DNA of 64,000 bases, taken from Peptococcaceae bacterium (GTDB taxonomy: Bacteria; Bacillota; Peptococcia; Peptococcales; Peptococcaceae). The notes beneath the pieces are model-generated. The model was not told the DNA's origin, searched no databases, and saw only the letters and a program-made list of their open reading frames with translations. The stretch lies in the NCBI GenBank assembly GCA_017547685.1, contig JAFYPD010000019.1, positions 1 through 64,000 of the forward strand, read 5' to 3'. A program made the position numbers and the translations under genes. Positions 1-64,000 of this stretch are shown in pieces. How positions within the stretch are numbered: position 1 is the stretch's first letter; each line of letters starts with the position of its first letter.

Positions 1-927
1 GCAGCAGTTTATCATAATTTCTGCAAGCCGGTTATCTCTGAAGATGGGCAGTATCTCCTGAAAGACTGCCGCCATCCGGTGGTGGAGGAAAAACTGAAAG
101 ATGGCTGGTTTATCCCGAACGATGTGCATTTCCATCCGGAACAGGAACGGTTCCTGATTATCACAGGGCCGAACATGGCAGGGAAAAGCACCTATTGCCG
201 CAGCGTGGCGGTGGCCTCGGTGCTGATGCAGATTGGTTCCTTTGTACCGGCCAGGGAAGCTGTGATGCCTGTGGTAGACCGGGTGTTTGCCCGCATTGGC
301 GCCAGCGATGATCTGAGTACCGGGCAGAGTACCTTTATGGTGGAGATGAATGAGGTAGCCAATATTGTCAACAATGCCACAAAAGACAGCCTGATTATTC
401 TGGATGAGGTAGGCCGGGGTACCAGTACCTACGACGGGCTGGCCATCGCCTGGGCGCTGACCGATTATATCAACAATACTATCAGAGCGAAAACCATGTT
501 CGCCACCCATTATCATGAACTGACAGCGTTAGAGGAACAGCCGGGCATTCGCAATTATTCGGTGGCGGTCAAAGAGGACGGGGAAAAAATTACTTTCCTG
601 CGCAAAATTGTTGCAGGCGGGGCAGACCGGAGCTATGGGATTCATGTTGCCAGCCTTGCCGGGATTCCAGAAGCTATTTTACAGAATGCGCGGGATATTC
701 TGCGCACACTGGAGCTGGAAAAAGAACAGCATCGGCCGAGAGCAAATCAGATGGAGCTGTTTGTATCGGAACCGGAAACACCGGTTCAAACCATCACAGA
801 GCTTCCGGAAGTGGTGCAGGAGCTGGCAGCGGTGAATGTGAACAATCTGACACCGATGGATGCCATGAATTTACTCTTTACCTTACAGCGAAAAGCACAG
901 GAGGTGGTACAGCTTGGGACAGATTAA
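1..927 (+). CDS. mutS: DNA mismatch repair protein MutS (3' part only)
   Basis: This is the C-terminal part of MutS, the mismatch-recognition ATPase that recruits MutL. The frame is open from base 1, so the gene starts upstream of the window. The ABC-type ATPase domain is present: Walker A GPNMAGKST near bases 166-192, Walker B and signature region LIILDEVGRGTSTYDG near 391-435, and the histidine switch ATHYHEL. The C-terminal tail TPMDAMNLLFTLQRKA is typical of MutS1. The stop overlaps the start of mutL by 14 bp, so the two are translationally coupled in a mismatch-repair operon. Certain apart from the missing N-terminal mismatch-binding domain, which cannot be inspected here. Confidence 0.98.
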   Translation, partial: AAVYHNFCKPVISEDGQYLLKDCRHPVVEEKLKDGWFIPNDVHFHPEQERFLIITGPNMAGKSTYCRSVAVASVLMQIGSFVPAREAVMPVVDRVFARIGASDDLSTGQSTFMVEMNEVANIVNNATKDSLIILDEVGRGTSTYDGLAIAWALTDYINNTIRAKTMFATHYHELTALEEQPGIRNYSVAVKEDGEKITFLRKIVAGGADRSYGIHVASLAGIPEAILQNARDILRTLELEKEQHRPRANQMELFVSEPETPVQTITELPEVVQELAAVNVNNLTPMDAMNLLFTLQRKAQEVVQLGTD

Positions 928-2971
928 ACGGTTAGAGGAACATATTGCCGACAAGATTGCAGCCGGTGAAGTCATTGAACGGCCGTTATCGGTTGTAAAA
1001 GAACTGCTGGAAAACAGTCTGGACGCCGGTGCTGATTTTATTGAAATCGAAATCCGGGAGGGCGGTACCGGGCTGATTCGTGTGAAGGACAACGGCAAAG
1101 GTATGGATGCGGAAGATTTACAGCTTGCCTTTGAGCGACATGCCACCAGCAAAATCAGAAAATTTCAGGACTTGTACAGACTGAATACCTTCGGGTTCCG
1201 CGGCGAAGCACTGCCAAGTGTTGCGGCAGTGGCTCAGGTGGAAATGATCAGCTGCACAGAGCAGGAAACCATCGGTCATAAAATCCGCATTGAGGGCGGC
1301 AATGTGATGGAGTTTTCCGAGGTGGCCACAGCACCGGGAACGGTCATGGAAGTGAAGAATCTGTTTTATAATATTCCGGCTCGCCGTAAATTTTTGAAAA
1401 GCAACAGCTATGAAGCCGGATTAATCGGTGATTTAATCAGTAAATATGCCATGGGGCATCCGCAGGTTCGCTTCCGCTATGTATCCAACGGACAGATGCA
1501 GCTGGATACAGCTGGCCTGTACACAGCCGAACAGCGCATTGCGTATGTGTACGGCAGCAATCTGGAACAGCTGATTGTGCCTGTTACAAAAACAGAGATT
1601 GGCCCGGGCCGTTATCTGGAAGCTTGGCTGGTGCGGGAAGAAATCACGCGAAATAACCGGGGACAGGAAGTGTTCTTTGTGAATGGCCGCCTTGTGAAGA
1701 GCGCAGAGCTGAGCCAGACACTGGAGGAGAGCTATTACACACTCATTGCCAAAGGCCGGTTCCCGGTAGCTGTACTGAAACTGACTATGCCGGGCAGCGA
1801 GCTTGATGTGAATATTCACCCTGCCAAAACAGAAATTAAAATCAACGGCTATGAACAGTTAAAACCGAAGATGATAGAAGTACTGAAAGATGCGCTGTGG
1901 GAGGCCAATATCACCAAGAATGCCTTTCTGCCGGAGACGGTTGCGCCAGCCGCCCATCAGCCGCAAAAACAGACGGTGGCTCAGATTGTGATGCCGCAAC
2001 AGAATAAAAAGGATACCCCTTCTAACGAGGCGAATAGCTACAAACCAGCTGCAGCACAAAAACAGGCTGAAAAACCGGCAGTGTCAGCCGAAAAAAGGGA
2101 GGAGGAAGCTGTTTCTGCGCAGAAACTTTCTTCTAAACTGCCTCAGGCTGATATTGTGGCCGAACCGGAAAAACTGTATCAGATAAAATCAGCGGAACTT
2201 TCGAAGAAAACAGAAGAAAAGAAACCATCTGTTACACAGGATTCTCTGTTCGTATTATCGGATAAACAGGCGGAATATAATGTTAAAAACAGAAATAATC
2301 CAAAAATAGATATAATACTACAGTGTGAGAAAAAAGAATCTGTTTCAGAACAGATAAAAGAAACAGTACACGTAAAAGGGATACAGAATTTAACTGTTAT
2401 AGGTCAGCTGAATAATGCCTTTATTCTGGCGCAGAACGAAGAAGGGTTATATATTATTGACCAGCACACCTGCCATGAGCGCATTCTGTACGAAAAATTC
2501 ATGAAGGCTGAAGCACAAAAAGAACTGCTTTCTCAGCCATTGCTGATTCCAGTGACTGTCAACCTGTCGGCACAGCAGGACAGCATCCTGATGCAGCATA
2601 TTTTCACGCTGCGGGAGTTGGGTTTTGTGCTGGAAAACTTCGGTGACCGCTGCTATTTGATTCGCAGCCTGCCGCTGGGTCTGCATGAACTGACCAATGT
2701 GGAGGAATTCTTTGTAGATCTGCTCCATGATTTGAGCGAGCAGAGAGAAGTCAATGCGGCATTCATCAAAGAAAAACTGCTGATTACCGCCTCCTGCAAA
2801 GGGGCTGTGAAAGCCAACTGGCCGCTGACTGAAATTGAGATGCGAACCTTACTTCATGATCTGTCGCAGGTGGATAATGCACATACCTGTCCGCACGGCA
2901 GACCGATTATCTATAAAATCACTATGCAGGAACTGTATAAAATTTTCAAGCGGGGCACCTATCATGGATAA
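914..2971 (+). CDS. mutL: DNA mismatch repair protein MutL
   Basis: MutL, 685 aa, couples MutS mismatch recognition to downstream repair. It starts with TTG at 914, with AGGAGG just upstream inside mutS. The N-terminal GHKL ATPase motifs are visible: ENSLDAGA (residues 33-40), DNGKGM and FGFRGEALPS. A long, charged, low-complexity linker (about residues 335-490) leads to the C-terminal dimerization/nuclease domain. This carries DQHTCHE near residue 516, matching the metal-binding DQHA-x2-E endonuclease motif, and CPHGRP near the end. It should therefore be a nicking MutL, as expected in bacteria without MutH. The 3' end overlaps the next gene by 8 bp. Confidence 0.98.
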   Translation: MGQIKRLEEHIADKIAAGEVIERPLSVVKELLENSLDAGADFIEIEIREGGTGLIRVKDNGKGMDAEDLQLAFERHATSKIRKFQDLYRLNTFGFRGEALPSVAAVAQVEMISCTEQETIGHKIRIEGGNVMEFSEVATAPGTVMEVKNLFYNIPARRKFLKSNSYEAGLIGDLISKYAMGHPQVRFRYVSNGQMQLDTAGLYTAEQRIAYVYGSNLEQLIVPVTKTEIGPGRYLEAWLVREEITRNNRGQEVFFVNGRLVKSAELSQTLEESYYTLIAKGRFPVAVLKLTMPGSELDVNIHPAKTEIKINGYEQLKPKMIEVLKDALWEANITKNAFLPETVAPAAHQPQKQTVAQIVMPQQNKKDTPSNEANSYKPAAAQKQAEKPAVSAEKREEEAVSAQKLSSKLPQADIVAEPEKLYQIKSAELSKKTEEKKPSVTQDSLFVLSDKQAEYNVKNRNNPKIDIILQCEKKESVSEQIKETVHVKGIQNLTVIGQLNNAFILAQNEEGLYIIDQHTCHERILYEKFMKAEAQKELLSQPLLIPVTVNLSAQQDSILMQHIFTLRELGFVLENFGDRCYLIRSLPLGLHELTNVEEFFVDLLHDLSEQREVNAAFIKEKLLITASCKGAVKANWPLTEIEMRTLLHDLSQVDNAHTCPHGRPIIYKITMQELYKIFKRGTYHG

Positions 2972-3776
2972 CTGGGCAATGACAACAAGCAAGGCGCGGG
3001 GCAAACACGGCATCGGCTTAACCGACACGGCACTTTGCATCAGTGAAGAACTGCAGATTCCAGTGATTGACCGGCAGAATAAAGGCATTCCAAAGCTGAT
3101 AGAGCTGTATCAGCTGGACGGTCTGCTGGTGGAGGAAGAACAGGAGCTGATTGCGCACTGGAAAGACGGCGGCCGGCTGTCGTTCCATCCCGGCATGGCA
3201 GTGCCGCGAATCAAGCATATCAAAGACGGTGAGGATGAGATGCTAGCCCTTGTGGCCGGGATTCAGCCCGGAGACCGGATTCTGGACTGTACCATGGGCA
3301 TGGGAAACGATGCCATTGTGATGGCCTGGCTGGCTGGCGAACAGGGCTCTGTGACCTCGCTGGAGAGCAGCCCGCTGATTTATGCAGTGACCAGCTATGG
3401 GCTAAAACACTGGCCAACAGATAGCTGGCGCATGAAACAGGCAATGGAGCGAATCACGTCGCTGCATGGCAATTATGAAGGATTTCTGGCAGAACAGCCG
3501 GAACACAGTTATGATATTGTATATTTTGACCCGATGTTTGAACGCCCGATTATGGAGTCCTCCGGCATAGCACCATTACGCAGAGAAGCCAATTATGCGC
3601 CGCTGACCCGGGATATTCTGGAACTGGCCCGCAGCGTTGCCCGGCGCTGTGTTGTGGTGAAACATCGGGCGGGAACCTTGCGTTCTCTGCAGTTTGATGA
3701 GATAGCAGGCGGGAAGTACAGTGCCCTGGCCTATGGAGTGCTGTATGCCGATAAGAGAGAGGAGCGGTATCGTTGA
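2964..3776 (+). CDS. class I SAM-dependent methyltransferase, RsmJ/DUF548-like
   Basis: 270 aa. The ATG at 2964 (or the in-frame ATG at 2979) overlaps the end of mutL; the ribosome-binding site is weak, suggesting coupled translation. The protein has a Rossmann-type SAM site (ILDCTMGMGNDAIVMAWL) followed by an acidic loop (VTSLESSPL) and a catalytic-type YFDPMFERP motif. That combination resembles RsmJ, which methylates G1516 of 16S rRNA, and related proteins found between mutL and miaA in Bacillota. The N-terminal ~70 residues are probably a substrate-recognition extension. The fold assignment is firm; the rRNA target is inferred from family resemblance. Confidence 0.75.
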   Translation: MDNWAMTTSKARGKHGIGLTDTALCISEELQIPVIDRQNKGIPKLIELYQLDGLLVEEEQELIAHWKDGGRLSFHPGMAVPRIKHIKDGEDEMLALVAGIQPGDRILDCTMGMGNDAIVMAWLAGEQGSVTSLESSPLIYAVTSYGLKHWPTDSWRMKQAMERITSLHGNYEGFLAEQPEHSYDIVYFDPMFERPIMESSGIAPLRREANYAPLTRDILELARSVARRCVVVKHRAGTLRSLQFDEIAGGKYSALAYGVLYADKREERYR

Positions 3777-4705
3777 AAAAACCTCTGGTGATATTAGTGG
3801 GCCCTACTGCGGTGGGGAAAACAGCGGCCAGTATCGGTCTTGCAAAAGCGCTGAACGGGGAAATTATCTCCGGTGATTCCATGCAGATTTTCCGCGGGCT
3901 GGATATCGGCACAGCAAAAATTACAGCAGAAGAGATGGATGGTGTTCCTCATCACATGATTGACATCAAGGAGCCGTGGGAATCGTTCAGCGCGGCTGAA
4001 TTTAAAGACAGCGTTGACGGGCTGATTGAAGACATCTGTCAGCGGGGCAAACTGCCGATTATCGTTGGCGGTACCGGGTTTTATATCAATGGCGTGCTTT
4101 ATGAATATCATTTCGGGGAAGCTGATACGGATGAAGCCTATCGTCAGGAATTGACCGCGTATCTGGAACAGAACGGCAAAGAAGCGCTCTGGACTCTGCT
4201 GGAAGCGAAAGATCCAAAATCGGCAGAACGGCTGCATGCCAACGATGTGAAACGGGTGATGCGGGCTCTGGAAGTATTGCATGTTACCGGAGTTCCTGCA
4301 TCGGAACGGCAGAACGAGGTAGATAAGCAGACCATGCGGTATGAAGCCGTTTATCTGGGATTAAGCCTGCCGCGCGATGTGTTGTATGACCGCATCAATC
4401 ACCGGGTGGATCTGATGATGGAGCAGGGGCTGGAACAGGAAGTGCGAAGGGCACTGGAGGCCGGTGTGCCGCAGGATGCCTTGTCTATGACCAGCCTGGG
4501 GTATCGGCAGATGATTCAGTATTGCAACGGGGAGATTTCTCTGGAAAAAGCGGTGGAACTGATTAAGCGGGATACCCGCCATTTTGCCAAACGGCAGATG
4601 ACCTGGTTCCGTCATGACCCGAATATTCAGTGGGTCGACAAACATGGAAAAACCGATGTACAGATTGAAGCAGAGCTGTTAGAACTGGTTCGGCGAAAGC
4701 TGTAA
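3773..4705 (+). CDS. miaA: tRNA dimethylallyltransferase MiaA
   Basis: MiaA, 310 aa, transfers a dimethylallyl group to A37 of tRNAs reading UNN codons. It begins with TTG at 3773, sharing four bases (TTGA) with the stop of the upstream methyltransferase gene. The P-loop GPTAVGKT is at residues 10-17. The family motifs SGDSMQIFRGLDIGTAK and VGGTGFYINGVLY follow, and the C-terminal KRQMTWFRHD is characteristic. Length is normal for the family. It ends the mutS-mutL-methyltransferase-miaA operon, although a LysR gene follows after only 19 bp. Confidence 0.97.
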   Translation: MKKPLVILVGPTAVGKTAASIGLAKALNGEIISGDSMQIFRGLDIGTAKITAEEMDGVPHHMIDIKEPWESFSAAEFKDSVDGLIEDICQRGKLPIIVGGTGFYINGVLYEYHFGEADTDEAYRQELTAYLEQNGKEALWTLLEAKDPKSAERLHANDVKRVMRALEVLHVTGVPASERQNEVDKQTMRYEAVYLGLSLPRDVLYDRINHRVDLMMEQGLEQEVRRALEAGVPQDALSMTSLGYRQMIQYCNGEISLEKAVELIKRDTRHFAKRQMTWFRHDPNIQWVDKHGKTDVQIEAELLELVRRKL

Positions 4706-4724
4706 AAAAAAGGAGAGATGGGGA

Positions 4725-5624
4725 TTGCGTTTTGAACAGCTGCGATGTTTGATTGAGATTGCAAAAACAGGAACCATTACCGGTGCGGCCCAGAATCTGT
4801 TTATGACCCAGCAGGCAGTCAGCGTCAGTATTCGGCAGCTGGAAGAAGAGATCGGCCTGCCTCTGATGGTGCGCACAAAAACCGGTGTGCAGCTGACCGA
4901 GGCCGGTGCGGAGGCATCCCGGTTTGCCTATCATCTGCTAAAAGAAAAAGATGATTTTCTTTCTAATATGAGAAGCAGCCAGAAAGAAGTACCGGAACAG
5001 AAACTGATTCAGCTGAAGGTTGCATCCAATTCACCTGTAATGAATGTGGTTCTGCCCAGTGTGTTTGTTCAAATGGATATGAAAGTGAATAAAGACCTGC
5101 TGCATGTCTCGGCATCTCTTCCAGCCGACCGGATTATTGAGCATGTGAAGCAGGGGACCCGTGATTTCGGGCTGATTACCATGCAGGAGAGCCGTCTTCT
5201 GAAAAAAATGGAGGCAGAACAGGATATTCTGCAGATGGATGTTCTGGCGCGAGATGAGATTGTATGCGTGAAAGGCCGCAACTTCTACAAATGGGAGCAG
5301 AATTATATCTCGCCGGCTGAATTTCATGCCCGGCCGATTTCACTGTATAATCTGGAGCCGATCAACGACGGCGAGACAGAGGAAAATTATATTACCTGTT
5401 CCAATGATGTGCATTTTCAGCGCAAACTGATGGATTCCAGCGGTGTAATCACCCTGATGCCCGGGCTGGCGTACCAGTATTTTTTTGCAGAAAAGAAATT
5501 TGCGTCCATGCTGATGGAGGAAGTCAACCGCCCGCTTCTGCATGCGGCCGTGTATCGGAAAAATGCCAGCCCGCAGCTGCTGGACGTGATAGCGATGATT
5601 CGAAACGAACTTCACAAAAAATAA
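4725..5624 (+). CDS. LysR-family transcriptional regulator (LysR1)
   Basis: 299 aa. It starts with TTG at 4725 behind AAGGAGAGA. The N-terminal winged HTH is clear (RFEQLRCLIEIAKTGTITGA, then QQAVSVSIRQLEEEIG), followed by a substrate-binding-like domain. It begins 19 bp after miaA and could be co-transcribed with it. The large phosphodiesterase gene PDE1 lies downstream in the same direction. Two further LysR genes (8196, 9840) and a pseudogene (13236) in this window are close paralogs; all share the N-terminal R-(F/L)-EQL-(R/Q/K)-CL. The effector is unknown. Adjacency suggests control of the phosphodiesterase genes, but this is inference. Confidence 0.93.
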   Translation: MRFEQLRCLIEIAKTGTITGAAQNLFMTQQAVSVSIRQLEEEIGLPLMVRTKTGVQLTEAGAEASRFAYHLLKEKDDFLSNMRSSQKEVPEQKLIQLKVASNSPVMNVVLPSVFVQMDMKVNKDLLHVSASLPADRIIEHVKQGTRDFGLITMQESRLLKKMEAEQDILQMDVLARDEIVCVKGRNFYKWEQNYISPAEFHARPISLYNLEPINDGETEENYITCSNDVHFQRKLMDSSGVITLMPGLAYQYFFAEKKFASMLMEEVNRPLLHAAVYRKNASPQLLDVIAMIRNELHKK

Positions 5625-5674
5625 TTGTTTTCGACATGCAAGGATATGGCGAGGAAGAAAAGAAATGTTTAACG

Positions 5675-5722
5675 GAGCTATCCGCCGGATATAGGAGTAT
5701 TCAAGGCGGAGGCTCTTTTTTT
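5675..5722 (+). terminator. Intrinsic terminator after LysR1
   Basis: Imperfect stem built from GAGC..TCCGCC and GGCGGA.GCTC, followed by a run of seven T. It separates LysR1 from the PDE1 transcription unit. Confidence 0.7.
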
Positions 5723-5812
5723 GTCTGTTAGCAATTCAGCAGCAAATTCTTCATCATTTGTTAACACACAAATTTTTTTTGTGACAGCAATTGGATAATG
5801 AAATTCTATTTG

Positions 5813-5840
5813 TTTTGCAGAACGGAAAAGATTGTATAAA
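5813..5840 (+). promoter_or_regulatory. Probable promoter of PDE1
   Basis: TTTTGC (5813-5818) and TATAAA (5835-5840) with a 16-bp spacer lie in AT-rich DNA upstream of the PDE1 gene, leaving a leader of about 60 nt. The -35 is a weak match, compatible with an activator-dependent (LysR-type) promoter. The 285-bp gap 5625-5909 otherwise holds only the terminator and this leader. Confidence 0.5.
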
Positions 5841-5909
5841 ATAGACTTATAAGAAGCGGCTGCGACAGCTGCAAAACTATTATACAATCACGAAAGGGGT
5901 AATTGTATT

Positions 5910-8030
5910 ATGTTAAGAAGCAAAGGCTTATCTGAAAAAGTGATCCTGCTGGGGTTAGACGGTCTGGATCCAAAATTCTCCCGCAAAATGGTTGACGAAG
6001 GGCATATGCCGAACCTGAAAAAATTAATCGAAAAAGGTTCTGCCCGTCACGACCTGCGTCTGTTAGGGGCAGTTCCTACCATTACACCTCCAACATGGGC
6101 TACACTGGCTACCGGTGCTTACCCGATGACACACGGGATTGAAGACTTCAATATCAACCTGGAAGGTGAGTTGGGTGTTAACTTCTCCGATATCTACTCC
6201 AAATTCTGCAAAGCAGAACAGCTGTGGAATGTAACTGCAGAAGCCGGCAAAAAAACACTGGTATGGCACTGGCCGGGCGGTTCCTGGCCACCATCCTCCG
6301 ACAGCGAGAACCTGTATGTGGTAGACGGTACCTCTCCAGGTGCGCTGGGCTTTACTTATGCAATGCGTGACTGGGAAGGTATCGCAGTTGCAAGTGATAA
6401 AATCACGGAGCCTTCTTTCCAGGGCAATGCTGTTTGCACCACAGAAGGGTTTACCGGTGACCCTGCTGAACTGCTGGGCTTAAGGCCAAAACACAACAGC
6501 TACACAAAATGCCAGAACGACTTGTCTTATGTAGATGAAATCTATGCAGAATACAAAGATGGTATCGACGGTTTTAACGGTTTCCATCCGGTTAAAATGA
6601 TGGACATCCGTACCAACATCTTAATGCCTGGCGACCAGCAGATGTACAACCTGCATCACTACCCTGCAAACCTGGCGCTGAGCCCGATCACTGAGCCAAC
6701 CGGCTGGACAGCTGAAGTTCCGGAAGGGGCAAAAGAATTCACATGGATGCTGGTATACGGCAAATTCCCGCATCCTTGCCTGATTCTGAAAAACGAACAG
6801 GGCGTATACGACAGAATTGCTGTATATCTGAAAAAAGATCAGCCGCAGCCGATTGCAATCATTGAAAAAGGTGTTTACACCAAAAATGTACCGGATATCA
6901 TGCCGAATCGTCGTACCGGCGGCATGGAAAACATTGTACGTAATGTACGTATTCTGGATCTGGCGGAAGACGGTTCCTTCCTGCGCATGTGGTACTCCAA
7001 CGGCTTCTCTGCTGATGACAACAGTGTATGGTATCCAACCTGGATCTTTGATAAAATCAAAGCAAACTTTGGCCCTCCATGTGCAACTGGTCAGATTGGT
7101 GACGGTGATGATGCTCTGGTTCTGGACTGTAACCTGGAACAGTGGAGACAGGCTGCAAAATGGCAGGCAGACTCCATCAACTATATGATTCATGAAGAAG
7201 GCGTAGAAGTAGTATTCTCCCATTTCCATGGCCCTGACATGGCAGGTCACACCTACATGCGTACCCTGAAAGAACGTCCGGAATCCAGAAAAGGCGAAGA
7301 AGTATATTATAACTATGCAATCGGTACTCATGAAATGGCTGACGAATATATCGGTGAATTCCTGCCTCTGTTAGATGAAGGCTGGACCATTCTGGTATTC
7401 TCTGACCATTCCCTGATTTCTCCGAAAGAAGACTACATGCCTGAAATCGGTGACAACTACGGTATCAACATCGGTTTAATGAGAGACCTGGGCTACACTG
7501 TTCTGATGAAAGATGAAAACGGAAATGAAATTCCAGCCATCGACTGGGACAAAACCGTTGCAGTTCAGCAGCGTTCCAACTCCATTTATATCAACCTGAA
7601 AGGCCGCGACCGTTTCGGTATCGTTGACCCGGCTGAAAAATATGAACTGGAAGAAAAAATCATTACTGACCTGTACGGCGTAAGAGATCCAAAAACAGGC
7701 CGTCGTGTAATCGCTCTGGCTCTGCACAGAAAAGATGCAAATCTGCTGGGCTTAGGCGGCGATCATACCTCTGCTGATATTATTTTCTTTGTTCACGAAG
7801 ACTTTGTTCGTGACCACGGGGAATCTTTATCTACTGCTGAAGGGTATGCCGATACTTCCGTAGGGCCAATCTTCGTAGCAGCCGGTGCTGGTATTAAAGA
7901 AGGCTTCGAAATGGATATGTTCCCTCGTGAAGTAGACGTTGCGCCAACGGCTGCTGCACTGCTGGGCGTAAGAATGCCTGCACAGTGCGAAGGTGCTCCT
8001 GTTTATACAATCTTAACAGAAGAACTGTAA
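5910..8030 (+). CDS. Alkaline phosphatase superfamily phosphodiesterase/nucleotide pyrophosphatase (PDE1)
   Basis: 706 aa, ATG start at 5910 behind AAAGGGG. The protein resembles type I phosphodiesterase/nucleotide pyrophosphatases and COG3379-like phosphohydrolases. The N-terminal metal site is VILLGLDGLDP (D17). TPPTWATLATG (about 58-68) supplies the likely Thr nucleophile. FSHFHGPDMAGH (about 437-448), a SDHS motif near residue 498 and a DHGESLS near the C-terminus supply further metal ligands. A ~250-residue insertion between the two halves has no recognisable domain. There is no signal peptide, so it should be cytosolic. Codons look strongly selected (CGT, AAC, GAA, CTG), suggesting high expression. 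Substrate unknown. PDE2 at 10984 is its paralog. Confidence 0.85.
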   Translation: MLRSKGLSEKVILLGLDGLDPKFSRKMVDEGHMPNLKKLIEKGSARHDLRLLGAVPTITPPTWATLATGAYPMTHGIEDFNINLEGELGVNFSDIYSKFCKAEQLWNVTAEAGKKTLVWHWPGGSWPPSSDSENLYVVDGTSPGALGFTYAMRDWEGIAVASDKITEPSFQGNAVCTTEGFTGDPAELLGLRPKHNSYTKCQNDLSYVDEIYAEYKDGIDGFNGFHPVKMMDIRTNILMPGDQQMYNLHHYPANLALSPITEPTGWTAEVPEGAKEFTWMLVYGKFPHPCLILKNEQGVYDRIAVYLKKDQPQPIAIIEKGVYTKNVPDIMPNRRTGGMENIVRNVRILDLAEDGSFLRMWYSNGFSADDNSVWYPTWIFDKIKANFGPPCATGQIGDGDDALVLDCNLEQWRQAAKWQADSINYMIHEEGVEVVFSHFHGPDMAGHTYMRTLKERPESRKGEEVYYNYAIGTHEMADEYIGEFLPLLDEGWTILVFSDHSLISPKEDYMPEIGDNYGINIGLMRDLGYTVLMKDENGNEIPAIDWDKTVAVQQRSNSIYINLKGRDRFGIVDPAEKYELEEKIITDLYGVRDPKTGRRVIALALHRKDANLLGLGGDHTSADIIFFVHEDFVRDHGESLSTAEGYADTSVGPIFVAAGAGIKEGFEMDMFPREVDVAPTAAALLGVRMPAQCEGAPVYTILTEEL

Positions 8031-8069
8031 TATAAATATACGCTGGTTATTAGAAAACAGGTTTGTTCA

Positions 8070-8101
8070 AGGCTGCCGCATGATGATGCGGCAGCCTTTT
8101 A
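8070..8101 (+). terminator. Intrinsic terminator of PDE1
   Basis: Perfect 12-bp stem AGGCTGCCGCAT/ATGCGGCAGCCT with a GATG loop and a T tract. Confidence 0.9.
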
Positions 8102-8125
8102 TGTTTGCAATAAAAGAAATGTGAA

Positions 8126-8154
8126 TTGTTAAATTCTATTTTTTATAGTAAAAT
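8126..8154 (+). promoter_or_regulatory. Promoter of LysR2
   Basis: TTGTTA (8126-8131), a 17-bp spacer and TAAAAT (8149-8154), about 40 bp upstream of the LysR2 ATG. Confidence 0.65.
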
Positions 8155-8195
8155 AGCTTGCGATATGAATATAACGGAAAGAGGAAGATTGCATC

Positions 8196-9107
8196 ATGCG
8201 TTTTGAACAGTTACAATGTCTGCGGGAAATTGCCCGGACAGGATCCATTACTGCAGCAGCAGAACAATTATATATTTCACAGCAGGCGGTCAGCAAAAGC
8301 ATCAAGCAGCTGGAAGAAGAAGTGGGCGCGCCGCTGATTATACGGACCAAAACAGGTGTTGTACTGACCGAACTGGGCGCAGAAGCAAACATTATGGCAG
8401 AACATATTTTAAACGCGAAAGATTACTTTATGCATGGAATGCAAAAAGGATCTGATGTATATTTAGAACATAAAAATATTTCGTACGGAATCTGTTCTAA
8501 TTCTTCTTATTTAACAACGCTCTCACCGGCAGCCTGTGCACAGCTCAATTATAAAGTACAGAGAATCAGTCAGGTGGAGGCGGCAGATGAAGTAATTGCC
8601 CGCCTCCAGGATGGAACGGATCATCTTGGTCTGTTGACAGTTTCGGAGAAAGAGTGGGACTGTAAGCTGCAGGATAACCGGATGCTGCATGATATTTCGT
8701 ATGAACTTCTGGAACAGGATCGTCTGGTTTGCGTGAAGGGAAAACGGTATTACAGCTGGGAGCAGAATCATATTTCGTGGACAGAATTCTGCATTCGTCA
8801 TAAGGCGTTTTATAATTTCCGGACAGCAAGAGGAATGGAAGAGGAAGATAATTTTATCTCTGTACCGCAGGAACTTGGCCTGTTTCGTAATCTGATGGAG
8901 TATAACGGTATTCTGGCTTTGATGCCGGAACTGGTTTATCGCCGCTTTTTTTCCGATAAACGGTTCATGTCTGTATTGATTGAAGAAGTGCCTGTTGTGC
9001 AGGAGATTTATCAGCCGCTTCTGCATCTGGTACTTTGCAGAAAACGGGAGCATGAGCAGATGTGCCGGCTGATGGCTATGATGCGCCGGGAAGTGCATAA
9101 GCGATAA
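8196..9107 (+). CDS. LysR-family transcriptional regulator (LysR2)
   Basis: 303 aa, ATG at 8196 with GGAAAGAGGAAG upstream. It has an N-terminal winged HTH (RFEQLQCLREIARTGSITAA, QQAVSKSIKQLEEEVG) and a C-terminal effector-binding domain. It is clearly a paralog of LysR1: both contain TKTGV-LTE-GAEA after the HTH and a shared core around D-GLLTVSEKE and the WEQN-IS motif. It has its own promoter and lies between PDE1 and the candidate sRNA. No phosphodiesterase gene follows it directly, unlike LysR1 and LysR3. Effector unknown. Confidence 0.93.
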   Translation: MRFEQLQCLREIARTGSITAAAEQLYISQQAVSKSIKQLEEEVGAPLIIRTKTGVVLTELGAEANIMAEHILNAKDYFMHGMQKGSDVYLEHKNISYGICSNSSYLTTLSPAACAQLNYKVQRISQVEAADEVIARLQDGTDHLGLLTVSEKEWDCKLQDNRMLHDISYELLEQDRLVCVKGKRYYSWEQNHISWTEFCIRHKAFYNFRTARGMEEEDNFISVPQELGLFRNLMEYNGILALMPELVYRRFFSDKRFMSVLIEEVPVVQEIYQPLLHLVLCRKREHEQMCRLMAMMRREVHKR

Positions 9108-9197
9108 TGGTAAATCTTGAATCCTGTATACGATGTAACTTTTCCTTGAGATACAATTGAAAGTTGTGGAAGATAAAACATAACAAATATTTATTGC

Positions 9198-9227
9198 TTG
9201 TTAAAAGACGGGGATACAGGCTATAAT
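9198..9227 (+). promoter_or_regulatory. Promoter of the candidate sRNA
   Basis: TTGTTA (9198-9203), an 18-bp spacer and a perfect TATAAT (9222-9227) lie 90 bp downstream of LysR2. No coding region follows before a strong terminator at 9283. Confidence 0.6.
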
Positions 9228-9233
9228 AATAGC

Positions 9234-9324
9234 GTATCCGTAAAAGAATCCCCATTTCTTTTTATGAATACAATTACCCTAAACAGGAAAGCCGCCTTTC
9301 GCACGGGCGGCTTTCCTGTTTTTG
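9234..9324 (+). ncRNA. Candidate small RNA complementary to PDE1 and PDE2 leaders
   Basis: A ~90-nt unit bounded by a sigma-70-like promoter and an intrinsic terminator, with no ORF. Bases 9267-9279 (AATACAATTACCC) are the exact reverse complement of PDE1 bases 5897-5909, which run from the Shine-Dalgarno to the base before the start codon. Pairing can extend, with a bulge and two mismatches, into PDE1 codons 1-5. The same arm pairs in blocks of about 9, 8 and 4 bp, then a broken block, with the PDE2 leader 10945-10981, reaching its Shine-Dalgarno. This suggests translational control in trans of both paralogs. It remains a prediction: it could instead be an inverted relic of a PDE leader. Confidence 0.45.
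9283..9324 (+). terminator. Strong intrinsic terminator (end of candidate sRNA)
   Basis: Perfect 14-bp stem ACAGGAAAGCCGCC/GGCGGCTTTCCTGT followed by TTTTTG. It would also stop readthrough from LysR2. Confidence 0.9.
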
Positions 9325-9340
9325 TTTATTTTTATAATGA

Positions 9341-9368
9341 AAAAGACGCCCGGCAAAAACCGGACGTC
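9341..9368 (-). terminator. Terminator of the small membrane protein gene
   Basis: On the minus strand, GACGTCCGG and CCGGGCGTC form a stem followed by TTTTTC, directly downstream of the 53-aa ORF. Confidence 0.8.
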
Positions 9369-9396
9369 ATATGATTTGCGTACGATGAAAGAAAAC

Positions 9397-9558
9397 TTAT
9401 AAAATAACCAGAATTACAAACAGAGCAATTGCAGCCACCGTAATACCGATTTTAATATATTGGGATTTTTTTGTCTGTGTTGGTTCTGCAGTGTCATAAC
9501 CAGGTTTTAAATCGGTGGATAAGATAAAGTTGTTGTCGTTATGATTATCATTTGCCAT
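9397..9558 (-). CDS. Small single-pass membrane protein
   Basis: 53 aa. The ATG at 9558 (minus strand) is preceded by an excellent AAGGAGG; this start is preferred over longer in-frame readings because of that site. The N-terminal ~33 residues are polar and rich in Asn and Asp (MANDNHNDNN). They are followed by a Lys-rich stretch and one C-terminal hydrophobic helix (about residues 34-53, IKIGITVAAIALFVILVIL), so it looks like a tail-anchored small protein. A terminator follows at once. It is the only minus-strand gene in the LysR/PDE region. I do not recognise a family. Confidence 0.7.
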   Translation of the reverse strand: MANDNHNDNNFILSTDLKPGYDTAEPTQTKKSQYIKIGITVAAIALFVILVIL

Positions 9559-9780
9559 CGTTATATGCCTCCTTGTACTATCCTGCACTTTATTATAGCA
9601 GATTCCAATAAGATTGTGAATATAGATTTCTTGAAACCGGTAAATTTAATGACAAATCAAGAGCATGTTTAAAGTACTGTATAAGAGTGCGGTTTTTCTG
9701 AGCCTGGTAAATCCGGCCTGCAGAAAACATCTGATGTAGATATACAGATGATGTTTGATTTGCCATAGTAAGTCTCTTTC

Positions 9781-9809
9781 TTTACATTTCACGGAAAATA
9801 CGCTATGAT
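9781..9809 (+). promoter_or_regulatory. Promoter of LysR3
   Basis: TTTACA (9781-9786), 17 bp and TATGAT (9804-9809), about 30 bp before the LysR3 start. Confidence 0.6.
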
Positions 9810-9839
9810 AAGCGAAATGAATAGAAATGGGGAATTGGA

Positions 9840-10745
9840 ATGCGGCTGGAACAATTGCGCTGTCTGACCGAAGTGGCAAAGAATCGCTCCATATCAAAGG
9901 TGGCACAGCAGCTTTATATGACACAGCAGGCGGTCAGCCTGAGTATCAGGCAGCTGGAAAAAGAGCTTGACTGCACTCTGCTGATTCGCAACAGCAAAGG
10001 TGTAACGCTCACGGAAGCAGGAAAAGCAACGGTAGCATTTGCGGAACAGGTACTGGAAGAAAAAGAAAACTTAAAAAGTGTACTGGATCAGCTGGAAGAG
10101 CGGGAGTCTGATGAAGAGGAACGGCATATTCACATCTGTTCTATTTCCACTGTAATCAATCATGTTCTGCCTAAAATCATTGCACATGTGCATAAAAAGA
10201 ATGTCACAGTGAAACTGGATATGGTTGATGACCTGGAGACGGTGATTCAGAAAATTAAAAATCAAGAGAGTGACATTGGCCTGATTACATTTAACGAACA
10301 GGAGCTTCTGCGGATTATGGAAAATTTCCAGGGAGAAATTGTGCTGGATGTGCTGGCCCGCGATAAAATGATTGCCGTGTTTAACCGGAAACATTATGAC
10401 GGTGAAACGGACTCCATTCCGATGGAGGCATGCTTTAATACCGCACAGGTGCGTACACTGTATAATATCACGCCGGTTGAAAATATGCGGCAGGGGGCAC
10501 AGGCTATGGCTGCTATCTGTTCCAGCGATGCGGATTTTCACCGGAATATGCTGAAATATGCCGATGCAATGGTTCTGATGGCAGGGTTTTCTTATCAGTA
10601 TTTTTTTTCGTCGAAAAACTTTGTGGCGCTGCCTGTGGAGGGGCTGGATGTGCCGATGGTGCATGCAGCCATTTATCACAAAAATGCTGAAAACTGGACG
10701 GAAGAATTAATCCGGATGATTCGTCAGGAAATACGTGTAAAATAA
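9840..10745 (+). CDS. LysR-family transcriptional regulator (LysR3)
   Basis: 301 aa, ATG at 9840 behind GGGGAATTGGA. The HTH is intact (RLEQLRCLTEVAKNRSISKV, QQAVSLSIRQLEKELD) and is followed by a substrate-binding domain. It is a paralog of LysR1 and LysR2, with the shared motif D-IGLITF-EQELL. Its terminator separates it from PDE2, which follows in the same orientation, repeating the LysR1-PDE1 order. It probably regulates PDE2 or itself; the effector is unknown. Confidence 0.93.
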   Translation: MRLEQLRCLTEVAKNRSISKVAQQLYMTQQAVSLSIRQLEKELDCTLLIRNSKGVTLTEAGKATVAFAEQVLEEKENLKSVLDQLEERESDEEERHIHICSISTVINHVLPKIIAHVHKKNVTVKLDMVDDLETVIQKIKNQESDIGLITFNEQELLRIMENFQGEIVLDVLARDKMIAVFNRKHYDGETDSIPMEACFNTAQVRTLYNITPVENMRQGAQAMAAICSSDADFHRNMLKYADAMVLMAGFSYQYFFSSKNFVALPVEGLDVPMVHAAIYHKNAENWTEELIRMIRQEIRVK

Positions 10746-10762
10746 TCAGAAAAATTGTGTAT

Positions 10763-10798
10763 ACCAGCAGATACGCCAAACGTGTCTGCTGGTTTTCT
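10763..10798 (+). terminator. Terminator of LysR3
   Basis: Stem ACCAGCAGATACG/CGTGTCTGCTGGT with a CCAAA loop, then TTTTC TTTTT. Confidence 0.85.
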
Positions 10799-10869
10799 TT
10801 TTAAGGAAATCCTCTTTTTGCTACAAGTAAAACTTGTGGCTTTGAGTTTTTTATGCAAGATATCCTTGC

Positions 10870-10898
10870 TTGCGATAAAGTGATTTCATAGTTAAAAT
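10870..10898 (+). promoter_or_regulatory. Probable promoter of PDE2
   Basis: TTGCGA (10870-10875), 17 bp and TAAAAT (10893-10898). The predicted leader of about 80 nt contains AGGGTAATT (10945-10953), a motif also found at the PDE1 translation start and, inverted, in the candidate sRNA. Confidence 0.5.
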
Positions 10899-10983
10899 AA
10901 AATTGACAAATATATTGGCGAAAGTTTCTTCCAATCTATCGCCAAGGGTAATTACTTCTCATAAAAAAGAAAGGATGATTCAT

Positions 10984-13062
10984 TTGTTAAGAAGCAAAGG
11001 TTTAACAGACAAGCTGATTGTTCTCGGGATTGACGGGATGGACCCTCGATTCTCCAGAGCAATGGTGGATGAAGGGAAAATGCCAAATCTGAAAAAGCTG
11101 ATTGATATGGGCGCAGCCCGCACTGACCTGATGCTGCTGGGCGGTATGCCAACCATTACCCCTCCTATGTGGGCAACTCTAGCCACCGGATGCTATCCAA
11201 TGACACACAGCATAGTGGATTATGCCATTCCGATTCCAGGCGAACCGGATATGCGTATGGAAGCGTTCCTGTCTCCATTCTGCAAAGCAGAACAGCTGTG
11301 GAATGTAACTGCAGAAGCCGGCAAAAAAACACTGGTATTCCACTGGCCGGGCGGGGCATGGCCTCCAAGTTCCGACAGCGAAAACCTGTATGTGGTAGAC
11401 GGTACTTCTCCGGGCGCTATGGGGAACACCACCCACAAACGGGATGACGAACGTGTTATCATCGCGACTGCAAAATGCAAACATGGCGGCTGTGTGCCTT
11501 ACGGTGCAACAGACAGCCATGTGGATTGCGATATTACCGAAGTTCCAAGACCGGAACTGCATTTTGCAAGGGGAGATATGAACGACCCGCGTTTACAGGA
11601 ATATTATGATAAGTATTTTATTGAAGGCGGCACTGTATTCCAGGATTATTATCCTTCTAAATCCAGCATTCGCAACGGTGTTTTCTGGGATGACATGAAT
11701 ATGTTCCACCTGGCTGACTGGCCAACCTTCCTGTCTCTGTCGCCAATCAGCGAACCGGAAGGCTGGGCGGATGCACCAGCTGATGCGAAAGAATTCACCA
11801 TCTACTACGGATGGGGCAAAACCACCCGTCCTGCACTGATTCTGAAAAACGATGGCAGATATAATCAGGTAGCTATCTATGCAACCAAAGAAGCGACAGA
11901 ACCATTATGTGTTCTGGACGAAGATGTTTACACCCCGAACTGCCCGGACACCATCGAAAAAAATGGTACTGTCTGCAACATTGTTCGAAACATCCGTCTG
12001 CTGGAAATCAAAGAGGACGGTTCCTATGTGCGCATGTGGGCAAGCAATGCCAGCGATGTGGATAACAGCGACTGCTGGTACCCAAGATGGACCTTCGACA
12101 AAATCAAAGCAGCCTGCGGCCCTCCAAGCGCATCCTCCATGTCTGCATGTCAGGACTATGATATGATTATCAAATGCTCCGGCGAACAGTGGAATCAGTG
12201 TGCACAGTGGCAGGCAGATGCCATGATTTACATGATGGAAAACGAAGGCGTAGAAGTCGTATTCAGCCATTTCCACGGTCCGGACTTATCTGGTCATGCC
12301 TACATGAAATATCTGAAGAACCGCGACACTTCCAAATATGATGAAAGTGTGATTCGGGAATGGCATGCCAACACTTACAGATGGACTGATGATTACATCG
12401 GCCGTTTTATCCCGTATATTGAAAAAGGATGGACTGTTCTGTTAGTATCTGACCATGCGCTGATCTGTCCGGAAGCAGAACCAAACTGCATTTGCGATAA
12501 CAGTGGCGTGAATGTTGGCGTTATGAAAGAACTGGGCTTCACTGTTCTGAAAAAAGACGAAAATGGTAACGAACTGCAGGAAATTGACTGGAGCAAAACT
12601 GTTGCGGTACAGAGTGCAACCAACACCATTCATCTGAATCTGAAAGGCCGCGACCGTTACGGTATTGTAGATCCTGCAGATAAATATGAAGTGGAAGAAC
12701 AGATTATCACAGCGCTGTATGGCTATAAAGATAAGAAAACAGGAAAACGCATTGTTGCTCTGGCTCTGCACGAGAAAGATGCGGTTCTGTTAGGTATGGG
12801 CGGCGGCGATATCATCATGATGATTCATGAAGATTACAACTTCGACCACGGTGAATCCTTATCCACTGCCTGCGGGCACAATGATACCTCTGTATCTCCA
12901 ATCTTTGTGGCAGCGGGTCCTGGTGTAAAAGCGGGCCATACCATCAAAGGTTATGTGCGTGAAGTAGATGTGGCTCCGACTGCAGCTGTATTGCTGGGTG
13001 TGGATATTCCGAAAGACTGTGAAGGCGCACCGGCTTATCAGATTTTTACAGAAAAAATGTAA
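10984..13062 (+). CDS. Alkaline phosphatase superfamily phosphodiesterase/nucleotide pyrophosphatase (PDE2)
   Basis: 692 aa. I choose the TTG at 10984: it is preceded by AAAGGATG, and the protein then begins MLRSKGL exactly like PDE1. An upstream in-frame ATG at 10903 would add 27 residues without homology. The catalytic landmarks match PDE1: LIVLGIDGMDP, TPPMWATLATG, FSHFHGPDLSGH, SDHA and DHGESLS. It differs in the central region (about residues 150-260), which is Cys-rich (CKHGGC, CDITE). No signal peptide. Codon choice again suggests high expression. A 62-nt stretch (11277-11338) is identical to PDE1. Substrate unknown. Confidence 0.85.
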   Translation: MLRSKGLTDKLIVLGIDGMDPRFSRAMVDEGKMPNLKKLIDMGAARTDLMLLGGMPTITPPMWATLATGCYPMTHSIVDYAIPIPGEPDMRMEAFLSPFCKAEQLWNVTAEAGKKTLVFHWPGGAWPPSSDSENLYVVDGTSPGAMGNTTHKRDDERVIIATAKCKHGGCVPYGATDSHVDCDITEVPRPELHFARGDMNDPRLQEYYDKYFIEGGTVFQDYYPSKSSIRNGVFWDDMNMFHLADWPTFLSLSPISEPEGWADAPADAKEFTIYYGWGKTTRPALILKNDGRYNQVAIYATKEATEPLCVLDEDVYTPNCPDTIEKNGTVCNIVRNIRLLEIKEDGSYVRMWASNASDVDNSDCWYPRWTFDKIKAACGPPSASSMSACQDYDMIIKCSGEQWNQCAQWQADAMIYMMENEGVEVVFSHFHGPDLSGHAYMKYLKNRDTSKYDESVIREWHANTYRWTDDYIGRFIPYIEKGWTVLLVSDHALICPEAEPNCICDNSGVNVGVMKELGFTVLKKDENGNELQEIDWSKTVAVQSATNTIHLNLKGRDRYGIVDPADKYEVEEQIITALYGYKDKKTGKRIVALALHEKDAVLLGMGGGDIIMMIHEDYNFDHGESLSTACGHNDTSVSPIFVAAGPGVKAGHTIKGYVREVDVAPTAAVLLGVDIPKDCEGAPAYQIFTEKM

Positions 13063-13110
13063 GAACAATTTTATTACAGAAACAATTGTATATCGCAGTA
13101 TAATAGTGAA

Positions 13111-13150
13111 AAATACAGCTGTTGTGCATCAATGGCTGTGTTTTTCTTTT
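13111..13150 (+). terminator. Probable terminator of PDE2
   Basis: ACAGC...GCTGT stem (weak, 15-nt loop) followed by a T-rich run. The only such structure downstream of PDE2. Confidence 0.5.
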
Positions 13151-13235
13151 TTTTTGAAAACACTTGCCTTCAATTGACACCATGTTTTATTATTAACGTA
13201 ATGACTTGAGTGAATATGTCTGACGGAGGTCAGAG

Positions 13236-13461
13236 ATGCGGTTAGAACAGTTGAAATGTCTGCAATGGGACAAGTGAGATCGGTCTGATGACAATCAATG
13301 GGCAGGAGCTGAACCGCAAACTTGCAGAACAGCAGGATATGCTGGAGGCTGCACTTCTGGTACAGGATGGTATGGCTGCGGTGATGGACCGTCGTTCCTG
13401 CGGCGGGGAACAGATTCGCAGATTTGTCTCAAGGATTCGAAAAGAAATGTATATCAAATAG
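13236..13461 (+). pseudogene. Collapsed LysR-family regulator (LysR4 remnant)
   Basis: With GGAGG upstream, the ATG at 13236 encodes MRLEQLKCLQ, the N-terminus shared by LysR1-3, then hits TGA at 13275. In the next frame from 13267, reading continues GTSEIGLMTINGQELNRKL... up to TAG at 13461. That segment matches the mid-domain of its paralogs (GTRDFGLITMQESRLLKKM in LysR1) and then jumps to a C-terminus IRRFVSRIRKEMYIK. So about 10 N-terminal codons, about 45 internal codons and the C-terminal ~20 codons remain, with two internal deletions and a frameshift. Non-functional. It is the fourth LysR copy in this array. Confidence 0.85.
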
Positions 13462-13498
13462 ATTATGTAAGAACGACGCAACGAAACGGGGGACTACT

Positions 13499-14737
13499 AT
13501 GACACAGCAGACGATTCACGGGGACGATGTCACCTTTGACGGAAAAATCAGCTACATTTTATATTTTACGCTGTTTCCGGAACAGGAAACAGAACAGCGC
13601 ATGGGAAAACTGCGCCAGGAAGTAAAGGCTGCGTATCCTGATGTGTTGTTTGAGGACGATGCTTCACCGATTTTTCAGGATTTTAAAACAGTACAGGAAT
13701 TTTTACACGGCGGCGGGCTGCCCTTTGATTGCTGGCGCGCGCTGCTGTGCGATGCGCCGGTCCGTATGGAAAAAGCTGCGGTGCATCGGCTTCAGGTATT
13801 GTTTACCGCTTTTCCGGAAATCAATATCGGGAAGCTGACATTTAATCTGCAGTTTCAGGATGCTACCACTTCCCAGATGGTGTATCTGCATCACTGTAAC
13901 GGAAACGGGGCAAAAATTTTGTTTTCCAATGGAACCGCACTTTCTGTGAAAGAAATGTATGACAAGATTTTAATGCAGCTGCGGTTTTACGGCAAACATG
14001 GACAGCTGGCCCACTTAATTGAACTTAACCGGTTTGGCAGCCAGGAAGATATTGCTGTGATTATGGCGCAGGAAAAGAAACGGATGTATGGCATTATCAG
14101 CGGGGATGAAGGGTGGAATCACATTCCGGAGCATCTGGCCGCTCAACGGATTCAGCCGGACTGGAGCAGCCGTGATTTTGTGGAGTTTATTACCTTTGGC
14201 AGTAATTTTTTATTGCTGAATCTGATTGATTCTCCGGCAGCCCGCCGGTATCGGGACAATCAGACACGATTTGGCGGCAGTTATTATGGCGGTATGAATC
14301 CGTATTTTGCCTTGAACCCGGCGGTGGCGGGGGTAAACCACGGTATTATCTACGCGGTGGAACTGGTGATGGCCATCAAAACCATTGCCCATCGGATTCT
14401 GGAGTTTCAGGCGTCGTTTCAGAAAAGCCGCACCGGAAATTTCCGTACGGACATTCGCCGCACAAAAGATTATCGCCGGGAACTGATTTCTACGCTGAAC
14501 CGTGTGGAGAATATTGATATGACGGAGCTGGGTGAGCTGGAGAAAGTCATTCTGACCAGCCAGCAGATTACACCGATTATTGACAAGATAAAATATCTGC
14601 TGGAACTGCTGGAATCTGAACTGGATTTGATGTATCAGACCCGCACCAATACCATTGTAAATATTCTGACCGTGCTGGGGCTGTTATTAACGATTGGCAG
14701 CACTGTGATTGCCTGGATCGACGTATTTGGGCTGTAA
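13499..14737 (+). CDS. Unrecognised protein with C-terminal membrane anchor
   Basis: 412 aa. The ATG at 13499 follows ACGGGGGAC; a longer in-frame reading from 13424 would run through the LysR remnant and is rejected. The N-terminal ~170 residues are mixed alpha/beta without a known motif. The middle contains FGGSYYGGMNPYFALNP, and a predicted long helical region (about 300-380) precedes a single C-terminal hydrophobic segment (about residues 388-408, IVNILTVLGLLLTIGSTVIA). The topology loosely recalls the CorA C-terminus, but no GMN motif at the end of a helix is seen. The protein is probably tail-anchored with a cytosolic body. Function unknown. Confidence 0.75.
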   Translation: MTQQTIHGDDVTFDGKISYILYFTLFPEQETEQRMGKLRQEVKAAYPDVLFEDDASPIFQDFKTVQEFLHGGGLPFDCWRALLCDAPVRMEKAAVHRLQVLFTAFPEINIGKLTFNLQFQDATTSQMVYLHHCNGNGAKILFSNGTALSVKEMYDKILMQLRFYGKHGQLAHLIELNRFGSQEDIAVIMAQEKKRMYGIISGDEGWNHIPEHLAAQRIQPDWSSRDFVEFITFGSNFLLLNLIDSPAARRYRDNQTRFGGSYYGGMNPYFALNPAVAGVNHGIIYAVELVMAIKTIAHRILEFQASFQKSRTGNFRTDIRRTKDYRRELISTLNRVENIDMTELGELEKVILTSQQITPIIDKIKYLLELLESELDLMYQTRTNTIVNILTVLGLLLTIGSTVIAWIDVFGL

Positions 14738-14767
14738 TATATCATATAATTAGTACTGACTGCTGCT

Positions 14768-14919
14768 TAATACCGCCAGCTATACTTCTGCTGCCCTCGT
14801 AAAATGTACATCTGCTCGCTTCGTCTTTTGCTTTGTGGACTGCGTCCACAGCATCAAGACTCCGCTTCTCATCTGTTCATTTTAATCTCGACGTAGCAGA
14901 AGTATAGCTGGCGGTATTA
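14768..14919. repeat. Palindromic intergenic repeat, copy A
   Basis: A 152-bp element bounded by a perfect 25-bp inverted repeat (14768-14792 and 14895-14919; arm begins TAATACCGCCAGCTATACTT). Inside lies a smaller palindrome TGTGGAC-TGC-GTCCACA (14834-14850). It encodes nothing. Related sequence (GTACATCTGCTCGCTT-like) recurs at 24034-24060 and, reversed, at 24262-24283. The gap 14738-15040 holds this repeat and the promoter region of the next gene. Confidence 0.85.
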
Positions 14920-15040
14920 TTATCTTGTATTAGTATTATTTTGTATGTATTTGAAAAACAGCAGGAATATCGGTTACAGCAGAAGAAATTTCTGATATAA
15001 TAAATACAATTGCAGAACTATAACAGGAGGTGTATCTTAC

Positions 15041-15313
15041 ATGAAAAAAATGAAATATATTATCATTGCAGTGCTGATTCTGGCCCTTGTAGCGGGTGCA
15101 GCATTTATCATCAATGAACATTTCTATAATCGTACCATCATTGACCTGACCTATGCGTATGACCGGGCAATCATTGAACTGCCGAACGGTGAGATTGTGC
15201 AGGGGAAAGTGGAAAGCTGGACCGACTATACAGACAGTGACCAGATTCAGGTGAAAATCAACGGCAGGGTTTATCTGGTGCACAGCGCTGATGTGGCACT
15301 GATTAAAGACTAG
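15041..15313 (+). CDS. Small membrane-anchored protein, unknown
   Basis: 90 aa, ATG at 15041 behind AACAGGAGGTG. It has a short Lys-rich N-terminus and one hydrophobic helix (residues about 6-25, IIIAVLILALVAGAAFII), probably an uncleaved anchor. The ~60-residue soluble domain is beta-rich (DRAIIELPNGEIVQGKVESW) and reminiscent of a small SH3-like barrel. A terminator follows. No family recognised. Confidence 0.75.
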   Translation: MKKMKYIIIAVLILALVAGAAFIINEHFYNRTIIDLTYAYDRAIIELPNGEIVQGKVESWTDYTDSDQIQVKINGRVYLVHSADVALIKD

Positions 15314-15369
15314 TGGTTGACAAATATTTCTGAAAGTTTTACAATTCTATATTGCACAGACAAGACAAT

Positions 15370-15397
15370 AGCCCACTCTGCAGTGGGCTGTTTTTTT
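15370..15397 (+). terminator. Intrinsic terminator
   Basis: AGCCCACT-CTGC-AGTGGGCT stem, one G, then TTTTTTT, after the 90-aa gene. Confidence 0.85.
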
Positions 15398-15441
15398 AAA
15401 ATCACAATAAATGTTGTAACAGATAGAAGGAGGCGATTGTT

Positions 15442-16161
15442 TTGTCTAGTGATGTAACATCTGCTTATCTGCGCGGGCTGCAGAACGGTTTGCCAATCTG
15501 CCTTGGTTATTTGTCAGTCAGTTTTACTTTCGGGATGATGTGTACGGAAAATGATCTTCCGTTCTGGATTGCAGTTCTGATTTCCATGACCAACCTCACA
15601 TCGGCCGGTCAGTTTGCCGGTACCGGGCTGATTATCAGCGGCGGAAGCCTGTTTGAAATCGGGATTACCACATTTGTGATTAATATTCGCTATCTGCTGA
15701 TGTCACTGTCTCTGTCTCAGAAAATTGACCCCAATCTGCCTGTTCCGCAGCGTCTGGTGATGTCCTTCGGTGTAACCGATGAAATTTTCGGTGTCAGCAT
15801 GCAGCACAAAGGAAAGATTCCGTTCGCCTATTTTTTCGGTCTGATGACAGCACCGTTCTGGGGCTGGGCATTGGGTACCCTGATTGGTGCCACCGCTGTA
15901 TCTCTGCTGCCTGATATGGTTCGCAGTGCATTGGGCATTGCCATCTACGGCATGTTCCTGGCTGTGATTATTCCGCCGGCCCGCACTGAGCATTCACTTG
16001 CCTGGGTGATTGTAATTGCAGCGGTAATCAGCTGTCTGTTCTATTATATGCCGGTGCTGAATCGGCTTTCCAGCGGCTGGGTAATCATTATCTGTGCTGT
16101 GGCGGCAAGCAGTTTTGCTGCGCTGAAATGGCCGGTCAAAGATGAGGAAGAGGAGGCGTAA
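15442..16161 (+). CDS. azlC: AzlC-family branched-chain amino acid exporter, large subunit
   Basis: 239 aa, TTG start at 15442 behind AGAAGGAGG. The protein is highly hydrophobic, with multiple transmembrane helices and the family features GLPICLGYLSVSFTFGMM and TSAGQFAG near the N-terminus. AzlC with AzlD exports branched-chain amino acids (and analogues) across the cytoplasmic membrane. The azlD partner begins 3 bp after its stop, as is usual for the pair. Confidence 0.93.
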   Translation: MSSDVTSAYLRGLQNGLPICLGYLSVSFTFGMMCTENDLPFWIAVLISMTNLTSAGQFAGTGLIISGGSLFEIGITTFVINIRYLLMSLSLSQKIDPNLPVPQRLVMSFGVTDEIFGVSMQHKGKIPFAYFFGLMTAPFWGWALGTLIGATAVSLLPDMVRSALGIAIYGMFLAVIIPPARTEHSLAWVIVIAAVISCLFYYMPVLNRLSSGWVIIICAVAASSFAALKWPVKDEEEEA

Positions 16162-16164
16162 GCA

Positions 16165-16494
16165 ATGGAACACGGTTACAATTATGCATATGTATTAATC
16201 GCAGTGGCTGTGATGGCCATTGTGACTTACATTCCGAGATTTCTGCCGCTGACCTTTATGCGGCGTAAAATCCAGAACCGGTTTATCAAATCGTTTTTAT
16301 ATTATGTACCCTATGCGGTGCTGGCGGCAATGACACTGCCAGGCATTCTCTATTCCACATCCAGTATGATTTCGGCCGCTACCGGTATGATTGCCGCTGT
16401 CTTTCTGGCCTATAAAGATAAAGGTCTGCTGGTGGTTGCACTGGGGGCAGTGTTCGTTGTATTTGTGACGGAACAGCTGATGGCTTTTCTGTAA
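16165..16494 (+). CDS. azlD: AzlD-family branched-chain amino acid exporter, small subunit
   Basis: 109 aa, ATG at 16165 with GAGGAGGCG overlapping the end of azlC. Four hydrophobic helices and the motif TYIPRFLPLTFM near residue 25 are typical of AzlD. It forms the transporter with AzlC and is surely co-transcribed. Downstream comes the promoter of the type III toxin-antitoxin locus. Confidence 0.93.
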   Translation: MEHGYNYAYVLIAVAVMAIVTYIPRFLPLTFMRRKIQNRFIKSFLYYVPYAVLAAMTLPGILYSTSSMISAATGMIAAVFLAYKDKGLLVVALGAVFVVFVTEQLMAFL

Positions 16495-16534
16495 AAGCTG
16501 ACTGAAAAATTTATCCTATTTTTTGTAAATTCTA

Positions 16535-16562
16535 TTGCATATTTCATAAAAACAAGTATAAT
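16535..16562 (+). promoter_or_regulatory. Promoter of the type III antitoxin RNA and toxin
   Basis: TTGCAT (16535-16540), 16 bp and TATAAT (16557-16562), about 40 bp before the first tandem repeat. Confidence 0.7.
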
Positions 16563-16604
16563 ATAAATATGTAAGTTATTCTTGTTAAATAAAATGAGCG
16601 TTTA

Positions 16605-16780
16605 AAAAGCGGTGTTTCGCAGCCATTGGCATTGCTGTCATAAATGGCGAACAGGAAAAGCGGTGTTTCGCGACCAGTGGCATTTTTGCCATAAATGGCG
16701 AACAGAAAAAGCGGTGTTTCGCGACCAGTGGCATTTTTGCCATAAATGGCGAACAGAAAAAGCGGTGTTTCTCAGCCATT
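16605..16780 (+). repeat. Four tandem repeats of 51 nt (antitoxin units)
   Basis: Units begin at 16605, 16656, 16707 and 16758, each with AAAAGCGGTGTTTC; the last stops after about 23 nt. The two middle units are identical over 51 nt. The first differs in its central part and shares AGCCATT with the last. Each full unit is self-complementary: GTTTCGC pairs with GCGAAC and TGGCA with TGCCA around a short loop. Because 51 is a multiple of three, spurious ORFs run through both strands. Confidence 0.93.
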
Positions 16781-16801
16781 TTAACAGGAAGCTGATGTTT
16801 C

Positions 16802-16832
16802 AAGAGCCAGCCTCGATTGCTGGCTCTTTTAC
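16802..16832 (+). terminator. Terminator between antitoxin repeats and toxin
   Basis: AAGAGCCAGC and GCTGGCTCTT form a 10-bp stem with a 7-nt loop, followed by TT. The short T tract would allow partial readthrough into the toxin gene. Confidence 0.9.
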
Positions 16833-16855
16833 TGTATAATGGGAGAAATGCGATT

Positions 16856-17608
16856 ATGCTCAGACTTTATAACATCAAGGAAGAATACGTCGAACATCTG
16901 CGAAAAAAAGAAGAGCGGGTATTGTATAATAAAAATGAGGACCGGCCTTATGTGGGGATTGTGCTAACAATCAATGAAATGAATTATTATGTTCCGCTGG
17001 CCTCTCCAAAAGCAAAACATAAAACTATGCACAACGATATTGACTTTCGAAAAATTGCCGGCGGCAGATATGGTGCCATGAACTTTAATAATATGATTCC
17101 TGTTCCAGATAATTGTTTAATCCCCATTGATTTTTCAGAATATGATGAAAAATATGCCAGTCTTTTCAGGCATCAGTACAAAGAGATTAATGCAGAAAGA
17201 GAGATTATTGTTTCTGTGACTGAACATTTATATGAACTGTGTTTGAAAGATTTGAACGAATTAACGAAACATGAACGGAAGATAAAAGAACGCTGTTGTA
17301 ATTTTCATCTTCTTGAGAAGATGTGTAAGGCATATATAAATCAGAACAATTCTGATAATTCTACTACAGAGGAGGATAACACAATGGATACATTAATTTT
17401 GGGCGGAACCTACCGCCACTATAAAAATAAGCTGTATAAAGTGCTTCATGTGGCGAAACACACGGAAACAGAAGAACCGCTGGTGATTTATCAGGCGTTA
17501 TACGGAGACTACGGCATCTGGGCGAGACCGCTGGACATGTTTTTAGAGGAAGTCACCCTGCCAGACGGTGCAGTGGTAAAACGCTTTGCGCTGGTGGAGG
17601 AAGAATAG
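16856..17608 (+). CDS. ToxN/AbiQ-family type III endoribonuclease toxin fused to a DUF1653 domain
   Basis: 250 aa. The start is the ATG at 16856 behind GGGAGA; an earlier TTG (16817) lies in the terminator and is rejected. Residues 1-165 match ToxN/AbiQ toxins: LYNIKEEYVEHLRKKE, YVGIVLTINEMNYYVPLASP with the conserved SPK-KH, NFNNMIPVP, and a C-terminal ERCCNFHLLEKMCKAY. Such toxins are RNases that block growth or phage development. After a polar Asn/Ser/Glu linker, residues 177-250 form a complete DUF1653 domain (GGTYRHYKNKLYKVLHVAKH). An internal GAGGAGG and in-frame ATG at 17384 could yield that domain alone. Fusion to DUF1653 is unusual for this toxin family as I know it. Confidence 0.92.
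   Translation: MLRLYNIKEEYVEHLRKKEERVLYNKNEDRPYVGIVLTINEMNYYVPLASPKAKHKTMHNDIDFRKIAGGRYGAMNFNNMIPVPDNCLIPIDFSEYDEKYASLFRHQYKEINAEREIIVSVTEHLYELCLKDLNELTKHERKIKERCCNFHLLEKMCKAYINQNNSDNSTTEEDNTMDTLILGGTYRHYKNKLYKVLHVAKHTETEEPLVIYQALYGDYGIWARPLDMFLEEVTLPDGAVVKRFALVEEE
17371..17386 (+). promoter_or_regulatory. Internal ribosome-binding site and start for free DUF1653
   Basis: GGAGG (17371-17375) is spaced 8 bases from ATG 17384, in frame within the toxin fusion. It would produce a 74-aa DUF1653 protein. Either it is the relic of an originally separate gene or it gives two products from one ORF. Confidence 0.6.
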
Positions 17609-17616
17609 AATCAGAC

Positions 17617-17632
17617 TGTTTCACGTGAAACA
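17617..17632. promoter_or_regulatory. parS centromere site 1
   Basis: TGTTTCACGTGAAACA, an exact match to the 16-bp ParB (Spo0J) binding palindrome. It sits between the DUF1653 stop and the ffh-operon promoter. ParB loading here organises the origin-proximal chromosome. A second copy is at 41480. Confidence 0.92.
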
Positions 17633-17739
17633 GTTTACGATTTGTGGACAGAATTCCGTAACCTATACTACACAGTTTTGCTTGTGCATACAATAAAATC
17701 AGTTTATCAGAAAATCTTCAGGATGTTCAGTAAAAATAC

Positions 17740-17768
17740 TTGACATCCTTTTTCTTTTCGAGTAAACT
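17740..17768 (+). promoter_or_regulatory. Promoter of the ylxM-ffh operon
   Basis: TTGACA (17740-17745), 17 bp and TAAACT (17763-17768), about 45 bp before ylxM. Confidence 0.75.
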
Positions 17769-17814
17769 ATCAAAGGTGTTAAGGACAACGGGTTAACAGA
17801 TGAGGTGAAAGGCG

Positions 17815-18144
17815 ATGACGCTGGAACAAAGAGCACAGCTTGCAGTGCTGTATGATTTATACGGCGGTCTGCTGACTGAAAAACAGCAGAATGTCTTTGA
17901 TTTGTATCATCAGTGTGACCTGTCTCTGGGGGAAATCGCGGCGGAGCAGAATATTTCCCGCCCGGCGGTTCACGATTTGATTAAACGCACCGAACATCTT
18001 CTGGAAAAGTATGAAGAAAAACTTCATCTGGCACAGCGTGAGATAGAACGAAGAAAACTTCTGGAACAGATGGCTGATATGGTCGATGGCAACGAAGCAG
18101 TGCTGGCCATTCTGAAACAGCTCGGGCTGGAAGATGCCGAATAA
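17815..18144 (+). CDS. ylxM: YlxM-family SRP-associated DNA-binding-like protein
   Basis: 109 aa, ATG at 17815 behind GAGGTGAAAGG. It is a sigma-70 region 4-like HTH protein (LTEKQQNVFDLYHQCDLSLG, then ISRPAVHDLIKRTEHLLE). In Bacillota YlxM (p13 family) is encoded directly before ffh and is thought to act with the signal recognition particle. Here ffh starts 36 bp downstream. The N-terminal HTH and helical C-terminus fit the family length. Confidence 0.93.
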   Translation: MTLEQRAQLAVLYDLYGGLLTEKQQNVFDLYHQCDLSLGEIAAEQNISRPAVHDLIKRTEHLLEKYEEKLHLAQREIERRKLLEQMADMVDGNEAVLAILKQLGLEDAE

Positions 18145-18180
18145 ATAGATAGAAGGAACCTGAAGAAAGGGGGAGCGAGT

Positions 18181-19524
18181 ATGGCCTTTGATGGATTAGG
18201 AGATAAGCTGCAGGACATTTTTAAACGCATGAAAGGGCAGGGGAAAATCTCGGAAAAAGATTTGAAAGCTGTGATGCGTGAAGTAAAGGTTGCGCTTCTG
18301 GAAGCGGACGTTAACTACAAAGTGGTGAAGCAGTTTATTGACAAGGTCAACAGCCGCGCAGTCGGGGAAGAAGTGATGGAAAGTCTGACTCCTGGGCAGC
18401 AGGTTGTAAAAATTGTACATGATGAGTTAACCGAATTACTGGGCGGTAAACAGAGCAAACTGACAATCTCCCCGAAACCCCCGACAGTCATTATGATGGT
18501 CGGGCTGCAGGGCTCCGGTAAAACCACCACCAGCGGCAAGCTGGGGCGGCTCCTGAAAAAACAGGGCAAACGCCCGCTGCTGACTGCCTGTGACGTGTAT
18601 CGTCCTGCGGCTATCAAACAGCTGCAGGTGCTGGGGGAACAGCTGGATATTCCGGTATTCACTCTGGGTGACAAGGTAAGCCCGGTGGATATTGCCAAAG
18701 GCGCTATTGAACATGCCAAATACCACGGCAATGACGTGGTGATTTTAGACACAGCCGGTCGTCTGCACATTGATGAAGTGCTGATGGAAGAACTGAAAAA
18801 TGTAAAAGCAGTTGCAGATCCAACAGAAATTCTGCTGGTTGTGGACTCCATGGTGGGGCAGGATGCCGTGAATGTGGCAGAAAGCTTCAACGAACTGCTG
18901 GATATCACCGGCGTGGTATTAACCAAACTGGACGGTGATACCCGCGGCGGTGCGGCGTTATCTATTAAATCTATCACTGGTAAACCAATCAAATTTGCCG
19001 GGATGGGTGAAAAACTGGATGCGCTGGAACCGTTCCATCCGGACCGTATGGCTTCCCGTATTCTGGGGATGGGCGATGTGTTAACCCTGATTGAAAAAGC
19101 ACAGGAAAACATCGACCAGCAGAAAGCGGAAGAAATGCAGAAGAAGATGCTGAAAGCCGAGTTTACACTGGAAGATTATCTGGAACAGATGGACCAGCTG
19201 AAAAACATGGGCAGCATCAGCAACATGCTGGAAATGATGCCGGGCATGAGCAAAAACAAACTGAAAGATATTCAGGTGAGCGATAAAGATCTGGCACAGA
19301 CAAAAGCAATTATTCTGTCGATGACACCGGCAGAACGCCGCAATCCGAAAATCATCAACGGCAGCCGCCGCAAACGTATTGCAGCGGGTTCCGGTATGAA
19401 GGTACAGGATGTAAACCGTCTGCTGAAACAGTATGAACAGTCTCAGATGCTGATGAAACAGTTCTCTGGCATGGCTTCCGGTAAAAAAGCCAAACCTGGA
19501 AAATTCAAATTGCCGTTTATGTGA
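18181..19524 (+). CDS. ffh: Signal recognition particle protein Ffh
   Basis: 447 aa, ATG at 18181 behind AAAGGGGG. It is the SRP54 GTPase that delivers nascent membrane proteins to FtsY. An N domain (residues 1-95) is followed by the G domain with GLQGSGKTT (107-115), DTAGRLHIDE, TKLDGDTRGG and the closing GEKLDALEPF. The Met-rich M domain (about 325-440) carries SGMKVQDVNRLLKQYEQ, which binds 4.5S/6S RNA and signal peptides. It heads a translation cluster with rpsP, khpA, ylqD, rimM and trmD. Confidence 0.98.
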   Translation: MAFDGLGDKLQDIFKRMKGQGKISEKDLKAVMREVKVALLEADVNYKVVKQFIDKVNSRAVGEEVMESLTPGQQVVKIVHDELTELLGGKQSKLTISPKPPTVIMMVGLQGSGKTTTSGKLGRLLKKQGKRPLLTACDVYRPAAIKQLQVLGEQLDIPVFTLGDKVSPVDIAKGAIEHAKYHGNDVVILDTAGRLHIDEVLMEELKNVKAVADPTEILLVVDSMVGQDAVNVAESFNELLDITGVVLTKLDGDTRGGAALSIKSITGKPIKFAGMGEKLDALEPFHPDRMASRILGMGDVLTLIEKAQENIDQQKAEEMQKKMLKAEFTLEDYLEQMDQLKNMGSISNMLEMMPGMSKNKLKDIQVSDKDLAQTKAIILSMTPAERRNPKIINGSRRKRIAAGSGMKVQDVNRLLKQYEQSQMLMKQFSGMASGKKAKPGKFKLPFM

Positions 19525-19593
19525 TAAACGCAGAGGAGGAAAACCTCTGCATCGCATGATATAACTATTTAGTAGTAAGAGGAGGTGAAAAAC

Positions 19594-19839
19594 ATGGCAA
19601 CAAAAATCAGATTAACAAGAATGGGTGCTAAAAAAGCTCCTTTCTACCGTATTGTTGTAGCTGACTCCCGCTCTCGCAGAGACGGTGCTTTCATTGATGT
19701 GATTGGTACTTACGATCCAAACTGTCAGCCTGCAGCTGTTAAAATTGATGCTGAAAAAGCACAGAAATGGATTGGTACTGGCGCTCAGCCTTCCGATACA
19801 GTGAAATCTCTGTTAAAACAGCAGGGTCTGTGGAAATAA
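19594..19839 (+). CDS. rpsP: 30S ribosomal protein S16
   Basis: 81 aa. The ATG at 19594 is chosen over an in-frame GTG (19585) that falls within the ribosome-binding site AGGAGGTG. The N-terminus [20 protein letters not shown] and the GTYDPN motif are diagnostic of bS16. Strong codon bias. It lies between ffh and khpA, the usual order in Bacillota. Confidence 0.98.
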
Positions 19840-19851
19840 GGAGGGATTTTC

Positions 19852-20079
19852 GTGTTAGCTTTAGTGGAACATTTAGCGAAATCCTTGGTTGATCAGCCTG
19901 AAGCTGTAAAAGTGACTCAGGTTGAGAATGGGAAAGAAATCACCATTCATCTGACTGTTGCGCCGGAAGATATGGGGAAAGTAATCGGCAAACAGGGCCG
20001 CATTGCAAAAGCCATCCGCACAGTAGTCAAAGCAGCTGCTGTAAAAGCAAATAAAAAAGTTACAGTGGAAATTATGTAA
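19852..20079 (+). CDS. khpA: KH-domain RNA-binding protein KhpA
   Basis: 75 aa, GTG start at 19852 behind AAGGAGGG. It is a single type II KH domain with the signature GKVIGKQGRIAKAIRTVV. KhpA (YlqC) dimerises with KhpB to bind RNAs involved in cell-elongation control in other Gram-positive bacteria. It is placed directly after rpsP, as usual. A terminator-like hairpin follows. Confidence 0.95.
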   Translation: MLALVEHLAKSLVDQPEAVKVTQVENGKEITIHLTVAPEDMGKVIGKQGRIAKAIRTVVKAAAVKANKKVTVEIM

Positions 20080-20088
20080 GGATAGGAA

Positions 20089-20139
20089 GCCGACTGCTGA
20101 CAGGAACCATGTATGATACTTGTCGATAGTCGGTTTTTT
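20089..20139 (+). terminator. Terminator or attenuator after khpA
   Basis: CCGACT...AGTCGG with partly paired inner arms (TGACAGG/CTTGTCG), then TTTTTTA. It may be partial, since ylqD-rimM-trmD lie downstream. Confidence 0.65.
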
Positions 20140-20191
20140 ATTGTTGCAGGTTGCATATACTGATACATAAATGTTGAAGGAGGAATATGAC

Positions 20192-20605
20192 ATGGACAAA
20201 ATTCAGATGATGGGCAAACTGACCATCAAACAGGTCGTGACCGACAGTTACAAAGCAAAAGCAGGCAGCCAGGTACAGGCTGAAATTGATAAAATGAATG
20301 CAGACATCACAACTTTTGAAGAGAGCATGAACAAAGCAATCACTAAACTGACCCTGCAGGGCGACCCGAATGTGGAGGCATATCGTCGTCAGTTTATGGG
20401 CGAAAAAGAGAAACTGGTTACCTACCGTGACCAGCTGAAATTAAGTCTGCAGGCCATTCTGGAACTGCCGGACGGCGAAATTGTGGAAACAGGCGAAGGC
20501 AATTTTCTGCAGGAAGTTCGTGTTGGCGAGCCGTTCACCGCAAATGTAAGCTGCGAAATCATTTTAAAAGATGATATCGTCATTGCAATTAATCCGCAGG
20601 CGTAA
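20192..20605 (+). CDS. ylqD: YlqD-family protein
   Basis: 137 aa. The ATG at 20192 has AAGGAGGA just upstream; an ATG at 20171 lies before that site and is rejected. A YlqD-like protein: N-terminal beta strand (MGKLTIKQVVTDSYK), a coiled-coil of about 70 residues (QVQAEIDKMNADITTFEESM) and a C-terminal beta-rich domain ending EIILKDDIVIAINPQA. The family is found between khpA and rimM in Bacillota; its function is not established. Confidence 0.88.
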   Translation: MDKIQMMGKLTIKQVVTDSYKAKAGSQVQAEIDKMNADITTFEESMNKAITKLTLQGDPNVEAYRRQFMGEKEKLVTYRDQLKLSLQAILELPDGEIVETGEGNFLQEVRVGEPFTANVSCEIILKDDIVIAINPQA

Positions 20606-20606
20606 G

Positions 20607-21116
20607 ATGATGGAACAGAAAAATATTCGTGTCGGAAAAATTATCAACTGCCATGGGGTCAAAGGGGAACTGGTGCTGCAGCCGTTAACCGATAACAACC
20701 GCCGGTTCCGCAAGCTGAAAAAAGCATTGCTGGAACTGCCTGGCGGCCGCTATGAAGAGGTGGAAGTGCTGAGTGCCCGCGAACACAAAGACAATATCCT
20801 GATTACCCTGAAGGGCATTGAAGACCGCAGCCAGGCAGAGCGGCTGAAAAATATCTATCTGTGTGTGACACCGGAAGATGCGGTAAAACCAAAAGGCGCT
20901 TATTTCCTTTACGAAATCGTAGGGCTGGACGTTTACCAGGGTGATGTCTGCTATGGTAAAATCAAAGCTGTGGTGCAGAACAGCAGTGTGGATTTATATG
21001 AAGTCGACGGCGACTTCGGCGAGTTTTATCTGCCGGCGCTGAAATCTGTTGTGAAAAACATTGATTTGGACCAGAAGCGCATGGATGTGGAAATTCCAGA
21101 CGGTCTGCTGGATTAA
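20607..21116 (+). CDS. rimM: 16S rRNA processing protein RimM
   Basis: 169 aa. It starts at ATG 20607 (an in-frame ATG follows at 20610), one base after the ylqD stop. It has the N-terminal RimM domain (RVGKIINCHGVKGELVLQPL) and a C-terminal PRC-barrel (YFLYEIVGLDVYQG ... FYLPALKSVVKNID). RimM helps mature the 30S head with S19. TrmD follows after 9 bp. Confidence 0.96.
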   Translation: MMEQKNIRVGKIINCHGVKGELVLQPLTDNNRRFRKLKKALLELPGGRYEEVEVLSAREHKDNILITLKGIEDRSQAERLKNIYLCVTPEDAVKPKGAYFLYEIVGLDVYQGDVCYGKIKAVVQNSSVDLYEVDGDFGEFYLPALKSVVKNIDLDQKRMDVEIPDGLLD

Positions 21117-21125
21117 GGAGCGCAA

Positions 21126-21869
21126 ATGGACATTAAAATCTTTTCTCTGTTTCCGGAAATGTTTTCCGGCCCGCTGGGCAGCAGTCTGTTAGGCAAGGCC
21201 AGAAGTAAAGATATCCTCAACATTGAGGTAATTAATTTCCGGGAATATTCTACCAACAAACATCGTTCGGTTGACGACTATCCATTTGGCGGCGGAGCCG
21301 GTATGGTGCTGCAGCCGGAACCGGTCATCTCCGCACTGCGTGACAATCTGGACCTGAATGACCCGGACACCGAGATTATTCTTATGTCTCCGCAGGGCAA
21401 GGTGTTCAACCAGGAAGCGGCCTGTGAGCTTTCCAAAAAGAAACGGCTGGCCTTTATCTGCGGTCATTACGAAGGCTTTGACGAGCGTATTCGTGCTTTT
21501 GTGACACAGGAATATTCCATCGGCGATTATGTCTTAACCGGCGGGGAACTGCCTGCCATGGTTATGATTGATGCCATCAGCCGATTGATCCCAGGCGTCA
21601 TCAAAGAGCAGGAATCCTACGAGGAAGATTCGTTCTATCACGGTCTGCTGGAATATCCGCATTATACCCGCCCGCAGAACTTTGAGGGCATGGAAGTGCC
21701 GGAGATTCTATTATCCGGTCACCATGAAAATATCCGCAAATGGCGCAAAAAAGAATCACTGCGCCGCACCTTGCTGCGCCGTCCTGATTTGCTGGAGCAT
21801 TACGAGCTGAACAAAGAAGAAGCAAACATGCTGGCAGAAATCAAGGCGGAGCTGGAAATCGAAGAATAA
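21126..21869 (+). CDS. trmD: tRNA (guanine-37-N1)-methyltransferase TrmD
   Basis: 247 aa, ATG at 21126 behind AAGGAGCG. SPOUT-class (trefoil-knot) enzyme making m1G37, needed for reading-frame maintenance. Signatures: [43 protein letters not shown] and [19 protein letters not shown]. It ends the ffh-trmD cluster; rplS, often next, is absent here. Confidence 0.98.
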
Positions 21870-21878
21870 AATCTGCAT

Positions 21879-21925
21879 AAGCTGTTTCTCGGCCCGATGA
21901 TATCGGCTGGAGGAACAGCTTTTTT
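21879..21925 (+). terminator. Terminator after trmD
   Basis: AGCTGTT.CT ... AG.AACAGCT stem-loop followed by TTTTTT. Confidence 0.8.
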
Positions 21926-21939
21926 GTGTTCCTTCACAA

Positions 21940-21968
21940 TTGCCTTTCCCGGAAGTGCAGTCTATAAT
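21940..21968 (+). promoter_or_regulatory. Promoter of the amidohydrolase gene
   Basis: TTGCCT (21940-21945), 17 bp and TATAAT (21963-21968), 34 bp before the ATG. Confidence 0.7.
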
Positions 21969-22002
21969 AAAAACAGAACCAATTGATGATGAGGTGATTT
22001 TT

Positions 22003-22842
22003 ATGAAGTTTATTGATTTTCGCTTCCGTCCCCATACCCGGCCACAGCTGGAAAGTCTGGCGGCTGCATTTAAAGACATGCTGCTGAAAGGCAGAACCAT
22101 GGAGGAGTATCTGGATGCGGAGGCGCGTCCGCTGGATGAGATTGTGGATGATTTAAAGGCACACGATGTAATGGCGGCTGTGATTACCGGCCGTGATATC
22201 GAGACAACTTTCGGCAGTGCATCCAGCAATGATGCGGTGAAAGAATTCTGTGAGGCCTATCCGGACATTTTTAAAGGTTTTGTGGGCGCCGACCCGCACA
22301 AAGGCGGCATTGCCTTAAATGAAATTGAACATCGTATTCTGCATGAAGGCTTCTGCGGTGTATCAGTTGACCCAATGCATGCCCGGCTGGCAGCCAGCGA
22401 TGAAAAATATTATCACATTTATGAACTGTGTGATAAGCTGCAGGTTCCTGTCATTATCACCGGCGGACCGTCCCGTTTTGTGGACGGCACTGTGCTTGAA
22501 CATGCGGCACCGAACTATCTGGACCCGATTGCCCGTGATTTTCCGAATCTGAAGATGATTATCAGCCACGGCGCATGGCCGTATGTGAATGAGATGATTG
22601 CGCTGGCATTCCGTCATCGCAATGTGTATATGGAACTGTCCGAGTATGAAACATTCCCGATGAGCAATTTCTATATTGAAGCGGCCAACACCATCATTCC
22701 GGACAAGATTCTGTTCGCCAGTGCGCATCCGGGCGTCCATTATGCCGATGCGCTGGACTTATATGAACAGTTACCGTTCAAAGAGGATGTGCTGGAAAAT
22801 ATTATGTGGAAAAACGGCGCCAAACTGCTGGGGCTGTTATAA
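22003..22842 (+). CDS. Amidohydrolase-family metal-dependent hydrolase
   Basis: 279 aa, ATG at 22003 behind GATGAGGTGA. It is a TIM-barrel amidohydrolase-2 type protein with FIDFRFRPH at the N-terminus, GFVGADPHKGG, the central segment VPVIITGG, IISHGAWPY and a C-terminal KILFASAHPG. The usual first HxH is replaced by F-R-P-H, so its metal site may be reduced. Related proteins include decarboxylases and lactone hydrolases; the substrate cannot be told from sequence. It is monocistronic, with its own promoter and terminator. Confidence 0.85.
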   Translation: MKFIDFRFRPHTRPQLESLAAAFKDMLLKGRTMEEYLDAEARPLDEIVDDLKAHDVMAAVITGRDIETTFGSASSNDAVKEFCEAYPDIFKGFVGADPHKGGIALNEIEHRILHEGFCGVSVDPMHARLAASDEKYYHIYELCDKLQVPVIITGGPSRFVDGTVLEHAAPNYLDPIARDFPNLKMIISHGAWPYVNEMIALAFRHRNVYMELSEYETFPMSNFYIEAANTIIPDKILFASAHPGVHYADALDLYEQLPFKEDVLENIMWKNGAKLLGLL

Positions 22843-22860
22843 AAATAAAGATAGCGCGAC

Positions 22861-22900
22861 AAAACCACCTGCTGTATTTCTTTGCGGCAGGTGGTTTTTG
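22861..22900 (+). terminator. Terminator after the amidohydrolase gene
   Basis: AAAACCACCTGC and GCAGGTGGTTTTTG flank a short loop. Confidence 0.9.
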
Positions 22901-23090
22901 TTTCAGCTATACCCCTATAAATCTTAAAAATGACATGCGATTTTTATGTGTAACATAATGGATTACATAATTTGTATCATTATATGATGCTGAATGAATG
23001 AGAGAGAAAAGGTTAATGTGCATTTCACCAGCTGCTGTGCTATGATACCTGTAAAGAGAGATATAGCACAATTTGAGAGGGGCTGTTACA

Positions 23091-23399
23091 ATGTTTAAAC
23101 CTGATTATAAAGAGACAAAATGTCCAATCTGCGGTGCGGAACTGGAGCGCAAACAGTTTATGGGATTTGGGATTACATCCGGTTACAATTCGTCCTGTCC
23201 GGAATGCGGAAAATATAATGATATCTGGGCATGCGGCATGCGGGAGCTGGATTGCGGAGACTGGCACAGTGAGACATTTCAGTCCAGTTACGGAACACCA
23301 ACCGATGAAGAGCGTGCCATTGAAATGAAAAACTTCCGCAAACTGAATCAGCTGATTCTGATTGAAAAACTGAAACGGATTTTTCATCTTTCTGCATAA
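23091..23399 (+). CDS. Zinc-ribbon protein, unknown
   Basis: 102 aa. The ATG at 23091 is preceded by GAGAGGGG; the earlier in-frame start at 23073 would lie before this site. The N-terminal half carries two CxxC knuckles (CPICGAEL and CPECGKYN), a likely zinc ribbon. The C-terminal ~35 residues are helical and basic. No family recognised; regulator or adaptor roles would be guesses. The ~250-bp gap before it (22843-23090) holds the preceding terminator and AT-rich DNA without a clear promoter. Confidence 0.7.
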   Translation: MFKPDYKETKCPICGAELERKQFMGFGITSGYNSSCPECGKYNDIWACGMRELDCGDWHSETFQSSYGTPTDEERAIEMKNFRKLNQLILIEKLKRIFHLSA

Positions 23400-23418
23400 A
23401 TTTTTTTGATTTTTCATC

Positions 23419-23447
23419 TTGCAAGAACCTGTCGGCTATGCTAAAAT
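23419..23447 (+). promoter_or_regulatory. Promoter of the 139-aa gene
   Basis: TTGCAA (23419-23424), 17 bp and TAAAAT (23442-23447). Confidence 0.65.
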
Positions 23448-23480
23448 CACATGCAGAAACCGAGAAGGAGAGAGTGAAAA

Positions 23481-23900
23481 ATGGAAGTATGTCTGCAAAA
23501 GGAAGCGATTATTGCTGCTTTTGAGAGAGAACGTCTGAATGTGGAGATTACTGAGAACAAAAATGGTCAGATTGTGGTGTCCCGTATGTGCGAGTTAAAG
23601 AAGCATCAGGTGTTTTCGCAGGATATTCCGTGGGATGACAGCGTGGAAAAAGCGCTGAAAGATAAAGTGTCGCTGAAAGTAAAACCGGATCTGCGCAAAA
23701 TGATTGTGCAGGAACAGCGCACCGGAAAGCCAATCAAACCGATACTGACGCTGGCCGGTCCGCTGCCGAAACGCAACTCTTTCACCTTTGATCTGGTGTT
23801 TATGTTTCGCCTGGAGCAGAGCGACAACCAGGTGCTGGAAGATACCATCCAGCTGATTTATAAAATTGATGAATATTTAGAGGCCGTACAGCCCGCATAA
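23481..23900 (+). CDS. Conserved-looking hypothetical protein
   Basis: 139 aa, ATG at 23481 behind GAAGGAGAGAG. It has no signal peptide or membrane helix. The composition is charged, with alternating strand-like segments (NVEITENKNGQIVVSRM, SFTFDLVFMFRLEQ) and a C-terminal helix. It has its own promoter and terminator, so it is a real gene, but I do not recognise a family. Confidence 0.7.
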   Translation: MEVCLQKEAIIAAFERERLNVEITENKNGQIVVSRMCELKKHQVFSQDIPWDDSVEKALKDKVSLKVKPDLRKMIVQEQRTGKPIKPILTLAGPLPKRNSFTFDLVFMFRLEQSDNQVLEDTIQLIYKIDEYLEAVQPA

Positions 23901-23909
23901 AATTTTTTT

Positions 23910-23959
23910 ACGGATATCCGATAACGGGTATCCGTTTTTGTTTTGCGGGAAATACTAAT
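23910..23959 (+). terminator. Intrinsic terminator
   Basis: ACGGATATCCG-ATAA-CGGGTATCCGT stem followed by TTTTTG. Confidence 0.85.
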
Positions 23960-24000
23960 CAGGATGATAGTTTTCATATAGTTTGTGACGTAATTATCAG

Positions 24001-24322
24001 GCAGCACAGAAGTATAAACTCTTCTGTTTAATGCCGTACATCTCCTTGCTTGTTCATCTTTGTCAAACTTCGTTTGCCACGATTTGAACAATCTTCGTCG
24101 ATGTTCGGCGTAAGCCAGAATTCGTAATATACATTCTGCACTGCCTTACTAAAAATTTGCATTTAATTAACGTACGGCAGCTACCATTGCTGATTCGTCC
24201 ACATTAAAACGGAACAGATGCGCAGGCTGTCTAATGCGCGATGGACATTAGTCCAAATCGCGCTGGACAGGCAAGCAGATGTCCGGCTTTAGTGGGGTAA
24301 GCAAGGTAGCTGCCGTACGTAA
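24001..24322. repeat. Composite palindromic repeat, copy B
   Basis: Two elements of the family seen at 14768, in opposite orientation. The left part (about 24001-24140) holds a GTACATCT..CTTGCTTGTTC segment like copy A, and ends in a 50-bp stretch (24089-24138) identical to 45729-45778. The right part is bounded by ACGTACGGCAGCTACC (24171-24186) and GGTAGCTGCCGTACGT (24305-24320), with an inner palindrome TGGACATTAGTCCA. Nothing is encoded. It fills the gap 23960-24340 before the SASP gene. Confidence 0.8.
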
Positions 24323-24352
24323 CGCTAGAAAATAGAGGAAGGATGGATTCCT

Positions 24353-24526
24353 ATGGGCAGAACAAAAACCTATTACACAAAAGACATTTTAAAACTTGAG
24401 CTGGCACAGCAGCTTGGCTACGGCGAAAAAATCCAGCGGGCAGGCTGGGGGGAACTGACCTCCATTGAGAGCGGAAAACTGGGCGGCATGGTCAATGGAT
24501 ATATGCGCAAACACAAGTGGGGATAA
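24353..24526 (+). CDS. Alpha/beta-type small acid-soluble spore protein
   Basis: 57 aa, ATG at 24353 behind AGAGGAAGGA. The sequence LELAQQLGYGEKIQRAGWGE followed by LTSIESGKLGGMVNGYM fits the second half of alpha/beta SASPs, where the family has (D/G)WG-LTS-E-G-xGG. These proteins coat spore DNA and protect it. It is shorter than typical major SASPs and may be a minor or divergent one. It is the main hint that the organism or its lineage sporulates. No forespore-type promoter was identified; the repeat at 24171-24322 lies directly upstream. Confidence 0.8.
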   Translation: MGRTKTYYTKDILKLELAQQLGYGEKIQRAGWGELTSIESGKLGGMVNGYMRKHKWG

Positions 24527-24575
24527 TCGTATACAGTATTTTATCAAACTGTTATAAAACAATATCGAAAATCTG

Positions 24576-24604
24576 TTGTGATTGCCGACGTGTTATAGTA
24601 TAAT
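24576..24604 (+). promoter_or_regulatory. Promoter of the DRTGG-CBS gene
   Basis: TTGTGA (24576-24581), 17 bp and TATAAT (24599-24604), 20 bp before the start codon. Confidence 0.7.
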
Positions 24605-24623
24605 AGAAAACGAGGTGAACAGG

Positions 24624-25937
24624 ATGACCGCTACGAAACATGAACAGATTTTAAAATACATTGAAGCATTACCCGTTGGCACCAAGGTATCGGTGCGTCA
24701 GATTGCAAAAGACCTGGAAGTGAGTGAAGGGACTGCATACCGTGCCATCAAACAGGCCGAGAATGTTGGTCTGGTCAGTTCCATCCCGAAAGTCGCAACG
24801 GTACGTATCGAAAAGCCGGTAAAAAAACAGCTGGAGGACATGACCCTGCATGAAATCAACCTGATTGTGGAAGGCACATTTCTGGTCGGGCAGAATCACA
24901 GCGGACGGATTCCAAAATCTTTTGCCGCCTGTTTCAGCAAAGAAGAGCTGACAAAGAAAAACATCAGCGGCAATACGCTGGTGATTGTCAGCAATGTACC
25001 GGAGCTGCAGAGCCTTGCTGTGAAGAAAGGGGCGGCCCTGCTGGTTGTGGGCGGTTCCCAGCCGTCGGCTGAGCTGCTTCGCCATGCCGAACAGACGGGC
25101 ACACCGGTGCTCGCAACGCCGTATGATGCCTTTGAAACCATCTCCATGATTAACAAGGCAATCTATGAACGGCTTGTACAGCAGGATCTGGTTCGCATCG
25201 GCGATATTATGAAGCGGGATGTCTCTACCCTGTATCCGTATGATACCATTTTAGACTGGCATGAACTGACATTGAAATCGGGCCACAGCAATTTCCCTGT
25301 TATCAACGGGGAAAACAAACTGCTGGGTATTGTGACACCGCTGGCTGTTACCGGTATGAGCAGCAATATGCCAATCAGTGAAGTGATGGATACCGAGATG
25401 CTCACCGCCCGTCCAGACAGTCTGGTCAGCCATATTTCCCGCCTGCTGGTGTGGGAAGACTGTGACATGATTCCGGTCATCAACGAAGAGGAACGTCTGG
25501 TGGGTGTGGTTAACCGTCAGGACATTATTCAGGCTCTGCAGCAGACGCAGAAACAGCCGCAGTTCGGTGAAACGGTGGATAATCTGACCCTGAGCGGGTT
25601 TAAACTGGGCGATACCGCAGAAGACAACAAAATCACCATCGTGGGCAACGTGACACAGTTTATGATGAACGAGGTCAATTTTGCCAGTTCCGGCGCTATG
25701 ACGATGATTATCAGCAATGCGTCTACCATTGCGGCCCGCAAACTGCACCGTCTGCAGACTGTAGTGGATGAACTGCATTTAATCTGCATCAATCCGGTAC
25801 ACCAGGATGAAGAAATCTGGGTAACCGTGGAGCTGCTGCAGTCCGATAAAAAATACTGTAAGGCAGAAGTTGTGGTGCGTTCGGCAGAGCAGCTGAAATA
25901 TAAAGCCCACATTGTTCTGAAAGTTCAAAAAAAATAA
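24624..25937 (+). CDS. HTH-DRTGG-CBS-hotdog regulatory protein (YtoI-like)
   Basis: 437 aa. ATG at 24624, with CGAGGTGAACAGG upstream. Domain order: N-terminal winged HTH (ALPVGTKVSVRQIAKDLEVS, residues about 10-55), a DRTGG-type domain (about 70-185), a tandem CBS pair (about 190-310; DIMKRDVSTLYPYDT and SEVMDTEMLTARPDS) and a C-terminal hotdog/thioesterase-like domain (about 320-437). This is the architecture of Bacillus YtoI, also encoded near dnaE. CBS domains usually bind adenine nucleotides, so it may be a nucleotide-responsive regulator; its targets are unknown. Confidence 0.88.
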   Translation: MTATKHEQILKYIEALPVGTKVSVRQIAKDLEVSEGTAYRAIKQAENVGLVSSIPKVATVRIEKPVKKQLEDMTLHEINLIVEGTFLVGQNHSGRIPKSFAACFSKEELTKKNISGNTLVIVSNVPELQSLAVKKGAALLVVGGSQPSAELLRHAEQTGTPVLATPYDAFETISMINKAIYERLVQQDLVRIGDIMKRDVSTLYPYDTILDWHELTLKSGHSNFPVINGENKLLGIVTPLAVTGMSSNMPISEVMDTEMLTARPDSLVSHISRLLVWEDCDMIPVINEEERLVGVVNRQDIIQALQQTQKQPQFGETVDNLTLSGFKLGDTAEDNKITIVGNVTQFMMNEVNFASSGAMTMIISNASTIAARKLHRLQTVVDELHLICINPVHQDEEIWVTVELLQSDKKYCKAEVVVRSAEQLKYKAHIVLKVQKK

Positions 25938-26027
25938 ACAGACACAGCAGAGAAGTCCAGCCGCATAGTGGAACCATCTGCTGTTTTCTATGCAACCGTA
26001 TCGAGCATTGGCGGAAAGGAGGACATC

Positions 26028-29000
26028 ATGGAACCTTTTGTACATCTGCATAATCATACAGCGTACAGTTTGCTGGACGGCGCCAGCAAAATCGATGAGC
26101 TGATTCAGCGAGCCAGAGAACTGAACATGCCTGCGCTGGCCATCACCGACCACGGCGTGATGTATGGTGTGGTTGATTTTTATAAAGCCTGTAAAAAAGC
26201 CGGTGTGAAACCCATCATCGGCTGTGAAGTATATGTGGCGCCCCGCACCCGGTTTGACCGGCAGGCCGGGCTGGATGACAGTGCCTATCATTTAATCCTG
26301 CTGGTAAAAAATGAAACAGGCTATCGCAATCTGTCCAGGCTGGAATCGCTGGCTTCGCTGGAAGGCTTTTACTATAAACCCCGTGTAGACCGCGAGATTC
26401 TGGAACAGTATCACGAAGGGCTGATTGCCCTGTCGGGCTGTATTGCCGGCGAGGTGGCTCAGAAAATTCTGCAGGAGGATATCGCTGGTGCCCGCGAGGC
26501 AGCACAGTGGTATCAAGATACCTTCGGCGCGGAAAACTACTATTTCGAAGTGCAGAATCACGGCATACATGAACAGATACAGGTCAATTATCATCTGAAT
26601 CTGCTCAGCCAGGAGCTGGGTATTCCGCTGGTGGCAACAAACGATAACCATTATGTCTACCGGGAAGATGCCAAAACACAGGATGTAATGATGTGCATTC
26701 AGATGGGGAAAACGCTGGATGATGTCAACCGGATGAAATTTGACAGCGATAACTTTTATCTGAAAAGCTATGATGAAATGCAGCAGATTCTGGGCGACTA
26801 TCCCGAATCGCTGACCAATACTCTGAAAATTGCAGACCAGTGCAATTTTGATTTCACCTTCGGCGAGAACCACATGCCGATTTTTGATGTGCCGGAAGGC
26901 TATACGCTGGACAGCTACTTTGAGGCGCTGTGCTATCAGGAAATCAAGACCCGCTACAATCCGGTGACGGAGGAAGTGACAAAGCGGCTGGAATATGAAC
27001 TGTCGGTTATCAAACAGATGGGCTATTCGGGATATTTTCTGATTGTATGGGATTTTATCCGCTTTGCCCGTGAAAAAGGCATCTATGTAGGGCCTGGCCG
27101 CGGTTCGGCGGCGGGCAGTATCGTATCCTATGCACTGCACATCACCGACATTGACCCGCTGAAATATGATTTGCTGTTTGAGCGGTTTCTGAATCCGGAG
27201 CGTGTCAGTATGCCCGATATTGATATTGACTTCTGCTATGAGCGCAGAGGCGAGGTAATCGATTATGTGATTGAAAAATACGGGCAGGACCATGTCTGCC
27301 AGATTATTACCTTTGGCACCATGGCGGCCCGCGGTGCGATTCGCGATGTTGGTCGTGTGATGAACGTGCCTATTGCAACGGTAAACAAAGTAGCAAAAGC
27401 CATTCCGAATGAGCTTGGCATCACCATCGAGAAAGCGCTGAAAGCTTCTCAGGAACTGCGCGGCTACTGTGAGCAGGATGAACAGATTGCCGAGTTAATT
27501 GAGACAGCAAAAAAACTGGAAGGGCTGCCGCGTCAGGCAGGCACCCATGCAGCCGGGGTGGTAATCTCCAAAGATACACTGGACAGCTATCTGCCGCTGC
27601 AGAAATCGGCAGAATGCGGTGTTATCACCCAGTTTGCCAAAGAAAATGTAGAAGAAATCGGCCTGTTGAAGATGGACTTTCTGGGACTGCGCACACTGAC
27701 CGTTATCAATAAAGCTGTGGATATGATAAAAGAAAACCATGGCGTTACCATCGATTTTAACACCATGCCGATGGACGATAAAAAAACTTATCAGCTGCTG
27801 TGCGACGGGGAAAGTATCGGCGTATTCCAGCTGGAAAGCGGTGGCCTGCGCGCCATCATGAAAGAACTGCAGCCAAATGATTTAGAAGATGTGATTGCGC
27901 TGGTGGCGCTGTATCGTCCTGGCCCGCTGAACAGCGGCATGGCTGATGACTTTATTCAGCGCAAACACGGACGCAGGGAAATCGAGTATCTGCACCCGCT
28001 GCTGGAACCGATTCTGAAACCGACTTACGGCGTTATCCTCTATCAGGAACAGGTTATGCGAATTGCCAGTGATTTAGCGGGATTTTCGCTCGGACAGGCT
28101 GATATGCTGCGCCGCGCCATGGGGAAAAAGAAACCGGAAATCATCGCCGCTATGAAACAGGACTTTATGGACGGCGCTGAGAAAAACAATGTGGACCGTG
28201 CCGTTGCGGCCAAGGTTTTTGAACTGATTGAGTACTTTGCCGGTTACGGCTTCAACAAAAGCCACAGCGCAGCCTACGCCATCGTGGCCTATCAGACAGC
28301 CTATCTGAAGGCTCATTATCCGGTTGAATTTATGGCGGCGCTCTTAACCAGCATTATGGACTCGGCAGACCGGGTATCGTTCTATATCGCGGAATGCAAA
28401 CGCATGGGCATCCCGGTATTAACTCCGGACGTGAACGAGAGTCAGGAGACCTTCACGGTAACCAGCGGAAGAATCCGGTTTGGTCTGGCAGCCATGAAAA
28501 ACGTGGGGAAAGGGGCTATGCAGTCCATCATTCAGATTCGCAATGACGACGGGCCGTTTGCTTCTCTGCAGGATTTCTGCGCCCGTGTGGATTTGAGCCA
28601 GGTAAACAAGCGCATGATAGAAAATTTAATCAAGGGCGGCGCCTTTGATTCGGTGGCAGGCAGCAAACGGCAGCTGCTGGATATTCTGGATTTGTGTCTG
28701 GAGCAGGGCAATGAAATTCGCCGCAGTAAATCCAGCGCTCAGATTTCTCTGTTTGATTTAGATGAGGAGCAGACCGGACTAACCTCCCGCTATGCGCCGA
28801 TTCCACTGCCGGACGTACCAGAATTCAGCAGCCAGGAACTGCTGGCTATGGAAAAACAGATTCTGGGGCTGTATGTCAGCGGTCATCCGCTGGATGATTA
28901 CACAAAGGTTATCAGCGAGAAAACATCTGTTGCACTGGCCGAACTGACCGAAGACCATGACCAGCAGCGCATCATTGTAGCCGGCATGATTAATACATTT

Positions 29001-29621
29001 AAAATTAACACCACAAAAAAAGGTGACACCATGGCCACCTGTCAGTTTGAGGATTTAACCGGCAGCATAGAAATGCTGGTGTTCCCGAAAACCTTTGTGC
29101 GGTATCGGGAAATGATTCAGAAAGATGCCATTGTGCTGGTGAAAGGCCGGTATCTGGCGCAGGATGATAATCCAAAGCTGTCGGCCGATGAAATTCTGCC
29201 GCTGCCCAACGATGCCCAGTGGGCAGAGCAGAAGGCCGGCGCTCAGAATTTTGCCCGCAGCATTCCTGACGGGGCATCTTATCGCAGGAAATCTGATCCG
29301 GCAGAACCGATTATGAACGCTGCCCGCCCTGTGGAACAGGAACCTGCGCCGCAGGTGATTTCGCTGCAGGAAGTGGCAAAAAAGCAGAAGAAAAAACTGT
29401 ATCTGCGGCTCAATGCACAGGCATCCGGCCCACAGGTACAGCAGCAGTTAAAGCATATTTTACGGCAACATAACGGGCCGATGCCAGTCTATTTTTATTT
29501 CAGCGAACAGAAAAAAATGGTGCTGGCCGAATATCATTACTGGGTAACCAGTGATATCGATTTGATTATGGCGTTGAGCCAGCTTCTCGGTGCGGAGAAT
29601 ATCTCAGTGAAAGAGGAGTGA
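26028..29621 (+). CDS. dnaE: DNA polymerase III alpha subunit DnaE
   Basis: 1197 aa. The ATG at 26028 has AAAGGAGGA upstream; the longer in-frame reading from 25968 lacks one. The N-terminal PHP domain begins FVHLHNHTAYSLLDGASK. The polymerase catalytic region carries PGRGSAAGS and the Asp triad in PDIDIDF (near residue 395). The helix-hairpin-helix and C-terminal OB fold (GMINTFKINTTKKGDTMATC) are present. As a DnaE-type rather than PolC-type polymerase it lacks an inserted exonuclease. The coaD-tcdA pair follows with short spacing. Confidence 0.98.
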   Translation: MEPFVHLHNHTAYSLLDGASKIDELIQRARELNMPALAITDHGVMYGVVDFYKACKKAGVKPIIGCEVYVAPRTRFDRQAGLDDSAYHLILLVKNETGYRNLSRLESLASLEGFYYKPRVDREILEQYHEGLIALSGCIAGEVAQKILQEDIAGAREAAQWYQDTFGAENYYFEVQNHGIHEQIQVNYHLNLLSQELGIPLVATNDNHYVYREDAKTQDVMMCIQMGKTLDDVNRMKFDSDNFYLKSYDEMQQILGDYPESLTNTLKIADQCNFDFTFGENHMPIFDVPEGYTLDSYFEALCYQEIKTRYNPVTEEVTKRLEYELSVIKQMGYSGYFLIVWDFIRFAREKGIYVGPGRGSAAGSIVSYALHITDIDPLKYDLLFERFLNPERVSMPDIDIDFCYERRGEVIDYVIEKYGQDHVCQIITFGTMAARGAIRDVGRVMNVPIATVNKVAKAIPNELGITIEKALKASQELRGYCEQDEQIAELIETAKKLEGLPRQAGTHAAGVVISKDTLDSYLPLQKSAECGVITQFAKENVEEIGLLKMDFLGLRTLTVINKAVDMIKENHGVTIDFNTMPMDDKKTYQLLCDGESIGVFQLESGGLRAIMKELQPNDLEDVIALVALYRPGPLNSGMADDFIQRKHGRREIEYLHPLLEPILKPTYGVILYQEQVMRIASDLAGFSLGQADMLRRAMGKKKPEIIAAMKQDFMDGAEKNNVDRAVAAKVFELIEYFAGYGFNKSHSAAYAIVAYQTAYLKAHYPVEFMAALLTSIMDSADRVSFYIAECKRMGIPVLTPDVNESQETFTVTSGRIRFGLAAMKNVGKGAMQSIIQIRNDDGPFASLQDFCARVDLSQVNKRMIENLIKGGAFDSVAGSKRQLLDILDLCLEQGNEIRRSKSSAQISLFDLDEEQTGLTSRYAPIPLPDVPEFSSQELLAMEKQILGLYVSGHPLDDYTKVISEKTSVALAELTEDHDQQRIIVAGMINTFKINTTKKGDTMATCQFEDLTGSIEMLVFPKTFVRYREMIQKDAIVLVKGRYLAQDDNPKLSADEILPLPNDAQWAEQKAGAQNFARSIPDGASYRRKSDPAEPIMNAARPVEQEPAPQVISLQEVAKKQKKKLYLRLNAQASGPQVQQQLKHILRQHNGPMPVYFYFSEQKKMVLAEYHYWVTSDIDLIMALSQLLGAENISVKEE

Positions 29622-29634
29622 AAGGAGGAATTCG

Positions 29635-30126
29635 ATGAAAACAGCCATATATGCAGGAACCTTTGACCCCATCACCAATGGGCATATGAGTGTGCTGACC
29701 AGCGCGGCCAGACTGTTTGACCAGGTGATTGTGGGCGTTGCTGCCGATAACAATAAAAAAACACTGTTTACCCTGGAAGAACGCACAGCACTGGCGAAAG
29801 CCAGCGCTGTCCATCTGGATAACGTGACGGTAAAATCCTTTTCCGGCCTTCTGGTCAACTTTGCCAGAGAACAGAAAGCAACTGCATTGATTCGCGGGCT
29901 GCGTGTGGTGTCTGACTTTGAATATGAAATGCAGATGGCGCTGTTTAACAAAGACTTAAATGACGAACTGGAAACCGTATTCTTTATTGCCGATGCGGAA
30001 CATTCCTTTATCAGTTCCAGTCAGGTGCGGAACATTGTCAGCCTGGGCGGTAATATCGACAAATATGTGTCGGAGCCGGTTGCCAGAGCATTGAAAGAAA
30101 AATACAAGCAGAATAACACAGAATAG
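29635..30126 (+). CDS. coaD: Phosphopantetheine adenylyltransferase CoaD
   Basis: 163 aa, ATG at 29635 behind AAAGGAGGA. Catalyses the fourth step of CoA synthesis. The nucleotidyltransferase signature GTFDPITNGH is at residues 8-17, with RGLRVVSDFEYEMQMA and the C-terminal ISSSQVRNIV motif. Normal length. It lies 13 bp after dnaE and 11 bp before tcdA. Confidence 0.98.
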   Translation: MKTAIYAGTFDPITNGHMSVLTSAARLFDQVIVGVAADNNKKTLFTLEERTALAKASAVHLDNVTVKSFSGLLVNFAREQKATALIRGLRVVSDFEYEMQMALFNKDLNDELETVFFIADAEHSFISSSQVRNIVSLGGNIDKYVSEPVARALKEKYKQNNTE

Positions 30127-30137
30127 AGGCGACCATT

Positions 30138-30854
30138 ATGGCAGATTTATATGACCGCACTCGCCTGTTAATCGGACAGGAGGGGTTGAACCGGCTGCAG
30201 AAGGCCCATGTGCTGATTGCCGGTGTGGGCGGTGTGGGTTCCTTTGCCGCCGAGGCACTGGCCAGAGCCGGTGTTGGCCGGCTGACCCTGCTGGACAGTG
30301 ACACGGTGGATGTGACCAATCTGAACCGGCAGATTCACGCCACACAGCATACCATCGGCCAGCCGAAGGTGCAGGTGATGGCGAAGCGCATCGCTGACAT
30401 CAATCCGGACATTCAGGTGCAATGTCTGCAGGAATTTCTGCTGGATGACAATGTGGAAGCACTGCTGGGCGACACACCGTATGATTATATCATTGATGCA
30501 GTGGATACCGTGACGGCCAAGCTGGCCCTGATTTTATACGCAAGAGCGCACAATATTCCAGTCATCAGCAGTATGGGAACAGCCAATAAGCTGGATGCCG
30601 CAAAATTTGAGGTGGTGGATATCAGCAAGACCCATACCTGTCCGCTGGCCCGTGTGATGCGTAAAGAACTGCGCGACCGGGGTATTCCGGCGGGCGTGGA
30701 TGTATTGTACTCAACAGCGCCGCCGGTTTACCGGCCGACAGCAGAGGAGGGAAAGAAACCAATTCCCGGCAGTATCTCCTTTGTGCCATCGGTAGCCGGG
30801 TTGCTGCTGGCAGGTTATGTGGTGCAGAAGCTGTTAAAATCCTGTAGTTTTTAG
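30138..30854 (+). CDS. tcdA: tRNA threonylcarbamoyladenosine dehydratase (TcdA/CsdL)
   Basis: 238 aa, ATG at 30138 preceded by AGAGGCG. An E1-like ThiF/MoeB fold: GVGGVGSFAAEALARAGVG with the following Asp (LLDSDTVDVTNLNRQ) binds ATP. The downstream features (IDAVDTVTAKLAL, SSMGTANKLD, ISKTHTCPLARVMRKELR) match TcdA, which cyclises t6A37 in tRNA to ct6A. The C-terminus ends in a hydrophobic helix (VAGLLLAGYVVQKLL), common in this family. It ends the dnaE operon. Confidence 0.93.
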   Translation: MADLYDRTRLLIGQEGLNRLQKAHVLIAGVGGVGSFAAEALARAGVGRLTLLDSDTVDVTNLNRQIHATQHTIGQPKVQVMAKRIADINPDIQVQCLQEFLLDDNVEALLGDTPYDYIIDAVDTVTAKLALILYARAHNIPVISSMGTANKLDAAKFEVVDISKTHTCPLARVMRKELRDRGIPAGVDVLYSTAPPVYRPTAEEGKKPIPGSISFVPSVAGLLLAGYVVQKLLKSCSF

Positions 30855-30894
30855 TAAATTTCAATGGTTTCAGCGGAAAGCTGGAAGAATGTGA

Positions 30895-30923
30895 TTGACT
30901 TTTAAGTCAGTATTCTGTAAACT
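30895..30923 (+). promoter_or_regulatory. Promoter of trxA
   Basis: TTGACT (30895-30900), 17 bp and TAAACT (30918-30923). Confidence 0.75.
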
Positions 30924-30980
30924 ATATTCATGTTGTTTTATGAAGCGATTCATATCACTATATCGGGAGGGTTTTATATT

Positions 30981-31304
30981 ATGGCAAGCGAAAATGTAGT
31001 AATGTTAACAGAAGACAATTTCCGCGCTGAAGTTCTGCAGTGCGAACAGCCAGTACTGGTTGATTTCTGGGCAGCCTGGTGCGGTCCTTGCAAAATGATT
31101 GCTCCAGTCGTTGATGAAATTGCAAACGATTATGCTGGTAAAGCAAAAGTATGCAAACTGAATGTAGATGACTGCGGCAGAATCGCACAGTCTTACGGCG
31201 TTATGAGTATTCCAACTCTGATCGTATTCAAAGGCGGTCAGGAAGCCAGCAGAATCGTTGGTTTCCGTCCTAAATCTGAAATCGCAAGACTGCTGGAAGG
31301 CTAA
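30981..31304 (+). CDS. trxA: Thioredoxin
   Basis: 107 aa. The ATG at 30981 follows GGGAGGG; an upstream in-frame ATG (30930) would add 17 unrelated residues. The redox motif is WCGPC at residues 33-37, in the context VDFWAAWCGPCKM, with the cis-Pro motif SIPTLIVFKGG. It is a cytosolic disulfide reductase. Codon use resembles that of highly expressed genes (rpsP, the PDEs). Monocistronic. Confidence 0.98.
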   Translation: MASENVVMLTEDNFRAEVLQCEQPVLVDFWAAWCGPCKMIAPVVDEIANDYAGKAKVCKLNVDDCGRIAQSYGVMSIPTLIVFKGGQEASRIVGFRPKSEIARLLEG

Positions 31305-31314
31305 TGACAACAGA

Positions 31315-31340
31315 AACGGACCCTTGTGGTCCGTTTTTTT
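31315..31340 (+). terminator. Terminator of trxA
   Basis: AACGGACC and GGTCCGTT stem followed by TTTTTT. Confidence 0.9.
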
Positions 31341-31389
31341 CATCTGATGGCAATGCCGCCAGGGATTGTTATGGGGCTTCTATTATCCG

Positions 31390-31533
31390 ATGATGAGCAG
31401 TAAAACACTGAAAACCATGCGGCAGGGTACCAGCAATACGCTTCGCCTGGCTGCCGAGGATCTGGCAGCCCTTATGTTTATCATTGTTCTTTTTGTTGTG
31501 AAAAAACGGGGCATCAAAGAAGAAGTATGGTAA
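31390..31533 (+). pseudogene. Possible C-terminal relic of a membrane protein
   Basis: A 47-codon reading frame (MMSSKTLKTMRQGTSNTLRL..., hydrophobic LMFIIVLFVVKKR, stop at 31533) has no ribosome-binding site. The same frame extends upstream without a start (GFYYP) to a stop near 31347. It looks like the last transmembrane helix and tail of a lost transporter. It lies between the trxA terminator and the bidirectional terminator. Low confidence. Confidence 0.35.
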
Positions 31534-31557
31534 TCTGTATTTCTGCATGCAAAATAG

Positions 31558-31605
31558 AAAGAGCTGTGCATGACAGAGTTTGTTCTGTCATGCACAGCTC
31601 TTTTT
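31558..31605. terminator. Bidirectional terminator between convergent units
   Basis: Perfect 20-bp stem (left arm starts AAAGAGCTGTGCATGACAGA) with A and T tracts on both sides. It ends the minus-strand nad operon and any plus-strand readthrough. Confidence 0.93.
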
Positions 31606-31612
31606 ATCATGG

Positions 31613-32128
31613 TTATTTGACCCGCTGAAGCAGATAGCCTTTTTTCTGTAATGCCTGTTCAATCATCGTCAAGGTATGGTCAGAATCCGCCTCGATGGTG
31701 TGACAGTGCACATCCGCAGTCAGGTTTTTTAACGGATTGGCTTTTCGCTGTTTCAGAGACTCCAGAAACGTCTGAACCTGATGACGGGAAGTGGCGTACA
31801 GAGGAGCGTTTAAATATCCATATACGTCATGATAAACCGATACATCCAGTACAGTACCGCCCAGATCCACAATGGTATTCAGCTCATCTTCAATCTGTTC
31901 ATCGGTATGCTGAACCTTCAGTACACAGGTGCAGGACGGGCTGTTTTGCAGCAGATATCCTTTTGTTGTGGACAGAATCTGACATCCGGCGGCGCGCAGC
32001 CAGGAAATATCCTGTACGATAATCTGGCGGCTGACCTGACATTTCTGAGAAAGTTCTGCGCCGGATACAGGCACTGCGGCTGTCTTTAAAATTTCAATAA
32101 TGGTTTCGCGGCGATGTTCTGCAGACAT
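31613..32128 (-). CDS. niaR: NiaR-type niacin-responsive transcriptional repressor
   Basis: 171 aa. An N-terminal HTH_11/biotin-repressor-like domain (RRETIIEILKTAAVPVSGAE, SRQIIVQDISWLRAAG) is followed by a 3H domain. Conserved histidines (VYHDVYG, HRHQV-like TSRHQVQ and DVHCHTIE) bind metal and niacin in this family. It is the last gene downstream of nadA-nadB-nadC, so it is probably autoregulated with the operon. It should repress NAD synthesis when nicotinate is plentiful. Confidence 0.9.
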   Translation of the reverse strand: MSAEHRRETIIEILKTAAVPVSGAELSQKCQVSRQIIVQDISWLRAAGCQILSTTKGYLLQNSPSCTCVLKVQHTDEQIEDELNTIVDLGGTVLDVSVYHDVYGYLNAPLYATSRHQVQTFLESLKQRKANPLKNLTADVHCHTIEADSDHTLTMIEQALQKKGYLLQRVK

Positions 32129-32198
32129 GGCGTCGTACTCCTTTACAAAATAAATGTGCTGTTATTTTACCATATCTGGTTGACAGCTGATAAGTGCC

Positions 32199-33053
32199 TT
32201 AAAGCGCATGCATATTTTTCAAGGATAAATCGAGAATCGGCGCAGAGTGGGTGAGAGCACCGCTGGATACATAATCGACACCGGCTGCTGCAATGCTGGA
32301 AATATTTTCTTTTGTCACATTGCCGGAGCATTCGGTTTCGGCACGGCCATCAATCAGGGCAACGGCTTCTTTCATCTGTTCTACGGTCATATTATCCAGC
32401 ATAATAATATCAGCACCGGCTTCCACAGCTTCGCGCACCATGTCCAGGTTTTCCACTTCCACTTCAATTTTTCTGACAAACGGCGCGTATTCTTTTGCAA
32501 GGGCAATTGCTTTTGCGACACCGCCGGCTGCGCCAATGTGATTGTCTTTGATCAGAATCCCGTCAGACAGATTATATCGATGGTTATAACCGCCGCCAAT
32601 CCGCACGGCATACTTTTCAAATATGCGCATATTTGGTGTGGTTTTTCGTGTATCTAACAGTTTGATGTTTGTTCCTTCCAGTAATGCTGCGGTCTTGCGG
32701 GTATAAGTGGCAATGCCGCTCATGCGCTGCAGATAATTCAGTGCAGTGCGTTCACCGGTCAGCAGCACACGCATATCACCTTTTAAAACAGCCAGTTTCT
32801 GACCTTTCTGCACGGTGTCGCCGTCTTTGCAGAAGCACGTGATCTCGGTATTCGGGTCAAGCAGATAAAACGTACGGACAAACACCGGCAATCCCGCAAT
32901 GACACCGTCCTGTTTGCAGATTAATTCGGCCTGTCCAGGACAGGCGCTGCGTAAAATAGCATTGGTGGTAACATCTTCACTGGAAATATCTTCGCGTAAC
33001 GCCTGCAGAATCAGAGGATCCTGATTAAGCAGCTGCGTGATTTTATCGTTCAT
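32199..33053 (-). CDS. nadC: Nicotinate-nucleotide pyrophosphorylase (QPRTase) NadC
   Basis: 284 aa. The ATG at 33053 has AAGGAAG upstream; an extended reading to 33101 lacks a site. It converts quinolinate plus PRPP to nicotinate mononucleotide. Signatures include EDISSEDVTTNAI, LTGERTALNYLQRMSGIATY, LLDTRKTTPNMR and GGGYNHRYNLSDGILIKDNH. The start overlaps the end of nadB by 11 bp, so the two are coupled. Confidence 0.97.
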   Translation of the reverse strand: MNDKITQLLNQDPLILQALREDISSEDVTTNAILRSACPGQAELICKQDGVIAGLPVFVRTFYLLDPNTEITCFCKDGDTVQKGQKLAVLKGDMRVLLTGERTALNYLQRMSGIATYTRKTAALLEGTNIKLLDTRKTTPNMRIFEKYAVRIGGGYNHRYNLSDGILIKDNHIGAAGGVAKAIALAKEYAPFVRKIEVEVENLDMVREAVEAGADIIMLDNMTVEQMKEAVALIDGRAETECSGNVTKENISSIAAAGVDYVSSGALTHSAPILDLSLKNMHAL

Positions 33054-34380
33054 AGGACTGACTTCCTTTCTTGTGTTCCGTCTTCTTATTTTTAATGGCA
33101 TTGAGAACCAGCTCCCGGTTCTGCTGCTGATACTGTGTCAGATTCTGATAAATATCCGGATGAAGTGCATTGGCTGCCTGTTGTGCTTTCTGCTGATAAT
33201 CAGGCTGTACAGGCTCTGACTGCATGGCAACAGCTGCCCGCTGTGCAAATACCAGACTTTCCAGAAGCGAGTTACTGGCCAGCCGGTTGGCACCATGTAC
33301 ACCGTTGCAGGCTGTCTCACCGGCTGCGTATAGATGCTGCATAGATGTATGACCTTCCAGGTCAATCTGGATGCCGCCCATGAAGTAATGCTGAGCCGGT
33401 ACTACAGGAATCAGTTCTTTTGTGATATCGTATCCTTCCTCCAGACAATGCTGATAGATGGTAGGAAAGTGGTGCAGAATCATATCTTTGTCCATTGCCT
33501 GCAATGACAGATGCACATAAGGAGTTCCGTCCAGCGCCATCTGTTTCAGTATCGCCTGCGCTACAACATCACGCGGCTGCAGCTCATCTACAAAACGCTC
33601 ACCAGCGGCATTGAGCAGTACAGCACCTTCGCCGCGCACCGATTCTGAAATCAAAAATCGACGGCCAGGTTTGGTAGAGTACAGGCTGGTTGGATGAATC
33701 TGTACATAATCCGGATTCCGCAGCGCAATGTTATGCCGCAATGCAATAGCGATACCGTCACCGGTTAAATGGTCATAGTTGGTGGAGTGGCTGTATAAAC
33801 CGCCAATTCCGCCAGTTGCTAACAAAGTATGATGGGCGGTAACAACCTGAAAGCCAGTTTCATTCTGGTGAATCACAGCACCATAGCAGCAGTTTTCCTG
33901 AACCAGCAAATCAATTATGGCGGTGTGTTCTAAAATTGTAATGTTGGATCGGTTCCGGGCAATCTGCAGCAAACAGCTGGTGATTGCTTTGCCGGTCTGG
34001 TCTTTATGATAGAGAATGCGAGGTACGGAATGGGCACCTTCCCGTGTATAACACAGTTTCCCGTTCTGCTGTTCAAACGGAACGCCGCAGGCCAGAAGCT
34101 GATTGATAACCATGCGGGAAGAGGAAATCATTGTATGCACTGCAGCGGGGTCATTTTCGTAATGACCGGCCTTTAATGTATCCTCATAATAGCTGGAATA
34201 GTCGTTCTGATCCCGCAGTACACAGATTCCGCCCTGCGCCAGAAACGAATCGCTCCGTTCTGCCGTATCTTTGGTAATTATCAGCACATCCCATTCCTCG
34301 GGCAGGCTGAGAGCGGCAAACAGGCCTGCAGCACCACTTCCTGCAATCAGAACATCGGCGTGTAATGTGTTGGTCTGCAT
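33043..34380 (-). CDS. nadB: L-aspartate oxidase NadB
   Basis: 445 aa. The ATG at 34380 follows AGAAAGGATTG; in-frame sequence further upstream overlaps nadA and is rejected. FAD-dependent oxidation of aspartate to iminoaspartate. The dinucleotide site is VLIAGSGAAGLFAALSL near the N-terminus; SFLAQGGICV, HPTSLYS and GGIQIDLEGHTSM are family landmarks. The C-terminus after residue ~400 is short, so the helical arm of longer NadB enzymes is reduced (total 445 versus about 510-540). It works with NadA downstream of the nadA promoter. Confidence 0.95.
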   Translation of the reverse strand: MQTNTLHADVLIAGSGAAGLFAALSLPEEWDVLIITKDTAERSDSFLAQGGICVLRDQNDYSSYYEDTLKAGHYENDPAAVHTMISSSRMVINQLLACGVPFEQQNGKLCYTREGAHSVPRILYHKDQTGKAITSCLLQIARNRSNITILEHTAIIDLLVQENCCYGAVIHQNETGFQVVTAHHTLLATGGIGGLYSHSTNYDHLTGDGIAIALRHNIALRNPDYVQIHPTSLYSTKPGRRFLISESVRGEGAVLLNAAGERFVDELQPRDVVAQAILKQMALDGTPYVHLSLQAMDKDMILHHFPTIYQHCLEEGYDITKELIPVVPAQHYFMGGIQIDLEGHTSMQHLYAAGETACNGVHGANRLASNSLLESLVFAQRAAVAMQSEPVQPDYQQKAQQAANALHPDIYQNLTQYQQQNRELVLNAIKNKKTEHKKGSQSYER

Positions 34381-34384
34381 GACA

Positions 34385-35305
34385 TCAATCCTTTCTGGCC
34401 AGTTCCAGCATTTTCTGCAATGGCGCGTAGGCTTTCTGCGCCAGCGCTGTGTCCATTTCAACGGTGTTGTCAAAATTCTGCAGCACCGATGCCACTTTTT
34501 CCAGTGTGATTTTACGCATATCCGGACAAATCTGTTCTGGAATCACAGCAAAACACTGCTTGGCAGGACAGTTCTGGCGAATCTGATATAAAACGCCCAG
34601 TTCGGTGGCAATGATAAACTGCTGTGCCGGACTATCGGTCACGTATTTGATGATACCGGAAGTGCTGCCAATATAATCGGCCTGTTCCAATACGTCCGGT
34701 GTACATTCAGGATGGGCCAGCACCAGTGCATCAGGATGTTCGGTTCTGGCTTTCGATACCAGCTCACCGGTTATCTGTACATGAACCGGGCAGTAGCCGT
34801 CGTTGAAAATAAAATTCTTTTCCGGTACCTGTTTTGCAATAAAACGGCCCAGATTCTGATCAGGAATAAAGTAGATATTTTTCTGCGGCAGATTGCGTAC
34901 AATTTTCATGGCATTGGCAGATGTGACGCAGACATCGGTATGCTGTTTAATATCGGCTGTAGAGTTGATATAACAAACAACTGCAACATCCTCATACTGT
35001 TCCCGGATCCTCTGAATGTTTTCTGCCGATGCCATGTGTGCCATCGGACAATCGGAAGCAGGATCCGGCAGAAGCACAGTTTTTTCCGGATTCAGAATTT
35101 TTGCACTTTCGCCCATAAAGGAGACACCGCAGAATACAATAACATTCTGCGGAACTTTTGTGGCGATTTCGCTTAAATAATAGGAATCGCCGATGTAATC
35201 TGCGACGGCCTGTACATCATCCTCCAGATAATAATGGGCCAGAATAACGGCATCTTTTTCCTGTTTTAACTGCTGAATTTCTTTTATCAAGTCCGCTTTG
35301 TTCAT
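34385..35305 (-). CDS. nadA: Quinolinate synthase NadA
   Basis: 306 aa. The ATG at 35305 follows AGAGGGATT. It condenses iminoaspartate and DHAP into quinolinate using a [4Fe-4S] cluster. The sequence has AHYYLEDDVQAVADYIGDS, the FCGVSFMGESAKIL motif with the first Cys, VCYINSTADIK, HPECTPDVLEQADYIGSTSG with the second, and a C-terminal FAVIPEQICPDMRKITL with the third. First gene of the nad operon, 4 bp before nadB. Confidence 0.97.
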   Translation of the reverse strand: MNKADLIKEIQQLKQEKDAVILAHYYLEDDVQAVADYIGDSYYLSEIATKVPQNVIVFCGVSFMGESAKILNPEKTVLLPDPASDCPMAHMASAENIQRIREQYEDVAVVCYINSTADIKQHTDVCVTSANAMKIVRNLPQKNIYFIPDQNLGRFIAKQVPEKNFIFNDGYCPVHVQITGELVSKARTEHPDALVLAHPECTPDVLEQADYIGSTSGIIKYVTDSPAQQFIIATELGVLYQIRQNCPAKQCFAVIPEQICPDMRKITLEKVASVLQNFDNTVEMDTALAQKAYAPLQKMLELARKD

Positions 35306-35369
35306 AACGAATCCCTCTTTATCTGTGTATTTCAAAAACAATCGTGCTGCCTGCTATGCAACAATCAAT

Positions 35370-35398
35370 AGTATAACACCATGATTTAACAATGACAA
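35370..35398 (-). promoter_or_regulatory. Promoter of the nadABC-niaR operon
   Basis: On the minus strand TTGTCA (35398-35393), 17 bp and TATACT (35375-35370), about 65 bp before nadA. This is the expected region for NiaR operators, though I did not identify a specific site. Confidence 0.7.
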
Positions 35399-35504
35399 GA
35401 TATATGTAAAGCAAAGCTGTAAACTTTTAAGGATAAGTCTATGGAATGTAAGAAAGAAATGATACGGTTCTGTGCAGAAAAACGATGCCGAACGTACAGC
35501 AATG

Positions 35505-35513
35505 TGGTATAAT
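35505..35513 (+). promoter_or_regulatory. Extended -10 promoter of the LysR gene at 35564
   Basis: TGG-TATAAT (35505-35513), an extended -10 element; no strong -35. Confidence 0.55.
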
Positions 35514-35563
35514 ATAAAAAAATATATGCGGATATATAACAAAAGGAATGAGGTGGAAGAACC

Positions 35564-36517
35564 TTGAATCTTTTATCGTTAAAATATGCTGTAACGGTGG
35601 CACGATGCGGTTCCATCAGCGGCGCGGCAGAGCAGCTGGCCATGAACCAGCCGAATTTGAGTAAAGCAATCAAAGAACTGGAAAGTTCGCTGAATATGAC
35701 GATTTTTCAGCGCACCTCGACCGGTGTGATTCCAACACCGCAGGGCGTGGAGTTTCTGGATTCTGCACGGCATATTCTGCAGCAGATTGAAGAGCTGGAG
35801 GACCGGTACAAATCGGAGGACAAGCGCAAGGTTGCGTTTTCGGTTTCGGTGCCCCGGGCCAGCTATATCACCTATGCCTTTGCTGATTTTGCCAACAGTC
35901 TGAACAGCATCGGTGAGTTTGAATTGAACTTTATGGAGACCAACTCTATGGAGGCCATCCAGAATATCAGCCGGAAAGGCTATACCATGGGCATTATCCG
36001 CTATCAGTCTGAGTATGATGCGTATTTTCAGAAAATGCTGCAGGAAAAACGGCTGCAGTCTGAATTATTGTGGGAATTTGAGTATCAGGCACTGATGCCC
36101 GTGCGCAACTCACTGGCCGGAAAGCAGAAAATCAGTTTAGAAGATTTAGTTCCGCTGACCGAGATTATTCACGGCGACTGGGATGTGCCGTTTATCCCGT
36201 CTGATGAACAGGAGCAGATTCTGTCGGTTCCCAATCAGAAAAAGAAAGTGTATGTGTATGAGCGGGGCAGCCAGTTTGATTTGCTGCAGAGTATTCCGGA
36301 CAGCTTTATGTGGGTATCACCGGTTCCCGAGCAGTTATTGCGACGGTATCAGCTGGTTCAGCTGGGCTGCAGCGAGATGGCGGGCCGCCCGTTCCGCGAT
36401 GTGCTGATCAGCCCGCAGGGATATCGGTTCAGTAACGTGGAAAAAGGCTTTATCCAGCGGGTGAAAGATGTGCGGGATGCGCTGAATGATCTGTATGGGC
36501 CTCTGCCATGGTCATAG
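35564..36517 (+). CDS. LysR-family transcriptional regulator
   Basis: 317 aa, TTG start at 35564 behind GAGGTGGAAG. HTH: LLSLKYAVTVARCGSISGAA and NQPNLSKAIKELE. The remaining ~230 residues are a type 2 periplasmic-binding-like effector domain. It is not closely related to LysR1-3 (different N-terminus and effector domain). It is divergent from nadA and has its own promoter and terminator. It could act on the nad operon or on itself; the target is unknown. Confidence 0.9.
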   Translation: MNLLSLKYAVTVARCGSISGAAEQLAMNQPNLSKAIKELESSLNMTIFQRTSTGVIPTPQGVEFLDSARHILQQIEELEDRYKSEDKRKVAFSVSVPRASYITYAFADFANSLNSIGEFELNFMETNSMEAIQNISRKGYTMGIIRYQSEYDAYFQKMLQEKRLQSELLWEFEYQALMPVRNSLAGKQKISLEDLVPLTEIIHGDWDVPFIPSDEQEQILSVPNQKKKVYVYERGSQFDLLQSIPDSFMWVSPVPEQLLRRYQLVQLGCSEMAGRPFRDVLISPQGYRFSNVEKGFIQRVKDVRDALNDLYGPLPWS

Positions 36518-36582
36518 AAATAAGCAGACAATGGTTAGTGCTTTTTTACACAAAATATAACGATAGTCTCATAAAATATATG

Positions 36583-36620
36583 AAGATATGTTGAACTTTA
36601 CATGACAGCATATCTTTTTT
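36583..36620 (+). terminator. Terminator after the LysR gene
   Basis: AAGATATG and CATATCTT flank an 18-nt loop, then TTTTTT. Confidence 0.75.
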
Positions 36621-36639
36621 TATGTACAAAAATATGGAC

Positions 36640-36669
36640 TTTTCAGGAAAATAGTAGTATTATTATAAT
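36640..36669 (+). promoter_or_regulatory. Probable promoter of the hydrogenase operon
   Basis: TTTTCA (36640-36645), 18 bp and TATAAT (36664-36669), 49 bp before the first gene. Confidence 0.5.
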
Positions 36670-36717
36670 ATGTGTAGATATTCACAAATAAGAGGGCGTA
36701 CAAGGAGAAATGAAATT

Positions 36718-36960
36718 ATGGAAATCACTATTTGTATCGGGAGTTCCTGTCATCTGAAAGGTGCCAGAGAAATTGTATCGAAACTGGAAAAAATAATAGA
36801 AAAATGCGAATTGTCCAATCAGATTCATTTAAAAGGTGCATTCTGCATGGGAAAATGCAGTGTGGAAGGTGTCAGTGTAAAAGTAGAAGATGAATTATTT
36901 TATTTGAAACCGGAAAATGTGGAGCAGTTTTTTCAGGATGAAATTTTACGGAGACTGTAA
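36718..36960 (+). CDS. Thioredoxin-like [2Fe-2S] ferredoxin domain protein (NuoE/HydC-like)
   Basis: 80 aa, ATG at 36718 behind CAAGGAGA. A single thioredoxin-like 2Fe-2S fold with four Cys in the pattern CIGSSCHLKGA ... FCMGKCSVEG. It is similar to the cluster domain of NuoE/HoxE but lacks the N-terminal helices, so it is a minimal version. It starts an operon with a sensory hydrogenase (2 bp gap), a SpoIIE-type phosphatase and a second hydrogenase. Likely role: electron carrier to or from the hydrogenase proteins. Confidence 0.85.
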   Translation: MEITICIGSSCHLKGAREIVSKLEKIIEKCELSNQIHLKGAFCMGKCSVEGVSVKVEDELFYLKPENVEQFFQDEILRRL

Positions 36961-36962
36961 AA

Positions 36963-38693
36963 ATGAAAGTAATCGGATTTGAAGCTGCGCAGTGTAAAAA
37001 CTGCTATAAATGTGTTCGTACCTGTGCTGTAAAAGCTATTGAAGTAAAAAACGGACAGGCACAGATTCTGGATGATCAGTGTATTCTCTGCGGACGCTGT
37101 ATGGAAGTCTGTCCGCAAAGTGCAAAAAAGTTTGTCAGTGATTTAGATAAAGTAAAATATTATATTCAAAATCATGAACATGTGATTGCTTCGCTGGCGC
37201 CGTCTTATATGGTTGCGCTGGAGCACCATCATCCGGGTCAGGTTGCGGCAGCATTGAAACAGCTTGGATTTACACAGGTTCGGGAAACATCGGAGGCTGC
37301 TGCTTATGTAACAGGCGAATATGCCCGTCTGGTGCAGGAAGGGAATATGAAAAATATTATTACATCCTGCTGTCCAAGTGTGAATGACCTGATTGAACTT
37401 TATCATCCGGAACTGGCCGAATATGTGGCCCCGGTTATTTCACCGATGATTGCCCATGGTAAAATGCTGCATGAAGAACTTGGCAACAATATGCGTGTTG
37501 TGTTCATTGGTCCTTGTATTGCAAAAAAACGAGAGGCGGAAATTGACAGCAGAACCAATGGATATGTGGATGCGGTAATTGATTTTGTGGAACTGGAAGA
37601 ATGGCTGGAGGAAGCGGGAATTGATTTGCTTTCGTGTAAACCAGGCCGGATGGATAATCGCAATCCGAAAATCAATCGGCTGTATCCTGTCAGCGGCGGT
37701 ATTTTATCGGCTGTGAAAGCTGCTGCCGGTACTCATACCTATAAAACAATTATGGTGCACGGGCTGGATGATTGTATCTCACTTTTAGAAAGTATGAAAA
37801 AAGGAGAACTGGAACACTGCCTGATTGAAATGAGCGCCTGTCGGGGAAGCTGTATTGAGGGGCCGGCAATTGCGCATCGAAAACATTCTCGTTTTCTGAA
37901 AAAAATTACGATAGAAGAACTGGCAGTTAACGAATCTGAGCAGCCGAAAGACTTTCCGAAAAAACCGGAAGGATATTTTTCCCGGGAGTTTCATGACCGT
38001 TCTCAAACAGTTCTGATGCCGACAGAAGAAGAAATACGAGAAATTCTTCGAAAAATCGGTAAAAACACAGAAAAAGATGAACTGAACTGTACTGCCTGCG
38101 GCTATCCGTCCTGTCGGGAAAAAGCCATTGCGGTGTATCAGGGGAAGGCCGAGCTGACAATGTGTATGCCGTATATGCAGGAACAGGCTCGTTCTATGGC
38201 GCGTACGATTATGGACAAGTCCCCGGATGCGATTCTGGCTGTGGACTCTGATATGCGCATTGTAGAATTTTCCAAAGCGGCGGAAGTCTGTTTCGGGAAA
38301 ACGCGCAGAGAAGTAAAACATAAACCATTGCGTGATCTGATTTCAGACAGTGATTTCCGCCAGGTTTACCGGAGTCACAATAATATTTACGGAAAAAAAG
38401 TATATGATCCGCACTATCAGCTGTATATGATTCAGGATATCATCTATATGGAAGAACAGGATAGTGTACTCGGGCTGTTCCAGAATATCACGGAAGAAGA
38501 ACTGAAAAAGAAACAGCAGTATGCGCTGAAACTGGAAACAGTAGAAATGGCGCAGGAGGTAATCGACCGGCAGATGATGGTGGCACAGCAGATTGCCAGT
38601 CTTTTAGGGGAAACAACAGCAGAAACAAAAGTCAGCCTGACAAAGCTGCGTAATATGATTCTTACCGATGAGGAAAAACTGGAGCAGACATGA
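36963..38693 (+). CDS. Sensory [FeFe] hydrogenase with PAS domain (group C, HydS-like)
   Basis: 576 aa, ATG at 36963. Domains in order: two [4Fe-4S] ferredoxin clusters (CKNCYKCVRTC, CILCGRCMEVC, residues about 15-60); an H-cluster domain with TSCCPS near residue 134, FIGPCIAKKREAE and the atypical third motif MSACRGSCIEGP; an extra Fe-S domain (CTACGYPSCREKAI, about 376-405); and a C-terminal PAS domain (MDKSPDAILAVDSDMRIVEF, from about 417). This layout matches group C, phosphatase-linked, putatively H2- or redox-sensing hydrogenases rather than a bulk catalytic enzyme. The stop is followed one base later by the phosphatase start. Confidence 0.9.
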   Translation: MKVIGFEAAQCKNCYKCVRTCAVKAIEVKNGQAQILDDQCILCGRCMEVCPQSAKKFVSDLDKVKYYIQNHEHVIASLAPSYMVALEHHHPGQVAAALKQLGFTQVRETSEAAAYVTGEYARLVQEGNMKNIITSCCPSVNDLIELYHPELAEYVAPVISPMIAHGKMLHEELGNNMRVVFIGPCIAKKREAEIDSRTNGYVDAVIDFVELEEWLEEAGIDLLSCKPGRMDNRNPKINRLYPVSGGILSAVKAAAGTHTYKTIMVHGLDDCISLLESMKKGELEHCLIEMSACRGSCIEGPAIAHRKHSRFLKKITIEELAVNESEQPKDFPKKPEGYFSREFHDRSQTVLMPTEEEIREILRKIGKNTEKDELNCTACGYPSCREKAIAVYQGKAELTMCMPYMQEQARSMARTIMDKSPDAILAVDSDMRIVEFSKAAEVCFGKTRREVKHKPLRDLISDSDFRQVYRSHNNIYGKKVYDPHYQLYMIQDIIYMEEQDSVLGLFQNITEEELKKKQQYALKLETVEMAQEVIDRQMMVAQQIASLLGETTAETKVSLTKLRNMILTDEEKLEQT

Positions 38694-38694
38694 T

Positions 38695-39867
38695 ATGAAA
38701 TGTAATGTTGATATCTCGTATAAAAGTTTGAATAAACGCAATGAGGAATTGTGCGGCGACCATGTTGAAGTATGGAAAACAGGAAATTCTACCATCATCA
38801 TACTGGCAGACGGGATGGGAAGCGGAGTAAAGGCTAATATTTTATCCACACTGACAGCGAAAATTCTTGGAACCATGCTTTACAATGGCTCTGCTCTGGA
38901 TGAATGCGTGGAAACCATTGCAAAAACACTGCCAATTTGTCAGACCAGACAAGTGGCATACTCCACGTTTACAATTTTACAGATTTATGACAGTGGTGAA
39001 ACATACATTGTTGATTTTGACAGTCCCGGATGTTTGTTTTTACGGGATGGGAAGCTGCTGGACCTGCCTTTTTATGAATGTGAAGTAGCCGGAAAACTGG
39101 TGAAAGAATGCAGAATCTATGCCCAGGCCAATGACTTGTTTATTCTGATGAGCGATGGCGTAACACATGCCGGAGTCGGTCAGTTCTGTGATTTCGGCTG
39201 GGGGCTGGAAGGCGCTTCGCAGTATGTTGCAGAACATTTTGCAGCAAACAGCAATCCGTCACGTGTGACAGCCGGATTGACCGAACACTGCAGAGACCTT
39301 TATCAGCAAAGCCCCGGAGATGATACAACGGTGGCAGCAATTAGAGTGATTGACAAAAAACCGGTAAAAATTTTTACCGGCCCGCCATCGAATCATGCTG
39401 ACGATGAGAAAATTGTAACTGAGTTTATGCAGCTGGACGGCGCAGCCGTTATTTGCGGCGGTACCAGTGCCAATATCATGTCTCGTGTTTTGCAGCGGCC
39501 TCTGGAAGTTTCTCTGGAGTATTTCAGTGCCGATGTTCCGCCGATGGCAACGCTTGAAGGATTTCAACTGGTAACAGAAGGAATTGTCACACTGAACCGT
39601 GTACTGCAGCTGCTTCGGCAATATAATGAAGGAAATATCAGCCAGACGTTTTTTGCCGAGCTGGATCAGCAGGATGGCGGTGCCCGGCTGGCACGTCTTT
39701 TAATTGAGGACTGCACAGATTTAACCCTGTTTGTTGGAAAAACCATCAATGCTGCATATCAGAATCCAATGGTGCCCTTTGATTTTAATCTGCGGGTTGC
39801 ACTGATTGAACAGCTGAAAGATGCCGTTCAACAGGCCGGTAAAAATGTATCGGTCACATATGTATAA
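38695..39867 (+). CDS. SpoIIE/PP2C-type serine phosphatase linked to the sensory hydrogenase
   Basis: 390 aa, ATG at 38695 just after the hydrogenase TGA, with GGAG upstream. The N-terminal ~215 residues form a PPM/SpoIIE phosphatase: IIILADGMGSGVKAN, VDFDSPGCLF, LFILMSDGVTHAG and PGDDTTVAAIRV supply the metal-binding aspartates. The C-terminal ~165 residues form a separate domain without a named family, containing ICGGTSANIMSRVL. The order hydrogenase-phosphatase suggests that redox or H2 state sensed by the PAS-hydrogenase is passed to protein dephosphorylation. The substrate is unknown. Confidence 0.88.
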   Translation: MKCNVDISYKSLNKRNEELCGDHVEVWKTGNSTIIILADGMGSGVKANILSTLTAKILGTMLYNGSALDECVETIAKTLPICQTRQVAYSTFTILQIYDSGETYIVDFDSPGCLFLRDGKLLDLPFYECEVAGKLVKECRIYAQANDLFILMSDGVTHAGVGQFCDFGWGLEGASQYVAEHFAANSNPSRVTAGLTEHCRDLYQQSPGDDTTVAAIRVIDKKPVKIFTGPPSNHADDEKIVTEFMQLDGAAVICGGTSANIMSRVLQRPLEVSLEYFSADVPPMATLEGFQLVTEGIVTLNRVLQLLRQYNEGNISQTFFAELDQQDGGARLARLLIEDCTDLTLFVGKTINAAYQNPMVPFDFNLRVALIEQLKDAVQQAGKNVSVTYV

Positions 39868-39893
39868 ATGGAATCAGAAAAGGGGAAATAACA

Positions 39894-41348
39894 ATGCTTA
39901 CGAAAGACGCAACAATTGTTGAGGTAAAACATGAGGTATTATACCACGTTGCGCAGCATGCCTATGCTGGTGATTTAGAGGAAAAACGGGAACAGATTCC
40001 TTACGATATTATTCCTGGACCGCAGGCGAACTTCCGTTGCTGTATCTATAAAGAACGGGAAATTGTACGCCAGCGTATCCGGGTTGCGGAAGGCCGTTCC
40101 CCGATTCAGGATAAAGAAAACCGTAATATTGTACAGGTTGTGGAATCTGCCTGTGAAGGCTGCCCGATTAATCGTTATGTGGTAACGGATAACTGCCAGC
40201 GCTGTATGAGTCGTAAATGTCAGCAGGCATGTAAATTTAACGCAATTTCTATGCAAAAAGACAAAGCCGTGATTGATACACAGTTGTGCAAAGAATGCGG
40301 GAAATGTTATCAGGCATGTCCGTACAATGCCATTGCAGACTTAATGCGGCCATGCAAACGCAGCTGCCCGGTAGATGCCATTAAAATGGACGAAAATAAA
40401 GTAGTTGTCGTAGATGAAGAAAAATGTATTCATTGCGGTCAGTGTATTAAAAACTGTCCGTTCGGTGCTATTATGGACCGTTCCTTTATGGTCAGCGTTA
40501 TCAATCTGATTAATGAAGGATTACCGGTATATGCAATGATTGCACCGGCAGGGGAAGGCCAGTTTGGTAATTTCTCCATGGCAGATTTACGTGACGCTGT
40601 AAAACAGCTGGGATTTGCAGACATGTACGAAGTTGCTCTGGCTGCCGATATGGTTGCTGACAGTGAAGCCAGAGAGTGGCTGGAAGCCTACGGGGAAGGG
40701 AAAAAGATGACCACTTCCTGCTGCCCGGCGTTTGTAACCATGATTGATAAACATTTCCCGCAGCTGAAAGAGCATGTATCTACCACAGTTTCCCCGATGG
40801 CTGCTATGGCTCGATATATTCGTGCGAAACATCCGGGTGCAATCACAGTATTTATCGGGCCGTGCATTGCTAAAAAACACGAAGTACTGGAGTCTCTGAC
40901 CCAGGAAAATGCGGACTATGCCTTAACATACGAGGAACTGGATGCAATGCTGCGGGCCAGAAATGTCACCCTGCAATCCTCTGATGCTGTTCTTCAGCAG
41001 GGCAGTATTTACGGGAAAAAATTCAGTGCCTCCGGCGGTGTAACGGCAGCCGTTGTTAAAACATTCCAGGAAATGAACGTTTCTGCAGATGTGAACGTTG
41101 CACAGTGTAACGGTGCAGCAGAATGTAAAAAGGCACTGCTGATGATGAAAGTCGGCAAACTGCCGGAAGATTTCATCGAAGGGATGGTTTGCGAGGGCGG
41201 CTGTGTAAACGGCCCGGGCAGTATCAAACCGGAGATGCAGAGCCGCAAAGACCGGCTGGCTCTGTTCAGCAAAGCAGATAACCGCGGCATTTTAGAAAAT
41301 ATTGCACCGCATTATGATAGTATTAAAATTTCACTGCATAGAAAATAA
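39894..41348 (+). CDS. [FeFe] hydrogenase, group B-like
   Basis: 484 aa, ATG at 39894 behind AAAAGGGGAA. The N-terminal ~110 residues include a Cys-rich segment (CEGCPINRYVV, CQRCMSRKCQQAC). Ferredoxin-like clusters follow (CKECGKCYQAC, CKRSC, CIHCGQCIKNC). The H-cluster domain has TSCCPAF (near residue 273), FIGPCIAKKHE (about 320) and EGMVCEGGCVNGPG (about 430). TSCCPAF and GPCIAKK instead of the canonical MPC motif point to the group B (M2-like) enzymes of Clostridia. It follows the phosphatase by 26 bp and is the probable catalytic partner of the signalling genes. Confidence 0.92.
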   Translation: MLTKDATIVEVKHEVLYHVAQHAYAGDLEEKREQIPYDIIPGPQANFRCCIYKEREIVRQRIRVAEGRSPIQDKENRNIVQVVESACEGCPINRYVVTDNCQRCMSRKCQQACKFNAISMQKDKAVIDTQLCKECGKCYQACPYNAIADLMRPCKRSCPVDAIKMDENKVVVVDEEKCIHCGQCIKNCPFGAIMDRSFMVSVINLINEGLPVYAMIAPAGEGQFGNFSMADLRDAVKQLGFADMYEVALAADMVADSEAREWLEAYGEGKKMTTSCCPAFVTMIDKHFPQLKEHVSTTVSPMAAMARYIRAKHPGAITVFIGPCIAKKHEVLESLTQENADYALTYEELDAMLRARNVTLQSSDAVLQQGSIYGKKFSASGGVTAAVVKTFQEMNVSADVNVAQCNGAAECKKALLMMKVGKLPEDFIEGMVCEGGCVNGPGSIKPEMQSRKDRLALFSKADNRGILENIAPHYDSIKISLHRK

Positions 41349-41406
41349 ATGACAGGTAAAACAAATACTGCGTTCTTCCTTGCAGCATTTGTTTATAAGT
41401 GTCTCC

Positions 41407-41435
41407 TTGACACAAGCCTACAGATGTAGTATTCT
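41407..41435 (+). promoter_or_regulatory. Promoter of the blaI-M56 operon
   Basis: TTGACA (41407-41412), exactly 17 bp and TATTCT (41430-41435). The spacer contains operator 1. Confidence 0.8.
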
Positions 41436-41466
41436 TGAACAAAGAGAAAAACTACATCTGTAGGCT
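41415..41466. promoter_or_regulatory. BlaI-type operators / large inverted repeat
   Basis: Two dyads, CTACAGATGTAG (41418-41429) and CTACATCTGTAG (41452-41463), each fit the TACA/TGTA core bound by BlaI/MecI repressors. The first sits between -35 and -10, the second just after the start point. Together they form a perfect 16-bp inverted repeat (41415-41430/41451-41466) followed by TTTATTTT, which can also act as a terminator for the hydrogenase operon. Confidence 0.8.
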
Positions 41467-41479
41467 TTTATTTTACCAT

Positions 41480-41495
41480 TGTTTCACGTGAAACA
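41480..41495. promoter_or_regulatory. parS centromere site 2
   Basis: TGTTTCACGTGAAACA, identical to the site at 17617. It lies in the untranslated leader of the blaI gene. Confidence 0.92.
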
Positions 41496-41551
41496 ATATA
41501 ATATAGTGTAACGATGCCAAAGGTATGATACAAACAAAAGGAGGCAGCATT

Positions 41552-41926
41552 ATGGATTATAAAATTTCAGACAGTGAATGGCCTGTGATGCAGGTTTTGT
41601 GGGAACACGGCCCGTTGACCCAGCCTCAGCTGATGCAGTGTCTGAGCCGGGAGTGGAACAAAAACACCGTGCATACCTTTCTGACCCGGCTGCAGAAAAA
41701 AGGGCTGGTGGATGTGGTGAAAACCTGCACACCTCATCAGTACAGCGCTGCTGTAAAGCGGGAGGATTGCGTGTATCAGGAGAAACAGAGTTTTTTAAAT
41801 AAAGTGTACCAGGGTTCTGCTGGAAAGCTGGTATCGTCCTTTCTTCAGGACGGTGATTTATCTGCGCAGGAGATTGCTGATTTGCGCAGACTGCTGGACA
41901 GCATGGATGATACTGCACAAAGATAA
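41552..41926 (+). CDS. BlaI/MecI-family repressor
   Basis: 124 aa. The ATG at 41552 is preceded by AAAGGAGG; an in-frame ATG at 41525 lies before it and is rejected. Winged HTH: ISDSEWPVMQVLWEHGPLTQ and NKNTVHTFLTRLQKKGLVD, followed by a helical dimerisation domain (EKQSFLNKVYQGSAGKLVSS). It should bind the two dyads upstream and be inactivated through the membrane metalloprotease encoded 12 bp downstream. Target genes beyond this operon are unknown. Confidence 0.93.
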   Translation: MDYKISDSEWPVMQVLWEHGPLTQPQLMQCLSREWNKNTVHTFLTRLQKKGLVDVVKTCTPHQYSAAVKREDCVYQEKQSFLNKVYQGSAGKLVSSFLQDGDLSAQEIADLRRLLDSMDDTAQR

Positions 41927-41938
41927 CAGGAGGTGCCT

Positions 41939-44053
41939 ATGTATAATATCTGGGATTTTTTCAATTTTACACTCAGCACCACCATCGTCGGCCTGTTTCT
42001 GCTGCTCATCAAAGCGCTCTTTCACGATAAACTGACCGCCCGCTGGCATTATCTCATCTGGATCGTACTGCTGGTTCGCTTACTGGTTCCGTCCGGCAAT
42101 ATGATTATCACATCGCCGTTATCCCTGCTGGGCAGTTTTCAGTTCAGCCAGCGTATGGCCCTGTGGCAGATGAACATGGAGCAGAATCTGCAGTCTCTGT
42201 TCAGCAGCCCGTATACAGCATTTGATACTGGCATTTCATCCGGTCAGATGACACAGTGGCAGAACTTTTCGATGACCGACTGGCTGTTTGTACTTTATAT
42301 TGCCGGTGTCGTACTGCTGAGTATCTTTTATCTGGCTGTGTATGTCAGCCTGCGTTATCGGATTGGCCGCGGACTGCCGGCGGATGATTCTCTTCAGATG
42401 CTGGTGCAGAACACAGCAGCGCAGTATCGTATCAAATCCTGCCGGGAGATTCGCATCTGCCAGGGATTTGACACACCTTTTGTGTGCGGGCTGATTCGCC
42501 CTGTTCTGGTCATCCCGGCGCAGATGGCTGACAGCATGGATGAAAAAATGATTCTCCACGAGCTGCTCCATGTGCAGTACAAAGATGTGCTGATTAATTT
42601 TGTTATCCATGCCGTTCGGATTCTGAACTGGTGCAATCCGGTGATGCGGCTGATTCTGAACCGCATTCAGAACGACAGCGAGGCGTTCTGTGACCAGCGG
42701 GTGCTGGAGCGCATCGAAAAAGAACAGTACAAACAGTATGGCAATTTATTATTAGACCTGGCCCGCAGCAAATATCCAACGGTGGTTGGCACAACCAGTA
42801 TGGCCAACGGAAAACGAAACATCAAACGCCGATTAAAACGCATTGTGGATTTCAGCCATGTGCCGCAGGGGAACGGTGTAGCCGCCTGCTGTATTACGCT
42901 GCTGCTAACCTTATCCTGCGTGGCCAATGCCACAGTGCCGGAACCGGATTTCGATACCAGTGTTTCCGACAGCGCAAGTATGGAACGGATGCTGAAAAAC
43001 GCGCAGCTGTATCAGGTACAGACACCGGAAGAAGCGGTGAACATTTTCTGCCGGGCGCTGGAAGATGCCAATATGGGTTATATGGCGCTGGTTGTTCCGC
43101 CCGATGAATGGGACAGCTATAAACAGTGGGTGCGGGACATCGGAAAGACAGGCGAAGATTCCTACACTGCAGTTCTTGGCGAGCGGGCATTTGAAGATGG
43201 CGAACGGCCCATTACCAATGAAGACGGCACCTATGCGTTCACCTATCGGGATTTGCGCAAAACAAATCCATATTTCTTTTTTGCCGACGGTACTCTGTAT
43301 CGACCGGTGAAATGGTCAGAAATTGGAGATAGATGTATCATTCAGAATTTATATCAGATAGATGAAGCCACCTGGCGCTGTCAGGCGATCTGGGATGTAC
43401 AGGACTTTTCCGGGATTGAGAGCAGATATTTTGATTTGCAAATCAGCAAAACCAATGACTGGAATATTGAGATTCTCAGCGTGCAGCAGGTGAAGAGTCC
43501 AGCCGGGTTACAGAATATTCCGGACGGTTTACAGAATTTTCAGACGGACAAATGGCCTGTACTGGCAGAGCTGACCAGAGAGCATGACGGATATCGGATT
43601 ACCGTACAGCAAAGCAGCGAAGGAACTTTCGATAATCTACGCTGGGGATATGGTACGATGCTGTTCGGGGGTGAGTCGACAGTAGACACCTTCCAGCGTG
43701 AACTGGATAATGCCTGTAAAATCACTTCGATTGTAGTGAAATCGGATAAAATTGTAGAAAAAGATACTTTATACGAAATCGTATTCCTTCCATCCCGGGC
43801 AGAGGAAGACGAAATTATGGAACAATGTAAACCAGCTGTTCCGGGGAAATCAGTGAGCAGCGATTCCTGGAGTTATCATTGTGTACTGGTACGCGAAGGA
43901 AATCGTCTGGGTGAAGTGCAGACCGGCTTTGGTACCAGCGGCTACTGGAGCAAAGCGGATTTGACACAATACTATCGTGTGATTATCTATGAAAATGGTG
44001 TAGTAAAAAGCAGAATGTTTTTACCGCAGGAGGCGATGCTTTATGACAGATAA
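41939..44053 (+). CDS. BlaR1/MecR1-like M56 membrane metallopeptidase with C-terminal sensor-like domain
   Basis: 704 aa. ATG at 41939 with AGGAGG five bases upstream; a GTG at 41933 overlaps that site. N-terminal transmembrane helices (FFNFTLSTTIVGLFLLLIKA; WHYLIWIVLLVRLLV) and another near residue 120 surround the M56 peptidase domain with HELLH (207-211) and the downstream Glu (NDSEAFCDQ). A further helix (GVAACCITLLLTLSCVANA, about 320) leads to a ~370-residue extracellular part. This is not a penicillin-binding domain: it lacks SxxK-type motifs, and starts EEAVNIFCRALEDANMGYM. The ligand is therefore not necessarily a beta-lactam. Confidence 0.88.
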   Translation: MYNIWDFFNFTLSTTIVGLFLLLIKALFHDKLTARWHYLIWIVLLVRLLVPSGNMIITSPLSLLGSFQFSQRMALWQMNMEQNLQSLFSSPYTAFDTGISSGQMTQWQNFSMTDWLFVLYIAGVVLLSIFYLAVYVSLRYRIGRGLPADDSLQMLVQNTAAQYRIKSCREIRICQGFDTPFVCGLIRPVLVIPAQMADSMDEKMILHELLHVQYKDVLINFVIHAVRILNWCNPVMRLILNRIQNDSEAFCDQRVLERIEKEQYKQYGNLLLDLARSKYPTVVGTTSMANGKRNIKRRLKRIVDFSHVPQGNGVAACCITLLLTLSCVANATVPEPDFDTSVSDSASMERMLKNAQLYQVQTPEEAVNIFCRALEDANMGYMALVVPPDEWDSYKQWVRDIGKTGEDSYTAVLGERAFEDGERPITNEDGTYAFTYRDLRKTNPYFFFADGTLYRPVKWSEIGDRCIIQNLYQIDEATWRCQAIWDVQDFSGIESRYFDLQISKTNDWNIEILSVQQVKSPAGLQNIPDGLQNFQTDKWPVLAELTREHDGYRITVQQSSEGTFDNLRWGYGTMLFGGESTVDTFQRELDNACKITSIVVKSDKIVEKDTLYEIVFLPSRAEEDEIMEQCKPAVPGKSVSSDSWSYHCVLVREGNRLGEVQTGFGTSGYWSKADLTQYYRVIIYENGVVKSRMFLPQEAMLYDR

Positions 44054-44594
44054 ACTGTTTCAGCGGGTGTGGCTGGCCTATTTGTTCTGCAGTATGGATT
44101 TCAATCTGTTCGGCATTAACCTTCTGCCCGATTTTATCGGCTACATACTGCTGCTCGTCGTGATTGACGACATGAGCCAGCGCAAGGTGCCGGTTCAGCG
44201 ATTGCGCATATTTGTGTACCTGCTGCTGGCTGCCAGCATTCTGGAACTGGTCTGCACATTGCTTTCAAACGGGCGGATGGACTTTGACAGCTGGATTCCG
44301 CCGGCACTGATTTCTAACATGATGAGTATCTATCTCTGGTATGTACTGCTGACCCAGCTTGGGAACTACTGCATTTCTCAAGGGTTATCCTGGCAGGGGC
44401 TGTACCGCATGCGGAACTGTAACATTCTGCTGCAGATGCTAGTCTTTTTCATGCTGCAGTATCTGGTACAGATTACGATTCTGGCCTGGGGTGTTGTGAT
44501 AGCACAGATTGCACTGATCATCTGGCTGATGAAACTGTGGTTTGGATATGTCGATGAAGCGGAGGCAAGGCAAAAAGCAGAATCGCTCATATAA
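44043..44594 (+). CDS. Polytopic membrane protein of the blaI-M56 operon
   Basis: 183 aa, ATG at 44043, overlapping the end of the M56 gene by 11 bp. About five hydrophobic helices (DFIGYILLLVVIDDM, IFVYLLLAASILELVC, ISNMMSIYLWYVLLTQ, ILLQMLVFFMLQYLV, VVIAQIALIIWLMKL). No catalytic motif and no recognised family. Its position suggests that it works with the M56 protein or is the regulated output of the operon. A terminator follows. Confidence 0.78.
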   Translation: MTDKLFQRVWLAYLFCSMDFNLFGINLLPDFIGYILLLVVIDDMSQRKVPVQRLRIFVYLLLAASILELVCTLLSNGRMDFDSWIPPALISNMMSIYLWYVLLTQLGNYCISQGLSWQGLYRMRNCNILLQMLVFFMLQYLVQITILAWGVVIAQIALIIWLMKLWFGYVDEAEARQKAESLI

Positions 44595-44597
44595 TGC

Positions 44598-44633
44598 AAG
44601 GAGAAAAGCCATAATCTGGTTTTTCTCCTTTTC
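44598..44633 (+). terminator. Terminator of the blaI-M56 operon
   Basis: AAGGAGAAAA and TTTTTCTCCTT form the stem, followed by TTC. Confidence 0.8.
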
Positions 44634-44648
44634 TAATGTCTGGCAGCA

Positions 44649-44657
44649 TGGTATAAT
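44649..44657 (+). promoter_or_regulatory. Extended -10 promoter of the threonine aldolase gene
   Basis: TGG-TATAAT at 44649-44657, 33 bp before the start codon. Confidence 0.6.
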
Positions 44658-44689
44658 ATAAAACAAATTAACAGGCAGGAGGAAAGACT

Positions 44690-45715
44690 ATGTTATCGTT
44701 TGAAAATGATTATTCCGAAGGCGCCCATGAAAAGATTCTGCAGCGCTTTCTGGAAACTAATTTTGTACAGGTGCCGGGCTATGGCAATGACCCCTACAGC
44801 GAGAGTGCAAAAGAAAAAATCCGCGCGGCATGCCAGTGCCCGCAGGCAGAGATTTTCTTTTTAACCGGCGGCACGCAGACCAATGCCGTTGTGATTGATT
44901 CCATGCTGCAGGCTTATGAAGGGGTGGTATCGGCACAGACCGGCCATGTAAATGCACACGAAGCCGGGGCCATTGAATATACTGGCCATAAGGTTATGCC
45001 TTTACCGCAATATGATGGCAAAATGAAGGCAGAAGATTTAGAATCTCTGCTGAAAACCTTCTGGCAGGATGAAAGCCATGAACACATGGTATTTCCGGGC
45101 ATGGTGTATATCTCTCATCCAACGGAGTACGGCACCTTATACACAAAACAGGAGCTGACCGATTTATCAGCAGTGTGCAGACGTTACCACATTCCGCTGT
45201 ATCTGGACGGTGCCCGGTTAGGCTACGGGCTGATGAGCCGGCAGACTGATGTGACTTTGCCTGATATTGCAGAGCTGTGCGATGTGTTTTATATCGGCGG
45301 CACCAAGGTGGGGGCACTGTGCAGCGAGGCTGTTGTGTTCACAAAAAACAATATGCCGAAGTATTTCCTGACCCATGTGAAACAGCACGGGGCGTTACTG
45401 GCCAAAGGCCGTCTGGCCGGTGTGCAGTTTGATACCCTGTTTACCGACAATCTGTATTTTGAAATCAGTAAACACGCCATCGATATGGCAGAACTGCTGA
45501 AACAGGGCCTTGCGGAAAAAGGCTATCCGTTTTTTATCGATTCCCCGACCAATCAGCAGTTTATCATTCTGGAAGACGAAAAAATGGAAACGCTCAAAGA
45601 ACAGGTGCGGTTCTGTTTCTGGGAAAAACTGGACGATACCCATACCGTCGTGCGATTTGCCACCAGCTGGGCCACACCGGAAGAAAATATCCGTAAGCTA
45701 ATGGAATTATTGTAA
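44690..45715 (+). CDS. Low-specificity L-threonine aldolase family PLP enzyme
   Basis: 341 aa, ATG at 44690 behind GGCAGGAGGAAAG. Fold-type I PLP enzyme cleaving L-threonine/allo-threonine to glycine and acetaldehyde. Visible features: FENDYSEGAHEKIL, FFLTGGTQTNAVVI for phosphate binding, HVNAHEAGAIE, LYLDGARLGYGL with the PLP-binding Asp, and YIGGTKVGALCSEAVVF, where K is the Schiff-base lysine. The Lys context (GGTK) is that of the beta-eliminating lyase/aldolase family. Monocistronic. Confidence 0.93.
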   Translation: MLSFENDYSEGAHEKILQRFLETNFVQVPGYGNDPYSESAKEKIRAACQCPQAEIFFLTGGTQTNAVVIDSMLQAYEGVVSAQTGHVNAHEAGAIEYTGHKVMPLPQYDGKMKAEDLESLLKTFWQDESHEHMVFPGMVYISHPTEYGTLYTKQELTDLSAVCRRYHIPLYLDGARLGYGLMSRQTDVTLPDIAELCDVFYIGGTKVGALCSEAVVFTKNNMPKYFLTHVKQHGALLAKGRLAGVQFDTLFTDNLYFEISKHAIDMAELLKQGLAEKGYPFFIDSPTNQQFIILEDEKMETLKEQVRFCFWEKLDDTHTVVRFATSWATPEENIRKLMELL

Positions 45716-45728
45716 TTGATTCCTCTGC

Positions 45729-45825
45729 CAATCTTCGTCGATGTTCGGCGTAAGCCAGAATTCGTAATATACATTCTGTCCGGCTTTAGCCAGGGCGGGC
45801 AAATTGTAGCTGCCAGACGTAAACA
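45729..45825. repeat. Dispersed repeat, copy C (deleted form)
   Basis: Bases 45729-45778 are identical to 24089-24138 (50 bp, starting CAATCTTCGTCGATGTTCGG). They are joined directly to a sequence like the right end of copy B (TCCGGCTTTAG ... GTAGCTGCC..ACGTAA). The middle part of copy B is missing. It lies between the aldolase and the LUD genes. Confidence 0.85.
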
Positions 45826-45868
45826 TATCATTATTTGCCCGAGTATAAAAATTGAGGAGGTAATTTGA

Positions 45869-46510
45869 ATGACTGACACTGTAAGAGCAGCCCGCAACCG
45901 GAAGGCGGGCGAGAAGGTTTGTGCAAATCTGAAAAACAGAGGCTTTGATGCCTATTATTGTGAAACATCGGCTGATGCGTTACAGCAGGCACTGGCACTG
46001 ATTCCGGAAGGGAAAGTGGTGAGTTGGGGCGGCTGTAAATCGGCGGAGGAAATCGGCCTGATTGATGCAGTGAAAACAGGCAATTATCAGGTTCTGGACC
46101 GCGGCGCTGCAAAAACACCGGAAGAACGGGCGGCAATTATGAAACAGGCGCTGACCTGTGATGTGTTCCTGTCAGGCACCAATGCCATCACAGAAGACGG
46201 GGAACTGGTAAACATTGACGGCAACGGCAACCGGGTGGCAGCTATGACATACGGCCCGGACAGTGTTATCGTAATCGCCGGTATGAATAAACTGACCAGA
46301 ACGGTCATGGATGCCGCAAACCGTGCAAGAACCGAGGCAGCACCGGTGAACGCACAGCGCTTTGATATCAAAACACCATGCAAAGCAGATGGCATCTGTC
46401 ATGACTGTAATTCGCCGGATTGTATTTGCAGCTATATTGTGCGTACCAGACGCTGCAAACCGGCCGGCAGAATCAAAGTGATTCTGGTCGGCGAAGTGCT
46501 GGGTTTTTAA
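45869..46510 (+). CDS. LUD-domain (LutC/YkgG-like) protein
   Basis: 213 aa, ATG at 45869 behind TTGAGGAGG. LUD domain: KVVSWGGCKSAEEIGLIDAV, CDVFLSGTNAITEDGELVNI, DSVIVIAGMNKLTRTVMDAA, and a C-terminal Cys cluster (CKADGICHDCNSPDCIC) that could bind a Fe-S cluster. Family members take part in lactate oxidation with LutA/LutB, which are absent here, so this stand-alone form may have another role. A terminator follows. Confidence 0.88.
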   Translation: MTDTVRAARNRKAGEKVCANLKNRGFDAYYCETSADALQQALALIPEGKVVSWGGCKSAEEIGLIDAVKTGNYQVLDRGAAKTPEERAAIMKQALTCDVFLSGTNAITEDGELVNIDGNGNRVAAMTYGPDSVIVIAGMNKLTRTVMDAANRARTEAAPVNAQRFDIKTPCKADGICHDCNSPDCICSYIVRTRRCKPAGRIKVILVGEVLGF

Positions 46511-46543
46511 ACAATAGACTACACAAATAAACCATCGTTTTTT

Positions 46544-46576
46544 ACAGCACTTGCTTTCGGGCAGGTGCTGTTTTTT
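46544..46576 (+). terminator. Terminator after the LUD gene
   Basis: CAGCAC.TGC ... GCA.GTGCTG stem with TTTTTT. Confidence 0.88.
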
Positions 46577-46691
46577 GCTTTGCGCATGAAAGCAAATGCC
46601 TTTTCGAAACAGCAAACGTTATTTGAAAGAAGCAAACCAGAGCAAAATAACTGAACAGCATTTTTTAGAAAGCAAACAGGAGCAAAAAGCC

Positions 46692-46766
46692 CGATACTGA
46701 AACTGATACTGAAACTGATACTGATACAGATACTGATACAGATACTGATACTGATACTGATAATAC
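46692..46766. repeat. Hexanucleotide microsatellite (ACTGAT/ACAGAT/ACTGAA)
   Basis: About twelve tandem copies of a degenerate six-base unit, mostly ACTGAT with ACTGAA and ACAGAT variants. It lies in a 553-bp stretch without genes (46511-47063) that also holds the LUD terminator, repeated AGCAAA words (46580-46690) and the promoter of the next gene. Reading it on the minus strand gives an artificial Ile-Ser polymer. Confidence 0.9.
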
Positions 46767-46884
46767 TATAATAAAACCAGTCGTCGTCATCGTCATGGAA
46801 GAACACGCGCGCGAGAATCTTCTGCCTGTGGATAACTGGCTGACAGGGTACGGAATGAAAATTAAGAAAATTCTGAAAAAAGAC

Positions 46885-46913
46885 TTGCAAAATATTTGTT
46901 CTTGTGATATAAT
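46885..46913 (+). promoter_or_regulatory. Promoter of the nucleoid-associated protein gene
   Basis: TTGCAA (46885-46890), 17 bp and TATAAT (46908-46913). It implies a 5' leader of about 145 nt, which can fold (CGGCA ... TGCCG, 46951-46998). Confidence 0.7.
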
Positions 46914-47063
46914 TCTGCGCTACATGCCAAACAGACATTCGTATTTGATTCGGCAGTCGGCTGAAATTTTCGGAAGCAGGCAGGGATTTCCGGTGCCGAT
47001 GTGGAAATTAATGTAACTATAACAGCTAAACACAAAAACAGCACAAAACACGGAGGCATAAAC

Positions 47064-48056
47064 ATGATTGAAGTAAAACGCGCTATTTTACATATTCTGG
47101 ACTTGAACGCCGGGGTGCCGGTTTACTCGGACAGTGACCTTGACCGGGAGATTTTTGACTACCTGCTGAAGCATCTGGAAAAGGCCAGTAAAGATGCTGC
47201 GGCCCATACCAGCAAACTGGGCGAAGTGAATCCGGTTCGTCAGCAGCTGGAACGCTGCCGGGACAATCCGGAACTGTTTGCACAGGTAACGCAGGAAATG
47301 GCCGGGAAACTCCATCAGGATCTGATGCTGTGCGGGGAGGAACGGGCGCTGGATTTTGTTGCCGTTGAGTTTATGCACATGGAGATTCCCCATTTCGGCA
47401 TTCTGATGTATCCGAATCAGCTGGGCTATACACACAAAGTATCTTACAGCGACGACCGGCAGAACAACCAGATTATCCAGCATCACGCCATCCTGCCAAA
47501 CCCGGCCCAGAAGGTCAGCATGTTCGTGTTTGTGGACATGGAAAACTGGACAGTCAGCTTTGCCGATAAAAAACGCATTCTGGACGGCGAAGAGGTTTAC
47601 CTCCTGCCGGACCGGCTGTTAAACTGCACCATGCCGGTATCTTCCAGAGACACCATCAAAAAAGTGCACAAAATTGTGACAAAAGTGGCCGAGGAGTTCG
47701 GAGAAAACCCGATTCAGGCAGTCTGTGCAGCCAAATCGGTGCTGCTGGAGGCCGGGCAGAAAACAGAAGTGATTGAACCGGCAGAAGTGGGCCGCAAGGT
47801 GTTTGAACAGCACCCCGGCATGCAGCAGTCCTACATGGACGAAATCACCAAAGCCAGTCTGCCGAAAGAAACGGCCGTGGACCGGGACTATGCGGTGCGC
47901 ACCAACAAAATGCACAAAATCAAAACCGACACCGGCATTGAAATTACCGTGCCGTCGGATTTTTTCAACAATCCGGATTATATTGAATTCATCAGCAACG
48001 AGGACGGAACCATCTCCATCAGCATCAAAAAGATTGGTGAGATTATCAACCGGTAG
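47064..48056 (+). CDS. 37-kDa nucleoid-associated protein (NdpA/YejK family)
   Basis: 330 aa, ATG at 47064 behind CACGGAGGC. It matches the NdpA family: an N-terminal helical part (VKRAILHILDLNAGVPVYSD), a central segment with FVAVEFMHMEIPHFGILMYP and a C-terminal KTDTGIEITVPSDFF followed by FISNEDGTISISIKKIG. Proteins of this family associate with the nucleoid in enterobacteria, and homologs occur widely, some near defence or mobile genes. A long leader precedes it. Specific function unknown here. Confidence 0.85.
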   Translation: MIEVKRAILHILDLNAGVPVYSDSDLDREIFDYLLKHLEKASKDAAAHTSKLGEVNPVRQQLERCRDNPELFAQVTQEMAGKLHQDLMLCGEERALDFVAVEFMHMEIPHFGILMYPNQLGYTHKVSYSDDRQNNQIIQHHAILPNPAQKVSMFVFVDMENWTVSFADKKRILDGEEVYLLPDRLLNCTMPVSSRDTIKKVHKIVTKVAEEFGENPIQAVCAAKSVLLEAGQKTEVIEPAEVGRKVFEQHPGMQQSYMDEITKASLPKETAVDRDYAVRTNKMHKIKTDTGIEITVPSDFFNNPDYIEFISNEDGTISISIKKIGEIINR

Positions 48057-48077
48057 TCCGGAGAAAGCTGGTTTTAT

Positions 48078-48106
48078 TTGCATTTCCGAAGGTTCCATAG
48101 TATGAT
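48078..48106 (+). promoter_or_regulatory. Promoter of the PP2C-kinase operon
   Basis: TTGCAT (48078-48083), 17 bp and TATGAT (48101-48106). Confidence 0.65.
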
Positions 48107-48155
48107 GATAGTATCTGATGTTTGATGTCATCTGTGATTGAAAGGAGTCTGGTGT

Positions 48156-48854
48156 ATGGCTGCAGCGGGCGGTAGCAATATTGGATTACGAAAAAACAAC
48201 GAAGACAGTTATTATATCAACGACGATTGTAAACTGCTGGCCATTGCCGACGGCATGGGCGGGCATGAGCACGGACAGCTGGCCAGCCGGATTGCCGTGG
48301 AGCAGTTTGTCAGTCTGGCGGAGGGGCGGTGTCCCGAATCGTTTTCGCTGGAACAGATGAAGGCCATGTTTGTACAGGCCAACCGGGCCGTGTACAAAAA
48401 ACAGGAGGCGCTGCACAGCGGCATTATGGGCACTACACTGACTGCTGTTCTCATCGATGAGAATCAGATGTATGCCGGTCATGTGGGCGACAGCCGGCTG
48501 TATCTGCTGCGGGATAACATACTGACCCAGCTGACACTGGATCACTCTTATTACGCAGAACTGCTGCGTCAGGGCAGTCTGGACATTCCTCTGGAAAACC
48601 GGCAGAAACATGTGCTCTTAAAGGCACTGGGCCCGGAAGAACAGGTAGACGGCCAGTTTCTGCAGGAAACATTATCTGCAGGGGATATGCTGCTGCTCTG
48701 TACCGACGGGCTGTATAATTCGGTGCAGGAGGCTGAAATGCATCACGTGATGCAGAATAATACCCTGCCGGAAGCGGTGGATCAATTGATTCATCTGGCC
48801 TTGGAACGCGGGGCCACCGATAATATTACGGTAGTCGTTTACCGGCATGATTGA
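48156..48854 (+). CDS. prpC: PP2C-family serine/threonine phosphatase (PrpC/Stp)
   Basis: 232 aa. The ATG at 48156 follows AAAGGAG; a TTG at 48138 lies before that site. Metal-binding motifs of PPM phosphatases: NNEDSYYIND, LLAIADGMGGHEHG, AGHVGDSRLYLL, LLLCTDGLYN and ATDNITVVV. It reverses phosphorylation by the PASTA kinase encoded 11 bp downstream. The pair controls cell-wall and translation targets in Bacillota. First gene of the operon with rsgA and rpe. Confidence 0.96.
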   Translation: MAAAGGSNIGLRKNNEDSYYINDDCKLLAIADGMGGHEHGQLASRIAVEQFVSLAEGRCPESFSLEQMKAMFVQANRAVYKKQEALHSGIMGTTLTAVLIDENQMYAGHVGDSRLYLLRDNILTQLTLDHSYYAELLRQGSLDIPLENRQKHVLLKALGPEEQVDGQFLQETLSAGDMLLLCTDGLYNSVQEAEMHHVMQNNTLPEAVDQLIHLALERGATDNITVVVYRHD

Positions 48855-48865
48855 GAGGTGATGGT

Positions 48866-50818
48866 ATGGTAGCCAAACGTATACTTGCAAATCGCTATGA
48901 GCTGATCCGCAAAATCGGAAGCGGCGGCATGGCTGTGGTGTATCAGGCCTACGATACATCACTTGACAGAACAGTTGCAATCAAATTACTGCGGGATGAA
49001 TATGCAGACGACCCCGATTTCACCCGCCGGTTTCAGAAAGAAGCCCAGGCGGTTGCCCGGCTGTCGCACCAGAATATCGTAAACATTTATGATTTCGGGG
49101 AGAGCGACGGGGTAGCCTATCTGGTGATGGAATATATAGAAGGCAGCACCCTGAAAGAGCTGATTGCCCAGAACGGGCCGCTGCCGGTAGGCCAGGTTAT
49201 CGATTACGGCATTCAGCTGTGCTACGGGATGGCCCAGGCCCACGACCACGACATTGTGCATAAGGACATCAAGCCGCACAATATTATGGTGGATCACAAT
49301 CATACGGTGAAAATCACTGATTTCGGCATTGCACAGGCCATGAACAATCTGACCATCACCCACAACAAGGGCATTCTGGGTTCGGCCCATTATTTTTCGC
49401 CGGAACAGGCCCGCGGCGATATGGTCGATTTTGAAACTGATATCTATTCACTGGGCATTGTACTGTACGAGATGCTGACCGGCAAAGTGCCGTTTACCGG
49501 AGAAAATCCGGTCAGTGTTGCGCTGAAGCATATGCAGGAAAAACCACAGAGTTTAACCCAGCAGCGTCCCGATGTGCCGCAGGCACTGGAACGGATTATT
49601 TTCAAGGCGCTGGAAAAGAAACCGATGTATCGCTTTAAGAGTATGCAGGAGATGGCCGATGCGCTGATTGGCCTGCAGCTTTATCTGGAGGAGAAGGGAT
49701 ATTTCCAGAACGAGCCGGTACTGACCGCCGCGGAGAAAAACTATGTGGAGCCGCAGGATCTGGAAACCGATATGATGACCCGTAAAAAATCCTACAGCCG
49801 GGAACAGCTGAACGACCACACCCGTGTGATGGATTATGAATCTATACGGGAGACAGACCGGGACGGAAAGCGCCGCGGAACCCGAAAGACCAACCGGAAG
49901 AATGTTCTGATTCTGGTAATCGGGGCCATCACACTGTTTCTGGGCACCATGTGGATTGTGCAGGCGGTGATGGGCAGCGATGAGGTTGCAGTGCCGGATT
50001 TACAGAATAAAACGGTGTTAGAGGCAGAAAAACTGCTGAGTGATGTGTCGCTGAAAATTCTGGTGGAAGACGAGATTCACGATGACACCATCGAGAAAGG
50101 CTATATTATCAGTCAGCTGCCGAAAGCAGACACAAAAGTGAAAGAGGGCCGGGAGATTACCGTTATAGTCAGTCTTGGCTCCAGCGAAACAGCTGTGCCG
50201 GATCTGAAAGGCAAAACCGAGCAGGAGGCACGCATTGCGCTGGAAAATGAGGGGCTTTCCCTTGGAACCGTCACACTGGTAACCGACACAAGTCATCCTC
50301 CGGGTGTTGTGGTGTATCAGTCAGTAGAAACAGGCACAACAGTGAAATCGGGAATCACAGTGGATGTGATGCTCAATGACCCGAACACGGAACAGGAACC
50401 GGCAACAACAACCGTGCCGTATCTTACCGGGAAAACACTGGAGGAAGCACTCCGTGCGCTGGAAGCTGCTAAACTGCAGTCTGGTGCTGTAACACAGGTG
50501 AGCAGTACAGAATATGCTTATAACTATGTGGTAAGCCAGCAGGCGGCGGCAGGAAGCAGTGTGAGTGAAGGAACCGCTGTGGCCTTTTCGGTCAGCACCG
50601 GGCCTGGACCGCAGAAATCGGCCCAGTTTGATTTAATCATTCCAAAGGACGGCAGAGTTGTGGTAACCTTAACCGATGCTGTCGGCACATCGGTGCTGTA
50701 TCAGAAAGACTGTGCAGCCGGTGAACGGCTGGAGCAGTCATTCCTGTATCATGGCAGCGGAACGGTAACCATCACCTGCAACGGGGAAGAAATCTGGAGT
50801 AAAGTGTATGAGTCTTAA
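48866..50818 (+). CDS. prkC: PASTA-domain serine/threonine protein kinase (PrkC/Stk1)
   Basis: 650 aa, ATG at 48866 with GAGGTGATGG upstream. Cytosolic kinase domain (residues about 10-275): glycine-rich IGSGGMAVVYQA, VAIKLL lysine, catalytic loop HKDIKPHNI (HKD instead of HRD) and DFGIAQAM. A basic juxtamembrane region, one transmembrane helix (about 346-370, VLILVIGAITLFLGTMWIV) and three extracellular PASTA repeats (about 374-440, 442-510, 513-580) follow. An ~65-residue C-terminal beta domain ends the protein. PASTA repeats bind muropeptides. It overlaps rsgA by 11 bp. Confidence 0.96.
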   Translation: MVAKRILANRYELIRKIGSGGMAVVYQAYDTSLDRTVAIKLLRDEYADDPDFTRRFQKEAQAVARLSHQNIVNIYDFGESDGVAYLVMEYIEGSTLKELIAQNGPLPVGQVIDYGIQLCYGMAQAHDHDIVHKDIKPHNIMVDHNHTVKITDFGIAQAMNNLTITHNKGILGSAHYFSPEQARGDMVDFETDIYSLGIVLYEMLTGKVPFTGENPVSVALKHMQEKPQSLTQQRPDVPQALERIIFKALEKKPMYRFKSMQEMADALIGLQLYLEEKGYFQNEPVLTAAEKNYVEPQDLETDMMTRKKSYSREQLNDHTRVMDYESIRETDRDGKRRGTRKTNRKNVLILVIGAITLFLGTMWIVQAVMGSDEVAVPDLQNKTVLEAEKLLSDVSLKILVEDEIHDDTIEKGYIISQLPKADTKVKEGREITVIVSLGSSETAVPDLKGKTEQEARIALENEGLSLGTVTLVTDTSHPPGVVVYQSVETGTTVKSGITVDVMLNDPNTEQEPATTTVPYLTGKTLEEALRALEAAKLQSGAVTQVSSTEYAYNYVVSQQAAAGSSVSEGTAVAFSVSTGPGPQKSAQFDLIIPKDGRVVVTLTDAVGTSVLYQKDCAAGERLEQSFLYHGSGTVTITCNGEEIWSKVYES

Positions 50819-51728
50819 CGAAATGGAACAACAGCAGGAACAAATTCTGGAAGGGACCATCATCAAGGGCTACAGCGGTTTTTACTATGTGGCCTGCGAT
50901 GGTGTGATATATGAATGCTCTTTGCGGGGAAAAAACCGCAAAAAAAGCGTAAAATTTCTGCCGGGTGATAAAGTGAAATTCAGCATCTCAGGCGATGCCA
51001 CAAAAGGCGGTGCTATTGAGGAAGTGCTGCCCCGCAAAAATGAGCTGGTGCGGCCTCCAGCGGCTAATCTGGATCAGCTTGTCATTCTGGCGGCTTTATA
51101 TGACCCGCTGCCTGATTTGCGCCTGATTGACCGTTTAACCGTATTTGCCCAGTGGAATCAGATTACGCCGGTCATCTGTTTTAACAAATGTGATCTGGTC
51201 AGCGAAGCCGAACAGCAGCGTTTACTGGATATCTACAAACCAGCCGGCTTTCCGGTTTATCTGTGCAGTACTGTGACAGGGCAGGGTGTGGCAGATATGA
51301 AAGCTGTGCTGCACGGCAAGTGCTCGGTGCTGGCGGGCAACTCCGGTGTGGGGAAATCCAGTTTAATGAATGCCATCAGCGACCAGTGGGAGCTGGCCAC
51401 AGGCGAAATCAGCGACAAGCTGAAGCGGGGGAAACACACTACCCGTCATGTGGAGCTGTTTCAGCTGGATAAGGACACCCTGATTGCCGATACCCCGGGC
51501 TTCAGTTCCCTGCAGCTTCCTGAGGATATTAAACGGGAAGAGTTATGCCGGTTATTCCCGGAATTTTTATCCCGGCTGGGGGGCTGCCGGTTTGCAACCT
51601 GTATGCATAAGAGCGAGCCGGACTGTGCTATCAAAGAGGCACTGGCACAGGGCGAAATTGCCCAGAGCCGTTATGATAATTATCTTGCATTTTTAGACGA
51701 AGTGATTCAGCAGGAGAGGAGTTTTTAA
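50808..51728 (+). CDS. rsgA: Ribosome small-subunit-dependent GTPase RsgA
   Basis: 306 aa. ATG at 50808 within the kinase gene end; an alternative ATG at 50823 is possible. It has an N-terminal OB fold (residues ~10-75) and a circularly permuted GTPase with G4 (CFNKCDLV) before G1 (AGNSGVGKSS, about 178-187) and G3 (DTPGF). The C-terminal zinc knuckle is GGCRFATCMHKSEPDC. It releases assembly factors from the 30S subunit. Linkage to prkC/prpC is typical. Confidence 0.97.
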   Translation: MSLNEMEQQQEQILEGTIIKGYSGFYYVACDGVIYECSLRGKNRKKSVKFLPGDKVKFSISGDATKGGAIEEVLPRKNELVRPPAANLDQLVILAALYDPLPDLRLIDRLTVFAQWNQITPVICFNKCDLVSEAEQQRLLDIYKPAGFPVYLCSTVTGQGVADMKAVLHGKCSVLAGNSGVGKSSLMNAISDQWELATGEISDKLKRGKHTTRHVELFQLDKDTLIADTPGFSSLQLPEDIKREELCRLFPEFLSRLGGCRFATCMHKSEPDCAIKEALAQGEIAQSRYDNYLAFLDEVIQQERSF

Positions 51729-51730
51729 CT

Positions 51731-52369
51731 ATGTTATATATTGCCCCATCTTTATTATCCGCCGATTTCAGCCGTTTGCAGGAGGAAGTGCGTGACATCG
51801 AACAGGGCGGCGCCGACTGGCTCCATCTGGATGTAATGGACGGTCATTTTGTGCCGAATATTACCTTTGGCCCGGGCTTAATCAAAGCGCTGCGTCCGCA
51901 CAGCAAGCTGTTTTTTGATGTGCATCTGATGATTTCCAACCCGGATCAGTATATTCAGGAGTTTGCCGATGCCGGTGCTGATATGATTGTGGTACATGCA
52001 GAAGCTTGTACGCATTTGCACCGCACCATTCAGTCCATTCATGCCACAGGGAAGAAAGCGGGTGTGGCACTGAATCCAGCCACCTCTCTGAGCGTACTGG
52101 ATTACATTCTGCCGGAACTGGACATGGTTCTCTTGATGAGTGTCAACCCGGGATTCGGCGGGCAGAAATTTATCAATATCGTGCCGAAACTGGAACGTTT
52201 AATGGAACTGTGTAAAGAACAGAACGTACAGCCTCTGATTCAGGTGGACGGCGGTATTACCTCTGAAACTGCACCGCTGGTGACCAAAGCCGGGGCCAGC
52301 GTGCTGGTGGCTGGCTCTGCCGTGTTCGGCAAGCCGGACCGCGCTGCTGCCATTGCAGCACTGCGGTAG
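51731..52369 (+). CDS. rpe: Ribulose-phosphate 3-epimerase
   Basis: 212 aa, ATG at 51731 behind AGGAGAGG, 2 bp after rsgA. TIM barrel with IAPSLLSADFSRL, WLHLDVMDGHFVPN (metal His and Asp), LFFDVHLMI, LLMSVNPGFGGQ and IQVDGGI. It interconverts ribulose-5-P and xylulose-5-P. Complete and of normal length. Confidence 0.97.
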   Translation: MLYIAPSLLSADFSRLQEEVRDIEQGGADWLHLDVMDGHFVPNITFGPGLIKALRPHSKLFFDVHLMISNPDQYIQEFADAGADMIVVHAEACTHLHRTIQSIHATGKKAGVALNPATSLSVLDYILPELDMVLLMSVNPGFGGQKFINIVPKLERLMELCKEQNVQPLIQVDGGITSETAPLVTKAGASVLVAGSAVFGKPDRAAAIAALR

Positions 52370-52376
52370 GTGCTCT

Positions 52377-53003
52377 ATGGAGATTTTATATTCCGATAAA
52401 GATATTGTGGTTTGTATAAAACCAGTAGGGATAGACTCAGAAAGTCAACTGCCTGCGGCCTTAAAAGAAACGCTGGGCGGTGAAATTTTTACGCTGCACC
52501 GGCTGGATCTGAATGTGGGCGGTGTGATGGTTTATGCCCGCACGAAATCTATGGCAGCCGCATTATCCCGTGTTATCCAGGACGGCGCCATGATAAAAGA
52601 ATATGCGGCCATGGTGCACGGCGTGCCGCCGGAAGCCGGTGACTGGGAAGATTTATTGTGGAAGGATGCCAAAAAGAATAAAGTGTTTGTGGTAAATCGC
52701 GAACGCAAAGGGGTAAAAAAAGCACGGCTGACCTTTCAACGGCTCCGGGTTGACGAAACTGCAGACGAAAAGGGTGCCTCTGAAAAACATTCACTGGTGC
52801 ATATCCGGCTTTATACCGGCCGCAGCCATCAGATTCGCGTGCAGTTTTCCAGCCGCAATTTTCCGTTAGTCGGTGATCATAAATACGGTTCAAGAGCCAG
52901 AGAAACCGAACCAATGCTGTTTTCCTGCCGGATTACATTCCCGTACAAAGGGGAGCATCGAAGCTTTGAAGCACTGCCGGAATGGGCGAAAACAAACGAA
53001 TAG
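52377..53003 (+). CDS. RluA-family pseudouridine synthase
   Basis: 208 aa. The ATG at 52377 lies 7 bp after rpe; a start at 52353 within rpe is less likely. The catalytic motif HRLDLNVGGVMVYART carries the active Asp; GRSHQIRVQF and LVGDHKYG complete the family pattern. There is no S4 domain, so it is a compact RluA/TruC-like enzyme of unassigned rRNA or tRNA target. Last gene of the operon. Confidence 0.92.
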   Translation: MEILYSDKDIVVCIKPVGIDSESQLPAALKETLGGEIFTLHRLDLNVGGVMVYARTKSMAAALSRVIQDGAMIKEYAAMVHGVPPEAGDWEDLLWKDAKKNKVFVVNRERKGVKKARLTFQRLRVDETADEKGASEKHSLVHIRLYTGRSHQIRVQFSSRNFPLVGDHKYGSRARETEPMLFSCRITFPYKGEHRSFEALPEWAKTNE

Positions 53004-53014
53004 ATTACAGGAAA

Positions 53015-53066
53015 AGGCTGGGATAAAACAGAATGCGTTCTGTTTTTCTCCCAGCCTGCTTTTTTG
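53015..53066. terminator. Terminator between convergent genes
   Basis: AGGCTGGGA...AACAGAA/TTCTGTT...TCCCAGCCT, a long interrupted stem followed by TTTTTT. It separates the RluA operon from the minus-strand VOC gene. Confidence 0.85.
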
Positions 53067-53097
53067 GTGTTTTACAGCATTTTTGCGGTATTCTGAA

Positions 53098-53997
53098 TTA
53101 TTTCCGGCGCAGAAGGATTCGGCCATTCTGCAAATCGCCGGCGAGAATATGGCTTTCTTTTCTGTCGTTAACAAAACCGCCGGCAGAGGTAATCTGTTCG
53201 GCCACAGCTTCTGGATGTTCACAGGAAAACCCGATGCAGTTAATTCCGCATGCGTTTTCATCGCACGGCTGTTTTCTGCCCGGCACAGAATAGGTGAAAA
53301 TCTCCAGAGTCGGATAGTCTTTCTGAAAACCCGGAAGCAGTACATGCTGCCCTGCAACATGTACGCCGGGCACCCCGATAACCTGTTCTTTATAACGGCC
53401 CTGATGATCTTTCTGCTTGCCGGAATTTACGCAGTCAAATACCGTCCGGTAGAAACCGCACAGCTTTTCCCAGTCCAGACAGATGAGATTCACATGAATA
53501 AACGTTAATACGCCCGCTGCATCACCCTGGCGCAGATTTTTTTCAGGCATCAGCCCTAACAGACTGCCCGCTGTTTTCAGATACGCCCTGATGGATTTTT
53601 CAGAAGGGAATGGGATATGAAACTCCACCACATTGCCTTCCGGATCTTTACAGTACACACACGGATGCTGTTCTGGATGTTTCATGGTGGAATGAATTGT
53701 GCCGCCACATTTGATAAAATGTTTTACTGCACCCTTTACATCCTTTGTTTCAAAACAGGTATGGGCAAACCCTGCATCGTTAATGTGCGCCGCGTTGCCG
53801 TCTGATGCCGGAACAAACCCGAATACCGGCCCGTTACCGTTTTTAAAACCGGGAGCCGCCAGGCATACACCTTCTTTTCCGCAAAGCCAGCCGCGATCCT
53901 CACAGGAAACAAACCCCATCGCCTTTGCATAGAACTCCGCCAGCGCTTTATAATCTTTTGCCCCAATCTGCACATAGGAAAATCTCGTCTGCGTCAT
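53098..53997 (-). CDS. Tandem VOC (glyoxalase-fold) protein
   Basis: 299 aa. The ATG at 53997 is preceded by ATGGGGT; a reading extended to 54069 adds a hydrophobic stretch without a start signal. Two vicinal-oxygen-chelate domains: residues ~5-130 (FSYVQIGAKDYKALAEFYAK, CKDPEGNVVEFHIPF) and ~165-295 (FIHVNLICLDWEKLCGFYRT, TLEIFTYSVPG). The His/Glu positions fit metal binding. Substrate unknown; members include glyoxalases, dioxygenases and antibiotic-binding proteins. Confidence 0.82.
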   Translation of the reverse strand: MTQTRFSYVQIGAKDYKALAEFYAKAMGFVSCEDRGWLCGKEGVCLAAPGFKNGNGPVFGFVPASDGNAAHINDAGFAHTCFETKDVKGAVKHFIKCGGTIHSTMKHPEQHPCVYCKDPEGNVVEFHIPFPSEKSIRAYLKTAGSLLGLMPEKNLRQGDAAGVLTFIHVNLICLDWEKLCGFYRTVFDCVNSGKQKDHQGRYKEQVIGVPGVHVAGQHVLLPGFQKDYPTLEIFTYSVPGRKQPCDENACGINCIGFSCEHPEAVAEQITSAGGFVNDRKESHILAGDLQNGRILLRRK

Positions 53998-54145
53998 AAT
54001 AAAACCCCATTTCACCAATAAATCTCTTAATCTGATTGTAACAAAGCAGCTTAACAGCGTCAATTCCACCGAATATACCGATTTTCTATGGGGAGAGCAA
54101 TGCTGTGCCTATAATTCTGCACAGTAGCCATAAGGCGCAGTATTA

Positions 54146-54154
54146 TGCTATAAT
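54146..54154 (+). promoter_or_regulatory. Extended -10 promoter of the flavodoxin-ferredoxin gene
   Basis: TGC-TATAAT at 54146-54154. The leader of about 85 nt contains an AT-rich stretch. From here on the DNA becomes markedly more AT-rich than upstream, suggesting acquired DNA. Confidence 0.6.
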
Positions 54155-54246
54155 ACTGTCAAATAAGATTACATAACATGGTTTGATACGATGATACAAA
54201 TTCATACAATAGAAGAACTTTAAAACTTCGTACAGGAGGGTTTCCT

Positions 54247-55044
54247 ATGATATTATATTTTTCGGCAACCGGCAATACAGAGTTTGTTGCGAAAGAGGTG
54301 GCAAAACGTTTGAATGATGAATGTATTAATATTCTGAACCGCGTAAGAGAACATGATTATACACCGCTGTATTCTGAAAAACCGTATATCATCTGTGCTC
54401 CTGTTTATGTATGTGAAATGCCTATGTTTATGGCAAACTATCTGAAAAAGCTGAAATTCACAGGAAACAAAGATATATATTTTATCTTCACAAGCGGTGG
54501 ATATTGTGGTATTTCCGGTCTTCTTGCAAAATGGATGTTCATAAAAAAAGGGAAACGTTATAAAGGGCATGCAGAAGTGAAACTGCCAAGAAATTATGTA
54601 GCCAATGATTCCTATCCAATGCTGACAATCGAGGAAATCGAGAACAGAATTATAAATGCATACCATCAGCTGGACGAGATCGTTCATACAATAGAATCAG
54701 GCGGCAGACTGGAGGCAAGAAAGGTTAAGCTGTGGGAAATCTTAGTCACAGTTCCGTTTACTCCGCTCTGGTGTAAATTAAAACTCAAGGCAGACGATTT
54801 CTATGCAAAAGATGTTTGTGTAGGCTGCGGCAAATGTGCAAAGCTCTGCCCGCTCAATAATATTACAATAAAAGATAAAAAACCTGTCTGGGGCGACCAT
54901 TGCACCCACTGTATGGCATGTATCGGAAACTGCCCTGTCGAAGCGATTCATTACGGCATGATTACCCAGAAAAAACGACAATATAACTTCGGGAAATACA
55001 AATATGTAATAGATAACCTTCATACAGATCGGGAGGGGGATTGA
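54247..55044 (+). CDS. EFR1-type flavodoxin-ferredoxin fusion protein
   Basis: 265 aa, ATG at 54247 behind CAGGAGGG. The N-terminal flavodoxin-like domain (YFSATGNTEFVAKEVAKRL binds FMN phosphate) spans about 165 residues. The C-terminal part has two 4Fe-4S motifs (CVGCGKCAKLCPLNNI, CTHCMACIGNCPVEAI). Probably a cytosolic electron carrier. The SDR gene starts 5 bp downstream, suggesting that they work together. Confidence 0.9.
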   Translation: MILYFSATGNTEFVAKEVAKRLNDECINILNRVREHDYTPLYSEKPYIICAPVYVCEMPMFMANYLKKLKFTGNKDIYFIFTSGGYCGISGLLAKWMFIKKGKRYKGHAEVKLPRNYVANDSYPMLTIEEIENRIINAYHQLDEIVHTIESGGRLEARKVKLWEILVTVPFTPLWCKLKLKADDFYAKDVCVGCGKCAKLCPLNNITIKDKKPVWGDHCTHCMACIGNCPVEAIHYGMITQKKRQYNFGKYKYVIDNLHTDREGD

Positions 55045-55049
55045 TATAC

Positions 55050-55862
55050 ATGGTTAATTACGGACTGAAAGACAGAGTGGCCATCATTACAGGAGCGAAT
55101 AACCCCTGGGGAATAGGGGCAACAACAGCACTGGCCTTTGCCCGTGAAGGAGCAAAGGTGGTTTTGGTATATAAGAAAGTATTCAGACCATTTGATGCAT
55201 CTAAGACGGATAGAAATGGCGCAGACAGATATTACGGGGCAAATGCAGGAAATGCAGATGCTGTGGAAACGAAACTCAAGGAAATGGGTGCCGATTATAT
55301 TATTTTAGAAAGTGATATTTCTAATGAGGAAGCCGTAAAAGAAATCTATTCTACAGTTCTAGATAAATACGGACGAGTTGATATCTTGCTGAATAACGCA
55401 GCAGCAGATGATGAAACTGGTTGCGACACGATAGAAACAATTACCCAACATGTAATCGATAATACATTTGCAGTCAATGTTCGCGGAAGCGTTTTAATGA
55501 CAAGAGAGTTTATCAAACATCGTGGTGATTATGGAAGAATTATCAATATTTCTACTGATGCAGCACAAATTTTTGCAGGTCAGATTACGTATGGCGCAAG
55601 CAAAGCAACCTTAGAAGCACTTACCCGCAGTATTGCTCTTGAAGTGGCACAGTACGGAATTACTGTGAATTGTGTTTCACCCGGTCCAACTCAAACAGGT
55701 TGGATTGATGAAGAGTTTGAAAAAACAGTTATTCCGTTAATTCCAATGGGAAAATTAATTCAGCCGGAAGATATTGCTGAAACTATTTTATTCCTGGCAA
55801 GTGAGCAGGCAAGAATGATTACGGGACAAGTCATCAAAGTGTCTGGCGGAAAGGCTCTGTAA
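55050..55862 (+). CDS. Short-chain dehydrogenase/reductase
   Basis: 270 aa. ATG at 55050 with GGGAGGGGG upstream; an in-frame TTG at 55041 is less likely. SDR fold: the cofactor motif AIITGANNPWGIGATTALAF is extended by NP relative to TGxxxGxG, as in some FabG-like and EntA-like proteins. NNAAADDE, the catalytic Ser region INISTDAAQ, YGASK (Tyr-Lys) and CVSPGPTQTGW follow. Substrate unknown; coupled to the upstream redox protein. Confidence 0.9.
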   Translation: MVNYGLKDRVAIITGANNPWGIGATTALAFAREGAKVVLVYKKVFRPFDASKTDRNGADRYYGANAGNADAVETKLKEMGADYIILESDISNEEAVKEIYSTVLDKYGRVDILLNNAAADDETGCDTIETITQHVIDNTFAVNVRGSVLMTREFIKHRGDYGRIINISTDAAQIFAGQITYGASKATLEALTRSIALEVAQYGITVNCVSPGPTQTGWIDEEFEKTVIPLIPMGKLIQPEDIAETILFLASEQARMITGQVIKVSGGKAL

Positions 55863-55915
55863 TATGTTTTCTATAATGAATTTGCGATAAATTTGAATTT
55901 AACGAGGTGATTAAG

Positions 55916-56575
55916 ATGATAGATATTACTGCCTGGATGAATGACTTTTTGCAGAAGTTAAATGTCACATTTGAAAACCGAGTGTGGTTTGTTGGTTTGC
56001 AGGGCAGCTATGGCCGTGGTGAAGCAACAGAAACAAGCGACATTGATGTTGTTGTAATTCTTGATGAATTAGCTGCCACAGATATTCAAACTTATAATGC
56101 CATGCTGGATACCTTGCCCCACAGAGCACTGATTTGCGGTTTCTTTTCTGGTAAAGAGGAAATCATGAATTGGGAGCCATCGGATCTTTTCCAGTTTTGC
56201 CATGACACCACGCCAATTCAGGGAAGCCTTGATGAAGTTTTACTGGCCGTTGACGAAAGCGCTGTGTACAGAGCAATCAAAATCGGTGCCTGCAACATAT
56301 TCCATGGCTGTGTTCACAATATGCTGTATGAAAAAAGTGAAGATATTTTACGAGGACTGTATAAATCTGCTTCTTTCGTTGTGCAGGCAATTGCTTTCAA
56401 ACAAACAGGAAACTATATCAGCCATCAAAAAGAGCTGCTTCAAGTTGTATCTCCTGATGAACGGGTCATTATCGAAACCTTCTTGAATTTGAAAAAGGGC
56501 AGTGTGGTTGATTTCAATTTGATGTCCGAAACATTGTTTGCCTGGTCAAAGAAATGGATTGCAGAAAACAGTTAA
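55916..56575 (+). CDS. Nucleotidyltransferase-domain protein
   Basis: 219 aa. ATG at 55916 behind CGAGGTGA; the GTG at 55907 overlaps that site. The Pol-beta-type motif GSYGRGEATETSDIDVVVIL (GS-x-D-x-D pattern) is near residue 28. The remainder is helical, resembling the substrate-binding half of aminoglycoside/streptomycin nucleotidyltransferase-like proteins. It could modify an antibiotic, a nucleotide or a protein; no decision is possible from sequence alone. Confidence 0.8.
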   Translation: MIDITAWMNDFLQKLNVTFENRVWFVGLQGSYGRGEATETSDIDVVVILDELAATDIQTYNAMLDTLPHRALICGFFSGKEEIMNWEPSDLFQFCHDTTPIQGSLDEVLLAVDESAVYRAIKIGACNIFHGCVHNMLYEKSEDILRGLYKSASFVVQAIAFKQTGNYISHQKELLQVVSPDERVIIETFLNLKKGSVVDFNLMSETLFAWSKKWIAENS

Positions 56576-56647
56576 GCCAATTTCAATTTGAAAACCACAA
56601 TTTTATAAGTGGTTATTAACCCTCACATGGTTTTAATAAAATCCTCC

Positions 56648-56672
56648 AAAAGCCTTGAAGCAAAGGCTTTTT
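56648..56672 (+). terminator. Intrinsic terminator
   Basis: AAAAGCCTT and AAGGCTTTT stem, then TC. It ends the SDR/nucleotidyltransferase region. Confidence 0.75.
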
Positions 56673-56700
56673 CAACCATAAAATTTCGACTATATAAAGC

Positions 56701-56738
56701 AAGTGCGAAGATACTCTCAACGGTATCTTCGCACTTTT
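56701..56738 (+). terminator. Second intrinsic terminator
   Basis: AAGTGCGAAGATAC and GTATCTTCGCACTT stem with TT following. The rest of 56576-56869 shows no convincing gene. Confidence 0.8.
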
Positions 56739-56869
56739 GAATGTCGATACAATTGTAACGCTTTTAGATGCAAACCCCCTACCTCACGAGGTATGTTATC
56801 CTTGTTTTTATCGCTTTTCTGTTCATAATGGATAGTACCGTTCTATTTCGGTATTATACTATTTCCCAA

Positions 56870-57496
56870 TCATTCACAAAACATTTGCAATATCTTTTCT
56901 CCATTTTCCCACCATTGACCAACAAAGAGTACAGATGCCTCCTGGCCTTCATAAGGAACAAGTTCGTTTGTATTGGCATCGTAAAAGAATTCTACATCAG
57001 CCATGGAGTATGTTTCTCCGTTGAATATAATGTTATCTTCGGTGCCATCCAGGACACATGAACCAATGCAGTCCTCACATACAATGTTCAATGTATTAGG
57101 ACTGATAAATTTAGGCATAGGAGTGTCCATTGTTGCTTCTCTGGTTGTGTTTTTGAACACACAATTACCGTTTACGGTTGTTCCATCAGGAAGAATTACT
57201 CTGGTAAACTGTTCTGCGGCATTGATAATATCACCGTTAAATTCGCAGTTCTCAAAAACGATAGTTCCAAAATCTCCGCTGATTGTTACATCCTCATCGA
57301 AGACGAGATTTTCAACTATACGCTCTTCTTCTGCAGCCAGCTCAAATGTGAATTCCGTGGCTTTACTTCTTCCGTTTTCTTCCTGTTGACTACTTGGATT
57401 ATTGTCTGCCTGAGATTGAGTATCTTCACCACCGCTGCAGCCAAACAGCGACATCAGCATAATCGAAGCAAGCATCAGTGCTAAAATCTTTTTCAT
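56870..57496 (-). CDS. Secreted lipoprotein, unknown
   Basis: 208 aa, ATG at 57496 (minus) behind AAGGAGGAC. The N-terminus is a lipoprotein signal peptide (KKILALMLASIMLMSLFGCS; lipobox LFGC, Cys at residue 20). A Ser/Gln/Asp-rich linker follows. The ~150-residue domain has repeated short beta stretches (LVFDEDVTISGDFGTIVFEN, CEFNGDII, GNCVFKN) like a small beta-helix, and contains two later Cys (CEDCIGSC). No family recognised. Its ~110-nt leader contains inverted repeats. Confidence 0.8.
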   Translation of the reverse strand: MKKILALMLASIMLMSLFGCSGGEDTQSQADNNPSSQQEENGRSKATEFTFELAAEEERIVENLVFDEDVTISGDFGTIVFENCEFNGDIINAAEQFTRVILPDGTTVNGNCVFKNTTREATMDTPMPKFISPNTLNIVCEDCIGSCVLDGTEDNIIFNGETYSMADVEFFYDANTNELVPYEGQEASVLFVGQWWENGEKILQMFCE

Positions 57497-57612
57497 CTTA
57501 AGTCCTCCTTATAAAATTAAAAAGTGCACCAACCGAAGCTGACGCACCCAAAAACGCAACCCCGATTGTCGCCAAACAAAGCTCGAATAGAAAGGAAATC
57601 CCTTATATATAT

Positions 57613-57642
57613 ATTATACCACTGTATTTTCAAGAATGAAAA
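57613..57642 (-). promoter_or_regulatory. Promoter of the lipoprotein gene
   Basis: Minus strand TTTTCA (57642-57637), 18 bp and TATAAT (57618-57613). Confidence 0.6.
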
Positions 57643-57781
57643 TGCTTTTTGAAAAATTTGCAAAAATAATCTTGACTTTTTTCGATTTTTTGTGGTGCGA
57701 ATGCGTATTTCTCAGCCAATCGACTATATCTGTAAATCCGCAAGGCAGGTCGCCCTGCGGTGATGATTTCGTATGTCGTGA

Positions 57782-58262
57782 TTATCTGTCCCTGTCTTGG
57801 GATTTCTTTCTCTGCTTCGGCGGAGCGTTCTGTTTGCCCTCTGCCTGTAGCTGTCTGAGCCTGTTACGCACACTTTGTCTTTCGGGCGGTCTGTGCTGTT
57901 TTTCGGCAGGTTTCTGTCCGTTTTTAACTGCCTGCTCCCATTCTGCAAGGTCTTGGTTATACTGTGCCACAATAGCCTCTGCTTTACGGTAAGTTTTCAT
58001 AAACGCCTGTACATCAGGATAACCGTCATCGGTGAGAATATCGGGGCGTTTATCTAGTTTTTCAGCAAGCTCGGTTTCGGTCTGCTGTATCTGTTTTTCC
58101 AGAGCCTTTCGTTCCTTGCCTTTGAAAATACCCGTTGTTTCCGCAAGCTGCTGTCGCAGATTCGGAAGTGTGACTTCCTGTATCTTCTTGATTGCTTTCG
58201 CCTGTTTTTTACCTTTACCATAAGGGTCTGCATTGTGCGAAACTCGTCCATATCCATATTGA
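57782..58262 (-). pseudogene. Mobilization relaxase (MobA/MobL-like), C-terminal fragment
   Basis: About 160 codons (YGRVSHNADPYGKGKKQAKA..., ending KSQDRDR) correspond to the helical, Lys/Gln/Glu-rich tail of MobA/MobL relaxases of mobilizable elements. No catalytic HUH half is present. The upstream frame runs into antisense of the transposase fragment at about 58262, so the 5' part was lost through a rearrangement there. Confidence 0.7.
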
Positions 58263-58440
58263 GAACTGGCTTGGGTGGCATATCCTTTGTGTTGGAAAGT
58301 GTCCAGGCAATGATTTTTCTGGAATATAAGTCCATAATGCTGGTCAGATAGACGAATCCGTCTATCGTCCAGATATATGTGATGCCGGAACACCAAACGG
58401 CATTTGGTCGTTCCGGATGAAACTGTTCATCCAACCGGCT
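58255..58440 (-). pseudogene. IS3-family transposase fragment (DDE domain part)
   Basis: About 60 codons: FHPERPNAVWCSGITYIWTI and DGFVYLTSIMDLYSRKIIAW are the first Asp-containing part of the IS3 OrfB integrase core. Immediately afterwards the frame enters the relaxase fragment out of frame. The rest of the IS, including its ends, is missing. Confidence 0.8.
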
Positions 58441-58505
58441 ATGCAGTTAGGGGAAGGCACCATGCAGCATTGCAGGTGCTTTTTGGGAATAAAACAGTTT
58501 TTTCA

Positions 58506-58556
58506 TTATTCCGTTATTTTGTCAAATGTTATTCCGATGTTATTGATATTATTCCG
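58506..58556 (+). repeat. Three direct repeats TTATTCCG upstream of fic
   Basis: TTATTCCG occurs at 58506, 58529 and 58549, spaced 23 and 20 bp, just upstream of a TATACT -10 near 58563. They look like operator repeats for a DNA-binding protein, perhaps the Fic protein itself. Confidence 0.6.
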
Positions 58557-58595
58557 TTAAGTGGTATACTATATCTTAGATTGGAGGGATAGTCT

Positions 58596-59498
58596 ATGTT
58601 TATGACAGTAAAACAGGCTTCTGAAAAATGGGGCATTTCTGATAGAAGAATCCGAGTTCTTTGCTCTGAGGGGAAAATTCCGGGTGCGTACCAGGAAGGA
58701 CGCGGTTGGAAAATTCCTGTGGATGCAAGGAAACCTCCCGATGGTCGTTACAAATCAAAGGAGAGCCTTTTGGCGCAAATCGACCGTAAAAAGGTTGAAC
58801 TGGACGGCAGAAGACCTTTAACAGCGGGCGAAGCAGCAAGGCTTAATGAGGAGTTTATCGTAGAATACACATACAACTCTAATGCCATCGAAGGAAATAC
58901 ACTTACCCTGCGAGAAACAGACCTGGTACTCCGAGGTCTTACAATTGACCAGAAACCATTAAAGGACCACATGGAGGCAGTCGGTCATAAAGAAGCATTT
59001 GATTTTGTGAGTGAACTTGTGAAAGATAATGTTCCGATTAATGAGAGTATCATCAAACAGATTCACTATCTCGTCCTTGCCGATAAGAAAGAAGACCGTG
59101 GTGTCTACCGCAGAGTTCCTGTTCGAATTATGGGCGCACAGCATGAACCTGTGCAGCCGTATCTTATTGAACCGAAGATGGAACAGTTGTTGCGTGATTT
59201 TGCTGAAAGTACAGAGCATATCGTAACAAAACTGGCTCGTTTTCATATCGAGTTTGAGGGCATCCATCCTTTCATTGACGGTAACGGCAGAACCGGAAGA
59301 CTGCTTGTAAATCTTGAGTTGATGAAAGCAGGGTTTCCGCCTATCGACATTAAGTTTACAGATAGAATTGCCTACTACAATGCATTTGATGAGTATTATG
59401 TAAAACATAATCTTTCCGCGATGGAAAATCTGTTTGCAGGATATATCAATGCAAGACTGGATATGTATTTAGATATGTTGTTGTACAATAAATATTGA
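58596..59498 (+). CDS. Fic-family protein with N-terminal HTH
   Basis: 300 aa, ATG at 58596 behind TTGGAGGGA. The first ~45 residues form a MerR/excisionase-like DNA-binding domain (VKQASEKWGISDRRIRVLCS). The Fic core HPFIDGNGRTGR (about residues 224-235) matches the AMPylation motif HxFx(D/E)GNGRxxR. An upstream SNAIEGN (about 95-101) fits the inhibitory S/T-xxx-E-G/N helix, so activity is probably self-restrained (class II). The protein target is unknown. It sits among mobile-element debris. Confidence 0.92.
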   Translation: MFMTVKQASEKWGISDRRIRVLCSEGKIPGAYQEGRGWKIPVDARKPPDGRYKSKESLLAQIDRKKVELDGRRPLTAGEAARLNEEFIVEYTYNSNAIEGNTLTLRETDLVLRGLTIDQKPLKDHMEAVGHKEAFDFVSELVKDNVPINESIIKQIHYLVLADKKEDRGVYRRVPVRIMGAQHEPVQPYLIEPKMEQLLRDFAESTEHIVTKLARFHIEFEGIHPFIDGNGRTGRLLVNLELMKAGFPPIDIKFTDRIAYYNAFDEYYVKHNLSAMENLFAGYINARLDMYLDMLLYNKY

Positions 59499-59787
59499 CA
59501 ACCGATTCTCAAGGATTATGATATATCATCAATACAAGAATAGGAGAAAAGCAGCATGGCAAGAAATCAAAGAACATATGACAATGAATATTATATGGTA
59601 GAATATTCAAGAATACTACGGTAGTAAGTATCCTCGATTTCTACTACGTTTTTACTACGATTGAGGGCATCAATTTGCCACAGTTTCCTCGTTTCGGATT
59701 TCTGTGACAGAGCAGGGGGATAAAAATAAGCTCTGATATACTCGGAAAATCAGAGCAAAACACAGCATTTTAGGAGGCACTTCAAAT

Positions 59788-59835
59788 ATGATTAAGATAC
59801 TTTTTATCTGCCACGGCAGGATTTACTGTTCGTGA
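59788..59835 (+). pseudogene. Truncated low-molecular-weight protein tyrosine phosphatase start
   Basis: GGAGG precedes ATG 59788, encoding MIKILFICHGRIYCS then TGA. Intact enzymes begin closely like this (I-L-F-(V/I)-C-x-G-N-I-C-R-S). Here the P-loop is altered and the gene ends after 15 codons, so the rest was cut away, probably by insertion of the following element. The 407-bp gap 59499-59905 holds this relic and short inverted repeats near 59630-59670. Confidence 0.6.
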
Positions 59836-59974
59836 GAAAAAGTCTTAAATCGTCTTAAATACTTTTATAAATAGCAGTTCTTGTGTTCCATTCTCAATTT
59901 TACCAATGATTTACCAATATTTCTGGAGAGTCAGACTTGCAGAAACAACAGACCAGAATGAGGAGAATAAAAAA

Positions 59975-60358
59975 ATGAGCGAATTAAAGAAACATATTTA
60001 TGATGAAAAGAATGGACTGCATTATACTCTGATTGGAGATTACTACATCCCGGACTTGAAATTGCCGGAGGAACACCGCCCCATCGGAAAGTACGGACGG
60101 ATGCACCGGGAATATTTAAGAGAAGTCCACCCAGCCAGATTACAGACATTGACCCTGACCGGGGAATTGTGGACATATCTTGCAGACCTGAACGAACAGG
60201 CACAGAAACGGTTAGACACCATCATGGAGCAGATGAAAGCTACCGAGGGCGTGACCGAGGAATTGAAGCGTACCTGTCAAATGGAATGGGTGCAGCGTTG
60301 CAATAACATTCACAACCGGGCAGAAGAAATTGTTTTGCATGAGATGATTTATTCATAA
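59975..60358 (+). CDS. tnpV: Transposon-encoded protein TnpV
   Basis: 127 aa. ATG at 59975 with GAGGAG upstream; an in-frame reading from 59906 adds unrelated residues. The pattern LHYTLIGDYYIPDLKLPEEH, IGKYGRMHREYLREVHPARL and VQRCNNIHNRAEEI is that of TnpV-type small proteins of Tn4451-like and related clostridial elements. Function unclear. It precedes the lincosamide nucleotidyltransferase-like gene by 51 bp, a known association. Confidence 0.88.
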   Translation: MSELKKHIYDEKNGLHYTLIGDYYIPDLKLPEEHRPIGKYGRMHREYLREVHPARLQTLTLTGELWTYLADLNEQAQKRLDTIMEQMKATEGVTEELKRTCQMEWVQRCNNIHNRAEEIVLHEMIYS

Positions 60359-60409
60359 CGATATGGTAGAATGATTATTACAAATTAGAAGTTGTAAAGG
60401 AGACTTTGT

Positions 60410-60901
60410 ATGGGTAGAAAAGAAATAACAACAAAAGAAGATTTAATGAAAGTAATAGAATTATTCGAAAATACTGGAATTACATACTGGTTGGATGGCG
60501 GATGGGGTGTAGATATTTTAGCTGGTAAACAAACAAGAATTCATAGAGATATAGATATAAATTTTGATGCTCAACATACGGAAAAATTGTTAAATGTGCT
60601 TTTGAATCTGGGCTATAAAATTGATACAGACTGGAAACCGGTTAGAATAGAGTTATATAGTGATGAACTTGGTTACTTAGACATTCACCCGTTCGTTTTA
60701 AATGAGGATGGAACTTCAAAACAAGCTGATTTAGAGGGTGGCTGGTATGAGTTTGAAAAAGATTACTTTGGTAGTGCTTTTTTTGAAGGAAAAACAATTC
60801 CTTGTATATCCTTAAAAGGCCAAAAAGTTTTCCATTCAGGTTATGAATTAAGAGATAAAGATAAGCATGATATTTCAATTCTTGAAAGTTTATCAAAATA
60901 A
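60410..60901 (+). CDS. Lincosamide nucleotidyltransferase-like protein (Lnu(C)-type)
   Basis: 163 aa, ATG at 60410 behind AAAGGAGAC. Nucleotidyltransferase fold: ITYWLDGGWGVDILAGKQTR followed by HRDIDINFD gives the G-G-x(W) and D-x-D positions. The later YLDIHPFVLNEDGT and HSGYELRDKDKHDI match the LinA/Lnu(C) group in length and layout. Such enzymes adenylylate lincomycin and clindamycin. Distinctly AT-rich relative to the chromosome. Resistance itself is inferred. Confidence 0.82.
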   Translation: MGRKEITTKEDLMKVIELFENTGITYWLDGGWGVDILAGKQTRIHRDIDINFDAQHTEKLLNVLLNLGYKIDTDWKPVRIELYSDELGYLDIHPFVLNEDGTSKQADLEGGWYEFEKDYFGSAFFEGKTIPCISLKGQKVFHSGYELRDKDKHDISILESLSK

Positions 60902-60970
60902 CATTGCTGTAATTTCTAAGATAAATTCCACTTTATCGCTTTGAAATTTTAACTGAATAAGTATAGCACC

Positions 60971-61018
60971 AACCGCTGCTACATGGAAGCCAACAAACCA
61001 TGCAACAGCGGTTTTTCT
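60971..61018 (+). terminator. Terminator of the nucleotidyltransferase gene
   Basis: AACCGCTG.TACATGG and CCATGCAACAGCGGTT stem with TTTTC. Confidence 0.85.
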
Positions 61019-61825
61019 TTACCGTTTTTTCCTCTGGCTGATAGGCGTTCCTGTTTTCTTTGATTTTTGTAGAATCCGAATGAGCCAGCGAAATTCTTCG
61101 TCTGACAGATTTTTATAGTTGATACCGAGCTGCTTGCAGTAAAGAACAACCAGCTTTTCATCCCGGCTACCCTTGAAATTTTCGACCGCTTCCAGCTTTT
61201 CTTTCAGTTCATCGGCAACGGTGGTCTGGGGCGCACTCTCACTGTCCTTTTTATGGGCTTCCCGAATATCCCGGATAATGAGGTTGAGGTCGTCCAGCAC
61301 CATGTGACTGAAATATTCATCATCGCTGATATGGGCGGCTTGCAACACTTTCAAATGCGGGTCATCTTCGCCGGGGCGATACCGTTCAATGATTTCATGC
61401 CGGACGGTATCGACAAGGGCGTTGAGGTTTTGAATCTGCATGGTGGCAATCCCATCCACATAAATCTCAATGTCCGCAAGAAACTTGATAAAATCTTTAT
61501 GTGTGGCAAGCTCATAGAGCAGACGGTTGTTAATCCGACCGCTTTTCAGGAGAGCAACCATCTCATCATTCAAATGCAGCTCTGTTAGTGGCGTGTTGAT
61601 CTGCTCCCGGTTCTCTGTCCGGCACAGCAGATAATCAATGGAAACCCCATAGAAGTCTGCCAGCGTGATAAGGTTGCCATGATTGATTTCCTTATAATCC
61701 TCTTTCTCATAACTGCCAAGAGCTGATTTGGAAATACCCGTCAACTCTGACAACTCTTCCAGATTTAAGCCTTTGTCCTTGCGGAGTTCCCAAAGGCGTT
61801 CCTGTATGCTTGTCGCTCCTTTCAT
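61019..61825 (-). CDS. XRE-family regulator of an integrative element
   Basis: 268 aa, ATG at 61825 (minus strand) behind AGGAGCG-like sequence. N-terminal Cro/CI HTH (ERLWELRKDKGLNLEELSEL, ISKSALGSYE) followed by a long helical domain (about 80-220) with no known motif and a basic C-terminus. Proteins of this layout are encoded opposite the replication/mobilization genes of Tn1549-like elements. Probably a regulator of element genes. Confidence 0.85.
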   Translation of the reverse strand: MKGATSIQERLWELRKDKGLNLEELSELTGISKSALGSYEKEDYKEINHGNLITLADFYGVSIDYLLCRTENREQINTPLTELHLNDEMVALLKSGRINNRLLYELATHKDFIKFLADIEIYVDGIATMQIQNLNALVDTVRHEIIERYRPGEDDPHLKVLQAAHISDDEYFSHMVLDDLNLIIRDIREAHKKDSESAPQTTVADELKEKLEAVENFKGSRDEKLVVLYCKQLGINYKNLSDEEFRWLIRILQKSKKTGTPISQRKKR

Positions 61826-62308
61826 GGGCGCACGCTCCTTTCCGGCGGTTTCATTGCTTCCGCTTAACTGGATTATATCACACTTTCCGCAATCGTGGAA
61901 ATTTCTGATTTTTACCCCTAATTCCTACTTTGTGGACATACGGCACAGGGCACAAAAATGTTCTATGATACAGGTAGTTCATCGATGGATTATTCCAATC
62001 GAATGACCAGCCTGTGTGGGATATGCTTCCCCGGCGATGTAGTGCCATGACTTTTGGCAGGGATGTGGAGGAACCCTGACCGAAACGAGCGTACCAACGG
62101 GAGCGATACGCCGCTGTGAGATTCAGGGGAGGAACGACACCGGGGAGAACTGGCGAACTGACACCGAAATGATACCGAAACACGACAATCTGATAGGGGG
62201 ATAGTCTACCCTATCGATGATACTTCGGGAGATTTTAGGCGGCTCTATGGCTGTAATTTTGCCGAAAATCGCCCCGAAACCATACACGAAAACGGAAGGA
62301 AACACAAT
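61826..62308. other. Non-coding region of the mobile element
   Basis: No credible ORF in 483 bp between divergent genes. It contains an inverted repeat GATAGGG...CCCTATC (62195-62216), GCGTACC...GATACGC (62090-62112) and two short direct copies of ACCGAAA (62163, 62175). Such a region between a regulator and a RepA gene often holds promoters, oriV or oriT; which of these applies cannot be told here. Confidence 0.4.
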
Positions 62309-62497
62309 ATGCCGAGAATGAGCAAAAAGAGGAAGCATGAGCTTTCCTTTTACCTCAATGACCGGGGGCGTGTCACTTACAACGAATTATGCCGGAAATG
62401 CCAGCATGGGTGCAGGCAGAGCTTCCGGGCGGTTGTGATTGACTGCCCCCGTTATTTATCCAAACGAGCAAAGAAAAAGGAGGAACACACAGAATGA
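62309..62497 (+). CDS. Small Cys-containing protein of the integrative element
   Basis: 62 aa, ATG at 62309 behind GGAAGGAAAC. It is basic, with a CRKCQHGC motif in the middle (possible metal binding). Small proteins of this kind are encoded just upstream of the RepA-like gene in Tn1549-type elements. It overlaps the next start by 4 bp (ATGA). Function unknown. Confidence 0.7.
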   Translation: MPRMSKKRKHELSFYLNDRGRVTYNELCRKCQHGCRQSFRAVVIDCPRYLSKRAKKKEEHTE

Positions 62498-62835
62498 ATT
62501 TTGAATTTATGACGATAGACACACCCTTGCCGCCCTGTATGCCATTTCCCAGAGCGTTGACAGGATTTCCAGTCAGCAGCACCGCAAAGGTCATGTACTG
62601 CCGGATGCTGGACGCTATGCTCTCCAAAGGACAGGAGGACGAGAACGGAATCCTGTTTGTCTGCTTCCCTGTCACAGCCATTGCCGCAGTCCTGTCCCGC
62701 AGTCCCATGACGGTCAAGCGTTCTCTGAATGAACTGGAAACTGCCGGACTTATCATGCGGGTGCGTCAGGGCGTTGGAGAACCAAACAGGATTTATGTGC
62801 TGATACCGGGAAAGGAGGACGCTGCCCTTGCCTGA
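62494..62835 (+). CDS. RepA-like replication initiator, N-terminal domain protein
   Basis: 113 aa, ATG at 62494 with AAGGAGG upstream. The sequence contains FPRALTGFPVSSTAKVMYCR and the HTH FPVTAIAAVLSRSPMTVKRS followed by LNELETAGLI, matching the RepA_N domain of plasmid and ICE initiators. It is much shorter than full RepA proteins and lacks their C-terminal part. It overlaps the next gene by 8 bp. Confidence 0.8.
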   Translation: MNFEFMTIDTPLPPCMPFPRALTGFPVSSTAKVMYCRMLDAMLSKGQEDENGILFVCFPVTAIAAVLSRSPMTVKRSLNELETAGLIMRVRQGVGEPNRIYVLIPGKEDAALA

Positions 62836-63175
62836 TACCTCAAAGCTGGAAAAGCTAAACCGGGAGCTGGAGAAAAGCGAAAAGAAACTGCGGAAAGCCA
62901 TCAATGATGAAAAGGCATTGCAGCACCAGCTAAAGCAGCTTACCCGAAAGGAACGGACGCACCGGCTCTGTACCCGTGGCGGTATGCTGGAAAGTTTTCT
63001 GCAAGAGCCGGAACGCCTGACAGATGATGATGTCATGCTGTTGTTGAAACTCATTTTTCACAGGCAGGACACGCAGGAACTATTGAAAAAACTGCTGGAA
63101 CGTGAGAAGCCAGCTACCCCTTTACGAATATGCCGCCCGCAAAGTTTGCACAGAAAACTTTGCACAATCTATTGA
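62828..63175 (+). CDS. DUF3847-family element protein
   Basis: 115 aa, TTG start at 62828 behind GGAAAGGAGG. Coiled-coil N-terminus (LEKLNRELEKSEKKLRKAIN), then RLCTRGGMLESFLQEPERLT, which is the DUF3847 signature in mobilizable elements, where the gene usually precedes the relaxase. The last ~20 residues (TPLRICRPQSLHRKLCTIY) look foreign: the normal end seems to have been interrupted at about 63132 by the following regulatory cassette. Confidence 0.8.
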   Translation: MPDTSKLEKLNRELEKSEKKLRKAINDEKALQHQLKQLTRKERTHRLCTRGGMLESFLQEPERLTDDDVMLLLKLIFHRQDTQELLKKLLEREKPATPLRICRPQSLHRKLCTIY

Positions 63176-63200
63176 CAAGTAAACTTGTTAATGCTATTCT
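63172..63200 (+). promoter_or_regulatory. Promoter of the DUF6442-XRE pair
   Basis: TTGACA (63172-63177), 17 bp and TATTCT (63195-63200). Confidence 0.8.
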
Positions 63201-63221
63201 GAAGATACCAAGTACACTTGG
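63176..63221. promoter_or_regulatory. Two palindromic operators
   Basis: ACAAGT-AA-ACTTGT (63176-63189) overlaps the promoter spacer and CCAAGT-AC-ACTTGG (63208-63221) lies near the start point. Both share AAGTNNACTT and probably bind the XRE regulator encoded downstream (autoregulation). Confidence 0.75.
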
Positions 63222-63246
63222 CGATAACAAGTAAGGAGATGAATTT

Positions 63247-63579
63247 ATGAAAAAAGAAGATATTTTGTCAAAGGCGCAAAAAGAAGGTATGCTTGGCATT
63301 GATGAGGGAACGAAACAGATGAAAAATCAAGGGAGATTGATTGGTCAAGCAATGTTCAGTTTCGTGTTTGTCATAATTGCGCTTCTTGCTATAATTACCA
63401 AGAGCGAGATTGACTATGGGGTGCGTGCAATGTTTTTGGGATATCTTGCAGGAGAAACATTTATAGAATGGAGATTCAAAAAGAGTAAGGTGTTTTTGCT
63501 TTTATCGATTGCTGCGAGCTTTACGACTATTTTAGCTTTAATTGGGGTTGCTTGCAGTATGTTTGGAGTAGCTCTATGA
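63247..63579 (+). CDS. DUF6442-like membrane protein
   Basis: 110 aa, ATG at 63247 behind AAGGAGATG. A charged N-terminus of ~35 residues (MKKEDILSKAQKEGMLGIDE) precedes three hydrophobic helices (about 38-56, 64-76 and 84-108). It is encoded with an XRE regulator whose ATG overlaps its stop. Small membrane proteins paired with XRE regulators of this kind are common in Bacillota; their role is not known. Confidence 0.78.
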   Translation: MKKEDILSKAQKEGMLGIDEGTKQMKNQGRLIGQAMFSFVFVIIALLAIITKSEIDYGVRAMFLGYLAGETFIEWRFKKSKVFLLLSIAASFTTILALIGVACSMFGVAL

Positions 63580-63785
63580 ATGGTGAATTGACACTTAAAA
63601 ATCATCTCAAAGAAGCCCGTGTTGAAAAAAATCTATCGCAGGCGGCATTGGCAGAAATGGTAGGTGTCTCCCGCAACACCATTAGTTCGATTGAAACAGG
63701 TCAGTTCAACCCTACCGCCAAACTTGCACTCATTTTATGTATTGCCCTTGACAAGAAGTTTGAAGAACTATTCTATTTTGATTAA
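63576..63785 (+). CDS. Small XRE-family regulator
   Basis: 69 aa, ATG at 63576, overlapping the previous stop (ATGA). It is a single HTH domain: LKEARVEKNLSQAALAEMVG, VSRNTISSIETGQFNPT, ending KKFEELFYFD as in the YgzD/YvaO-type minimal regulators. It probably represses its own operon through the two AAGTNNACTT palindromes. Confidence 0.92.
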   Translation: MNGELTLKNHLKEARVEKNLSQAALAEMVGVSRNTISSIETGQFNPTAKLALILCIALDKKFEELFYFD

Positions 63786-63796
63786 CTAAACATTAG

Positions 63797-64000
63797 CCGC
63801 CCACCGGCACCACCGAGCAGGAAATCATTGAACGGTTTCCTGCTTTTCTCTTGCCCAAAATGCGGTGGCAAACCACCACCTCATCCAATCACCCACAGGA
63901 AGGAGGAAGCGACACTTCTTCCCAATCTTCTGATGAAATATATGGAGATACGAAAGGACTGGACAAGGGCTGGGCAGAACCGGGGGACTTCCAAAGACTT
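63797..64000 (+). other. Open reading frame(s) of uncertain identity at the window end
   Basis: After a second copy of GCCGCCC (63796-63802) two frames stay open to the window end. One begins PPTGTTEQEIIERFPAFLLP; the other contains CPKCGG and, from ATG 63933, MKYMEIRKDWTRAGQNRG. An AAGGAGGAAG at 63899 suggests a start nearby. Either could continue the interrupted DUF3847/relaxase region or begin a new gene. The window is too short to decide. Confidence 0.35.

Follow-up and report, generated by a model that had tools for sequence, protein, structure and literature searches.

What is the short stretch without an open reading frame that lies within an array of LysR regulator and phosphodiesterase (PDE) genes in an uncultured Peptococcaceae bacterium? 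The window, that is, the whole stretch of 64,000 nt that was analysed, belongs to a genome of 2.37 Mb in 108 contigs, and the close named relatives of this genome are Peptococcaceae MAGs, several of them of ruminant-gut origin. The order of the array is LysR1, PDE1, LysR2, the unit considered here, a small minus-strand ORF, LysR3 and PDE2, with families assigned by Pfam:

4725-5624: LysR1, assigned by Pfam family
5910-8030, plus strand: PDE1, type I phosphodiesterase family protein (Pfam PF01663)
8196-9107, plus strand: LysR2, the gene 5' of the unit (LysR HTH by Pfam)
about 9558-9400, minus strand: small ORF, about 52 aa, hydrophobic at its C-terminal end and equipped with its own promoter-like site and terminator
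9840-10745: LysR3, assigned by Pfam family
10984-13062, plus strand: PDE2, type I phosphodiesterase family protein with a TTG start (Pfam PF01663)

The small minus-strand ORF (9400-9558) had no match in Pfam or NCBIfam, and the NCBIfam matches of the PDE paralogs, to phosphonoacetate hydrolase and alkaline phosphatase PafA, were all below threshold. Type I phosphodiesterase paralogs form a large family that is often found beside LysR genes and transporters, both in this genome (G000) and in its congeners; 16 PDE-like genes were present among the 1390 ranked genes of G000 and many more in the congener G004.

The initial annotation had placed here a promoter-terminator unit of about 90 nt lacking an ORF, and such a unit was indeed found at 9234-9325. 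Its parts are:

9198-9227, plus strand: sigma-70-type promoter-like site, TTGTTA (9198-9203), 18 nt, TATAAT (9222-9227), scoring 10/12 in a consensus scan
9234-9271, plus strand: predicted 5' hairpin of the RNA (by folding), with UCCCC in the loop and holding the CU-rich block AAUCCCCAUUUCUUUUUAUG
9267-9279, plus strand: exact 13-nt antisense block AATACAATTACCC (sequence, exact scan and look-elsewhere control)
9281-9325, plus strand: intrinsic terminator with a 17-pair stem, the loop TTCGCAC and a T-rich tail (called at 9281-9321)

The promoter-like site is a consensus match (10/12) of a kind that is ordinary for an AT-rich stretch, and transcription of the unit would likely start at about 9231-9235. 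The terminator stem is the longest found in the 8-kb stretch scanned. A terminator scan identified no second terminator in the 174 nt between the LysR2 stop codon (9107) and 9281, and the unit may be the 3' untranslated region (3'UTR) of LysR2. Folding of the RNA predicted from 9234 gave the UCCCC-loop hairpin, an unpaired AAUUACCC stretch and the 17-pair terminator stem, so that motifs of the UCCC type are present both as UCCCC in the 5' hairpin loop and as ACCC in the unpaired stretch. This anatomy is written in the DNA itself; that the unit is transcribed is what we infer from it. An inverted repeat, GGATAC-N16-GTATCC, at 9212-9239 of the window spans the -10 element and is a possible operator.

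Four translation starts within the array were predicted as targets of this RNA, and they are given here with their ranks among 1390 predicted genes:

5897-5909, plus strand: predicted target site in the PDE1 leader, abutting the start codon; exact 13-nt complement; rank 23 by RNAduplex and 32 by dimer partition function
10945-10981, plus strand: predicted two-block target in the PDE2 leader, running through the Shine-Dalgarno (SD) sequence; 29 pairs at -39 to -3 in cofold; rank 12 by RNAduplex and 2 by partition function
4710-4725, plus strand: predicted target in the LysR1 start region; 17 contiguous pairs, with G-U, at -15 to +1; rank 15 by RNAduplex and 3 by partition function
9816-9845, plus strand: weaker predicted target in the LysR3 start region, AGAAATGGGGA, 11 nt exact; rank 19 by RNAduplex and 85 by partition function

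The exact 13-nt antisense relation of 9267-9279 to the PDE1 leader, already noticed in the initial annotation, was confirmed in the sequence and by an exact scan. Its supposed extension into codons 1-5 appeared in RNAduplex and not in cofold, which holds the pairing to 14 pairs at -14 to -1, as the RNA there keeps its 5' hairpin closed. Cofold predicted PDE1 to be bound without the opening of this hairpin; the long duplexes with PDE2 and with the transporters described below need it open. The pairing in several blocks with the PDE2 leader through its SD sequence was reproduced as well, all 29 pairs being intermolecular. RNAduplex energies of the arm were -26.4 kcal/mol with the PDE1 leader and -27.9 kcal/mol with the PDE2 leader, compared with means of -14.5 and -12.8 for 3000 dinucleotide shuffles. 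A single shuffle reached the PDE1 energy, none the PDE2 energy and none both, which agrees with the earlier claim that a chance match to both leaders is unlikely. For a look-elsewhere control, 496 terminator-linked arms of 49 nt from the own-genome sequence sampled were compared with all translation starts at up to 6 kb, giving 4181 arm/start pairs. Among these, the match of the unit to PDE1 was the single longest exact one (13 nt), and its 11-nt match to LysR3 shared second place with one unrelated pair. Within the own-genome sequence scanned, ACAATTACCC occurs only in the unit, antisense to PDE1, in the 3'UTR of one other PDE gene and at two further places.

Both PDE leaders contain predicted structures of their own. 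The PDE1 leader folds at 5882-5908 as an ATACAAT...ATTGTAT hairpin with the SD sequence in its loop; the PDE1 orthologs of G007 and G003 have other predicted stems with the SD sequence in the loop, and in other orthologs this is not clearly so. In the PDE2 leader a hairpin is located at window positions 10918-10944, just 5' of the GGGTAATT block, and in the G005 ortholog the equivalent place also holds a hairpin, with another sequence.

The ranking from which these positions come covered 1390 predicted genes in 1.49 Mb (63% of the genome), with simple gene-start calls and energies that ignore proteins. By RNAduplex, the first and second ranks among the 1390 genes were taken by two transporters located near other PDE genes, on contigs C4 and C85. 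When a partition function including the cost of unfolding was used, PDE2 ranked 2, LysR1 3 and the same two transporters 5 and 6. Of the two PDE genes, for which the initial annotation had suggested a genome-wide target ranking, PDE2 stood at 12 and 2 and PDE1 only at 23 and 32. PDE, LysR and transporter homologs, hereafter the network, comprise 55 genes; with this grouping, which was drawn up once the first ranking was known, four of the top six of the 1390 genes by partition function are network members (hypergeometric 3e-5). Seven network genes were present in the RNAduplex top 25, where 57 shuffles gave 1.3 on average and never more than 4; in the top 10 there were two, a number matched by 7 of the 57 shuffles, and the excess is not clear at this depth. 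By partition function, five network genes fell under the 1% quantile of the other genes, where 17 shuffles gave 0-2, and eight under the 5% quantile, a count equalled by one of the 17. In silico, complementarity of the unit to the SD regions of several trans-encoded mRNAs exceeds chance.

Within the 5' hairpin, it is the CU-rich block AAUCCCCAUUUCUUUUUAUG that complements SD regions of network genes, and CCCCAUUU in the arm complements an SD variant that is rare, AAATGGGG. This variant is found at no more than 25 nt from five starts, four of them of network genes, and GGGTAATT at no more than 60 nt from four starts, three of them of network genes; the complements of both words are present in the arm in the correct order. 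As these words were counted after the pairing had been seen, the p-values of the counts are descriptive. GGGG alone near starts showed no enrichment in the network. The two target transporters belong to different families, one being CitMHS-like (just below the Pfam cut-off) and the other MFS, which is not what a single copied leader would predict.

The proposal of a trans-acting RNA that represses or balances the two PDE paralogs stands in one part, since trans antisense at the PDE starts is borne out by pairing above chance, and looks too narrow in the other, since LysR1 and two transporters outrank PDE1. Predicted targets that span the PDE/LysR/transporter network argue against a device for balancing two paralogs alone. 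The best reading of these data is a candidate sRNA that is young, CU-rich, SD-blocking and trans-acting. We give about even credence to its fuller form, in which a trans-acting RNA of about 90 nt would pair with SD regions of the network and jointly lower its expression. The complementarity is a fact of the sequence; binding, and the direction of its effect, are inferred. A cis-antisense RNA was discarded, as the unit overlaps no target gene.

A second copy of part of the unit exists in the same genome, on contig C85:

L062 (G000:C85) 6106-6060, minus strand: seed ATACAATTACCCTAA plus terminator in the 3'UTR of a PDE paralog, beginning 22 nt past the PDE stop codon

Its seed is identical to that of the unit at 15 of 15 positions and the TTCGCAC terminator loop is shared. 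The terminator stem has diverged in sequence yet is still paired, and there is no more than a loose similarity in the upstream arm. This has the look of a conserved pairing block, which two copies cannot prove, and the C85 element may be a relative of the unit RNA that derives from a 3'UTR. Taken as an RNA, it ranked PDE1 41, PDE2 31 and the C4 transporter 27 of 1390 by partition function, a weaker picture than that of the unit.

Outside its own genome the unit was not found. Beyond the own genome, a DNA-similarity search in 60 relatives gave nothing but short matches of a length expected by chance, and none of the seven other genus genomes, several of which are incomplete (G003 only 68%), has the unit. 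Searches of eight genus genomes for the 15-mer and for the CU-rich block retrieved the C85 copy alone in the own genome and no congener match in an sRNA-like context. Likewise, LysR2 has no close homolog among the other genus genomes. The small-ORF neighbour has a 78% identical stretch of 230 bp in G005 (L059 7886-8115), near another PDE, and there a different reading frame occupies the place where synteny would put the unit. The pairing energy with the RNA was -13.9 kcal/mol for the own PDE2 leader versus -3.4 for that of G005, -6.6 for the own LysR3 leader versus -1.9 for its ortholog, and -8.4 for the own PDE1 leader versus -4.7 to -6.1 for its orthologs. Worse pairing of the ortholog leaders in these three cases is what would be expected if RNA and leaders had co-evolved. 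The best pairing of all, -24.7 kcal/mol, was obtained with the leader of a transporter in G003, which beats every gene of the own genome, and no unit was found in G003. Direct comparison of this leader with the complement of the arm showed identities of 8 + 16 nt. The gene order in G003 (L074, G003:C46) is PDE, PDE1 and CitMHS-like transporter, and in G007, too, the transporter comes after PDE1. In the own genome, the PDE and CitMHS-like transporter of the G003 order are adjacent on C4 (L066, 3989-7859) and PDE1 is in the window. As PDE1 adjoins the transporter in relatives and not in the own genome, PDE1 or its neighbours have been rearranged.

The match to the G003 transporter leader and these differences in gene order make an inverted copy of a transporter leader a credible origin of the arm. 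In its non-functional form, this explanation takes the arm for a transporter or PDE leader copied in inverted orientation. Its minus strand, GGGTAATT...ATAAAAAGAAATGGGG, resembles the leader that the CitMHS-like transporter downstream of PDE1 has in relatives, and its complementarity to other genes would follow from leader words shared by these genes. None of 1000 dinucleotide shuffles scored as high as the 8 + 16 nt identity, and the region is rearranged, with an adjacency of PDE1 and transporter that is seen in relatives and not in the own genome. However, the best blocks of the arm fit different genes (13 nt of PDE1, 11 nt of LysR3, 17 contiguous pairs with LysR1 and the PDE2 blocks), the leaders of PDE1, PDE2 and LysR3 fit better than those of their orthologs, and a strong terminator has been kept right after the seed, as seed and terminator have been in the second copy. 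Moreover, such an origin is compatible with function, since a promoter in front of an inverted leader yields an antisense RNA. The minus strand is without coding homology past the leader-like stretch, and for the same reason a decayed gene on that strand was rejected. A decayed inverted leader, named in the initial annotation as the alternative that would undo its reading, is thus weakened, yet the G003 leader still surpasses all own-genome matches; we regard a non-functional copy as rather unlikely.

Less probable still is that the stretch is a plain LysR2 3'UTR with its terminator and without trans action, a C/U-rich sequence meeting purine-rich SD sequences. CU-rich sequence does pair with many SD sequences, the C85 copy sits in a 3'UTR, and no further terminator was found from the LysR2 stop to 9281. 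Against this, neither dinucleotide-matched shuffles nor the 495 other terminator-linked arms gave such matches, and the network is enriched in AAATGGGG and not in GGGG alone. It might also be that the shared words ATACAATT, GGGTAATT and GAAATGGGG are DNA sites bound by the array's LysR regulators, with RNA pairing as a by-product, which we consider very improbable. These words recur around the array, and there are dyads both in the PDE1 leader (ATACAAT...ATTGTAT) and overlapping the -10 of the unit (GGATAC-N16-GTATCC). The matches, however, lie at and 3' of SD sequences, within predicted transcripts, where LysR operators are unusual, and the CCCCATTTC block aims at the SD sequence itself.

Among described systems, the closest parallel to the candidate trans-acting RNA is with LhrC sRNAs of Listeria, in which a stem-loop carries a CU-rich UCCC motif, a further C-rich stretch lies single-stranded ahead of the terminator and pairing is with the SD region; their duplex needs the first stem-loop to be opened, and the terminator loop carries a third motif (PMC4132741). 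The class of sRNAs with UCCC motifs includes RsaE, SprD, RNAIII and FsrA (PMC4132741). The unit resembles LhrC in having a loop motif, a single-stranded motif and a terminator in equal order, and in its predicted SD pairing and stem-loop opening, but lacks a third motif in the terminator loop. Its RNA would work like the UCCC-motif sRNAs of low-GC Gram-positives, from which it differs in that the whole unit is single-copy in one species and that its predicted targets belong largely to one gene system. In Staphylococcus aureus, a UCCCC motif in the icaR 3'UTR pairs with the SD sequence of its own 5'UTR (PMC3868564). The unit likewise has a UCCCC motif in a possible 3'UTR and predicted pairing with SD sequences. 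Self-pairing of the icaR type was discarded, as the LysR2 leader ranks 571 of 1390 and the own PDE leader of the C85 element 304 (partition function). A described Rfam sRNA family was not recognised either: Rfam gave no match at threshold in the window, the best one below it being NrrF RNA (RF01416) at 9204-9321, with 33.8 bits versus a gathering score of 60, a weak match that is probably driven by the terminator hairpin.

According to the mechanism proposed, the RNA would arise either by transcription from its own promoter or by release from the LysR2 3'UTR. Its CU-rich block would cover the SD regions of PDE2, LysR1 and the CitMHS-like and MFS transporters, aided by AAUUACCC binding further upstream, and the 5' hairpin would open for the long PDE2 and transporter duplexes. 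The 13-nt block would cover the PDE1 leader just before the start codon. With ribosome entry blocked, the network genes would be repressed together.

As to how such an RNA could have arisen, a tentative scenario, which we hold to be possible rather than probable, is that of a very young sRNA restricted to one species. A leader of the own gene system would have been inverted between a promoter and a terminator and would now pair with leaders of enzyme, regulator and unrelated transporter genes that share AAATGGGG, the regulon being near its birth. No usable published account of bacterial sRNAs arising by inverted duplication was found. Should the candidate prove real, a single RNA would be coordinating a large and expanded system of phosphodiesterase, LysR and transporter genes in a gut bacterium that is uncultured, and a species-restricted sRNA of which the likely source leader and the targets are both visible would offer a direct test of how sRNA regulons begin.

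Follow-up and report, generated by a model that had tools for sequence, protein, structure and literature searches.

Which organisms produce H2, ethanol or acetate is proposed to be under the control of sensory hydrogenases, and most H2 in the human gut is reported to come from a group B hydrogenase (PMC12578642). The window – the whole 64-kb stretch of DNA analysed here – carries four closely spaced genes at 36718-41348, encoding a [2Fe-2S] protein, a PAS-containing [FeFe] hydrogenase (HydS), a SpoIIE-type phosphatase and a group B [FeFe] hydrogenase. This raises the question of what switches the phosphatase, and on what it acts. The arrangement itself is already published, as hfsABCD of Thermoanaerobacterium, HydS/HydA2 of Ruminococcus and HydDB group C3; what is new by computation is the pairing in 398 Bacillota genomes, a phosphatase C-terminal domain outside Pfam, the HydS tail, and the associated Rex genes and sites.

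The four-gene operon and its proteins

The preliminary description had these four genes in tight succession, and the Pfam and NCBIfam scores together with intergenic spaces of 2, 1 and 26 nt, as calculated from the coordinates, bear this out. Because the identical order recurs in three of the eight searched genomes of the genus, the arrangement is not due to chance; the order of 2Fe-2S protein, HydS, phosphatase and ferredoxin-type hydrogenase, all on one strand, is present in loci L008, L009 and L010. A HydF maturase is encoded in the genome, and no RNA families were found in the region. An upstream gene for a LysR-type regulator (35564..36517, forward strand; PF00126, 67.7 bits) probably belongs to the locus. 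The LysR of L010, a locus titled Mycoplasmatota, shares 41% identity with that of L008, from a sister species, and members of the LysR cluster were found in 6 of the 94 HydS loci described below (5 families), although the sister locus L009 has no LysR gene beside the operon.

The first gene (36718..36960, forward strand) encodes an 80-residue HfsA-like thioredoxin-fold [2Fe-2S] protein (PF01257, 27.8 bits; cut-off 24.8) with the cysteine pairs CIGSSC and CMGKC, and has a homologue in 60 of the 94 loci. An alternative ATG is present at 36670, but it is the start at 36718 that two sister species share. The fourth gene (39894..41348, forward strand; 484 residues) encodes a monomeric hydrogenase matching NCBIfam TIGR04105 'FeFe_hydrog_B1' at 601.8 bits, above the curated cut-off of 450, in line with its earlier label of group B-like.

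HydS (36963..38693, forward strand; 576 residues) is an HfsB-like putative sensor of H2 or redox state, with N-terminal 4Fe-4S (Fer4) domains, a hydrogenase domain (PF02906, 195 bits), an Fe-S domain (PF04060, 40.8 bits; residues 374-403) and a PAS domain (38.1 bits; residues 414-471). The order of the last two is that of the M2f set, defined as a C-terminal [4Fe-4S] domain followed by a PAS domain in the source consulted (PMC13104023). All three H-cluster cysteine motifs are present (TSCCP, GPCIAKK and EMSACRGSC), and the third is atypical, as first noted: S291 within it falls at the position of M497 in CpI, an enzyme from a clostridium, and the Thermotoga sensory enzyme TmHydS is reported to have a serine there too, S267 (PMC10055695). 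The proposal of a group C-like sensor is supported by this domain set, which is as described for group C/M2f sensory hydrogenases, and by the phosphatase partner encoded alongside. An H-cluster phylogeny placing the PAS protein outside group C had been named as evidence that would count against the proposal. In our H-domain tree, which took in HydS, group A and group B rows and no labelled group C or C3 reference, a branch with 95/88 support separates 16 HydS from 10 group B and 6 group A rows; HydS is thus 'not A, not B', and nothing in the tree contradicts the proposal, but 'C' itself lies beyond what these rows show.

The phosphatase (38695..39867, forward strand; 390 residues) starts at ATG 38695, about 17 residues ahead of the first conserved block. 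Its PF07228 match (54.2 bits) covers residues 32-219, the PP2C metal-site aspartates D40, D155, D210 and D211 are invariant in 15 homologues, and its model resembles SpoIIE (5mqh; Foldseek E 1.7e-13). The SpoIIE phosphatase-domain match begins at profile position 2-5, leaving no N-terminal regulatory region in cis. The extra C-terminal domain seen earlier is also real, in that the catalytic domain is followed by some 160 residues (39376..39864, forward strand) with no Pfam match; a Pfam search with 15 members of this domain gave nothing better than E 0.02, and the best hit in a PDB profile search was at E 0.81. A low-confidence model of the domain (mean pLDDT 69.3, built from four sequences) gave no Foldseek match at E 0.001 or better. 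VIA-align ranked highest 6s6y_F, a formyltransferase/hydrolase subunit (Z 7.9, rmsd 3.5, 107 aligned), and 7awt_G, the NuoG of complex I (Z 7.3, rmsd 3.4, 109 aligned), but both are below Z 8, where a match may reflect a common arrangement alone, and we therefore assign no fold.

HydS and its phosphatase across Bacillota

HydS and the phosphatase are a near-obligatory pair in Bacillota. Across 398 genomes we compared 150 matches to the phosphatase C-terminal domain, 147 strong matches to the HydS tail (E 2.5e-45 or better, the next match being at 1.9e-24) and 81 group B matches above cut-off. The domain is present in 125 of these genomes; the 150 copies are those among the matches listed, and genome G047, which also has a match, lies outside that set. 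Among the matches listed, 142 of the 150 domain copies lie 0.9-1.7 kb downstream of a HydS tail on their own strand, and 141 of the 147 strong tails are followed by the domain. Exceptions include the HydS of L065, with no adjoining phosphatase, and, among the matches listed, the phosphatase of G025, with no HydS; no HydS-phosphatase fusion was clear by eye in the open frames of that same set. These counts suggest that the two genes form a fixed unit.

The HydS C-terminal tail (residues 533-566; 38559..38660, forward strand) is nearly invariant in an alignment of 16 HydS, with I544, A545, L547, L548, G549, E550, T551, T555 and K556 all invariant, and is a candidate docking or output element. 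For neighbouring genes, 90 of the 142 HydS-linked copies were chosen, one per genus and partner class; 88 were obtained and 7 others added to give 95; the ORF caller lost one of these, L132, leaving 94 loci from 49 families. An earlier family scan covered 47 of 89 same-strand neighbours, those left out being mostly repeats of C75-type loci.

Of the regulators encoded with the pair, Rex is the most widespread, with a gene near HydS in 38 of the 94 loci and 26 of the 49 families; all 39 copies are on the HydS strand, compared with an expectation of 0.6-1.2 copies. Rex-like sites lie upstream of 34 of 81 operons (22 families) compared with 10 of 246 control regions (Fisher 1.9e-15), the 81 being the 94 loci minus 4 at contig ends and 9 with regions shorter than 60 nt; 40 scrambled palindromes matched a mean of 1.3 operons. 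Both Rex genes and Rex-like sites are thus enriched around HydS, and this suggests a frequent tie between HydS gene sets and Rex, a repressor that senses NADH, although 47 of the 81 operons have no site at 12/14.

In the window, a promoter-like site TTTTCA-18-TATAAT (36640..36669, forward strand; 10/12 consensus positions) is followed directly, 3' of the -10 box, by a Rex-like operator, ATGTGTAGATATTCACAA (36670..36687, no strand assigned). At 12/14 positions the operator is imperfect, but it is the only match to the Rex pattern with two or fewer mismatches in the 64 kb, and its TTCACAA half is conserved in L008 and L009. With up to three mismatches the window has 15 matches, compared with 13.6 by chance, and the pattern is therefore uninformative in bulk; the promoter is likewise weak alone, since the region has 21 such sites relative to 13.5 +/- 3.9 in shuffles. 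The rex gene of this genome is on C1, unlinked to the operon, and neither L010 nor L055, the second HydS locus of the genome, has a good Rex-like site (9/14 each).

A proposed sensor acting in trans, and candidate clients of the phosphatase

The reading we favour, with a probability of about one half, is that HydS switches the phosphatase in trans and that Rex gates the operon, which would make it a phosphatase module that senses H2 or redox state, combined with a ferredoxin-type hydrogenase. HydS, with its H-cluster and Fe-S relays, would read H2 or the redox state of ferredoxin and pass the signal from the C-terminal Fe-S domain through the PAS domain to the invariant tail. The tail may then dock on the phosphatase, whose gene lies just one base further on, providing in trans the regulation that phosphatases of the SpoIIE/RsbU type carry in cis, and the phosphatase C-terminal domain could help to position the enzyme on its client. 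NADH-sensing Rex would gate transcription through the site at the promoter. Two redox inputs would therefore meet in one operon, with NADH setting the amount of sensor and hydrogenase, and H2 setting phosphatase activity. The C-terminal [4Fe-4S] cluster of TamHydS, a group D relative, is reported not to be reduced by 1 atm H2 (PMC13104023), which counts against electron transfer to that cluster as the signal.

Candidate clients are the catalytic hydrogenase and Rex. Dephosphorylation of the hydrogenase, or of AdhE, with the C-terminal domain docking on the hydrogenase as a form of post-translational control, is rather unlikely. A free-standing form of the domain (153-159 residues) lies behind the bifurcating-hydrogenase genes HydCBA in at least four genomes of one genus, and a catalytic hydrogenase is near the pair in 68 of the 94 loci. 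However, the other 26, among them L055, have none nearby, and the adjacent hydrogenase therefore cannot be the sole client, if it is a client at all. Also counting against these clients, we know of no phosphosite in these enzymes. Over-expression of hfsD alone, without hfsABC, is reported to have given the high-ethanol phenotype, which again speaks against this client; in its favour, hfsB deletion in T. saccharolyticum altered NADH-ADH but not NADH-ALDH activity, and the authors raise possible post-transcriptional control (PMC5707799).

Action on a partner-switching pair, a STAS anti-anti-sigma factor and an RsbW/SpoIIAB-type kinase, would place an alternative sigma factor under the control of H2. 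The role is well established for SpoIIE-type phosphatases, and SpoIIAA/SpoIIAB-like genes occur in the genome at C46, along with a STAS gene adjoining a phosphatase at C62 and a further HATPase_c_2 protein at C63. We consider it unlikely here, as the STAS gene at C62 already has a phosphatase of its own alongside, and partner-switching proteins were rejected as the linked target, with no STAS or RsbW cluster among the 16 identified of 34 listed neighbour clusters; the other 18 occur in 3 or 4 families each, and short divergent proteins may escape clustering.

It is similarly improbable that Rex is the client, with phosphorylation tuning its DNA binding or NADH response and the HydS-linked phosphatase removing the phosphate. 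The prevalence of Rex beside the pair favours this, as does an APH/RIO-like kinase gene just upstream of hfsA, with Rex nearby each time, in L010, L130 and L156. Yet Rex acting as the transcriptional repressor of the operon explains the linkage equally well, the kinase occurs in only three families – too few for a kinase beside the pair to be a general rule – and no report of Rex phosphorylation was among the papers listed in our literature searches.

That HydS serves chiefly in slow catalysis, with HfsA as its electron partner and signalling minor, is very improbable: it retains C136, equivalent to the proton-transfer cysteine C299 of CpI and kept in only 17% of sensory enzymes (PMC10055695), and HfsABC may, according to a suggestion made in 2026, work together as a hydrogenase (PMC13277313), but the near-obligatory phosphatase and invariant tail, the lack of any rise in activity in the A131C variant of TmHydS (PMC10055695), and the increased hydrogenase activity reported on hfsB deletion (PMC5707799) all stand against it.

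A fuller version of the trans-switching reading sees a split H2-sensing phosphatase: the HydS tail would stand in for the missing cis region, the C-terminal domain would dock catalytic [FeFe] hydrogenases (or Rex), H2 would reset how far the H2-producing machinery is phosphorylated and Rex how much of it there is, and the free-standing domain would be a phosphatase-free dock; taken as a whole this is distinctly unlikely. The fixed pair, invariant tail, unnamed domain and Rex link yield a short list of phosphatase targets, testable in the genetically tractable Thermoanaerobacterium.

Comparison with known systems

The window phosphatase has the PP2C fold and metal-site aspartates of SpoIIE and RsbU (PDB 5mqh, 5ucg), but differs in having no N-terminal regulatory region and a C-terminal domain outside Pfam. 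The HydDB [FeFe] group C3, 'phosphatase-linked (putative)', similarly joins an H2-sensor-like hydrogenase to a serine/threonine phosphatase (PMC5037454), and the window is matched to it by description. The HydS/HydA2 cluster of Ruminococcus albus is described as containing a group C PAS sensory hydrogenase, a serine/threonine phosphatase and a ferredoxin-only hydrogenase, and as regulated by H2 (PMC6776011, citing Zheng 2014); it also has an alcohol/aldehyde dehydrogenase, and its hydrogenase is called group A1, whereas the window has a group B enzyme.

A further likeness is to hfsABCD of T. saccharolyticum and T. thermosaccharolyticum, in which HfsB is a PAS-containing [FeFe] hydrogenase like HydS, HfsC a serine-phosphatase homologue and HfsD a ferredoxin-linked [FeFe] hydrogenase (PMC5707799, PMC11837493), the window being likened to it by order and description. 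HfsA is poorly alignable in the accounts consulted, and the PF01257 protein of the window is likened to it by gene order. The window locus differs in its upstream LysR gene and in coming from a Clostridia MAG of another lineage. A Rex site is predicted upstream of hfsABCD in T. saccharolyticum, where rex deletion is reported to raise ethanol yield (PMC5886521). Eminoglu et al. report rex expression to be up, not down, in high-ethanol hfs mutants, which is taken against a simple Rex route (PMC5707799). Deletion of hfsA or hfsB in T. saccharolyticum is reported to raise ethanol yield and adhE expression (PMC5707799), and by analogy the published Thermoanaerobacterium genetics agree with a regulatory role for the PAS hydrogenase.

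The operon and its sensory hydrogenase

The four-gene operon proposed in the preliminary description is present at 36718-41348, with all of its genes tightly packed, and is an unremarkable representative of an established operon type. It had been spotted correctly, and the functional reading attached to it is partly supported; the more interesting yield is comparative, namely a fixed gene pair, the HydS tail, an unnamed domain and a link to Rex, the NADH-sensing repressor. The operon begins with an HfsA-like [2Fe-2S] protein, followed by HydS, in which 4Fe-4S sites at the N-terminus, the H-domain and a C-terminal Fe-S domain are accompanied by a PAS domain. Next comes a 390-aa SpoIIE-type phosphatase that retains the PP2C aspartates (invariant across 15 aligned homologues) and resembles SpoIIE both by profile (E 3e-14) and in its structural model (best Foldseek match 5mqh, E 1.7e-13). 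The extra C-terminal domain claimed for it is there, as the last 160 residues, and matches no Pfam family. The fourth protein is a group B hydrogenase, much as anticipated (601.8 bits against a curated group B cut-off of 450). Loading of the H-cluster requires HydF, which the genome encodes (569 bits).

Sensory enzymes are described as differing from clostridial CpI at C299, M353 and M497, which align with HydS C136, G183 and S291. The third H-cluster motif had been called atypical, and this is borne out: its serine is a recognised sensory trait, because the Thermotoga enzyme TmHydS carries a serine (S267) at the same place, where it tunes the H-cluster. The cysteine at the first place, retained in 17% of sensory enzymes, is the rarer state among them (these comparisons draw on excerpts of PMC10055695); among 16 aligned HydS that place is histidine in nine, cysteine in six, including this one, and alanine in one. 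In a maximum-likelihood tree of 34 H-domain regions, all 16 HydS fall on one side of a branch (support 95/88), apart from the 10 group B and six group A rows, none of the rows being a labelled group C reference. Long branches lead to a CheA-fused row (L024) and to a row that we label group D-like from its absence of a PAS domain (L025).

Other genes were noted nearby or in the genome. Just downstream, genes for a BlaI-type repressor and an M56 (BlaR1-like) peptidase form a pair on the operon strand (41525-44053); the loci of the sister species (L008 and L009) have no two genes of matching size after the operon. About 7 kb downstream (48138-50818) are a PP2C phosphatase and a PASTA-type Ser/Thr kinase, which read as a PrpC/PrkC-like pair; this kinase might serve generally to phosphorylate the clients of the HydS-linked phosphatase. 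Two group A [FeFe] hydrogenases elsewhere (L003, G000:C30; L004, G000:C103) start with a twin-arginine motif and a lipobox-like cysteine, and may be exported lipoproteins.

A fixed HydS-phosphatase pair

The phosphatase C-terminal domain is present in 125 of 398 Bacillota genomes of at least 85% completeness. Among the matches listed, 142 of 150 placed copies have a HydS tail 0.9-1.7 kb upstream on the same strand; conversely, the domain follows 141 of 147 HydS tails. For 34 of these 150 copies there is a group B hydrogenase close by. The open frames with the domain are mostly 380-405 aa (by eye, among the matches listed), and therefore mostly the same two-domain phosphatase. Of the eight exceptions, three (G230, G380 and G290) seem attributable to contig ends or to contigs being split, and one genome (G025) has a phosphatase without HydS that adjoins a DUF3810 gene. 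Four genomes of one genus (g119; L117-L120) carry, besides a paired copy, a lone domain of 153-159 aa directly behind HydC-HydB-HydA-like genes; a second HydCBA-like set follows it.

The tail itself, VIxxQMxVAQxIAxLLGETTAETK at the HydS C-terminus, is the most conserved part of the protein besides the cluster-binding cysteines and is retained in all 16 aligned HydS. In pattern form it precedes 23 of 30 phosphatases; the remainder comprise five with a HydS model match upstream, one at a contig end and the G025 phosphatase. We infer that the tail may dock on the phosphatase, because the phosphatase is the one nearly constant gene partner of HydS and is without an N-terminal region of the kind through which SpoIIE and RsbU are regulated (excerpts of PMC5468089, PMC12143880).

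The gene order seen here is common, yet not the rule, since the hydrogenase near HydS in 94 loci is group B alone in 25, bifurcating HydCBA in 41, both in two and neither in 26. The genome has a second HydS-phosphatase pair (L055, G000:C75:7919-10746) with a 2Fe-2S protein upstream and no catalytic hydrogenase or Rex nearby; the first H-cluster motif of its HydS is SHCP, with histidine at the first place. HfsA, HydS, phosphatase and group B genes in the order seen here, preceded by genes for LysR, Rex and a kinase, also occur on CAKMKH010000030.1 (L010), a record titled Acholeplasmataceae and assigned to Mycoplasmatota, which reflects either gene transfer across phyla or misbinning.

Rex genes and Rex-like operators

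When all genes near the 94 HydS (49 families) were compared without a prior list, Rex (PF06971 and PF02629) was the most widespread neighbour cluster after the core and the hydrogenases. It occurs in 38 loci and 26 families, and all 39 copies lie on the HydS strand, against 0.6 to 1.2 expected with one or two per genome. By locus class, Rex accompanies 9/25 with group B, 23/41 with HydCBA, 1/2 with both and 5/26 with neither. AdhE is near HydS in seven families, and one genome (G183, L128) has the order 2Fe-2S, HydS, phosphatase, 2Fe-2S, group B, Rex, AdhE. Among the open-licence papers listed, we found none reporting that rex is linked to the HydS-phosphatase pair. In L010, L130 and L156 (three families), with Rex nearby, an APH/RIO-like kinase gene lies directly upstream of the 2Fe-2S protein, and is a candidate antagonist kinase.

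Rex-like operators matching at least 12 of 14 positions precede 34 of 81 operons (22 families), leaving more than half without one, versus 10 of 246 control regions matched in length and GC (Fisher 1.9e-15). Forty scrambled palindromes matched 1.3 operons on average; the highest count, 16, came from a near-copy of the Rex motif. The putative site at 36670-36687, directly 3′ of a TATAAT box, is the sole match at this threshold in the 64-kb window, and its right half is kept in two sister species; the genome's rex is located elsewhere (contig C1). The second HydS locus and L010 lack a site at this threshold (9/14 each).

Relation to published systems

Related systems are described in the excerpted literature cited here. 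HydDB defines group C3 as phosphatase-linked (PMC5037454), the R. albus HydS/HydA2 cluster is a related system (PMC6776011), and an earlier genome survey describes bifurcating hydrogenases preceded by PAS sensory hydrogenases, the two 'often separated by a histidine/serine kinase' (PMC3561251). [FeFe] hydrogenase genes are repressed by Rex in Caldicellulosiruptor (PMC6391272). The comparable operon is hfsABCD of Thermoanaerobacterium, in which HfsB is a PAS-hydrogenase, HfsC a phosphatase homologue and HfsD a ferredoxin hydrogenase; strains lacking hfsA or hfsB had an ethanol yield raised about 1.8-fold and expressed adhE more strongly, and no such rise in yield followed the loss of hfsC or hfsD (PMC5707799, PMC11837493). 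Rex was weighed as a mediator by the authors of PMC5707799, and rex expression moved the opposite way. In T. saccharolyticum, a Rex site is predicted upstream of hfsABCD, and deletion of rex gives a higher ethanol yield (PMC5886521).
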